Notes under the pieces: generated by a model
Databases searched by the model: none
Told to the model about the DNA's origin: nothing
What the model saw: only the letters and a program-made list of their open reading frames with translations
Part shown: one piece after another, positions 1 through 32,389 of the stretch
Position numbering within the stretch: position 1 is the first letter of the stretch
Layout: the number at the start of each line of letters is the position of its first letter
Source of the DNA: an uncultured Pedosphaera sp.
GTDB taxonomy: Bacteria; Verrucomicrobiota; Verrucomicrobiia; Limisphaerales; Pedosphaeraceae
Length of the DNA stretch: 32,389 bases
Assembly: GCA_903930565.1 (NCBI GenBank)
Contig: CAIYZC010000273.1
Span: 1 to 32,389 of the forward strand
Direction of reading: 5' to 3'
Program-made: the position numbers and the translations under genes

Positions 1-2
1 AC

Positions 3-2294
3 AGCGGGGTCGCGGTGGCGAGCTTCGTCAACAGTTCCTCCATCGGCTCCGGCACGGGGCTGCAGGGCAATTACTACTCCAACCAGTTGCGCACCTTCAA
101 CGGGGCCCCAACCTTGGTGCGCACCGACGCCACCGTGAATTTCAACTGGGGCACCTCCGCGCCCGATCCCAAAATCAGTCAAACCGATTTCAGCGTGCGC
201 TGGCTCGGCGCCGTGCAGCCGCAGTTCAATGAAACCTACACCTTTTCCGCCACCGCGGATGACGGTGTCCGGGTCTGGATCAACGGCCAGAAGATTCTCG
301 ACGGCTGGGTCGATCAGGCGCCGGCCACGTACACCGGCACGTTCCCCATGGTCGCACAGCAACGCTACAATATTCAGGTCGATTATTACCAGAACGGCGG
401 CGGCGCCGTCGCCATGCTCGCCTGGAGCAGCCCGTCCACCGCGTCCGCGATCGTGCCCGCGTCGCAGTTGTATCCCGTGACCAACCCGCCGCCGGGCGTG
501 GTGCTGACGGGGCCCGCCAACGGCGCGTCCTTCACGGCGGGTGGGGCGGTGACGCTGGCCGCCACCGCGGCCGCGCAATACAACACCCTGGCCGGCGTGG
601 CGTTTTACGCCAACGGACTGCCCCTGGGCACCGCCACCAACAGCCCCTACGGCCTCACCGCCACGAACCTGGCCGCGGGGGCTTATACTCTGACTGCGGT
701 TGTGACCGACGCCACCGGCGTGAGTGGCACCTCGGCCCCGGTCGCCATCACCCTCACCGCGCCGAGCGGACTGCCCTACGGGGTCGCCGCGCGCCCCGCG
801 GCGCCCGCGTTCTTCAACCTGCCGACCGCCATCTCCGGCAATCTGCCGGCCACGTTGTCCCAAACCGGGGTGTTCACGAACACCCCCGCCATGGCCCCGG
901 CCGCCGCCCTGTTGCCCTACCAGCCCAACACCGCCCTCTGGTCGGATGCGGCCGTGAAGACCCGCTGGCTCGCCGTGCCCTACACCGGCGGCGTCATCAC
1001 CCCCAACCAACAGATCGGCTACGCGCCCACGGGGGAATGGACCTTCCCCACCGGCACCATTTTCGTGAAGCACTTCAACTTGATGACGGATGAAACCAAT
1101 GCCTCGGCACCCTTGCGGCGCTTGGAAACCCGGCTCCTGGTCCGCGGCCCGAACGGCGCCGTCTATGGCGTCACCTACAAATGGCGCCCGGACAACTCGG
1201 ACGCCGATCTGCTCACCGCGAGCCTGACCGAGAACCTCACCATCACCAACGCCACCGGCGTGCGCACCCAGACGTGGTACTACCCCAGCCCGACCGATTG
1301 CCTGACGTGCCACAATGCGGCGGCGTCTTATGTCCTGGGCCTGAAGACCCGGCAATTGAACGGCAACCTGACCTATCCCGCGACGGGGGTGACCGACAAC
1401 CAATTGCGCACGTTCAATCATTTGGGGTTGCTGAACCCGGCGATCGACGAAGGCGGGATTGGTGCGCTGACGCAGATGGTTTCCGTGAGCAATCCGGCGG
1501 CCTCCCTGGGGGACCGGGCGCGGTCCTACTTGGACGCGAATTGCGCCCAGTGCCACCGGCCCGGCGGCTCCGGCGGGACGTTTGACGCGCGCTTCGACAC
1601 GCCGTTGACCAACCAGAACCTGATTTATGGCAGCGTGGTGCGCGGCAACCTGGGCGTGGATCGCGCCGCGGTGGTCGTGCCCGACGACATCTGGCGGTCC
1701 ATCCTGTACCAACGCGCCGCCACCGTGGCGGCGGGCGTGGCCATGCCGCCGCTGGCCAGGAGTGTGGTGGACACCAACGCCATGGCGGTGCTGGCCGCGT
1801 GGATCAACAGCCTGCCCGGGGTGCCCGCCCTGCCGCCGCCCACGATCACGCCCGCCGGGGGGAGCTTCTATGGCGGCGTGAGCGTGGCCTTGCAGGCCCC
1901 GCCGGTGGCGGGGGCGAACCTCTACTACACCTTGGACGGCTCCCTGCCGACCAACGGCTCCGCCCTCTACGGCGGGCCGGTCACCTTGACGAATTCCGCC
2001 ACCCTCACCGCCAACGCTTTCGCGGCGGGCTACACCAATAGTGTGGCCGTGACCGCCGCGTTCACCATCCTGCCCGGCGTCTGGATCGGCGGGGGCGCGG
2101 GGTTCGTGAACCAGAGTTTCCAAGTGCCGGTCTCTGGTTTGCCGGGCGGCACGTACGTGCTCCAAAGCAGCACGGATTTGGTGACCTGGACCGCCGTGAG
2201 CACCAATGTGCCCGCGGCCAGCCCGTTCACGCTGACGGATCCCACCGCCACGAACGGGGGGTATCGCTTCTACCGCGCGGTGCGCCTGCCTTGA
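3..2294 (+). CDS. Secreted multidomain diheme c-type cytochrome (SO2930-like) with PA14, Ig-like and CHB_HEX_C-like domains; 5' end missing
   Basis: The frame is open from the window edge and continues upstream of the GTG at 15, so this is the C-terminal ~760 residues of a larger protein. Counting from position 15, residues ~15-154 look like a PA14 carbohydrate-binding domain (begins GLQGNYYSN, ends SQLYP). An Ig-like beta domain follows at ~160-250. The core at ~260-600 resembles the SO2930 family of diheme cytochromes, with two CxxCH heme sites: CLTCH at 429-433 and CAQCH at 510-514. A chitobiase/hexosaminidase C-terminal-like module (LYYTLDGSLPTNGS) spans ~610-680. The last ~70 residues carry the 'LQSSTDLVTWTAVS…YRFYRA' module frequent in secreted verrucomicrobial proteins. 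Heme attachment implies export to the periplasm or cell surface. The missing N-terminus may hold a signal peptide and possibly a PQQ sugar-dehydrogenase domain, as in related fusions (inference). Likely role: electron transfer during extracellular carbohydrate oxidation. Confidence 0.82.
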   Translation, partial: SGVAVASFVNSSSIGSGTGLQGNYYSNQLRTFNGAPTLVRTDATVNFNWGTSAPDPKISQTDFSVRWLGAVQPQFNETYTFSATADDGVRVWINGQKILDGWVDQAPATYTGTFPMVAQQRYNIQVDYYQNGGGAVAMLAWSSPSTASAIVPASQLYPVTNPPPGVVLTGPANGASFTAGGAVTLAATAAAQYNTLAGVAFYANGLPLGTATNSPYGLTATNLAAGAYTLTAVVTDATGVSGTSAPVAITLTAPSGLPYGVAARPAAPAFFNLPTAISGNLPATLSQTGVFTNTPAMAPAAALLPYQPNTALWSDAAVKTRWLAVPYTGGVITPNQQIGYAPTGEWTFPTGTIFVKHFNLMTDETNASAPLRRLETRLLVRGPNGAVYGVTYKWRPDNSDADLLTASLTENLTITNATGVRTQTWYYPSPTDCLTCHNAAASYVLGLKTRQLNGNLTYPATGVTDNQLRTFNHLGLLNPAIDEGGIGALTQMVSVSNPAASLGDRARSYLDANCAQCHRPGGSGGTFDARFDTPLTNQNLIYGSVVRGNLGVDRAAVVVPDDIWRSILYQRAATVAAGVAMPPLARSVVDTNAMAVLAAWINSLPGVPALPPPTITPAGGSFYGGVSVALQAPPVAGANLYYTLDGSLPTNGSALYGGPVTLTNSATLTANAFAAGYTNSVAVTAAFTILPGVWIGGGAGFVNQSFQVPVSGLPGGTYVLQSSTDLVTWTAVSTNVPAASPFTLTDPTATNGGYRFYRAVRLP

Positions 2295-2295
2295 A

Positions 2296-2316
2296 GCGGC
2301 GGGCCGCGCGGCCGCC
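2296..2316. terminator. GC-rich hairpin between convergent stop codons
   Basis: Only 22 bases separate the stop of the diheme cytochrome gene (2294) from the stop of the convergent cNMP-binding gene (2317). They can fold as GGCG-G-GCC, loop GCGC, GGC-CGCC. There is no T-tract on either strand, so calling it a terminator is tentative. The location between tail-to-tail genes is the main support. Confidence 0.35.
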
Positions 2317-2682
2317 TCAGTGGGCGACCAGTTGCTGGTTGAGCTTCCGGATGCGCTCCACCAGCACCTTCATCACATGGGAGGCGAAGAAGGGGTTTTG
2401 TTGCACGAGAAAATGAAAGCGGCGGAGATTGATGCGGGCCAGGCGGCACGGGGTGACGGCCACCACGGTCGCGGCGCGGGGGGATTCGTCGATGAGGGCC
2501 ATTTCGCCCACCAGCTCGCCGGGGCCGAGCGTTTCGATCAGTTTGTCCTTGATCATGATTTGGACGCTGCCCTCCAACAGGACGAACATTTCCATCCCCG
2601 GCTCGCCGGCGTGGAAGAGCGCGTCCCCCGGGTTGAGAAGCACCGGATTGTCGTCGTGTCGGAACAAATCTGCTGGATTCAT
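2317..2682 (-). CDS. Stand-alone cyclic nucleotide-binding domain protein
   Basis: This 121-residue protein is almost entirely one Crp/PKA-type cyclic nucleotide-binding beta-roll. It has the typical N-terminal 'PGDALFHAGEPG' turn and 'MFVLLEGSVQI' strands. The phosphate-binding cassette reads GELVGEMALIDESPRAAT (about residues 54-71), with the Glu and Arg that contact the ribose-phosphate of cAMP/cGMP in classical members. A C-terminal helix (VMKVLVERIRKLNQQL) follows. There is no DNA-binding helix-turn-helix, kinase or channel domain, so it cannot act as a CRP-type regulator alone. It would more likely work by protein partnership. Upstream on the same strand, TTGACG-16-TAGGCT (about 2756-2735) is a plausible promoter giving a ~46 nt leader. 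The domain call is secure; the biological role is unknown. Confidence 0.85.
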   Translation of the reverse strand: MNPADLFRHDDNPVLLNPGDALFHAGEPGMEMFVLLEGSVQIMIKDKLIETLGPGELVGEMALIDESPRAATVVAVTPCRLARINLRRFHFLVQQNPFFASHVMKVLVERIRKLNQQLVAH

Positions 2683-2811
2683 GGCGTTCGGCCTGCGCGC
2701 CGACGGGGTTTTGACGCCGGCAAATTGGAGTTGAGCCTAGGGCGGGGGGGTGAATCGTCAAGTGACAATTCGGTAACTTTGCTCTGGAATCGGCGCCGGG
2801 GTAGTTGGGGA

Positions 2812-2847
2812 TTGACCCGCCCGCCCGCCGCCCGGTTTACTCGCGCC
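2812..2847 (+). promoter_or_regulatory. Putative leaderless promoter of the small lipoprotein gene
   Basis: TTGACC at 2812-2817, an 18-base spacer, and TTTACT at 2836-2841, then six bases (CGCGCC) before the ATG at 2848. Transcription would be expected to start at or next to the A of the start codon. No Shine-Dalgarno sequence is present. The downstream segment CTCGCGCCATG is nearly repeated at serS (TTCGCGCCATG at 16093). Confidence 0.5.
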
Positions 2848-3189
2848 ATGAAGTTTGTCGTTTGTGGTTGGATGTTGGCGGGTTTGCTGGTGGCCGGTTG
2901 CGCGGGCGGCCATAACCCGGGGGCGAAGCCCGCCGGCGGCCCGAAGGTGATTGTCACTCCGGAAACCGGCGTGACGGGCAAGGTGAAGAAGGTGAATGAA
3001 GCCGCGCGCTTCGTGATCTTGAGCTTCCCCGCGGGCAAACTGCCCCCCAACGGCACCACGCTGCGGGTATATCACGGCGGCGTCCGGACGGGGGATGTGC
3101 GGATCGTCGGCCCGCAACAGGATCAGAACACGGTGGCCGACCTGATCACCGGCCAGGCGCAGGAAGGCGACGACGCCCGCGGGAACTGA
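2848..3189 (+). CDS. Small predicted lipoprotein, conserved-type beta domain of unknown function
   Basis: This is a 113-residue protein. The frame is open far upstream, but the ATG at 2848 is chosen because it starts a clean lipoprotein signal: MKFVV, a hydrophobic core, and a lipobox LVAGC with the Cys at residue 18. It also lies six bases after a promoter-like -10 box. The mature part has a Gly/Pro linker, then a compact pattern of predicted strands (TGKVKKVNEAARFVILSF, LRVYHGG, GDVRIVGPQ, NTVADLITGQAQEGDDAR). It resembles short uncharacterised modules I associate with verrucomicrobial envelope proteins, but I cannot assign a named family. It lies head-to-head with the cNMP-binding gene and tail-to-tail with the AsmA-like gene. 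An outer- or inner-membrane anchored accessory role is inferred only from the lipobox. Confidence 0.72.
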   Translation: MKFVVCGWMLAGLLVAGCAGGHNPGAKPAGGPKVIVTPETGVTGKVKKVNEAARFVILSFPAGKLPPNGTTLRVYHGGVRTGDVRIVGPQQDQNTVADLITGQAQEGDDARGN

Positions 3190-3200
3190 GCGGCCGCCGG

Positions 3201-6200
3201 TCAGGGGGCTTTGCCCGGTGCCGGGCTGGGGTTGCCCCCGCCGCCGGGCAGCAGCTTCTTGAGCGTGCCAATGGGATGCAGGAGGTCCATGAGCACCTTG
3301 GGGACATAAAGCGGTTCGGCCTGCGGATCGGACAAGGTGCCGCGCACTTTGTACTCGAACACCTTGGTGATGGGGCTCAGCAACAAACTCACCACGGGGC
3401 CGATGACCGGCGTGCCCTTGAGGATGGCCGCCTCGACCACCGCCTCGGTCCGCCCATCGAAATCCACCGTGCCGCGGTAGTTCATCCGGACGCCGCGCGC
3501 CCGGATTTCCAAATTGCCGGACCGCACCACACTGTTCGTGATGGTGAATTGCGCCGCGGCCGAAGTGGCCCGGCTTTCGCCCAATTGGAGCCCGGGCGAA
3601 ATGGTGTCCAGCAGCTTGGAGTAAGTCCCGAAGAGGGGGATTTCCCAAATGAAGCCATCCCGCAATTCCATGCTGCCCTGGCCGAACCAACTGTTCCAAT
3701 CGTCACTGTTGGCCGCGGTGATCGTCAGCGCGCCGTCGAGGCGGCCGGCCAGTTGGTTGGAGGGGCTCAGGAAAGCCGCCGCGATCAAGGGGTGCAAATC
3801 GACATTGCTGATGGTCCCCCCGAACTTGAAGTCCGTGCCGAGCTTGGCGCTGAAATCAAACGCCGCCGACCCCGTCAGCCGGCCGCCGTAAAACTCGGTT
3901 CGCGTTCCCGTCATCACCAGCCGGTCCGCTTTCCAGTGGGCGTCGGTCTCGATCTCGTTCAGGTCGAAGCGCGTCCAATGAAACGGCCCGCCCCGGATGT
4001 GGAAATTCAGGTCGGCGGGCACGCCGTCGCTCAGCGGAATGATGCCGCTGACGCGCACCTCCGGGGGGCGCGCGAACTGGTACGGCGCCATCGTCGCGGT
4101 GACCACGGGGCCGATGATGTGGAGCAACGGCACGGGATCGACGTTGCTGACGCAATTGGTCAGGAAGAGCCGCCGGGCCGGGAAATCCACCAGCATCAAG
4201 GGAACCTGCGCATGGCGGCCCTGCCGTTCCACATGCAGGTCGGTCACTTCCAGCAATTGATGGTCGTAGCGCAAATCGGCCTGGACGTTGTCGGCCGATT
4301 CGCGGCGGATGAGCACGTTCGTGGCGGCCAGGTGGGCGGTGGCGGTCAGGTTCGAGAGCGCCAGCCCGCGGCCCCGCAGTTCACCCTCCACAATGGGTGG
4401 CTGGCGGCAGACGATATTGTCCAGGACCACTTGCACCCCGCGCTCCACCAGCGGGCGGGCGGCGGCGGGGTTGAGGCTGCTGCGCAGGCGCAGCGCGTAT
4501 TCCCAAGTGCGCTGGTCCAGCGTGCCCGCGAGATGGAGGCCGCCCTCCGGCCGCGCCAAGTCCAATTCCCCCACGGTCCAGACAGAATTGGTCAGGCCAA
4601 TGCGGGTGTGCAGGGAGCGCACGGCCACTTTGCGGTAGGCGGTCGGGCCGGCGGAAACCTCGGCCGCGAGCCGCAGACTGGACCAGACCGACCCGGCCCA
4701 GTCGGGGGCGGCGTCGGTCCAAGCGGGCAGCACCACCTGCCCGGCGACCGCCAGACGCGGCGGTTTGGTCCACTGCAATTCAGCCAACTGGCGGCGGGCG
4801 GCGGCGGGCAGCAGCGGGGCCATTTGATGCGCGTCGCAATCCGTGGTGGCGTTGAAGTTCAACTCGCGGGTGGCCACATCGAGATCGCCCGCCAACGAGA
4901 GGTTTCCCCCGAAGAGTTGGGACGTCAGATTGGTGATGGTCAACCGGGGTGCGCGCCAACCGCCGCCGAGCGCGAGTTCGTTCGCCCGCCAATCCTCCTG
5001 GCGCACATCCTTCAAGCGGCAGTTCCAATCCAGGGCGTAGGGGGCCAGCGGCGCCCACCCGCCCCAAGCGGGGTCCGGCGGCGACGCGGGATCCGTGGCC
5101 GCCGTGGCCATGCGGGCAGTGAGGGCCAGGGTCCGCGCCGTGCCCCAGCGGGTTTGGACCCCATTGAGCGCGAATTCGCCCCCGCCTTCCAAGGGGATCG
5201 CGTTGGTGAACGAATGCGCCCAAGCCACATTCGCCGTCAGGCTATCCGCCCCGGCCCACGGGCTGGCAAATCGGTCCGCTCGCGCCACGAGCCGGCAAAG
5301 CACCAAGCCGGCGTCGCCCGGCTGGTTGGTGGCTTGCAAGTCCAGGCGCAGATTGCGGGCGCCGCCCCAAGGCGTGCGCACCGTTACCGCGCGCACCGTG
5401 GCGGTGCCGCGCCGCGGGGCGTTGGTGACGGCCAGCGGGAAGAAAAGGGCGTTGAGGGTGCCCTGGCTCAGTTCCCCCCAAGGGGTGTCCGCGGTGTCGG
5501 CCTGGAGGCTCAGTTCCATCCCGGTTTCGCCGGGCGCGGCTCCGGGGGCGTGGTGGACGGGCAGGGTGGCGGACAAGGCGGCGTTGGTCAACCGGCCCCA
5601 CGGTGTGCGGGCCTCCCGGGCCCGGGCGGTGAGTTCCACGGCGAAGGATTGCGGGTCCCGGCCGTCGCCCCGCACGGTTAGTTCGATCTCCGGCGGGTGG
5701 GCGAACTGCAGCCGCTGCAAGGTGCCGGCGAATTCGTTCAACGAAGGCTCCAACCGGCCCGGTCGCTGGCCGGCGGGCGCGCGGAAGACGGGCCAATCCC
5801 GCAAGGCCGAGGCGTTGGTGAGGGAGCCGGCCAGGTGGATGCGCGCGCCGGCGAACTCGGCGGTGAAGTGGTCCAGTTCCCATTGGTCGGGGGCGGGAAA
5901 CCGCAGTTCGGTTTGGATGTTGGTGATCGCCAACTCGCCCGCGGCCCCGCGCGCGGAGCCGACATGCCAGACGGCGCCGGCGGCCCGCAGGCGCAGCGCC
6001 TCCACGACCAGGTTGCCGCGGAGCAGCGCGCCCGCGTTCACTCCCAAAACCACTTCATGGGCGGAAAACCGGGGGCTGTCCGGGGGCGCATCCGCGCGGC
6101 CGAAATGAACATTCTCCGCCACGATGCCGCGGCCGAAGCGCCAGCGCATGCGGTCAAAGGACAGTTCAATGCCCTGGGCGTGGAGCTTTTCCAAGAGCTT

Positions 6201-6374
6201 CGTCTTGGCGAACCCCGGCAGGCCGACGTCGCTCAAATAGGCCCCCACGGCGAGGATGCCGCAGACCACCAGAATGCCGGTGACGCACGTGGCGCGCACG
6301 CACCGCCGGCTGAATCGCCGCCAGCGGCCGTGCGCGGGGGGCGCCGGGGTGGACGCTGGAGGGGTTGGGTTCAC
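3201..6374 (-). CDS. AsmA-like inner-membrane-anchored giant with TPWG repeats
   Basis: This 1057-residue protein is read from a GTG at 6374 that overlaps the stop of the DUF4340 gene (GTGA), implying translational coupling. The frame extends 82 codons further upstream, but that part lies inside the DUF4340 gene. A basic N-terminus (RRFSRRCVR) is followed by a transmembrane segment at ~30-48. The rest is a very long beta-rich periplasmic part with an AsmA-like C-terminal region (GSMELRDGFIWEIPLFG…, ~880-1020) and a low-complexity tail. AsmA/TamB-type proteins form long hydrophobic grooves thought to carry lipids between membranes. Between residues ~257 and 411 there is a repeat with TPWG, TPWG, TPWG, SPWA and TRWG at 40, 37, 37 and 37 residue spacing. 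It is the last gene of the HtrA/ABC/GldG run. Family assignment is good; lipid transport is inference. Confidence 0.82.
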   Translation of the reverse strand: MNPTPPASTPAPPAHGRWRRFSRRCVRATCVTGILVVCGILAVGAYLSDVGLPGFAKTKLLEKLHAQGIELSFDRMRWRFGRGIVAENVHFGRADAPPDSPRFSAHEVVLGVNAGALLRGNLVVEALRLRAAGAVWHVGSARGAAGELAITNIQTELRFPAPDQWELDHFTAEFAGARIHLAGSLTNASALRDWPVFRAPAGQRPGRLEPSLNEFAGTLQRLQFAHPPEIELTVRGDGRDPQSFAVELTARAREARTPWGRLTNAALSATLPVHHAPGAAPGETGMELSLQADTADTPWGELSQGTLNALFFPLAVTNAPRRGTATVRAVTVRTPWGGARNLRLDLQATNQPGDAGLVLCRLVARADRFASPWAGADSLTANVAWAHSFTNAIPLEGGGEFALNGVQTRWGTARTLALTARMATAATDPASPPDPAWGGWAPLAPYALDWNCRLKDVRQEDWRANELALGGGWRAPRLTITNLTSQLFGGNLSLAGDLDVATRELNFNATTDCDAHQMAPLLPAAARRQLAELQWTKPPRLAVAGQVVLPAWTDAAPDWAGSVWSSLRLAAEVSAGPTAYRKVAVRSLHTRIGLTNSVWTVGELDLARPEGGLHLAGTLDQRTWEYALRLRSSLNPAAARPLVERGVQVVLDNIVCRQPPIVEGELRGRGLALSNLTATAHLAATNVLIRRESADNVQADLRYDHQLLEVTDLHVERQGRHAQVPLMLVDFPARRLFLTNCVSNVDPVPLLHIIGPVVTATMAPYQFARPPEVRVSGIIPLSDGVPADLNFHIRGGPFHWTRFDLNEIETDAHWKADRLVMTGTRTEFYGGRLTGSAAFDFSAKLGTDFKFGGTISNVDLHPLIAAAFLSPSNQLAGRLDGALTITAANSDDWNSWFGQGSMELRDGFIWEIPLFGTYSKLLDTISPGLQLGESRATSAAAQFTITNSVVRSGNLEIRARGVRMNYRGTVDFDGRTEAVVEAAILKGTPVIGPVVSLLLSPITKVFEYKVRGTLSDPQAEPLYVPKVLMDLLHPIGTLKKLLPGGGGNPSPAPGKAP

Positions 6375-8224
6375 GGGGTCAGCGGTTCTTCCAATTTCAG
6401 AAACGAGATCAATCGTTGGTAGACCTTGGTCGGCAGTTCCAGGATCCATTCCCGGCCCTCCAACCGCACTGCGGCGTAACGCAGTTTGTCCGGTGACCAA
6501 CCGCCGAGGTCCAACTCCAAATTGTCCGACCGGCCCGCGCCGCGGACCTCGACGGTAATGCGGGGCGGTTGCTCCGCGAAATGGTAGCGCGCCCGGAGGT
6601 TGTCGCCGGAGTTGATCCAATCTTCGGCGTCCAATTCTCCGAGATCGCCCAAGGCCGCTTCGATCATGGGATCATTCGGATCGAGAGTGCCGGGGGATCC
6701 CGGGGCCAAGGCGTATTTGTATTCGCCCTCGCGCAGGACTTTGACCGTTTGCCGGCCTTGGCGGACGGTCAGGGAAACCACATTGCTCTCCGCAAAGCGC
6801 CACACGCGGCGGTCGCGCAATTGCAAGGCGTTGACCGGCAATTTGTTGAAGTCGGCCAAGCGCGCCGCATAAACCGAACTCTCATCCGTGCGGCGCACAT
6901 ACACCTTGTCCTGGTCGTCCGTGCCGCCGCCGAAGTCCAATTCCACCAGGGTGGTGTTCGTGGCCCCCGCCGGGGCGGCGCGCTGGAGCAAATACTGCCG
7001 GGCGGGCGGGGCGAGCCCCCATTTCGCGAGTTCGGCCGGCAGGACGTTTTCCTTCACGGAGAACTGGTTGTTCACCGGCACGCACTCCAGATTGGCAAGA
7101 TTCTCCAACAGTTTCCGCATTTGCCGGGCGTCCGCCGGGAACGCCGCGGGGGCGGTCACCCGCCATTCATCGTTGGTCTGTCGTTGCAAGGTCAGCTTCT
7201 CGCCGCCCCGCGTCGTGATGGTCAGCACTTCCGCCGCGAAGGCGCGCCGGCCCACCAAGTGCCGGTCGCGAAAATCGGTGTAGGGTCCGCGCAGAGGTTC
7301 CACAGGCGCGCGCGGCACCAGCATCACCGTTCGCTGTCCAGACCGCCGGGCGTAGATCACCGTCGGGTCGTTGGTGGGACTTTTCCCGAACTGCAATGCC
7401 GCCAGCACATTGGTGCCGCGGTTGAGTGACACCTCCAACTGCGCCGGTTGCAAACCCAGCGGCTCCAAGTCGGCGTTGGTGTCGTCGGTATAAAAAGCCG
7501 TGGCGTTGAGCGCCTGCAGGTTGTACCAGATTTGATCCATCGCGTTGTTGTCCACCCGCGCTTGGATGGGGAAGGCCATGCGCCAAGGTTCGCCCGCGGC
7601 GTCCCGCTGCAACTCGATCCGAGCGGCTTCAACTTTGCCGCCGCCGGTCAAAATCAGCCGGTCAAAGGCCTGGCCGCCCAGGTTCACGACCGTGTGGTCG
7701 CGCCACGGATCCGGGTCGCGCGGCAGGTATTGGAACAAGTCCTTGTCCACCGTGGTGATTCCGGCGCCACCCACTACCTGGAGATAAACCTCGTTGCCCG
7801 GCGCGGTCAGTTTGCCCAATTTGATGTGCTTCTCGTCGCGCCCCTGCAGGACCACGATGGTGGCACTGGGGGTGCGCAGTCCGTATTCCTCGTCCGCCTC
7901 CGGATGGTCCTTCAGTTCCTGCGGTGTGATCTGGGTGCGAAAGGTGAGTTTTTCCAGGGCGCGCAACAGGCTGGTGATGGCTACTTCCTGCGCGGGATAA
8001 GGCAGCGGCTGCGTGAGCCGCCAGACGCCATTGGTGAGTTCCACCCGCATCGCGGGTTTGCCCGTCCAAGTGACCTGCAGGCCGGTGACCGCGGCCGCGC
8101 TGATTCCGGGCAGCACCCGGCGGTCCACGGGTCCGCCGGCTGCGGGCCGGCGTTCAAAGACCAGGACGTAAATGGCCAGGCAAGCGGCGAGGGCGACCAA
8201 CAGCCAGGTGGTTTTGGGATTCAT
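6371..8224 (-). CDS. DUF4340 domain protein of a Gld-like ABC cluster
   Basis: This 617-residue protein has a short cytoplasmic start (MNPKTT), one N-terminal membrane helix at ~6-24 (TWLLVALAACLAIYVLVF) and a long extracytoplasmic part. Recurrent WxxTxP-type strands and 'YGLRTPSATIVV…KHIKLGKL…VYLQV' segments are characteristic of DUF4340 (residues ~90-200, with related material later). Family members regularly sit beside GldG-like ABC transporter components, as here. It starts 15 bases after the GldG-like stop, and its own stop overlaps the GTG of the AsmA-like gene. Its biochemical function is unknown. Context suggests it acts with the ABC permease at the inner membrane. Family recognition is from sequence style and neighbourhood, not a profile search. 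Confidence 0.8.
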   Translation of the reverse strand: MNPKTTWLLVALAACLAIYVLVFERRPAAGGPVDRRVLPGISAAAVTGLQVTWTGKPAMRVELTNGVWRLTQPLPYPAQEVAITSLLRALEKLTFRTQITPQELKDHPEADEEYGLRTPSATIVVLQGRDEKHIKLGKLTAPGNEVYLQVVGGAGITTVDKDLFQYLPRDPDPWRDHTVVNLGGQAFDRLILTGGGKVEAARIELQRDAAGEPWRMAFPIQARVDNNAMDQIWYNLQALNATAFYTDDTNADLEPLGLQPAQLEVSLNRGTNVLAALQFGKSPTNDPTVIYARRSGQRTVMLVPRAPVEPLRGPYTDFRDRHLVGRRAFAAEVLTITTRGGEKLTLQRQTNDEWRVTAPAAFPADARQMRKLLENLANLECVPVNNQFSVKENVLPAELAKWGLAPPARQYLLQRAAPAGATNTTLVELDFGGGTDDQDKVYVRRTDESSVYAARLADFNKLPVNALQLRDRRVWRFAESNVVSLTVRQGRQTVKVLREGEYKYALAPGSPGTLDPNDPMIEAALGDLGELDAEDWINSGDNLRARYHFAEQPPRITVEVRGAGRSDNLELDLGGWSPDKLRYAAVRLEGREWILELPTKVYQRLISFLKLEEPLTP

Positions 8225-8239
8225 GGCGTTTGAGCGCGG

Positions 8240-9727
8240 TCAATGGCGGCGGCGCAGCCACACTATGCCGCCCAGCAGGAGGATGACGCCCGGAATCCCG
8301 GCCAGGAACAACCATTCCACGGAGGTCAGTTGACCTCGGGTCATGAGCAGTTTGTATTCGTTGACCGTCTGCGGTCCGACCCCCTGCAAAACCTGGGTTT
8401 GATCCAACAGCCAGTTCACGGCACAGCGGGCGAATTCGCGGTTGCCCGCCTCCTCAATGAACGCGTTGTCCAGAAACAATGATTCGCCCACCGCCACGAT
8501 CCGGGTGAAGCCACGGTCCGGCAGGTCGCCTTTCACGCCGGCCCGTTCGGCGGCGACCATGAGGGGGATGCGGACGCCGAACGGAACCGCATTCGTGCCC
8601 AAATGGGCCCGCTCGCTCGCAAAGGCCAATTCTTCCACCTTGGCCGCGTCCGGCCCCGGGTTCTTTTGCGCTTTCTTGAGGACTGGCCGGGGCTCCAACA
8701 TGTAGAGGCCCAGATTGGCGATCTGTCCGACGGTGGGGTGGTTGCTGAAATCCTTGATCGCCAAGTCCAAGCCCTGTGGTCCGACACTGTGCTCGTTGTC
8801 GATGATCAGATCATCGGTGATCCGGATGCCCCATTCCTGGAGCAAGGCCTCCAACCCGGTTTTCACGGCTCGGGTGTCGGGGTGGAACAACACCAACATC
8901 CGCCCGCCTTGGTTCAAATAATTGCGCAGCTTTTGGATCGCCTCGGCGGGGAAGGGCGTGAGCGGTCCCGCGATGATGACCAGATTCCAATCTTTCGGGC
9001 TCAGCACATTCGTGCCCAAGAGACTGTTGGTGCCGCAATGCACCCAGCTCTGTTGCAGCACCTCCTTGAACCGTTGGTAGCCCAGTTTGCCGGTGCCGTC
9101 GGAAGGGTGTTCGCCGTTCTCTTCCAAAAAGCAGGCGTTCAGGATCTTGGGATTAGTGACGGCCAGAATCATCGAGGAAAAGATCAAGTCGCCCTTGAAG
9201 GCTTGGAGCGTCCGTTCCCACTCCCGTTCGCCTTCCTTGTTGGCCACCAATCGGCCGCGGAAGTCGCCGAACACATTGCCCGGCACGATCTGGCGGCTGT
9301 GCCCCGCACAATCGAAAATGACGAAATCCTTGTCGTCGCCCGAGGGCAATTGGTAGGCCGCCTTGACGCGCAATGCCGCGGCGGGGTTGCGCACGTAATC
9401 CACCTTTTCATAGGTGACGCCGGAATTAAGCAAATGATACTCCTCCAAAAGCGCGCAAATGGAGCTGTACAAAGGTTCGTGATCCCGATTGTAATACACC
9501 GTCACCTTGATTTGGTTGGTCAAGGACCGCAGCAGGCCCGCGGATTGGGAGGACACCTGGATGCGCGCCTGGCCGCTCCAAAAAAAGCGCCGGGGATGCC
9601 GGCCCGCCACGAAATTAACCAGCAACAGCACCGCGGTGGCGGCCAAAATGCCCACGGCGACGTGGAACAGCACCCGGCCCTGTGGTGGGGCGGAGGCCGG
9701 CGGCATATCGTTCAAGGGGGTGGGCAT
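8240..9727 (-). CDS. GldG-like ABC transporter auxiliary protein
   Basis: This 495-residue protein has two membrane anchors. One N-terminal helix at ~20-43 (LFHVAVGILAATAVLLLVNFVAG) and one near the C-terminus at ~472-489 (WLFLAGIPGVILLLGGIVWL) bracket a large extracytoplasmic domain. The domain begins with 'QSAGLLRSLTNQIKVTVYYNRD' and contains 'GGRMLVLFHPD', features of the GldG/ABC-type auxiliary family (PF09822-like). In Bacteroidota, GldG works with GldA (ATPase) and GldF (permease) in gliding and secretion. In other phyla the equivalent cluster has no settled role. The start is one base after the permease stop (TAACATG), so the genes are co-transcribed and probably co-translated. No evidence of gliding machinery proper is present in the window. 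Confidence 0.83.
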   Translation of the reverse strand: MPTPLNDMPPASAPPQGRVLFHVAVGILAATAVLLLVNFVAGRHPRRFFWSGQARIQVSSQSAGLLRSLTNQIKVTVYYNRDHEPLYSSICALLEEYHLLNSGVTYEKVDYVRNPAAALRVKAAYQLPSGDDKDFVIFDCAGHSRQIVPGNVFGDFRGRLVANKEGEREWERTLQAFKGDLIFSSMILAVTNPKILNACFLEENGEHPSDGTGKLGYQRFKEVLQQSWVHCGTNSLLGTNVLSPKDWNLVIIAGPLTPFPAEAIQKLRNYLNQGGRMLVLFHPDTRAVKTGLEALLQEWGIRITDDLIIDNEHSVGPQGLDLAIKDFSNHPTVGQIANLGLYMLEPRPVLKKAQKNPGPDAAKVEELAFASERAHLGTNAVPFGVRIPLMVAAERAGVKGDLPDRGFTRIVAVGESLFLDNAFIEEAGNREFARCAVNWLLDQTQVLQGVGPQTVNEYKLLMTRGQLTSVEWLFLAGIPGVILLLGGIVWLRRRH

Positions 9728-9728
9728 G

Positions 9729-10481
9729 TTATTTCCAACGACGGCTCTCGACCACCCGCACCGTGAGGAACAGGAACCAAGCGGTCAAACTCAGGTAAAA
9801 GACCAAATGCCGCACGTCCACCAAGCCGCGGGCAAAGTCGTTCATGTGGTCCATCAGCGCCACCCGGGTGAGCAATTCCTCCTGCCATCCGCCGGCTACG
9901 GTTACGCGACCGGACAGCAAGCTTAGCAGGAACAAGGTGAACCCCAGGGTGAAACTCAGCATGGCGGCCATGATTTGCGTGTGGGCCAAGGCGGAGGCGA
10001 AGCAGCCCAACGCCATGAACAAACCGCCGAGCAGGGTGATGCCGAGGAAAGTGCTGGCCAGCAAGCCGGGATCCAAGGCGGTGGGAGTGTTGATGAAATG
10101 GCGGAGGATGAGGACGCACGCGAGGGAAGGCAGCCAGAGCAAAACATAGAACACCAGGGCGGCGGTATACTTGGCCAACACCACTTGCAGTTCGGTCACC
10201 GGGGTGGTCATCAACGTCTCGAACGTGCCGCTGGCCTTTTCCAAGGCGAACAAGCGCATGGTGATGACCGGGGTGGCCAATTGCAGAATGAGCCAAAAGT
10301 AAGGGGTCGAATAAAACAACTGGGTGATGGGCAGGGGGGTGGGTTCCGCCTGCAATTGCGCCACCAGCACCACCCAGCTCAGGCCTTGCAGGAACGCCGC
10401 CGCCGCGATCACGAGGAAGCCGGTGGCGGAAACGAAGAAGCTGCCCAGCTCCCGCCGCGTCAGGGTCACATATGCCTGCAT
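9729..10481 (-). CDS. ABC-2 type permease, GldF-like
   Basis: This 250-residue integral membrane protein has about six hydrophobic segments (for example TGFLVIAAAAFLQGLSWVVLVAQL, LFYSTPYFWLILQLATPVITMRLF and a final LTAWFLFLTV). It carries the ABC-2 permease signature 'MRLFALEKASGTFETLMTTPVTELQVVLAKY' between helices 2 and 3. The ATG at 10481 overlaps the TGA of the ATPase gene (TGATG), and a strong Shine-Dalgarno run (GGAGGAGG) lies just upstream inside the ATPase gene. This is one of the few clear ones in the window and supports coupled translation. It would form the transmembrane pore with the adjacent ATPase. The substrate is unknown; GldF homologues are the closest named relatives. Confidence 0.88.
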   Translation of the reverse strand: MQAYVTLTRRELGSFFVSATGFLVIAAAAFLQGLSWVVLVAQLQAEPTPLPITQLFYSTPYFWLILQLATPVITMRLFALEKASGTFETLMTTPVTELQVVLAKYTAALVFYVLLWLPSLACVLILRHFINTPTALDPGLLASTFLGITLLGGLFMALGCFASALAHTQIMAAMLSFTLGFTLFLLSLLSGRVTVAGGWQEELLTRVALMDHMNDFARGLVDVRHLVFYLSLTAWFLFLTVRVVESRRWK

Positions 10482-11440
10482 CAGGTTTCCTCCTCCTCGA
10501 CCCGGGTGAGTCGCACGTAAATGTCTTCCAGCGTGTGCCGTTGCCGGGTCAGTTCCCGCACCGGCCAGCCGCGTTGCAAGGCCAGGTTGAAAACGCGCGA
10601 GCGCAAATCCACCCCGTCCTGGGGCGTCAAGGCGCACCGGAAAAAGTCCCCCGCCACCGGAGAAATGTCCGCGTGGCGGATTTCGGCGATGGTGTCAAAG
10701 GCGGCCTGCAGCTCGGCTTGGGAGGCGGCGATTTCCGCCACGACCTGCCCGCGGCCACCCATTAGCGCCTGCAAATTGTCCGGCGTGTCTGCGGCCGCGA
10801 TGCGGCCCTCGTGCAAAATCACCATCCGGTGGCAGGTCATTTCCAACTCGCTCAGGATGTGGCTGGACACCAGCACCGTGTGGCGCCCGGCCAGGCTCTT
10901 GATCAACTGGCGCACGGACCGGATTTGCCGGGGATCCAAGCCGATCGTCGGTTCGTCCAAGATGAGCAATTCGGGTTCGTGAACCAAGGCGTCCGCCAAG
11001 CCCACCCGCTGGCGGTAGCCTTTGGACAATTGGCCGATGACCGACTTTTGCGCTTCGACCAAGCCGCATTGCTGCAGGACCATGTCCACCCGCTGCCGGG
11101 TCTGGCCCCAACTCAGGCCTTTGAGTCGCGCCCGGAATTTCAAATACTCCCGCACGCGCATCTCGGGGTGCAGGGGGTTGTTTTCCGGCATGTAGCCGAT
11201 TCGCCGCCGAACCTCCATGCTTTGGGCGAATACATCAAAGCCCGCCACGCGCACCGTTCCACCACTGGCGGGCAGGTACCCGGAGAGGATCCGCAGGGTC
11301 GTGCTCTTGCCCGCGCCGTTGCTGCCCACCAAGCCCACGATCTCCCCGCGCCGGACCGCAAAGGAAATGCCCGATACCGCCGTGTGTCCGGCGTATCGCT
11401 TGGTCAGGTTGGAGACTTCAATCATTAGTCCGTCGCTCAT
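10481..11440 (-). CDS. ABC transporter ATP-binding protein, GldA/CcmA-type
   Basis: This 319-residue ATPase contains a Walker A motif GSNGAGKST (residues ~39-47), a Q-loop region (GYMPENNPLH), a variant signature LSKGYRQR (~138-145), Walker B LLILDEP (~158-164) and a switch His (SSHILSE). The ~90-residue C-terminal extension (from about VVAEIAASQ) is typical of ABC-2 exporter ATPases. The start at 11440 (MSDGLMIEVSNLTKRY) is preferred over an upstream ATG at 11497, which would add a non-conserved leader. MIEVSN at 11425 is also possible. It follows htrA by 58 bases and overlaps the permease start by one base. It energises the GldF/GldG-like complex encoded downstream. Confidence 0.92.
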   Translation of the reverse strand: MSDGLMIEVSNLTKRYAGHTAVSGISFAVRRGEIVGLVGSNGAGKSTTLRILSGYLPASGGTVRVAGFDVFAQSMEVRRRIGYMPENNPLHPEMRVREYLKFRARLKGLSWGQTRQRVDMVLQQCGLVEAQKSVIGQLSKGYRQRVGLADALVHEPELLILDEPTIGLDPRQIRSVRQLIKSLAGRHTVLVSSHILSELEMTCHRMVILHEGRIAAADTPDNLQALMGGRGQVVAEIAASQAELQAAFDTIAEIRHADISPVAGDFFRCALTPQDGVDLRSRVFNLALQRGWPVRELTRQRHTLEDIYVRLTRVEEEET

Positions 11441-11498
11441 GGCTCGCGCAAGGGGCAGTTTAGCCACAAGACCGGCGGGGGGGCGAATAAAAAACATG

Positions 11499-12923
11499 TC
11501 ATCGCAAGGGAAGTTCCACGGCCCGTTCCTGAAAGGTCCGAAAGGCTCCGCGGCGCTGCTGGGCCACGAAGTCCACGCGGATCTTTTCCCCTTTTTGGCG
11601 CGCGTATAGAAGCTTGGCCGCCGCGGTCAAATCGGCCGGGGCCTGGCCGTCCAAGGCGGTGATCAAATAGCCCGGTCGGAACACGCTTGCGCCGGGGCCC
11701 TCCCGGTCCACTTCCGCGACCACAAAGCCCTCCGTGCCGGTCAATCCCAACGACCGGGCCAGTTCCGGGGTGATCGCCTCCAGGCGGAGCCCCGTGCGTT
11801 CCTCGATCATGTCGGCGTTGAAAACCGAGCTTTCGGGCACGGGCCGGACGGCCAACTCCAGCCGCTTTCCTTGGCGCTCCACCGTGAGCCGCACGTCGCC
11901 CTTGCGTTGCCGGATGATGGCTTCCGTGAAGTCGATGAAATTGCGGGGTTCCTTGCCGTTGACTTGGAGCACTTGATCCCCGGTGCGCAACCCCGCCCGT
12001 TCCGCCGGGCTTTTCTGCTGGACGACCCCGACGGTGAGGGGCGGGGGGCCGATGCGCACGCGGGCGCCGAACCACAGGCCCTGGCCCGCGGTTTCCGGCG
12101 TGAAGATGCCCGCCAACGCCTCGCTGACGAGTTTGATCGGGATGGCGAAGCCAATCCCTTGCGCTTGGGACAACATGGCCACGTTCAGCCCGATCAATTC
12201 CCCCCGCAGGTTGACCAACGGGCCGCCGCTGTTGCCGGGGTTGATGGAGGCGTCGGTTTGCAGCCAGTTGGGCCAGTCCAATTGTTCCGCATCCTTGGGG
12301 GTGACGCGGTTTTTGGAACTCAAGATTCCCCGGCTCACCGAGCCGCCCAGCCCAAAGGGGTTGCCCAACGCCAGCACCGTTTCGCCCAGCAACAGGTCGT
12401 CGTCTTTGGCGAAGCGCACCGCGGTGAACCGTTCCCCCGCCGGGGCCTTCAACTGGATCAGCGCCACATCGCTCCGGGCGTTGCCCGCGATCAACTTGGC
12501 CTCATAGGGCTCCTCCCGCGTGCCGACCTTCACCCAAATCCGCGTTGCCCGGCGCACCACGTGGTCGTTGGTCAAAATATAGCCCGCTTCATCAATGATC
12601 ACGCCGGAGCCCAAGCTGACTTGCGCATTCCGCGCTCCGCGGCCATAAGCATCAAAATACTCCTGCAGGAATTTTTCGAACGGGTCCCGCACGCTCACCA
12701 CGGTTTCGGTGGCGATGTTCACGACGCAGGGCATCACTCGCTCGACCGCGGCGACGGTGGCATCCCGCCGCACATCCGTTTCCCCACCTCCCGCGCCAGC
12801 CGCCGCGCGTGCGGGCGGCATCAGGGCGCAGCCCAACAGCAGAGCTGCCATCAGCCCCTGCCGTGGCGCCCTTCCCCGTCCCCGGCCATGCTCCCGCCGC
12901 CGCCATATTTTCCGTACGTTCAT
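11499..12923 (-). CDS. HtrA/Deg-type periplasmic serine protease with two PDZ domains
   Basis: This 474-residue protein from the ATG at 12923 has an N-terminal export signal (Arg-rich start, LMAALLLGCALMPPARA). The trypsin-like domain carries the complete triad His121 (TNDHVV), Asp152 (ARSDVAL) and Ser232 (NPGNSGGPL). Two PDZ regions follow: ~270-360 with 'AERAGLRTGDQVLQVNG', and ~385-470 with 'GASVFRPGYLITALDG'. HtrA/DegP-family enzymes degrade or refold misfolded envelope proteins. The Cys in LLLGC could suggest a lipoprotein, but the following Ala-rich ARA site fits signal peptidase I better. The gene is first in the minus-strand run leading into the ABC/GldG/AsmA genes and is divergent from the DUF2851 gene. 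The upstream TTGAAC-17-GGTCAA, 7 bases before the ATG, is a weak promoter candidate. Confidence 0.92.
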   Translation of the reverse strand: MNVRKIWRRREHGRGRGRAPRQGLMAALLLGCALMPPARAAAGAGGGETDVRRDATVAAVERVMPCVVNIATETVVSVRDPFEKFLQEYFDAYGRGARNAQVSLGSGVIIDEAGYILTNDHVVRRATRIWVKVGTREEPYEAKLIAGNARSDVALIQLKAPAGERFTAVRFAKDDDLLLGETVLALGNPFGLGGSVSRGILSSKNRVTPKDAEQLDWPNWLQTDASINPGNSGGPLVNLRGELIGLNVAMLSQAQGIGFAIPIKLVSEALAGIFTPETAGQGLWFGARVRIGPPPLTVGVVQQKSPAERAGLRTGDQVLQVNGKEPRNFIDFTEAIIRQRKGDVRLTVERQGKRLELAVRPVPESSVFNADMIEERTGLRLEAITPELARSLGLTGTEGFVVAEVDREGPGASVFRPGYLITALDGQAPADLTAAAKLLYARQKGEKIRVDFVAQQRRGAFRTFQERAVELPLR

Positions 12924-13017
12924 GCTGCACTTGACCCTGTCACCGCGTCGTCTGTTCAAAATTTGGCCGGCCGCCGCGGGCTTGACTTTCCCGTCTCGCA
13001 ATCCGAGCTTGGGCGGC

Positions 13018-14490
13018 ATGCTGGTTCCCGCTGAAAACTTCTACGCCGCTTGGCGCGCGCGCCGTCATCCGAGCCCGGATTTGCGTGAAACGGGCGGTGA
13101 TGCGCCGCCGGAAAAGCTGCTCCAAACGATTTGGCAGCACCAGCGGCTATTGCGGGACCAACTCATCACCTTGGACGGGCGGCCGGTGCGGATTCTTCAC
13201 CCGGGTTTTAAGAATCAGGAGGCCGGGCCGGATTTTCGGGACGCAATGATCCGGCTGGGCTCCGAGCCCCCGCTCACCGGGGATATCGAGATCGATTTGC
13301 AGCCCGGCGGCTGGAAAGCCCATGGCCATGACCGCAACCCCAATTACCACCGCGTCATTCTGCACGTGATCTGGTCGGGAACCCCGGGCGCCGAAGAACG
13401 GCTCCCGGTGCTGGCCTTGCAGGGGCGCCTCGACGCTCCCTTGGGAGAACTCGACGAAGCCCTCGGTCGCGAACCGGCTGCCGGCCTGCCGGTGTCTTTG
13501 CGCGGCCAATGCTCCGCCCCCCTCGCTGGCCTGCCGCCCGGGCGCCTGGCCGAACTCCTTCTGGCCGCGGCGGACGTCCGCTGGCGGGTCAAAGCCGGCC
13601 ATTACGCCGCCCGCGCCCGCCAGGTCGGGTGGGAACAAACGCTGTGGGAGGGGCTGTTCCGGGGCTTGGGTTACAAGCAGAACATTTGGCCTTTTCATCG
13701 TTTGGCCGAGTTGCGCCCCCTCTGGCATCGTCCGCCCTTGGATCCGTTTGCTTTGCAAACCCGCCTGCTGGGGTTGAGCGGCCTGCTTCCCGACCAACTG
13801 AGCCGCGCCCAGTTGGCCGCCGACCAGCATCTGCGCCAAGTATGGGATCAATGGTGGCGCGAGCGCGACGCGTTCGCCGATGCCATCCTGCCCCGCAGTC
13901 TCTGGCGGTTGCACGGCATCCGCCCCGCCAATCATCCCCAGCGCCGGCTCGCCCTCGCCGCGCATTGGGTGGCGGCGGGCGACCTCCCCGCGCGGCTCCA
14001 AAAATGGTTCGCCCAACCCATCGCCGACGCCGCCTTGGCTGATTCCCTCCTGCAATCCCTGGCCCCGGTGGTGGAAGATTCCTTTTGGACCCGCCACTGC
14101 ACCCTCCGTTCCGCCCCGTTGGCCCGTCCCCAACCGCTGCTGGGCGCCACCCGCGTCACCGATTTGGCCGTAAATGTCATCCTGCCTTGGTTGTGGGTGC
14201 GGGCGGTCGAAGGCCGAAACGCCGAACTCCAACGCGTTGCCGAGCACCGGTTCCGCCATTGGCCGGCCGCCGAGGACAACAGCGTTTTGCGCCTGGCCCG
14301 TCGGCGCCTGTTGGGGGCCGCGGGCACCTGGCTCCCCGCGGGCGCCGCCGCGCAGCAGGGCTTGCTCCAAATCACCCGTGATTTTTGCGACCATACCAAC
14401 GCATTGTGCGAGCAATGCCCCTTCCCCGAGCTCGTCCAAGAATGGTTCCGCCGCCCCGGGGAGCGGGAAAAGATTCCTGCCGAGGGGTAA
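13018..14490 (+). CDS. DUF2851 family protein
   Basis: This 490-residue protein is recognised as DUF2851 by its N-terminal core, 'GFKNQEAGPDFRDAMIRLG' followed by 'TGDIEIDLQPGGWKAHGHDRN' and 'YHRVILHVIW' (residues ~60-120). A helical middle and a C-terminal cysteine pair in 'CEQCPFPELVQEW' fit the family ending. The function of the family is unknown. The N-terminal part has been likened to nuclease-type folds, but I cannot show catalytic residues with certainty. The frame is open upstream; ATG 13018 is chosen because the conserved region begins soon after, and because TTGACT at 12982 with a position-matched but weak -10 (GAGCTT) precedes it by seven bases. It is divergent from htrA, with 94 bases between starts. 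Confidence 0.82.
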   Translation: MLVPAENFYAAWRARRHPSPDLRETGGDAPPEKLLQTIWQHQRLLRDQLITLDGRPVRILHPGFKNQEAGPDFRDAMIRLGSEPPLTGDIEIDLQPGGWKAHGHDRNPNYHRVILHVIWSGTPGAEERLPVLALQGRLDAPLGELDEALGREPAAGLPVSLRGQCSAPLAGLPPGRLAELLLAAADVRWRVKAGHYAARARQVGWEQTLWEGLFRGLGYKQNIWPFHRLAELRPLWHRPPLDPFALQTRLLGLSGLLPDQLSRAQLAADQHLRQVWDQWWRERDAFADAILPRSLWRLHGIRPANHPQRRLALAAHWVAAGDLPARLQKWFAQPIADAALADSLLQSLAPVVEDSFWTRHCTLRSAPLARPQPLLGATRVTDLAVNVILPWLWVRAVEGRNAELQRVAEHRFRHWPAAEDNSVLRLARRRLLGAAGTWLPAGAAAQQGLLQITRDFCDHTNALCEQCPFPELVQEWFRRPGEREKIPAEG

Positions 14491-14558
14491 AACCCAAATC
14501 GGCCGGGCCAAGGCCGGGAGGGCGGCCACAACCCCGGCTTGAAATCCGTGGGCGGCGA

Positions 14559-15992
14559 TCAGAGCAGGGAATCGGCCAGCCGGGCGATGTTTTGCAAGGT
14601 GCGGACGACGGGCGAGCGGCGGCGCCATTCCTCCAGCGTGAGGAGCCGGCTGTGGGCGAAATATTCGTCTTGGATTTGCCGGATGGCGGCCGCCGGGCCG
14701 GGGCCGTAGAGGAGAAGGCTTACCTCGGCGTTCAAAGCAAAGGAGCGAATATCGATATTGCTGGAACCGATGACGACGAAATCGTCGTCGATGGCCAGGT
14801 GCTTGGCGTGCAGAAAGCGGGGTTGATAGAGGTGCAAACGCACGCCCGCGGACAGCAGGTCATCGTAGTAGGAGCGTTGGGCGAACTGGGTGAGCCGTTG
14901 GTTGGCGTGCTCGGAAAGCACCAACGCCACCTCGACCCCGCGCAGCCGGGCGGCGTGGAGGGCCTCCAAAAAGGGCTCGTCGGGCACAAAGTACGGGGTT
15001 GTCATCACAATCCGGTGGCGCGCGGCATAGAGCAGGGTGATAAAGAGCTGCTGACCGTTCATGCGCAGGTAGCCGGGGCCGCTGGGTACCAGTTGGGCCA
15101 GGGTGCTCCCCGGGGGCGGATCGTGGGGGGCGAACAGCCCGGGATGATCGAGTGGGCCGCCGCGCTCGAAGTAACGGTCGGCGAGGAACACGGCTTGCAG
15201 CTGGGCGACAATGGGGCCGGTGAGGCGGAGGGTGAGGTCCTCATTCGGATAGCCCGGCACAAAGCCGGGGGCGACCAGGTTTTGGGATCCGGTGTAGCCG
15301 ATGCGGCCGTCAATAATGGCGAGTTTGCGATGGTTGCGCAGGTCAAAGCGGGCGGCGTTCCGGCGGAAGAGGCCGACGGGCAGGAGGGGCGTGACTTCGA
15401 TGCCTTGCGCGGTCAGGCGCGGAGCGAGTCGCGCCAAGGCGGCTTTGGAGCCGACGGCATCGAGGAGCACCCGGCACGTGACGCCGCGGGCGGCGGCCCG
15501 GGCGAGGGCCTCCGCCACCCGTCGGCCGGGGGCGTCGTCACCGTAAATGTAATACAGTAAGTGGATATGCTGCCGGGCGGCGTCGAGATCGGTGATCAGG
15601 CGGTCGATGGTCCCGTCGTAATCGGTGAGGAATTCGACGTGGTTGCCGGGGACGGCTTTGAAATCGCCAAGGCGCTCGGCAAAGGCCGCCACGCGGAGGG
15701 CTTCGACGCCTAAGTCCGGGTGGGGGGCGGTCGCGGTGCCGGTCGCGGGCGCGGGCATTTGGGCTTGCGAGGCGCGGATCATGCGGGAGGCGCGCCGTTG
15801 CTGGGCGATTCGGCGGCGGGGCAAATAAATGCGCCCGAAGAGCGTGTAGAGCACCAAGCCGGGGGCGGGGAGCAAAAAAATGAGGAGGAGCCAGGTGCGG
15901 GAGGCCGCGGCATTCCGGCGCTGGGGCACGTAGAACAGCATCGCGAGGCGGACGGCCCACTCGCTGATCAGGTAAACGAGGCTCCAATGCAC
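14559..15992 (-). CDS. cls: Cardiolipin synthase-like phospholipase D
   Basis: This 477-residue membrane protein has two hydrophobic segments near the N-terminus (LVYLISEWAVRLAMLFYV and WLLLIFLLPAPGLVLYTLFG), as in bacterial cardiolipin synthases. It contains two HKD phospholipase D motifs: H221-x-K223…D228 (HRKLAIIDG) and H395-x-K397…D402 (HAKHLAIDD), each followed by the usual GSxN (GSQN, GSSN). The family joins phosphatidyl groups to make cardiolipin at the inner membrane. The frame extends to an ATG at 16091, but the GTG at 15992 (VHWSLVYLISEW) fits the family start and lies six bases after TATCCC with TTGCCC 17 bases upstream. That implies a leaderless mRNA. Divergent from serS. The symbol is by family; clsA/clsC-type substrates cannot be told apart here. 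Confidence 0.86.
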   Translation of the reverse strand: MHWSLVYLISEWAVRLAMLFYVPQRRNAAASRTWLLLIFLLPAPGLVLYTLFGRIYLPRRRIAQQRRASRMIRASQAQMPAPATGTATAPHPDLGVEALRVAAFAERLGDFKAVPGNHVEFLTDYDGTIDRLITDLDAARQHIHLLYYIYGDDAPGRRVAEALARAAARGVTCRVLLDAVGSKAALARLAPRLTAQGIEVTPLLPVGLFRRNAARFDLRNHRKLAIIDGRIGYTGSQNLVAPGFVPGYPNEDLTLRLTGPIVAQLQAVFLADRYFERGGPLDHPGLFAPHDPPPGSTLAQLVPSGPGYLRMNGQQLFITLLYAARHRIVMTTPYFVPDEPFLEALHAARLRGVEVALVLSEHANQRLTQFAQRSYYDDLLSAGVRLHLYQPRFLHAKHLAIDDDFVVIGSSNIDIRSFALNAEVSLLLYGPGPAAAIRQIQDEYFAHSRLLTLEEWRRRSPVVRTLQNIARLADSLL

Positions 15993-16027
15993 GCGGCAGG
16001 GATACCATTGCCCGGGTCCCGGGGCAA
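15993..16027 (-). promoter_or_regulatory. Putative leaderless promoter of the cardiolipin synthase gene
   Basis: On the minus strand, TTGCCC (16027-16022), a 17-base spacer, and TATCCC (16004-15999) are followed by six bases (TGCCGC) and then the GTG start codon at 15992. The geometry matches the serS, lipoprotein and sugar-dehydrogenase promoters and supports the GTG start. Confidence 0.45.
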
Positions 16028-16064
16028 TGGCGAAGGCGGCCCGGGTCGGCGGGGTGAATCCGGC

Positions 16065-16100
16065 TTGCGCGGGGCGGGGCGCTTCCGCCATATTCGCGCC
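16065..16100 (+). promoter_or_regulatory. Putative leaderless promoter of serS
   Basis: TTGCGC at 16065-16070, an 18-base spacer, and CATATT at 16089-16094, then CGCGCC and the ATG at 16101. The predicted transcription start coincides with the start codon, and no Shine-Dalgarno sequence is visible. It is back-to-back with the cls promoter, with 37 bases between the two -35 boxes. Confidence 0.5.
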
Positions 16101-17405
16101 ATGCTCGACATCAAGTTAATACGTGAACAACCGGATTTGGTCCGCGGGCGGCTGGCCGCGCGGGGCGCGGGGGATGAATCCCGCGTGGACGAGCTGCTCG
16201 GGCTGGACGAGCAGCGCCGCAAGCTTTTGGCCGAGGTGGAGGGGCTGAAGGCGCAACGGAACCGGGTGTCGAAGGAAATCGGGGCGCTGATGGGCCGCAA
16301 GCAGTTCACCGAAGCGGACGCGCGGAAGCAGGAGACCCGGGATTTGGGGGATCAGATCACGGAGCTCGACCGGCAGGCGGCCGCCGCCGAAACGGCGCGC
16401 AACGAACTGCTGCTGCGGTTGCCCAATCTGCCGCACCCCACGGTCGCGGTGGGGGCTTCGGCGGCGGATAACCCGCTGGTCCGCACCTGGGGGGAGAAAC
16501 CGGCCTTTGATTTTACGCCGAAATCGCACATCGATTTGTGCGAACACTTGAAGCTGATCGACTTTGCACGCGGGGCCAAGCTCTCGGGCAGCGGGTTCTT
16601 ATTGTACACCAACTGGGGCGCCCGGCTGGAGCGGGCGTTGATTAATTTCCTGCTCGACCTGCACACGCGGGAGCACGGTTACACCGAGGTGTCCCCGCCG
16701 TATGTGGTGTCGCGGGATTGCATGGTCGGCGTGGGCCAGTTTCCGAAATTCGCCGATCAGGCGTACGCCGTGCGCGAGGGCGAGGATAACACCACTTTGG
16801 GCAGTCTGTACCTCCTGCCCACGGCGGAGGCACCGGTGGCCAACATCCATCGCGAGGAGATTTTGGCGGCGAAGCAATTGCCGATCCGGTATTGCGCCTA
16901 CAGCCCCTGTTTCCGGGCCGAGGCGGGCGCCGCGGGGGTGGGCACGCGGGGCATGATCCGCGTGCATCAGTTCGACAAGGTGGAATTGATCAAGATCGTG
17001 GAGCCGGAGCAAGGTTACGCCGAGTTGGAACGGCTGGTGGCCAACGCCGAAACCGTGCTGCAATTGCTGGGGCTGCACTACAAGGTCATCCAACTGTGCA
17101 CCGGCGACATGGGCTTCGCGAGCGCGAAGACTTACGACATCGAGGTGTGGGCGCCGGGGCAGGGGCAGTATCTGGAGGTGTCCAGTTGCTCGAATTGCGA
17201 GGATTACCAGGCCCGGCGGATGAATCTGCGCTATAAAACCGAGACCGGCGAGAACCGGTTTCCGCATATTTTGAACGGCAGTGGCACGGCGCTGGCCCGC
17301 TTGTTCGTGGCGCTGGTGGAAACTCATCAACAGCCGGATGGCACCGTGCTGGTGCCCCCGGCGCTGCGCCCTTATCTGGGGGCGGAACGGATCACCACCG
17401 CCTGA
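16101..17405 (+). CDS. serS: Seryl-tRNA synthetase
   Basis: This 434-residue class II synthetase charges tRNA-Ser and tRNA-Sec with serine in the cytoplasm. The N-terminus (MLDIKLIREQPDLVR) starts the long tRNA-binding coiled coil (to ~105, LAEVEGLKAQRNRVSKEIG). The catalytic core has motif 1 (ALINFLLDLHTREHGYTEVSPP), motif 2 (YSPCFRAEAG…RGMIRVHQFDKVEL) and motif 3 (LNGSGTALARLFVALVE). The 'VSSCSNCEDYQARRMNLRYK' segment is also typical. Length is normal for bacterial SerS. The open frame reaches back to 15720, but ATG 16101 gives the canonical start and sits six bases after a promoter-like -10. glgA follows on the same strand with a 70-base gap. Confidence 0.97.
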   Translation: MLDIKLIREQPDLVRGRLAARGAGDESRVDELLGLDEQRRKLLAEVEGLKAQRNRVSKEIGALMGRKQFTEADARKQETRDLGDQITELDRQAAAAETARNELLLRLPNLPHPTVAVGASAADNPLVRTWGEKPAFDFTPKSHIDLCEHLKLIDFARGAKLSGSGFLLYTNWGARLERALINFLLDLHTREHGYTEVSPPYVVSRDCMVGVGQFPKFADQAYAVREGEDNTTLGSLYLLPTAEAPVANIHREEILAAKQLPIRYCAYSPCFRAEAGAAGVGTRGMIRVHQFDKVELIKIVEPEQGYAELERLVANAETVLQLLGLHYKVIQLCTGDMGFASAKTYDIEVWAPGQGQYLEVSSCSNCEDYQARRMNLRYKTETGENRFPHILNGSGTALARLFVALVETHQQPDGTVLVPPALRPYLGAERITTA

Positions 17406-17475
17406 TGGACGCGCTCCGCCCCCGCCGGTGACCCCGGCGGACGTTTTCGGCGGCGCTCCCTCCTCGTTCCTACTG

Positions 17476-18939
17476 ATGAAAATCTTGCTGGTTAGCGGTG
17501 AAGTCCATCCGTACTCCAAAACGGGCGGGTTGGGGGACATGGTGGGGGCCCTGGCCCGGGCGCTGGCGGCGGCGGGACACCAGGTGGGGGTGGTGACGCC
17601 GCTGTACGCGGGCTTGCGGGCGAAAGTGCCCGATTTGCAGCCCTTGGGGCCTGCGGCGGAAGTGGTGATGGGGTGGCGGCGGGTGCCGATGGTCGTCCAA
17701 ACTTTGTCTCCGGAACCAGGTTTGACGATGTATTTCGTGGATCACCCCGGTTACTTCGAGCGTCCCGCTTTGTACGGGGAGCACGGGGGCGATTACCCGG
17801 ACAACGCGGAGCGCTTTGTCTTTTTCTCGCTCGTCGCGGCGCGGCTGGCGGTGGAGTTGCCCTGGCGGCCGGAGGTGGTGCATGTGCATGACTGGCAGGC
17901 GGGCCTCGTGCCGATCCTGCTGCAGCACCAGCGTCTCCACGCGGGCTGGCGGCGGTCCCTCCGGACGGTGATGACCATCCACAATCTGGCCTACCAAGGT
18001 TTGTTCCCTGGCTGGGACTTCGCGCTGACCAACCTGCCGGCCGATTATTTCAACCTCCACGGGGTCGAGTTTTACGGCCAGATGAACTGCCTCAAGGCAG
18101 GCATCGCGTTCGCGGATGCGATCACGACCGTCAGCCCCCGCTACGCCCGGGAGATCACGACCCCCGAATATGGCTGCGGCTTGGACGCGTTGCTGCGGGC
18201 GCGGGCGGGGGCGTTGACGGGGATCTTGAACGGGGTGGACTACGAGGAGTGGAAAACTTCCGGCAACCGCTATTTGCCGTGCGCGTATTCGGCGCGCCAA
18301 CCCGCGGGGAAGGGGAAGAACAAGCTGGCGTTGCAACAGGAACTCGATCTGCCGGTGGGGGCGGACACGCCGTTGTTCGGCAGCGTGACCCGGTTGACCG
18401 ACCAAAAGGGCGTGGATCTGACCCTCGGCGCCTTGGAGGAGATGCTGGGGACGGGCTTGCAGTATGTGTTGCTGGGCTCGGGGTCGCCGGTCTGGGAGGA
18501 GGCGTTCCGCGACTTGGCCCGCCGGTTTCCCCGGCAGGTCGCCGTTCGGATTGGCTTCGACCCCGGATTGTCGCACCGCATTGAGGCGGGGTCCGATTTT
18601 TACCTCATGCCGTCGAAGTTCGAGCCTTGCGGCTTGAACCAGTTGTACAGTTTGCGCTATGGCGCGGTGCCCATCGTGCGGGCGACCGGGGGGTTGGACG
18701 ATTCCGTGGTGGACATCGCGGCGGACGCCGAGCACGCCACCGGGATCAAGTTCACCGAGTACGCGCCGTGGGCGTTGGCCAAGGCCATCCGCAAAGCCCT
18801 GGCGCTCTACGCCGAGCCTGCCCTGCTGAAGGAGTACCGCCGGAACGGCATGTTGGCAGACTTTTCCTGGGATCGCGCCGTGGCAGGGTATCTCCGGGTG
18901 TACACCGGCGCGGCCGGCGCCCCTTCGTTCCACCCGTAA
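17476..18939 (+). CDS. glgA: Glycogen synthase (ADP-glucose type, GT5)
   Basis: This 487-residue GT5 enzyme extends alpha-1,4-glucan chains from ADP-glucose. The N-terminus MKILLVSGEVHPYSKTGGLGD holds the KTGGL ADP-glucose loop (Lys15). Family segments follow in order: 'HVHDWQAGLVP', 'TIHNLAYQG', 'ITTVSPRYAREI', 'GILNGVDYEEW', 'GSVTRLTDQKGVDL' and the C-terminal nucleotide-binding 'MPSKFEPCGLNQLYSLRYGAVPIVRATGGLDD'. The frame is open upstream into serS, but ATG 17476 gives the exact family start. No Shine-Dalgarno is evident. It lies 70 bases after serS and may be co-transcribed. No other glycogen gene is visible in the window. Confidence 0.96.
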   Translation: MKILLVSGEVHPYSKTGGLGDMVGALARALAAAGHQVGVVTPLYAGLRAKVPDLQPLGPAAEVVMGWRRVPMVVQTLSPEPGLTMYFVDHPGYFERPALYGEHGGDYPDNAERFVFFSLVAARLAVELPWRPEVVHVHDWQAGLVPILLQHQRLHAGWRRSLRTVMTIHNLAYQGLFPGWDFALTNLPADYFNLHGVEFYGQMNCLKAGIAFADAITTVSPRYAREITTPEYGCGLDALLRARAGALTGILNGVDYEEWKTSGNRYLPCAYSARQPAGKGKNKLALQQELDLPVGADTPLFGSVTRLTDQKGVDLTLGALEEMLGTGLQYVLLGSGSPVWEEAFRDLARRFPRQVAVRIGFDPGLSHRIEAGSDFYLMPSKFEPCGLNQLYSLRYGAVPIVRATGGLDDSVVDIAADAEHATGIKFTEYAPWALAKAIRKALALYAEPALLKEYRRNGMLADFSWDRAVAGYLRVYTGAAGAPSFHP

Positions 18940-19011
18940 CGGGAGCGGAGAGGCGTGGCCCCGGGGGCGCGTTCCCCTGGCTTGGCGGATAGTTTTTTTG
19001 GGGGGAGCACT

Positions 19012-19040
19012 TTGACAGGTTGGAGGGAGCGGTTTACTTT
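19012..19040 (+). promoter_or_regulatory. Strong sigma70-type promoter for the TPR protein
   Basis: TTGACA at 19012-19017, a 17-base spacer and TACTTT at 19035-19040. Expected transcription start is about 19047, giving a ~50-base leader to the ATG at 19097. The leader contains GGGGAGG nine bases before that ATG, so unlike several other genes here this mRNA should have a normal leader and Shine-Dalgarno. Confidence 0.65.
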
Positions 19041-19096
19041 GCCAAAATCGTCCGCCGCCTGGGCCGCGTGCTAAGTGGCCGGGGAGGCCGGTGGAG

Positions 19097-22000
19097 ATGA
19101 ATCGCAGGTTGGCAAAAAAATCTATGAACTCAAATCGGCGGGGCGGGGTCGGTTCGCGTTGGCACTTGGGGTTGATTTTGGGCGGCTGGGTGGTGGCGGT
19201 GACGTCGGCAGGAGGTGCGGAGGGCCCCAATTATTTGGGGGCGGCGAAGGTGTTGCAATTGGCTGCAGAACGGGCGGCGGCCGCGCCCATTGCGCCCCCC
19301 GCCGGGGAGACGAATGCGCTCACCGCCTGGCGGGCGGAGCGGAAGGCGTTTGCGGACCAAGCGGCGAACTTGACGCCGGAGGCCGCCGCCCAAGGGTGGC
19401 TCGCCCTCTTGGAACATTGGCGGAATTTGCCCGGTGCGTCCCGTTTCGGGAGCATGGGTGCGCCCGCGGAGCAGCCGGGGTTTGCGGAGGTAATGGAGGC
19501 ACTGCCGGGGCCGGGGAGTTGGGAGGCGTTGGCGAAGTTGGTGCGGGAACGCCCGCCGGGCGTGAAGGAGGCGGCGGTTGCGGACGCCGCGTTGCGGTTG
19601 CTCACCGACACGCTGCTCGGCCGGCGCGCGGACCAAGCGGCCACGATCAAATCGCTGGAAAAACTCGCGGTGAAGGCGGAGGCGCCGGAAACTTCCATGC
19701 TCACCATGCGGGTGCGGGGACTGGCCACGGAGTTCCGCCAATCCGGAGATGATCCGGAGGAAGTGATCCGCAGCTTGGAAGCCCAGTTCAAGGGACCGGG
19801 CAACGACATCGGCGGCACGATGGTGATGGTGCCGAACCTGGTCGCCTTGGTGGGCACGAACGAGGCGGCGCGGGTGCTCCGGCTCGGCTTGAAATCGCGC
19901 GCGGTGCATTTGAATTTCATCGCGGGGGAGCAAACCCAAGCCCTGGCCCGCCAACTGGCCCGGGAAATGGTCCAGGAACTGCCCGCCGCCCCTTGGGAAT
20001 TGGCCAACTCCCTGGACGCCTCGGACCTGTACGAAGCTTTGGTGGCCAAGTTTGGTCCGCCGGGCGGCAAGGCGCCGACGGATGATGACGATGCCGCCGC
20101 CATTCCGCCGGGACTGGGAATGGGGGGGCAGGATTGGCAGGCCAAACAAGCGCAGACTTATTATATCTTCGGCTTGGTCCTGAAGGGGCGAACCGCCGAA
20201 GCGGTGGCGCTGGCGCGGAAAGTGTTCACGGCGAAAACCGACAACACCACCGGGTGGGCGCTGCAACAATTGACGCATTCGGGCCAGGCGCGGGCTTTGA
20301 ATTCCTTTTTTCACGAGTTCCTACCCCAGCAGCCGAACGCTTCGTTCTGGGAGGCTTACCTCGGGGTGGCGGCGCAGGCGGGGGCCGGCCGGGAAATGCT
20401 CGGCGATCTGCGGCAGGCGTTGGCGCGGACGGACCTGGGCGCCGAGCGCCGGCGTGAGTTGACCGGATTGCTCGCCCAGGCGCTGCTCGCGGCGGATGAA
20501 GTCGAAGCCGGCGTGGCGGCCCTCCAATCCAGTCTGACGGCGACCAATGGCAAGACGGCGGCCCCGGGGCCGTGGGATCGGTCGGCGTCCGGCGCCGAAG
20601 ACCGGTTGGCCAAGGCGCTGCAGCTCGCGCGACTGGGGCGGCTCTTGCAGCATCCGGATTGGGAGGCGGAGGGCGTGCGCGCGGCCCGCCAAGTGTTTGC
20701 GCCGGGGCGGAGGCCGGCGGACCCGGCCAATTTCGGCATGAAGGGGCAGCAGGAGGTTTATGATCTGGCTGGGTTTTTGGCGGAAACGGGGCGGGGCGCC
20801 GAAGCCGAGGAGTTGTTGTTGGGACAACTTGCGGAGCAACTCACGGCCGGAGCGCCATCCGCCGACGGGTACGAAATCTGCAACTTTGGGGTGGATGGCT
20901 TTACCTCCAACAACCCCCGCGGCAAGCTCCTGCTGGGGTTGGCGCAATTGTATCACCACGCGGGGCGGGAAGCGGAGGTGCTTACCCTCCTGGACACCGC
21001 CCCCTACTGGGGCGTGCGGGATGCGGCGGCTTTTTTTGCGGAGCCGGCCCCACTGCCCTTGTTCCATCCGGCACACGGCAGCGGCGGGGATACTGGTGGT
21101 TTGCTGGCGGCGGCGGCCTTGGTCCATGCCCGCCACACTAACGAAGCACGCCGGGTGATCGGCGTCTTGATCGACTGCGATGGCAGTTTTGATCCCGCGT
21201 ACGAGCTGCTGTTGCAATTGGGGGGCGACGACGTGTTGGCTCGCTTGGACGCCTGGGCGGCCCGCGACCCTTTCGAGGCGCGGCCGCTGATTTGGAAGGC
21301 GCGGGTGCTGCGGGAAGCCGGGCGGCTGGCGGAAGCGGAAGCGGCCGCCCGCAAAGCCATCGCCATCGATCCCTCCGACGGGGAACAGGGACCCGGGCGG
21401 CGGTTGCGCGCCTATGCCGAATTGGCGGCCATCCGCGAAGCTCAGGGGGACGCGGCGGAAGCGAAGAACTACCGCGGCGCCGTGGAGGCGATCCGGTTGG
21501 CGGAAACGGCGGATCGCTTTCGCGAGGCCGGGCTGCTTAGCCGCGCAGTTAAAATGTACGAGGAATCCCTCAACCATTTCGCCGACGCGTATTGCATCCA
21601 TTCCCGCTTGGCGGTGGAGCTGATGGAGTTGGGACGCCCGGAGGCGGCGGCGGCGCATTACCGTCGGGCGTATGAGTTGATGCCCGACAGTTTCGGTCGC
21701 GTGGAGAGCCACTGTTTTGGCTGCGAAGGCGTGTTCAAAGGGACTCCAGCCCAGGGGATCGCGGAAAAAGTATTCAGCGATTTGGTGGCCAAAACGCCGC
21801 AAAAGCCTCAATTGCATTATCTCCTCGGCTATTTGCACAAGGAACAGGGGCGCTGGCACGAAGCCTTGCCCGATTTCCGGGAGGCGGTGCGGCTGGACCC
21901 CGAGTACTTGAATGCGTGGAAGTTGTTGGGTGAATGCGCCGAGCAACTGCACCTCCCTGCCGAGCAACGGGACAGCATCATCGGCAACATCTGGCGGTTG

Positions 22001-22315
22001 GCGCCCCACGACCGGCATTGCCGTCCGTCGGTTCGGGAAGTGGCGGATTTGCGAAGCTTCTGGCCTCGGTTGGTGGCCGCCGTTCAAGCCGCCCCGCGCC
22101 CACCCGCGCAATTGTATCCGCTCCCCGCCAGTCGGGCGGAGTTGGACAAACCCGCCAATTTGGCCGCCGTCGCCCGGTCCCGGTTTGAACGCTACCGCGC
22201 CACCAGCGGCGACCAGACCGCCCCTGCCGCCCCCGGCGCCTTCCTGGCCGAGCAATATGTGATCCATGCCGTCGGCGAGTTGCTCGCTCCCGACGGCGCG
22301 GGCGAGGAGAACTGA
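19097..22315 (+). CDS. Large secreted tetratricopeptide-repeat protein of unknown function
   Basis: This ~1072-residue protein has an N-terminal export signal (basic start, then WHLGLILGGWVVAVTSAGGA). Starts at 19091 (GTG), 19097 (ATG) and 19124 (ATG) are possible; 19097 is preferred for the GGGGAGG nine bases upstream. The body is alpha-helical with TPR-like repeats, clearest toward the C-terminus: 'LAEAEAAARKAIAIDPSDGEQ', 'LGRPEAAAAHYRRAYELMPDS', and 'LHYLLGYLHKEQGRWHEALPDFREAVRLDPEYLNAWKLLGEC' read across 21811-21936. A short cysteine motif (HCFGCEGVF, C873 and C876) interrupts the last repeats. No enzymatic domain is recognised. TPR proteins are protein-interaction scaffolds, and a periplasmic or surface location is inferred from the signal. 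It is convergent with the sugar-dehydrogenase-like gene, with a hairpin terminator between. Confidence 0.78.
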   Translation: MNRRLAKKSMNSNRRGGVGSRWHLGLILGGWVVAVTSAGGAEGPNYLGAAKVLQLAAERAAAAPIAPPAGETNALTAWRAERKAFADQAANLTPEAAAQGWLALLEHWRNLPGASRFGSMGAPAEQPGFAEVMEALPGPGSWEALAKLVRERPPGVKEAAVADAALRLLTDTLLGRRADQAATIKSLEKLAVKAEAPETSMLTMRVRGLATEFRQSGDDPEEVIRSLEAQFKGPGNDIGGTMVMVPNLVALVGTNEAARVLRLGLKSRAVHLNFIAGEQTQALARQLAREMVQELPAAPWELANSLDASDLYEALVAKFGPPGGKAPTDDDDAAAIPPGLGMGGQDWQAKQAQTYYIFGLVLKGRTAEAVALARKVFTAKTDNTTGWALQQLTHSGQARALNSFFHEFLPQQPNASFWEAYLGVAAQAGAGREMLGDLRQALARTDLGAERRRELTGLLAQALLAADEVEAGVAALQSSLTATNGKTAAPGPWDRSASGAEDRLAKALQLARLGRLLQHPDWEAEGVRAARQVFAPGRRPADPANFGMKGQQEVYDLAGFLAETGRGAEAEELLLGQLAEQLTAGAPSADGYEICNFGVDGFTSNNPRGKLLLGLAQLYHHAGREAEVLTLLDTAPYWGVRDAAAFFAEPAPLPLFHPAHGSGGDTGGLLAAAALVHARHTNEARRVIGVLIDCDGSFDPAYELLLQLGGDDVLARLDAWAARDPFEARPLIWKARVLREAGRLAEAEAAARKAIAIDPSDGEQGPGRRLRAYAELAAIREAQGDAAEAKNYRGAVEAIRLAETADRFREAGLLSRAVKMYEESLNHFADAYCIHSRLAVELMELGRPEAAAAHYRRAYELMPDSFGRVESHCFGCEGVFKGTPAQGIAEKVFSDLVAKTPQKPQLHYLLGYLHKEQGRWHEALPDFREAVRLDPEYLNAWKLLGECAEQLHLPAEQRDSIIGNIWRLAPHDRHCRPSVREVADLRSFWPRLVAAVQAAPRPPAQLYPLPASRAELDKPANLAAVARSRFERYRATSGDQTAPAAPGAFLAEQYVIHAVGELLAPDGAGEEN

Positions 22316-22353
22316 AAACAAAAAGTCCCACGGGCCTTCCGGGCCCATGGGAC
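22315..22353 (-). terminator. Rho-independent terminator of the sugar-dehydrogenase-like gene
   Basis: A 12-bp stem with one mismatch (GTCCCAcGGGCC … GGCCCaTGGGAC, 22325-22353) lies just past the minus-strand stop at 22383. Read on the minus strand it is followed by TTTTTGTTTT (complement of 22315-22324), a textbook intrinsic terminator. On the plus strand the hairpin begins ten bases after the TPR stop but lacks a T-tract, so it would act weakly in that direction. Confidence 0.8.
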
Positions 22354-22382
22354 CAATTGCTGGAAAAGTGGCGGCGCGCCGC

Positions 22383-23636
22383 TTATTTGGCCGCCGGTTC
22401 CACGAGGTCGTAAATGTGCCCGTCGAAGGGCAGCACATAGATTTCGCCGGCGAGATCCTGGCCGAAGCCCGCGATGCGGCGGATCGGGTTGGGACGCACC
22501 AGCGTGCCGTAGCTGGTCACTTTGCCCCCGCTGGCGCGGAAGCCGAACACCCCGCCGTTGACATAGTCCGCGTACACATACACGCCGGCGAGGGCGGGGA
22601 GCTTCTTGCCACGGTAAACAAAACCACCGGTGATGCTCTGGCCCGGGGGATGTTTCGGGAATTTGGATTCTTGCACGAGTTGCGGGGAATGGCCGTATTC
22701 CAGAACCGGTTCCAGCAGGTTGGGTTGCGCGAACGTTTCCTTGAAGGGATGAAAGGCCTCCGCGACGCTCCAACCGTAGTTGCCCCCTTTGAGGATCAGA
22801 TCCACTTCCTCGTAATTGTCCTGTCCGACGTCGGCCGCCCAGAGTTCGCCGGTCTTTTGGTCAAAACTCATGCGCCACACGTTGCGCAGTCCGAAAGCCC
22901 AAGTCTCGGGGCGCACGGACCAGGTGTCGGGCAGGTTGCGCGGCAGATTCGCCCGGGTGAAGGGGTTGTCCTGCGGAATGCCGTACGGACGCTTGGCGTC
23001 GGGATGGTCCACATCGATGCGGAGGATCTTTGCGAACAGGAAGTTCAGACTCTGGCCGAAGTTGTGGGGATCCTTGCCGTCGCCGCTGTCACCCACGCTG
23101 ATGTACAGGTAACCGTCGGGTCCGAAGGCCAGGCAACCACCATTGTGATTCCAATAAGGCTTTTCGATGGTGAGCAGGATGCGCTCGGTCTTGAGGTCTG
23201 CTTGGCCGGGGTCCGTGGCTGAGGCTTGGAATTCGCTGATGACACTGCGTTTGGGATCTTGTTGGGTGTAGAAGACGTAGAATTTGCGGTTTTCCTTGAA
23301 CTTGGGATGGAACGCGAAACCCAGCAGGCCCTCTTCATCTTTCTGGTAGGGGCGGCGGTCGGTGATGTCGAAAAAGGTCTTGGTTTCCGCACCTTCGCGG
23401 TCCGCGGGGAGAATCAGGACCCGGCCGGCTTGTTCGGTCAGGAAGCAGCGGTGGGATTCGTCGGGGGCCTCCTCCAAGCAGAGGGGGCGTTTGAAGTTGA
23501 TCTTCGGGTAGGCGGATTTGAGCGCCAGGGTGGGCAACGGGGCGTCTTCCTGCGCCGGTGCCGGGGCGGGCAAGGCGCATACGAGCCCCAGCAGGGCGGC
23601 GCAACGGGTCAGGTTGGGCAGGAGTGAATTGAGCAT
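22383..23636 (-). CDS. Glucose/sorbosone dehydrogenase-like PQQ-dependent sugar dehydrogenase
   Basis: This 417-residue secreted beta-propeller protein has a signal peptide at ~1-28 (LLGLVCALPAPAPAQ). Hallmarks of the soluble glucose dehydrogenase/YliI family are present: 'WNHNGGCLAFGPDGYLYISVGDSGD' (read at 23089-23163, with the catalytic-type His in HNGG), 'FGLRNVWRMSFD', 'WAADVGQDNYEEVDLI' and 'GGNYGWSVAEAF', plus 'SITGGFVYRG'. Family members oxidise aldoses with PQQ in the periplasm. PQQ biosynthesis genes are not in the window. The frame reaches 23672, but ATG 23636 gives a clean signal peptide and lies six bases after TACCCT in a TTGACA promoter. Divergent from the YHYH gene. Functionally it could pair with the diheme cytochrome at the window start (inference). 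Confidence 0.9.
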   Translation of the reverse strand: MLNSLLPNLTRCAALLGLVCALPAPAPAQEDAPLPTLALKSAYPKINFKRPLCLEEAPDESHRCFLTEQAGRVLILPADREGAETKTFFDITDRRPYQKDEEGLLGFAFHPKFKENRKFYVFYTQQDPKRSVISEFQASATDPGQADLKTERILLTIEKPYWNHNGGCLAFGPDGYLYISVGDSGDGKDPHNFGQSLNFLFAKILRIDVDHPDAKRPYGIPQDNPFTRANLPRNLPDTWSVRPETWAFGLRNVWRMSFDQKTGELWAADVGQDNYEEVDLILKGGNYGWSVAEAFHPFKETFAQPNLLEPVLEYGHSPQLVQESKFPKHPPGQSITGGFVYRGKKLPALAGVYVYADYVNGGVFGFRASGGKVTSYGTLVRPNPIRRIAGFGQDLAGEIYVLPFDGHIYDLVEPAAK

Positions 23637-23672
23637 GGGTGCAGGGTAGGGGGGCGCGGGGCGGTTTGTCAA
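23637..23672 (-). promoter_or_regulatory. Putative leaderless promoter of the sugar dehydrogenase gene
   Basis: On the minus strand: consensus TTGACA (23672-23667), an 18-base spacer, and TACCCT (23648-23643), then six bases (GCACCC) and ATG at 23636. This is the best -35 match among the start-codon-proximal promoters, and it argues against the upstream ATG at 23672, which would lie inside the -35 box. Confidence 0.6.
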
Positions 23673-23709
23673 AACATCTTGGTTCGTGGGGTCGTTCGGA
23701 TTTACAAAG

Positions 23710-23749
23710 GCTTAACTTTCCCGTCGGCCGCGCACACAATAGCTTAACT
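23710..23749. repeat. Direct repeat of GCTTAACT in the divergent intergenic region
   Basis: GCTTAACT occurs at 23710-23717 and again at 23742-23749, 32 bases apart (about three helical turns). It lies between the divergent sugar-dehydrogenase and YHYH genes. The spacing is compatible with binding of a regulator on one DNA face. An eight-base repeat can arise by chance, so this is only suggestive. Confidence 0.3.
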
Positions 23750-23812
23750 GCCGGGCGGTGGAATGGGCCCGGATCGACCATCGGTCGAACCCGAACAACC
23801 AAGCTAACAAAT

Positions 23813-24952
23813 ATGAGAACAACAATTGCCGGCCATTCGCCGGCGGTCGGGCGGGCGCGGTGGGCGGGCCTGTGGCTGGCGGTCTGCTGGTCCGTGGCGG
23901 GCCTGCGGGCGCAAACGCCTCCGGACAAATCCCAATCGGCTCCCGGCGTGGCGGGGCATGTGGTTTTGAGCAACCGCCTGAGTGTCAAAATCGAGGGGGA
24001 ATACCGCCTTATCAGCGCCAATGGTTTGCCGGACCATCAGCCCGGGCAGTTCCCCAACCGGGGCAACCCCAACTCCATCGCGGCCCAAAGCTACAACTTC
24101 CGGGTGCCGCTGCATCCCCGGGCCGCGGCGCAACCCGTCCCGTTCACGCTGGGCTTGTTCGGCGTGGCGGCCAACGGCGTCGTGTTTGATCCCGGCGCCA
24201 ACGAATGGTGGAACGGCGACCGGAACTCGGGCTGGCAGTACGAACCCATGTCCGGGAGCATGAAATTGGGCATCGACCAAAACAACGCGCATGTGCAGCC
24301 AAACGGCGCCTACCATTATCATGGCGTGCCGCTGGGAATGATCGCGCGGGTGCCCGCCGCGCGGGAGCGCATGGTGCTCCTGGGCTGGGCCGCCGATGGC
24401 TACCCGATTTACGCCCCCTGGGCCTATGCCGATCCCAAAAGCACCAACGGCGCGGTCAAGCCGGTGAAATCCAGTTACCGACTGAAAACCGGCACCCGCC
24501 CCAGCGGGCCGGGCGGGGATTTTAACGGCGAATTTGTCGGGGACTTCGAGTACGCGGCGGGGGCCGGGGATTTGGATGAATGCAATGGCAAGATGGTGGT
24601 CACGCCGGAGTATCCCGAGGGGAGCTACGCCTATTTCATCACCCTCCAATTCCCCTTCATTCCCCGCATGTTTCACGGGGTGGCGGACCCGAGTTTCCAA
24701 CGGCGCGCACCGCCCCCGGGCGGGCGGCGCGGGCCGGGGCGCGGTGGTCCGCCGGGAGGCGGTGGCGACTTTGGTCCGCCCGGGGGGCGTGGCCCGGGCG
24801 GGGATCCTGGACCGGACGGCCCGCCTCAGGAAGGCCGACCGGGACGGGGTGGTCCGCCGGAAGGCGGCGGCCCCGGTCACGGCGGCGGTCGGCCGCCCGG
24901 TGATGGCGCCGGGCCGGGGGCGGGCGGCCCGCCGCCCGCGCCCGAACCTTGA
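23813..24952 (+). CDS. YHYH-domain secreted protein with Gly/Pro/Arg-rich tail
   Basis: This 379-residue protein has an N-terminal signal peptide (AGLWLAVCWSVAGLRA, cleavage near residue 33). The folded part (~45-290) includes the family-defining YHYHGVP motif (TyrHisTyrHis at ~169-172) within 'VQPNGAYHYHGVPLGMI', then 'GWAADGYPIYAPWAY' and 'LDECNGKMVVTPEYPEGSYAYFIT'. YHYH-domain proteins are secreted and of unknown function; the His-rich motif suggests metal binding. The last ~85 residues are a low-complexity, probably disordered Gly/Pro/Arg tail (GPGRGGPPGGGG…PPPAPEP). ATG 23813 begins the signal peptide, and no Shine-Dalgarno is visible. It is divergent from the sugar dehydrogenase gene, with 176 bases between starts. 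Confidence 0.86.
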   Translation: MRTTIAGHSPAVGRARWAGLWLAVCWSVAGLRAQTPPDKSQSAPGVAGHVVLSNRLSVKIEGEYRLISANGLPDHQPGQFPNRGNPNSIAAQSYNFRVPLHPRAAAQPVPFTLGLFGVAANGVVFDPGANEWWNGDRNSGWQYEPMSGSMKLGIDQNNAHVQPNGAYHYHGVPLGMIARVPAARERMVLLGWAADGYPIYAPWAYADPKSTNGAVKPVKSSYRLKTGTRPSGPGGDFNGEFVGDFEYAAGAGDLDECNGKMVVTPEYPEGSYAYFITLQFPFIPRMFHGVADPSFQRRAPPPGGRRGPGRGGPPGGGGDFGPPGGRGPGGDPGPDGPPQEGRPGRGGPPEGGGPGHGGGRPPGDGAGPGAGGPPPAPEP

Positions 24953-24967
24953 GGGCTTTGTGGGTGG

Positions 24968-24999
24968 AACGGCCGGGATGCTTAGGCGTCCCGGCCGTT
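24968..24999 (+). terminator. Perfect 11-bp inverted repeat after the YHYH gene
   Basis: AACGGCCGGGA (24968-24978) and TCCCGGCCGTT (24989-24999) form a perfect 11-bp stem with a 10-base loop, 16 bases after the YHYH stop. There is no T-run, so it could be a hairpin-only terminator or mRNA 3' stabiliser, or an operator upstream of the ctpA promoter at 25033. Confidence 0.5.
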
Positions 25000-25032
25000 G
25001 GCGATTCGAGCGATCGGCTCCCGGGATGCGCC

Positions 25033-25060
25033 TTGCCAAAGGGGGACGGTGTGGTAACGT
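25033..25060 (+). promoter_or_regulatory. Putative promoter of the ctpA-type gene
   Basis: TTGCCA at 25033-25038, a 16-base spacer, and TAACGT at 25055-25060. Predicted start is about 25067, leaving a ~12-base leader before the ATG at 25079. It matches consensus moderately. Confidence 0.4.
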
Positions 25061-25078
25061 TCCGAGAGAATCGCAATT

Positions 25079-26422
25079 ATGCATACCCTAAGAAAGCGTC
25101 TCTTGTTCGGGTTGACCGCGGCTGTGCTCGCGACGGTGCTGGGGATGGGCGGCTGGATCTATTTCGGCTCGGCGCACGCCGCGGAAAAAGACGCCGCCTA
25201 CCCGAGCTTGGAGTTGTTCTCCTGGGTGTTGGAGAAGGTGCGCAAGGACTACGTGGACGGCAAGAACCTGACGTATCAGGAGCTCGTTTACGGCGCCCTC
25301 AAGGGTATGATCAACACGCTGGATCCGCACAGCGAGTTCATGGAGCCGGCCAACTACGACGAATTGCAGAAGGACACGCAGGGCGCCTTTGGCGGGCTCG
25401 GGATCATGATCGAACCGAAGGGTGATTTTGTCACCGTGCTGGCGCCGATGGAGGATTCGCCGGGCGCCAAGGCGGGCATTCTGGCCGGGGATCGCATCAT
25501 CAAGATCGACGGCCGCAGCGCGGGCAAAGATCTCAAGGAAGCGGTGCAGCGACTGCGCGGCGAGCCGGGCACCGAGGTGACGTTGACCATCCAACGGCCG
25601 GCCACGGGTGAAATCAAGGATTTGAAGCTCACGCGCGCCACCATCAAGGTGGACATGGTCAAGGACATCAACAACCGGCGCGAGTTTCCGGTGGGCGCGG
25701 ACAAAATCGGCTACCTGCGGTTGGTCCAGTTCGGGGAGAAGACAAGCGAAGATTTGGAGAAGGCCTTGGTGAAGTTGAAGGCGCAGGGGATGCAGGCGTT
25801 GATCCTGGATTTGCGGTGGAATCCGGGCGGGCTGTTGGACCAGGCGGTGGAGGTCTGCCAGAAGTTTCTGCCCCCGGGCACGTTGGTCGTGTCCACGGAG
25901 GGCCGGAATCCGGCGCAGAATTCGGTGCGCTACGCCCGCGGCCGCGGGGATGAATTGAACGGGATGCCGATCGTGATCCTGGTGAACTCCTTCAGCGCGA
26001 GCGCTTCCGAGATCGTGTCCGGTTGTCTGCAGGACTTGAAGCGCGCGCAGATCATGGGCGAAAAGACCTTCGGCAAGGGGTCGGTCCAGAGCATTTTGCC
26101 TTGGCAGGATGGTTCCGCGCTCAAGCTCACCACGGCCAAATACTACACTCCCAGCCACAAAGTGATCCATGGCGAGGGCATCACCCCGGATTGCATTGTT
26201 CCCATGTCCGACGAGGAATACGAGGCGGTGAACCTGCGTCAACGGCGGCCGAATTTGGACAGCTTGGAAGAGAAGGATCTGCGGATTCTCGAACGCCTGA
26301 ACGATCCGCAAATGGACCGCGCGCGGGACTTGCTCCATGGAATTTTGATTTACACCCATCGCACCTCCCCGCCCCAAAAGTTTGCGGCCCGCGAAGACAA
26401 GCAAGCCGCCGCCGCCCATTAA
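25079..26422 (+). CDS. ctpA: C-terminal processing peptidase (S41 family)
   Basis: This 447-residue protein has an N-terminal signal/anchor (LLFGLTAAVLATVLGMGGWIYFGSAHA read across 25103-25186). It is followed by the S41 N-terminal helix (YPSLELFSWVLEKVRKDYVD), a PDZ domain at ~98-190 (GGLGIMIEPKGDFVTVLAPM…GDRIIKIDG) and the protease core. The catalytic dyad is Ser308 in 'NSFSASASEIVSG' and Lys333 in 'KTFGKGSVQ', 25 residues apart as in Tsp and CtpA. The enzyme trims exported proteins at their C-termini in the periplasm. The C-terminus after ~375 is charged and Ala-rich. Length and domain order are normal for the CtpA/CtpB group. It is followed 98 bases later by tsaD. Confidence 0.94.
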   Translation: MHTLRKRLLFGLTAAVLATVLGMGGWIYFGSAHAAEKDAAYPSLELFSWVLEKVRKDYVDGKNLTYQELVYGALKGMINTLDPHSEFMEPANYDELQKDTQGAFGGLGIMIEPKGDFVTVLAPMEDSPGAKAGILAGDRIIKIDGRSAGKDLKEAVQRLRGEPGTEVTLTIQRPATGEIKDLKLTRATIKVDMVKDINNRREFPVGADKIGYLRLVQFGEKTSEDLEKALVKLKAQGMQALILDLRWNPGGLLDQAVEVCQKFLPPGTLVVSTEGRNPAQNSVRYARGRGDELNGMPIVILVNSFSASASEIVSGCLQDLKRAQIMGEKTFGKGSVQSILPWQDGSALKLTTAKYYTPSHKVIHGEGITPDCIVPMSDEEYEAVNLRQRRPNLDSLEEKDLRILERLNDPQMDRARDLLHGILIYTHRTSPPQKFAAREDKQAAAAH

Positions 26423-26520
26423 GGGCCGGCCCCAATCGGCGGTGGCGCGCGGCGCCTGCCGCTCGTTTCTTCCACAAAAATGGCAACTTTATTGAGCGTG
26501 GCGCGATGCGCCCGGCGGCC

Positions 26521-27543
26521 ATGACGGTACTGGCGATTGAGACTTCCTGCGACGAGACCAGCGTGGCGGTGGTGCGCGCAGGCGTGGTGCGGGCGAATTT
26601 GGTGGCCTCTCAGGTTGCCTTGCACGCGAAATACGGGGGGGTGGTGCCGGAGTTGGCCGCCCGCGAACATTTGCGGAACTTGGCGCCCTTGGTGCGCGGA
26701 GCGTTGGCCGGGGCGGGCGTGCGCCCCGGGGAATTGGACGCCATCGCGGCCACCCAAGGGCCGGGATTGCCCAACGCCTTGTTGGTCGGACTGAAAGCCG
26801 CGCAAGGCTTGGCCTTTGCCTTGCGGAAACCTTTTTTTGGAATTCACCATCATGAGGCCCATCTGTTTTCGCCGTGGATTGCCGGACAGCCGCTGCGGGC
26901 GGAATTCGACACTTGGCAGCCGCATGTCTCGCTGATCGTCAGCGGGGGGCACACCATGCTGGTGGCCGTGGCGACGGAGGCGGAGCATCGTGTGCTGGGC
27001 GCCACCATTGATGACGCGGCGGGCGAGTGTTTTGACAAGGCGGCGAAATTGATGGGGCTCGCGTACCCCGGCGGGCCGGAGATCGACCGGTTGGCGCGCT
27101 CGGGCAATCCGGAGGCAATCCGCTTTCCGCGGCCGTTGTTGCGGGAGTCCCACGATGATTTCAGCTTCAGCGGCTTGAAGACGGCGGTGCGCTATTACTT
27201 GCGGGATCATCCCGCGGTGCTGGAGTCAGCCGGGGCGCTGGCCGATCTTTGCGCGAGTGTGCAGGCGGCGATTGTGGAGGTGTTGGTGACCAAGACCCTG
27301 CGCGCAGCGCGGCGGGAAGGGGTGGGGTGTGTGACGGCGGCCGGCGGCGTGACCTGCAACCGGGCGCTCCGAGAGGCTTTGACGCGGGCCTGCGCGGGGG
27401 AGGGCATCACGTTGCGGCTGGCCGCGCCCGCCTTGTGCACCGATAATGCCGCCATGGTGGGGGTGCTGGCCGCTCGGCGGTTGGCGCGCGGTGTGCCCGC
27501 GACGGATTTGGATGCGGAGCTGCAGCCGGGTTGGTCCTTGTAA
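26521..27543 (+). CDS. tsaD: tRNA N6-adenosine threonylcarbamoyltransferase
   Basis: This 340-residue protein transfers the threonylcarbamoyl group to A37 of ANN-decoding tRNAs, as part of the TsaB-TsaD-TsaE complex in the cytoplasm. It has the family start 'VLAIETSCDETSVAVV', the 'ATQGPGLPNALLVGL' segment, the metal-binding histidines in 'GIHHHEAHLFSP', the nucleotide-binding 'SGGHTMLV', 'GECFDKAAKLMGLAYPGGP' and the C-terminal 'LCTDNAAMVG' with its metal-ligand Asp. ATG 26521 (MTVLAIETS) is preferred; ATG 26506 would add five residues. No Shine-Dalgarno is clear for either. The frame extends well upstream into ctpA, and that part is not real. TsaB and TsaE are not encoded in the window. Confidence 0.96.
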   Translation: MTVLAIETSCDETSVAVVRAGVVRANLVASQVALHAKYGGVVPELAAREHLRNLAPLVRGALAGAGVRPGELDAIAATQGPGLPNALLVGLKAAQGLAFALRKPFFGIHHHEAHLFSPWIAGQPLRAEFDTWQPHVSLIVSGGHTMLVAVATEAEHRVLGATIDDAAGECFDKAAKLMGLAYPGGPEIDRLARSGNPEAIRFPRPLLRESHDDFSFSGLKTAVRYYLRDHPAVLESAGALADLCASVQAAIVEVLVTKTLRAARREGVGCVTAAGGVTCNRALREALTRACAGEGITLRLAAPALCTDNAAMVGVLAARRLARGVPATDLDAELQPGWSL

Positions 27544-27574
27544 CGGTCAATTCCTGCCGCCGCGCAAACCGGAC

Positions 27575-27602
27575 TTGCGTGCCGGCGAGTGTGCTTTATG
27601 AT
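27575..27602 (+). promoter_or_regulatory. Putative gapA promoter
   Basis: TTGCGT at 27575-27580, a 16-base spacer, and TATGAT at 27597-27602 (one mismatch from TATAAT). Predicted start near 27609 gives a ~79-base leader that ends in an AT-rich stretch before ATG 27688. The leader can form a short GACGG/CCGTC stem (27626-27643). Confidence 0.55.
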
Positions 27603-27627
27603 GCCGCGGAGGGAAAAATCCGATTGA

Positions 27628-28737
<1,110 letters not shown>

Positions 28738-28761
28738 TCCAGGTTCAACGCGGATTTTTGC

Positions 28762-28795
28762 CGGGGCGTCTCCGTGAGGGGGCGCCCCGTTTTTT
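28762..28795 (+). terminator. Intrinsic terminator of gapA
   Basis: CGGGGCG (28762-28768) pairs with CGCCCCG (28783-28789), with additional CTC/GAG pairing inside the loop, and six T residues follow (28790-28795). It lies 25 bases after the gapA stop codon. Confidence 0.88.
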
Positions 28796-28853
28796 GTCCA
28801 TGGCGGGTGCGCGGTGGTGGAATTAAATTCTCGTGCCCGACCGGTGGGTTGCT

Positions 28854-28865
28854 TAGATTGGCGGC
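28854..28865 (+). promoter_or_regulatory. -10-like box six bases before the ECF sigma start codon
   Basis: TAGATT at 28854-28859 is followed by six bases and ATG 28866. A TG two bases upstream (TGCTTAGAT) could act as an extended -10. No convincing -35 is seen at 17-18 bases. The position matches the leaderless pattern seen at four other genes, but the evidence is weaker. Confidence 0.3.
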
Positions 28866-29492
28866 ATGAGTCGCGGGGACGAAACCGAGTTGATCGCGCA
28901 ATGCCGCCGGGGGGAACCCGCGGCGTGGGACGCCTTGTTCGACGCGCACTACGCGGCGGTGGGACGGTTCGTGTTGCAATTGGCTCCGGATTTCTCGCAC
29001 GAGGATACGGCGGAAATTTGTCAGGAGGTTTTTCTCACGGTGATCCAAAAGTTGGGCACCTTCCAAGGGCAAAGCCGGCTCCAAACTTGGTTGTTCCGCA
29101 TCGCCGCCAACCACGCGCGTGATTTTCGACAACGCCGACAGGCGGCCAAGCGGGGCGCGGGGCGCGAACCCCTGTCCCTGCATCAGGAAGGGCCGGAGGG
29201 GGGAGCGCTCATCGATCCCCCCGCGGGCGCTCCCGGGCCGGACGCGCTGTTGCTTTCGCGGGAACGGCAGGAATTGTTGGTGGCCGCCTTGGACGAGTTG
29301 GGGGAGCCGTGCCGCGAAGTGATCCAACTGCGTTATTTTGGGGAGTTGAGCTACGAGGAGGTGGGGGCCGCCCTGGCGCTGAACCCGAAAACGGTGAGTT
29401 CGCGCCTGAGCTACTGCCTCAAGGAGCTCGCCCCGATTGTCACCGCTTTTTTTTCGGGGGCAAAACGCGCCGCGAATCCGTCCAATAGGTGA
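28866..29492 (+). CDS. ECF-type RNA polymerase sigma factor
   Basis: This 208-residue protein has a sigma70 region 2 at ~20-90 (ALFDAHYAAVGRFVLQ…, EICQEVFLTVIQKL, RLQTWLFRIAANHARDFRQRR). A Gly/Pro-rich linker follows, then region 4 at ~135-195 (LDELGEPCREVIQLRYFGELSYEEVGAAL…KTVSSRLSYCLKEL) with the helix-turn-helix that reads the -35. There is no region 3 or region 1.1, the layout of ECF sigma factors that respond to envelope or stress signals. A transmembrane protein gene starts 12 bases downstream, the usual arrangement with an anti-sigma factor. The signal and regulon are unknown. The ATG has no Shine-Dalgarno. Confidence 0.93.
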   Translation: MSRGDETELIAQCRRGEPAAWDALFDAHYAAVGRFVLQLAPDFSHEDTAEICQEVFLTVIQKLGTFQGQSRLQTWLFRIAANHARDFRQRRQAAKRGAGREPLSLHQEGPEGGALIDPPAGAPGPDALLLSRERQELLVAALDELGEPCREVIQLRYFGELSYEEVGAALALNPKTVSSRLSYCLKELAPIVTAFFSGAKRAANPSNR

Positions 29493-29504
29493 CGGTGGGA
29501 TTTT

Positions 29505-30539
29505 ATGGAACCGGAACGCGACATGGAACAGACGTTGGCGGCGTACGCGCGCCAGCGGCGTGCGGAAGCCGGGGAGCCGCCGGCCTTGTCCCCGGCCAAC
29601 CGGGCTCAACTGCAACGGGCGGTGGCGGGGATGGCCGGCGTCCCCGCGTCCCCTTCGCCCGTCCACCCTCCCGCCCCCCTGCCTTGGTGGGTGCGGTGGG
29701 GGCTGCCGTTCGGGTTGGTCGCCGCGGTCGGAGCCTTCGCCCTGGTGGTTTTGCCGCATTGGGCGTGGTGGACGGATGAGCGTATGATGACCGAGGCCGC
29801 GCTTGCCTCCGGGCCGACTTCGGCCGCCGCCGGCGCGCGGGCTGGGCAATCGGCCCCCCCGCCGCCGACGACGGTATCGTTGCCGCCGCCGGGCATGACC
29901 TTGGCCGGTCGGGCGGCGGCCGCTCCCACTCCCGCTCCCGCAGTTGGCTTGGGCGGCCAGGGAGTGGCCGCTTCGGCGCCTCCCATGGCGCCTGCTCCGG
30001 TGGCCGCGCTCGCCGCTGCCAGCCCCGCCGCCGGGATGGCGGACCGGGCAATGCCCAAACGCGGGGCGGCTCCGGCGGTGCCCCTGGTTTCGGAAGGCTT
30101 TCTCGCTCCGGGGTTGCCTAAGGACTTGGCCGTGCAGGCATTTGCAGGCACCCCCTTGGTGCAGGGCAGTCCCGTGGAAGGCGTGTTAAAGGCTTTTCGA
30201 ATTGAAATGCAAGGTGGTGAAGTGCGGTTAATTGACGCCGATGGGTCGGTATACTCCGGCTCCATTGGCCGATCCGACGCTTACCTGCCCGGCCAGGGAG
30301 TGGTCGGCGGGGCGGCCCGCCCGCCCGGGACTGGCCCGTCGGCGGCGCGCCCGGGCAGGCCGCTTTATTTACGGGTGGAGGGTGGCAATCGCACCCGTGG
30401 ACAAGTCGTCCGCTTCAGCGGGGCGTTGGTGCCTTCAACCCCGGCGGGCGTGGGGTTTTTGGCGGGCTTCAAGCTGGAAGGCCGACTGCGGGTGGGGGAG
30501 GCACCGGATGTCGGATTCGAAGCCGCGCCGGCGCGTTAG
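29505..30539 (+). CDS. Putative membrane anti-sigma factor, Ala/Pro-rich
   Basis: This 344-residue protein has a short cytoplasmic N-terminus (~1-60, helix-prone 'MEQTLAAYARQRRAEAG'), one transmembrane helix at ~66-86 (WGLPFGLVAAVGAFALVVLPHWAW) and a long Ala/Pro/Gly-rich extracytoplasmic linker (~95-195). A C-terminal beta-type region (~215-340) contains 'IEMQGGEVRLIDADGSVYSG' and 'YLRVEGGNRTRGQVVRFSGAL'. The anti-sigma role is inferred from topology and from lying 12 bases after the ECF sigma gene; no zinc-binding HxxxCxxC motif is present. The stop overlaps the convergent dctA stop. No recognised family was assigned to the C-terminal region. Confidence 0.7.
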   Translation: MEPERDMEQTLAAYARQRRAEAGEPPALSPANRAQLQRAVAGMAGVPASPSPVHPPAPLPWWVRWGLPFGLVAAVGAFALVVLPHWAWWTDERMMTEAALASGPTSAAAGARAGQSAPPPPTTVSLPPPGMTLAGRAAAAPTPAPAVGLGGQGVAASAPPMAPAPVAALAAASPAAGMADRAMPKRGAAPAVPLVSEGFLAPGLPKDLAVQAFAGTPLVQGSPVEGVLKAFRIEMQGGEVRLIDADGSVYSGSIGRSDAYLPGQGVVGGAARPPGTGPSAARPGRPLYLRVEGGNRTRGQVVRFSGALVPSTPAGVGFLAGFKLEGRLRVGEAPDVGFEAAPAR

Positions 30540-31813
30540 GAAATGCCGGTTCCGACCGACGATCCGCGGGTGCGCACCGGGCGGGCGGCGACGAGGTCCA
30601 ATTCCCCCTCCCAATGGGCCACCAGCAGCGTGGCTGCCGCGTTGCCGATCAAATTCGTCGTGGCGCGGGCGGAAGCCAGGAATTGATCAATTCCCAGGAT
30701 CAAAACCATCCCCTCGACCGGAATCGTGGGAAACATGGCCAACGTGGCCGCGAGGGTGATGAAACCGCCTCCAACCACCGCGGCTGCGCCTTTCGAGGTG
30801 ATCAAGCAGATCGCCAGCATCCCCAATTCCTGGCCGAAGCTCAAAGGGGTGTTGGTCGCTTGAGCGATGTAAAGCGCGCCGAGGGTCAGATAGAGGGAAG
30901 AACCATCCAAATTGAAGGAATAGCCCGCCGGCAGCACCAGGCCCACGACCGGCCGCGAACAACCGAGGCTTTCCAATTTGGCCATCAAGCGGGGGAAAGC
31001 GGGCTCGGAGGAGGCGGTGCCCAAGGCAATCATTATTTCCTCGCGGATGGCCCGCAGGAAATGGAACAGGCTGAAACCGTTCCACCTGAGCACCGGGCCC
31101 AAGCCCAAAGCGACAAACAGTGCGCAAGCCAGGAACATGCAGGTTACGAGTTCCCCCAGCGACCAGAGTGAGCGCATCCCAAACTTGGCAAAAGTGAAGG
31201 CCATGGCGCCAAACGCCGCCAAGGGGGCCAGGCGGATGATTCCGGCGATCATGCGCATCAGCGCCTGATAGACCAGGTCCAAGCCGGAAATCAGGGGGCG
31301 GTTGCGTTCCCCGAGGGAGGCCAGGGCCACGCCGAACAACACGGAAACGAGGAGCACTTGGATGATTTCCCCTTCCGCGAATGCCCCCACCAGGGTGCGG
31401 GGGATGAGGTTGAGGAGAAAGGCGGGAAAACTCTGCTCGTTGGCTTTGCCGACGTAGTTGCTGATGTCCTTGGTGTTCAGTTCCGCCACCCTGGCGTTGA
31501 CCCCGTTGCCGGGGTGCAGCAAATGGACCATGATCAACCCGATAATCATGGCCAGGGTGGTCATGACCTCAAAATAAACGACGGCCCGCAGACCGATCCG
31601 CCCCACGCGCTTCAAATCGCCCATGCGGCCAATCCCGACCACCACGGAGGTGAAGATCACCGGCGCGATCATCATCCGGATCAGCCGAATAAAAATGTCG
31701 GGTAACAACTTGCAGGCGACGCCAAGGCCGGGCCGCCAGGCGCCCAGGATCGCCCCGAGCGTCATGGCCAGGAGAATTTGAAGGATCAGATGGCGGCGGA
31801 TGAATTGGTGCAT
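30536..31813 (-). CDS. Dicarboxylate/amino acid:cation symporter, DctA-like
   Basis: This 425-residue membrane transporter of the DAACS family takes up C4-dicarboxylates or acidic amino acids with protons or sodium. Family blocks seen: 'LIRMMIAPVIFTSVVVGIG', 'LGTASSEPAFPRLMAKLESLG' (the serine-rich re-entrant loop), 'PAGYSFNLDGSSLYLTLGALYIAQAT', 'ITSKGAAAVVGGGFITLAATL' and 'DQFLASARATTNLIGNAAATLLVA', with about eight membrane helices. The frame is open to 31951, but ATG 31813 (MHQFIRRHLILQILLAM) gives the family start. A promoter lies upstream at 31864-31835. The 3' end overlaps the anti-sigma-like gene by three bases. Substrate choice (succinate versus glutamate or aspartate) cannot be settled by eye. 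Confidence 0.93.
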   Translation of the reverse strand: MHQFIRRHLILQILLAMTLGAILGAWRPGLGVACKLLPDIFIRLIRMMIAPVIFTSVVVGIGRMGDLKRVGRIGLRAVVYFEVMTTLAMIIGLIMVHLLHPGNGVNARVAELNTKDISNYVGKANEQSFPAFLLNLIPRTLVGAFAEGEIIQVLLVSVLFGVALASLGERNRPLISGLDLVYQALMRMIAGIIRLAPLAAFGAMAFTFAKFGMRSLWSLGELVTCMFLACALFVALGLGPVLRWNGFSLFHFLRAIREEIMIALGTASSEPAFPRLMAKLESLGCSRPVVGLVLPAGYSFNLDGSSLYLTLGALYIAQATNTPLSFGQELGMLAICLITSKGAAAVVGGGFITLAATLAMFPTIPVEGMVLILGIDQFLASARATTNLIGNAAATLLVAHWEGELDLVAARPVRTRGSSVGTGIS

Positions 31814-31834
31814 GGGCGGTTGGCTTGCGCGGGC

Positions 31835-31864
31835 AAAATAAGCAGGAAACGCCCCGGGCGCCAA
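31835..31864 (-). promoter_or_regulatory. Putative dctA-type promoter
   Basis: On the minus strand: TTGGCG (31864-31859), an 18-base spacer, TATTTT (31840-31835). Predicted leader is ~14-15 bases before the ATG at 31813. No Shine-Dalgarno is visible. Confidence 0.45.
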
Positions 31865-32049
31865 GGCATTTGGCGGGCGGCGGAGGCGGCCCAGCGGAAA
31901 ACCACCATATCGCCTGCCGTCTGGTTGGCGCGCCGCGACGCCGCGGAGCAAAATCTACACCTGGCGTTATGTCCTTGGCGGCTTCGGGCGGGGTGGGGGA
32001 CGGTGGGGAAAGCCCCTATTTGCAGGGTTTCTGTTGGGGGCCAAAATAC
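31865..32049. other. Intergenic stretch between divergent dctA and rRNA promoters
   Basis: No credible coding region was found in this stretch. It separates the dctA-type promoter (minus) from the rRNA-type promoter (plus). Short open frames here have no recognisable protein features. The composition shifts from GC-rich to AT-rich toward 32040. Confidence 0.5.
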
Positions 32050-32100
32050 TTAAAGAATTCTTTAAAAAGGTATTGCGCGGAGGTTGGGGTGTGCTAATGT
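32050..32100 (+). promoter_or_regulatory. Putative rRNA operon promoter with palindromic AT-rich upstream element
   Basis: TTGCGC at 32073-32078, a 16-base spacer, then TG-C-TAATGT, an extended -10 with TAATGT at 32095-32100. The expected start is about 32107. Just upstream is a perfect 16-base palindrome, TTAAAGAATTCTTTAA (32050-32065), followed by AAAGG. It lies at about -57 to -42, where an UP element would contact the RNA polymerase alpha subunit. The downstream boxB/boxA leader supports the rRNA assignment. Confidence 0.6.
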
Positions 32101-32229
32101 TTAGGTGTTGTTGCGAGCGGCGCTGCGAAACGTAAACGGCGGATGAAGAAACCGGAAGCGGATTGTGGCGGGTCTTGCTGACGACGCGTCTCAGATGCCG
32201 ATGGCTGGTGAGAGTCGGCACTGGGAATT

Positions 32230-32257
32230 TTTGTCCCCTGATGGGGGAAAGTTTTTT
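32230..32257 (+). terminator. Terminator-like hairpin in the rRNA leader
   Basis: TCCCC-TGAT-GGGGG (32234-32247), with flanking TTT/AAA able to extend the stem around a bulge, is followed by G and six T residues (32252-32257). It resembles a short intrinsic terminator placed immediately before boxB/boxA. Confidence 0.4.
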
Positions 32258-32289
32258 CGGGTGAGAATTCACCCGGTGCTCTTTGAAAA
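32258..32289 (+). promoter_or_regulatory. boxB hairpin and boxA antitermination signal
   Basis: CGGGTG-AGAATT-CACCCG (32258-32275) is a perfect six-bp hairpin with a six-base loop in the boxB position. One base later comes TGCTCTTTGAAAA (32277-32289), close to the E. coli rrn boxA TGCTCTTTAACAA bound by NusB/S10. The order boxB then boxA is the one found in rrn leaders. Confidence 0.8.
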
Positions 32290-32389
32290 TTGAAATGTGC
32301 GATAAGTTGGAGCCCCTTGAAATCCATCAAGTTAGTTGATGGTTTTCGAGAGTTTTAATGCAATAATCAATAGTCGGGCTTAATCAGCC

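Follow-up and report, generated by a model that had tools for sequence, protein, structure and literature searches.

What does a regularly spaced motif in the middle of a large AsmA-like protein represent, and what might such an array contribute to the protein that carries it? The question is raised by one locus of an uncultured Pedosphaera sp. (contig CAIYZC010000273.1 of assembly GCA_903930565.1, which comprises 870 contigs), of which the 32,389-nucleotide stretch analysed here is termed the window. The gene lies on the minus strand at 3201..6374 (coding 3204-6374) and encodes a protein of 1057 aa from a GTG start. This GTG at 6374 was implied as the start codon by the residue numbering of a preliminary description of the DNA; it is plausible, and it overlaps the stop codon of the DUF4340 gene as GTGA. 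The same description had placed five motifs (TPWG, TPWG, TPWG, SPWA and TRWG) at residues 257, 297, 334, 371 and 408, with spacings of 40, 37, 37 and 37, and both the positions and their extent in the window (5606 down to 5142) were reproduced exactly. The repeat exceeds chance: when the protein was shuffled 20,000 times, [TS][PR]W[GA] motifs numbered 0.10 on average and never more than 3, against the five observed, and in the self-alignment that had been proposed as a check (residues 201-500, ungapped) scores of 63 at lag 40 and 57 at lag 74 were higher than the best of 300 shuffles (47). At lag 37 the self-match scored 36, the 99th percentile of the shuffles for that lag being 27.

The structural counterpart of the repeat was sought in an AlphaFold2 model of the query protein (42 sequences; mean pLDDT 84.8, pTM 0.58), in which five hairpin turns coincide with the motif positions. 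Over residues 231-430, 15 of the 20 ten-residue blocks have a pLDDT of 88-96, three lie at 72-83 and two at 64-67. One unit of approximately 37 residues is predicted to form one β-hairpin of two strands: strand A stops at or beside the T, the P-W pair makes the turn, and strand B starts at or beside the G. A repeating β-unit is thus modelled exactly where the preliminary description had anticipated one, and the ‘xxxxxL/AxAx’ stretches that it had called strand-like make up the second strand of each modelled hairpin. All units are encoded on the minus strand: unit 1 spans residues 240-271 (TPWG 257; 5562..5657; strands 240-257 and 260-271), unit 2 residues 286-313 (TPWG 297; 5436..5519; strands 286-297 and 300-313), unit 3 residues 320-351 (TPWG 334; 5322..5417; strands 320-334 and 337-351), unit 4 residues 354-388 (SPWA 371; 5211..5315; strands 354-366, 368-370, 374-376 and 378-388) and unit 5 residues 394-424 (TRWG 408; 5103..5195; strands 394-408 and 412-424). 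A sequence profile of the unit scores five matches in the query, units 1, 3, 4 and 5 among them. A possible degenerate sixth hairpin, with EDW at its turn, occupies residues 446-474 (4953..5039, minus strand) and is separated from the array by a modelled helix at residues 435-443. The stretch suspected earlier to be this sixth unit, EDWRANELALGGG, does fall at a modelled hairpin turn (strands 446-458 and 463-474) but has no unit-profile score in the query; the equivalent stretch before a fixed W scores as a unit in some relatives (L050, 2e-5; L005 and L014, 2e-4 each) and weakly in others (L010, 0.04; L018, 0.4).

In the profile of 167 unit copies, hydrophobic and polar positions alternate on strand A and on strand B, each strand breaking the pattern once; the mean Kyte-Doolittle value is +1.3 to +3.3 for the hydrophobic positions and about -1 to -3 for those between. 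In the turn motif, W occupies its position in 93% and T/S in 95% of these copies. Because the strands alternate in this way, one face of the sheet would be hydrophobic, and the module fits the β-sheet pattern that had been suggested for it. A homologue with about ten units (L033) was also modelled, to see whether added units extend the sheet; the ends of its array are strands, whilst the middle has low confidence (pLDDT below 50 at residues 187-201, 221-241 and 257-352 of the fragment) and is compatible with both outcomes.

Whether the repeat is a property of the family was assessed with homologues. A match to the AsmA-like protein is present in 56 of the 58 genomes searched, the window's own included; 55 of these are represented here, a split match in G011 having been left out, and two loci recovered by a whole-protein contig search were dropped as duplicates (L031 = L002, L032 = L003). 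The full-length set consists of 52 of the 55 loci, with L022, L029 and two fragments of L057 excluded as truncated or split; the unit profile was started from 13 homologues and iterated on all 55 loci (56 sequences), these included. Applied to 80 homologues absent from its training, which had been chosen from the better-scoring matches listed and not at random, the profile gave 214 matches of at least 8 bits, all beginning at residues 200-520, and none in 80 shuffled or 80 reversed proteins. The spacing of 139 neighbouring pairs of units in these 80 homologues was 37 in 83 cases and 36 in 15. The expectation that homologues would keep the spacing therefore held for those that bear an array, but five of the 80 have no unit and 13 have only one at this threshold, and the homologues outside the order, described below, have kept the rest of the protein without the array. 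Recent copies are visible in individual proteins: in L023 a 60-residue segment recurs at a lag of 57, identical at 50% of protein and 61% of DNA positions, and in L033 a self-match of 135 residues at a lag of 74 has 36% identity. Together with the unit profile in unseen homologues, these copies bear out the earlier proposal of growth by internal duplication, and both the repeat and its duplication are well supported.

The query itself appears to have gained a unit. Four units are present in its congener L002 and in the six other family members that were fetched, against five in the query. Query units 1, 3, 4 and 5 pair with L002 units 1-4 (scores 94, 102, 90 and 98, respectively); query unit 2 is left unpaired and resembles L002 unit 1 (63) and unit 2 (52). 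On this comparison unit 2 would most simply be a gain in the query lineage by tandem duplication. An out-of-phase duplication, joining strand B of unit 1 to strand A of unit 2, was considered as its origin and was not adopted, the half-unit scores being indecisive. Against L002, the A half of unit 2 matches unit 2 best (52; unit 1, 40) and the B half matches unit 1 best (52; unit 2, 29), yet against L003 the A half favours unit 1 (40 to 36) and against L008 neither is preferred (45 to 43). Unit 2 could equally be a simple copy of unit 1, and the half-unit scores do not fix the break points.

An amphipathic meander of hairpins could in principle drift to a period of about 37 residues by convergence, with no duplication at all, and many of the listed matches between units of one protein are indeed only about 20-30% identical. 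We consider this highly improbable: the T-P-W-G turn recurs although amphipathicity has no need of it, Escherichia coli YhdP, TamB and YdbH have no significant unit, and duplication is indicated both by the copies with 50% protein and 61% DNA identity and by the congener having one unit fewer.

Duplication is accompanied by variation in number, and unit number was found to differ among homologues by flank-to-flank lengths, on trees and in pairs, a variation that the preliminary description had proposed to count. The usual array in one order of Verrucomicrobiota consists of four to five units, the extremes being none and about ten. Array length was taken from D237 to W473 (query numbering), a fixed residue on either side of the array. 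Most of the 132 homologues fall at 192-202 or 230-238; further values lie near 84, 152-159, 263-270 and 306-309, and the extremes are 44-46 and 443. Some lengths (240-257, and single ones of 212, 221, 298 and 327) correspond to no whole number of units, and in three of the 132 order members (L038, L041 and L140) no more than one unit's length remains. Trees were also built with the array left out; on these, unit number (array length rounded to units) changed at least 17 times among 52 rows and at least 26 times among 132 rows. These counts are rough, since the tree searches were short and the inner branches include weak ones (14 of 49 in the 52-row tree, where four long-branch joins were also flagged). 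With Rayleigh tests on array length the p values were very small, but these tests treated related proteins as independent, and they were replaced by a comparison of 62 independent pairs. In these pairs, length differences of at least 15 residues fall 16 times in the array, three times in the C-terminal part and never in the N-terminal part. Ten of the 16 array differences depart from a multiple of 37 by at most 6 residues (one-sided binomial p 0.024) and six are not near one, so that the independent pairs lend modest support to steps of 37 residues.

The array also has a limited distribution. Of 288 genomes drawn from across the phylum, 202, among them the window's own, have a match to the family, and the 29 best-scoring loci from outside the order served as outgroup; one of them, L185, was dropped as incomplete, leaving 28 that cover both ends of the protein. 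No significant unit was detected in these 28 homologues and the array is missing from them, the segment between the flanks measuring 31-35 residues in 27 and 9 in L183. A profile of the array found 27 of the 30 nearest genomes, the own one included; in 194 genomes of the phylum sample it gave, besides the own genome, four matches with E values of 0.0023-0.0030 over 55-71 profile positions. These four were set aside as chance. As far as sampled, the sequences suggest that the array is an insertion confined to one order of Verrucomicrobiota; the other parts of the protein vary little.

The reading that we favour, at a probability of about 0.6, is that the hairpin array extends the hydrophobic lipid groove of an inner-membrane AsmA-like protein, its length being changed by whole hairpins, and that it probably does so together with the ABC transporter encoded upstream. 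The array would be an insertion that separates the N-terminal part of the protein from its C-terminal half, each hairpin adding two antiparallel strands to the sheet, and the conserved T-P/R-W-G at the turn would set the tryptophans along one rim, two strands apart. The hydrophobic face of the strands would most likely form a groove along which lipid passes between membranes. Neighbouring β-strands are spaced by approximately 4.8 Å, which makes about 1 nm per hairpin; duplication or loss of copies would thus shift the length of the groove in steps of approximately 1 nm, and with the strands lying across the axis five hairpins would add about 5 nm. The upstream ABC transporter would probably work with the groove protein, either loading or driving it. 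The shape of the groove, its lipid cargo, the direction of transport, the coupling to ATP and length as a selected property are the parts of this scheme that we infer, and a lipid groove between the inner and outer membranes is suggested by what is known of the family of YhdP, TamB and YdbH. The array could instead be a passive spacer or rigid stalk that sets the distance from the anchor to the C-terminal part and carries no lipid, as might be expected of a segment whose length varies between two nearly constant flanks and whose unit sequences diverge freely save for the turn motif and the strand pattern. We regard such a spacer as unlikely, for hydrophobic alternation on both strands, with its single break in each, is more than a solvent-exposed spacer sheet needs, and the array is flanked by an N-terminus resembling YhdP and by a C-terminal half whose strand order is groove-like.

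Weak sequence similarity at both of its ends would place this protein in the AsmA-like superfamily. Residues 25-43 (6246..6302, minus strand) form an N-terminal membrane anchor by hydropathy and by a modelled helix at residues 18-49; their Kyte-Doolittle mean of 2.21 in a 19-residue window is the maximum of the protein, the next best value beyond residue 60 being 1.59. A single N-terminal anchor followed by a large body is a feature of the superfamily and is present in the query; the anchor would sit in the inner membrane and the body in the periplasm. Beyond the anchor, residues 49-134 match E. coli YhdP 27-115 in a profile comparison (E 1.8e-5, probability 78) and may correspond to the Chorein-N/AsmA-like N-terminal domain, and the Pfam YhdP model reaches the C-terminus of the query with E 5.6e-4, at 18.4 bits against a curated cut-off of 46. 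The NCBIfam-side model PRK10833 gives 33.7 bits against a cut-off of 412. Pfam YhdP has E values of 0.001 or better in 33 of 42 aligned members, query included, and the best relatives reach 1.5e-13 (YhdP) and 2.2e-11 (AsmA). The query thus resembles YhdP, TamB and YdbH, which are described as implicated in phospholipid transport (PMC8912898), in its single N-terminal anchor, its long β-rich body and a weak similarity at both ends, to YhdP above all; it differs from the three E. coli proteins in its hairpin array of varying copy number and in being encoded in a cluster with an ABC transporter set.

TamB offers another possible function, in which the sheet would chaperone nascent β-strands during the assembly of outer-membrane proteins and would handle no lipids. 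TamB is described as belonging to an outer-membrane protein assembly module (PMC11014939), and many of the structural matches listed for the query are β-barrels, Omp85 proteins included. Profile similarity to E. coli TamB stops at the anchor, however (hhalign, E 0.28), with nothing beyond it, and the partners encoded at the locus are an ABC transporter set, with no TamA/Omp85 partner among the neighbouring proteins scanned there. A TamB-like helper is therefore a very doubtful alternative.

The lipid-groove reading leads to a comparison with the bridge-like proteins of eukaryotes, in which, according to PMC7613979, the RBG module is a five-stranded meander plus a helix or loop. The preliminary description had likened the repeat to the β-groove modules of such proteins: the repeating β-module and its internal duplication stood up to analysis, but the unit is a two-strand hairpin without a helix and is not an RBG module. 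RBG-like modules may nevertheless be present in the C-terminal part (residues 475-1012; 3339..4952, minus strand), where strand meanders would be closed by a helix and loop; in the model of this half helices come after runs of five to six strands (for example strands 446-511 then helix 524-531; strands 661-743 then helices 748-762), and self-matches at lags of 108-121 indicate C-terminal repeats in several homologues and are not significant in the query. The array could accordingly be pictured as one RBG-like meander enlarged by inserted hairpins. In the RBG proteins (VPS13, ATG2 and Tweek/BLTP1/LPD-3) length likewise derives from a count of duplicated β-modules, and their duplications mostly predate the last eukaryotic common ancestor, those in VPS13C/D including younger ones (PMC7613979). 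The array differs in that its quantum is a 37-residue hairpin with neither helix nor loop, and in that species within one order differ in copy number; a further likeness is given by the helix-closed meanders of strands modelled in the C-terminal half. In structure comparisons, the best PDB match by Foldseek is LPD-3 itself (9cap; E 4.1e-7, prob 0.98), yet with a TM of 0.11, followed by ApoB100 and LptD. With VIA-align the rows above Z 9 are pieces of ApoB100 and outer-membrane barrels, LPD-3 is not among the 50 rows listed, and these matches seem to reflect shared meander geometry only. A sequence search of solved structures gave no match for the whole protein and, with the array profile, a single row at the level of chance (E 1.1). 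Because the global fold matches are poor, the word ‘groove’ is used on the basis of strand pattern and family, not of coordinates. How bridge-like proteins acquire length is a question raised in the same source (PMC7613979), and the AsmA-like protein described here is probably a lipid bridge elongated by an array of hairpins that differs in copy number between close relatives. Since its length changes mostly in countable steps, with the ends nearly the same, that length could be compared with periplasm width across species or altered hairpin by hairpin. A literature search, directed in part at this point and missing most subscription papers, found no description of the array or of a link between AsmA and DUF4340, and nothing on point regarding AsmA in Verrucomicrobiota/Planctomycetes, AsmA with GldG/GldF, or the hairpin repeat unit.

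The gene for the AsmA-like protein is the last of five tightly packed genes on the same strand, with start/stop overlaps at two of the joints, and the packing and overlaps suggest that they form an operon. Directly upstream is the gene for the DUF4340 protein (6371..8224, minus strand; PF14238, E 6.7e-53), preceded by those for a GldG-like protein (ABC_transp_aux / IFT52_GIFT; 8240..9727, minus strand; PF09822, E 2.2e-13), an ABC-2 type permease (9729..10481, minus strand; PF13346, PF12730), of which the ATG at 10481 overlaps the stop codon of the ATPase gene, and the ABC transporter ATPase (10481..11497, minus strand; PF00005, E 6.8e-33). ATPase, permease, GldG-like and DUF4340 genes occur upstream in the same order in all 20 genomes sampled, and DUF4340 is present in the upstream flank of 51 of the 55 loci, the window's own included; of the four loci without a match, L022 and L029 end at a contig edge and L038 and L047 had about 1 kb of upstream sequence. 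The combination of an ABC_transp_aux protein and an ABC-2 permease, a kind that goes by the name Gld, is shared with the GldF/GldG-type ABC systems, the comparison being one of genes; here the cluster ends with an AsmA-like protein. Gene neighbourhood amounts to linkage and not to coupling, so that a coupling of the ABC transporter to the AsmA-like protein is a proposal.

In its strongest form such coupling would make the protein an ATP-driven lipid bridge, in which the ABC transporter with the GldG-like and DUF4340 proteins loads the groove and the number of hairpins acts as a ruler for the width of the periplasm. We hold this version to be rather unlikely as it stands, and if true it would provide AsmA-like transport with an energy source and make the evolution of bridge length visible; AsmA-like phospholipid transporters are not known to have an energy source of this kind. 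A parallel is the Lpt bridge (LptB2FG-C-A-D), whose hydrophobic groove is continuous across the periplasm (PMC12977461) and whose ABC part is treated in PMC12738788. The likeness is one of proposed working, an ABC transporter feeding a groove; in the system proposed here one long AsmA-like protein would replace several bridge proteins, with GldG-like and DUF4340 proteins as partners. Further factors of the E. coli AsmA-like proteins are described as unclear in PMC12977461, and the conserved gene cluster names candidate partners. A transposon study of Verrucomicrobium spinosum reports an essential DUF4340 domain in a protein (PMC12283558) that may belong to the same cluster. Outside the order, DUF4340 was found in seven of ten upstream reading frames tested, most of which had been preselected for a DUF4340-like look.

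The AsmA-like protein is encoded by the last gene of a five-gene cluster, in which genes for an ABC ATPase, a permease, a GldG-like protein and a DUF4340 protein lie upstream of it (6371-11497, minus strand). This gene order was kept in all 20 genomes sampled within the order of Verrucomicrobiota that contains the query, and in seven of ten selected loci from outside that order the DUF4340 gene adjoins the AsmA-like gene. The DUF4340 protein (6371-8224, minus strand) has an internal repeat of its own, in the form of three DUF4340 stretches; one further DUF4340 match was found in the window's genome, on contig C568 (L195). Further upstream, a gene for an HtrA-like Trypsin/PDZ protease (11499-13019), which shares the strand of the cluster, ends immediately before the ATPase gene, and a similar protein was present in the upstream stretches of 11 of the 20 genomes. 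Also on this strand, at 14559-16091, is a phospholipase D-like protein that contains two PLDc_2 stretches and that by its architecture we take to be cardiolipin-synthase-like; no similar protein was found in these 20 stretches, which are 6.0-8.6 kb long and may end short of it.

Besides the hairpin array, the C-terminal half of the AsmA-like protein (3339-4952, minus strand) may contain a second internal repeat. In several homologues, self-matches in this half occur at lags of ~108-121 and share the recurring signature 'D....PLL....R..L....W..PP...G'; self-comparison of the query protein itself gave no significant repeat at these lags. Elsewhere in the window's genome, a weak AsmA match below the cut-off (L191, contig C810, 2790-3176; E 2.0e-4) possibly marks a second AsmA-like protein.

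The array itself is nearly or fully gone in three members of the order, where the segment between the two fixed flanking residues measures 44-46 residues (L038) or 84 residues (L041 and L140); in L038, DUF4340 was not found within ~1 kb upstream. The longest array among the homologues examined is that of L033, at 443 residues with ~10 matches to the unit profile.
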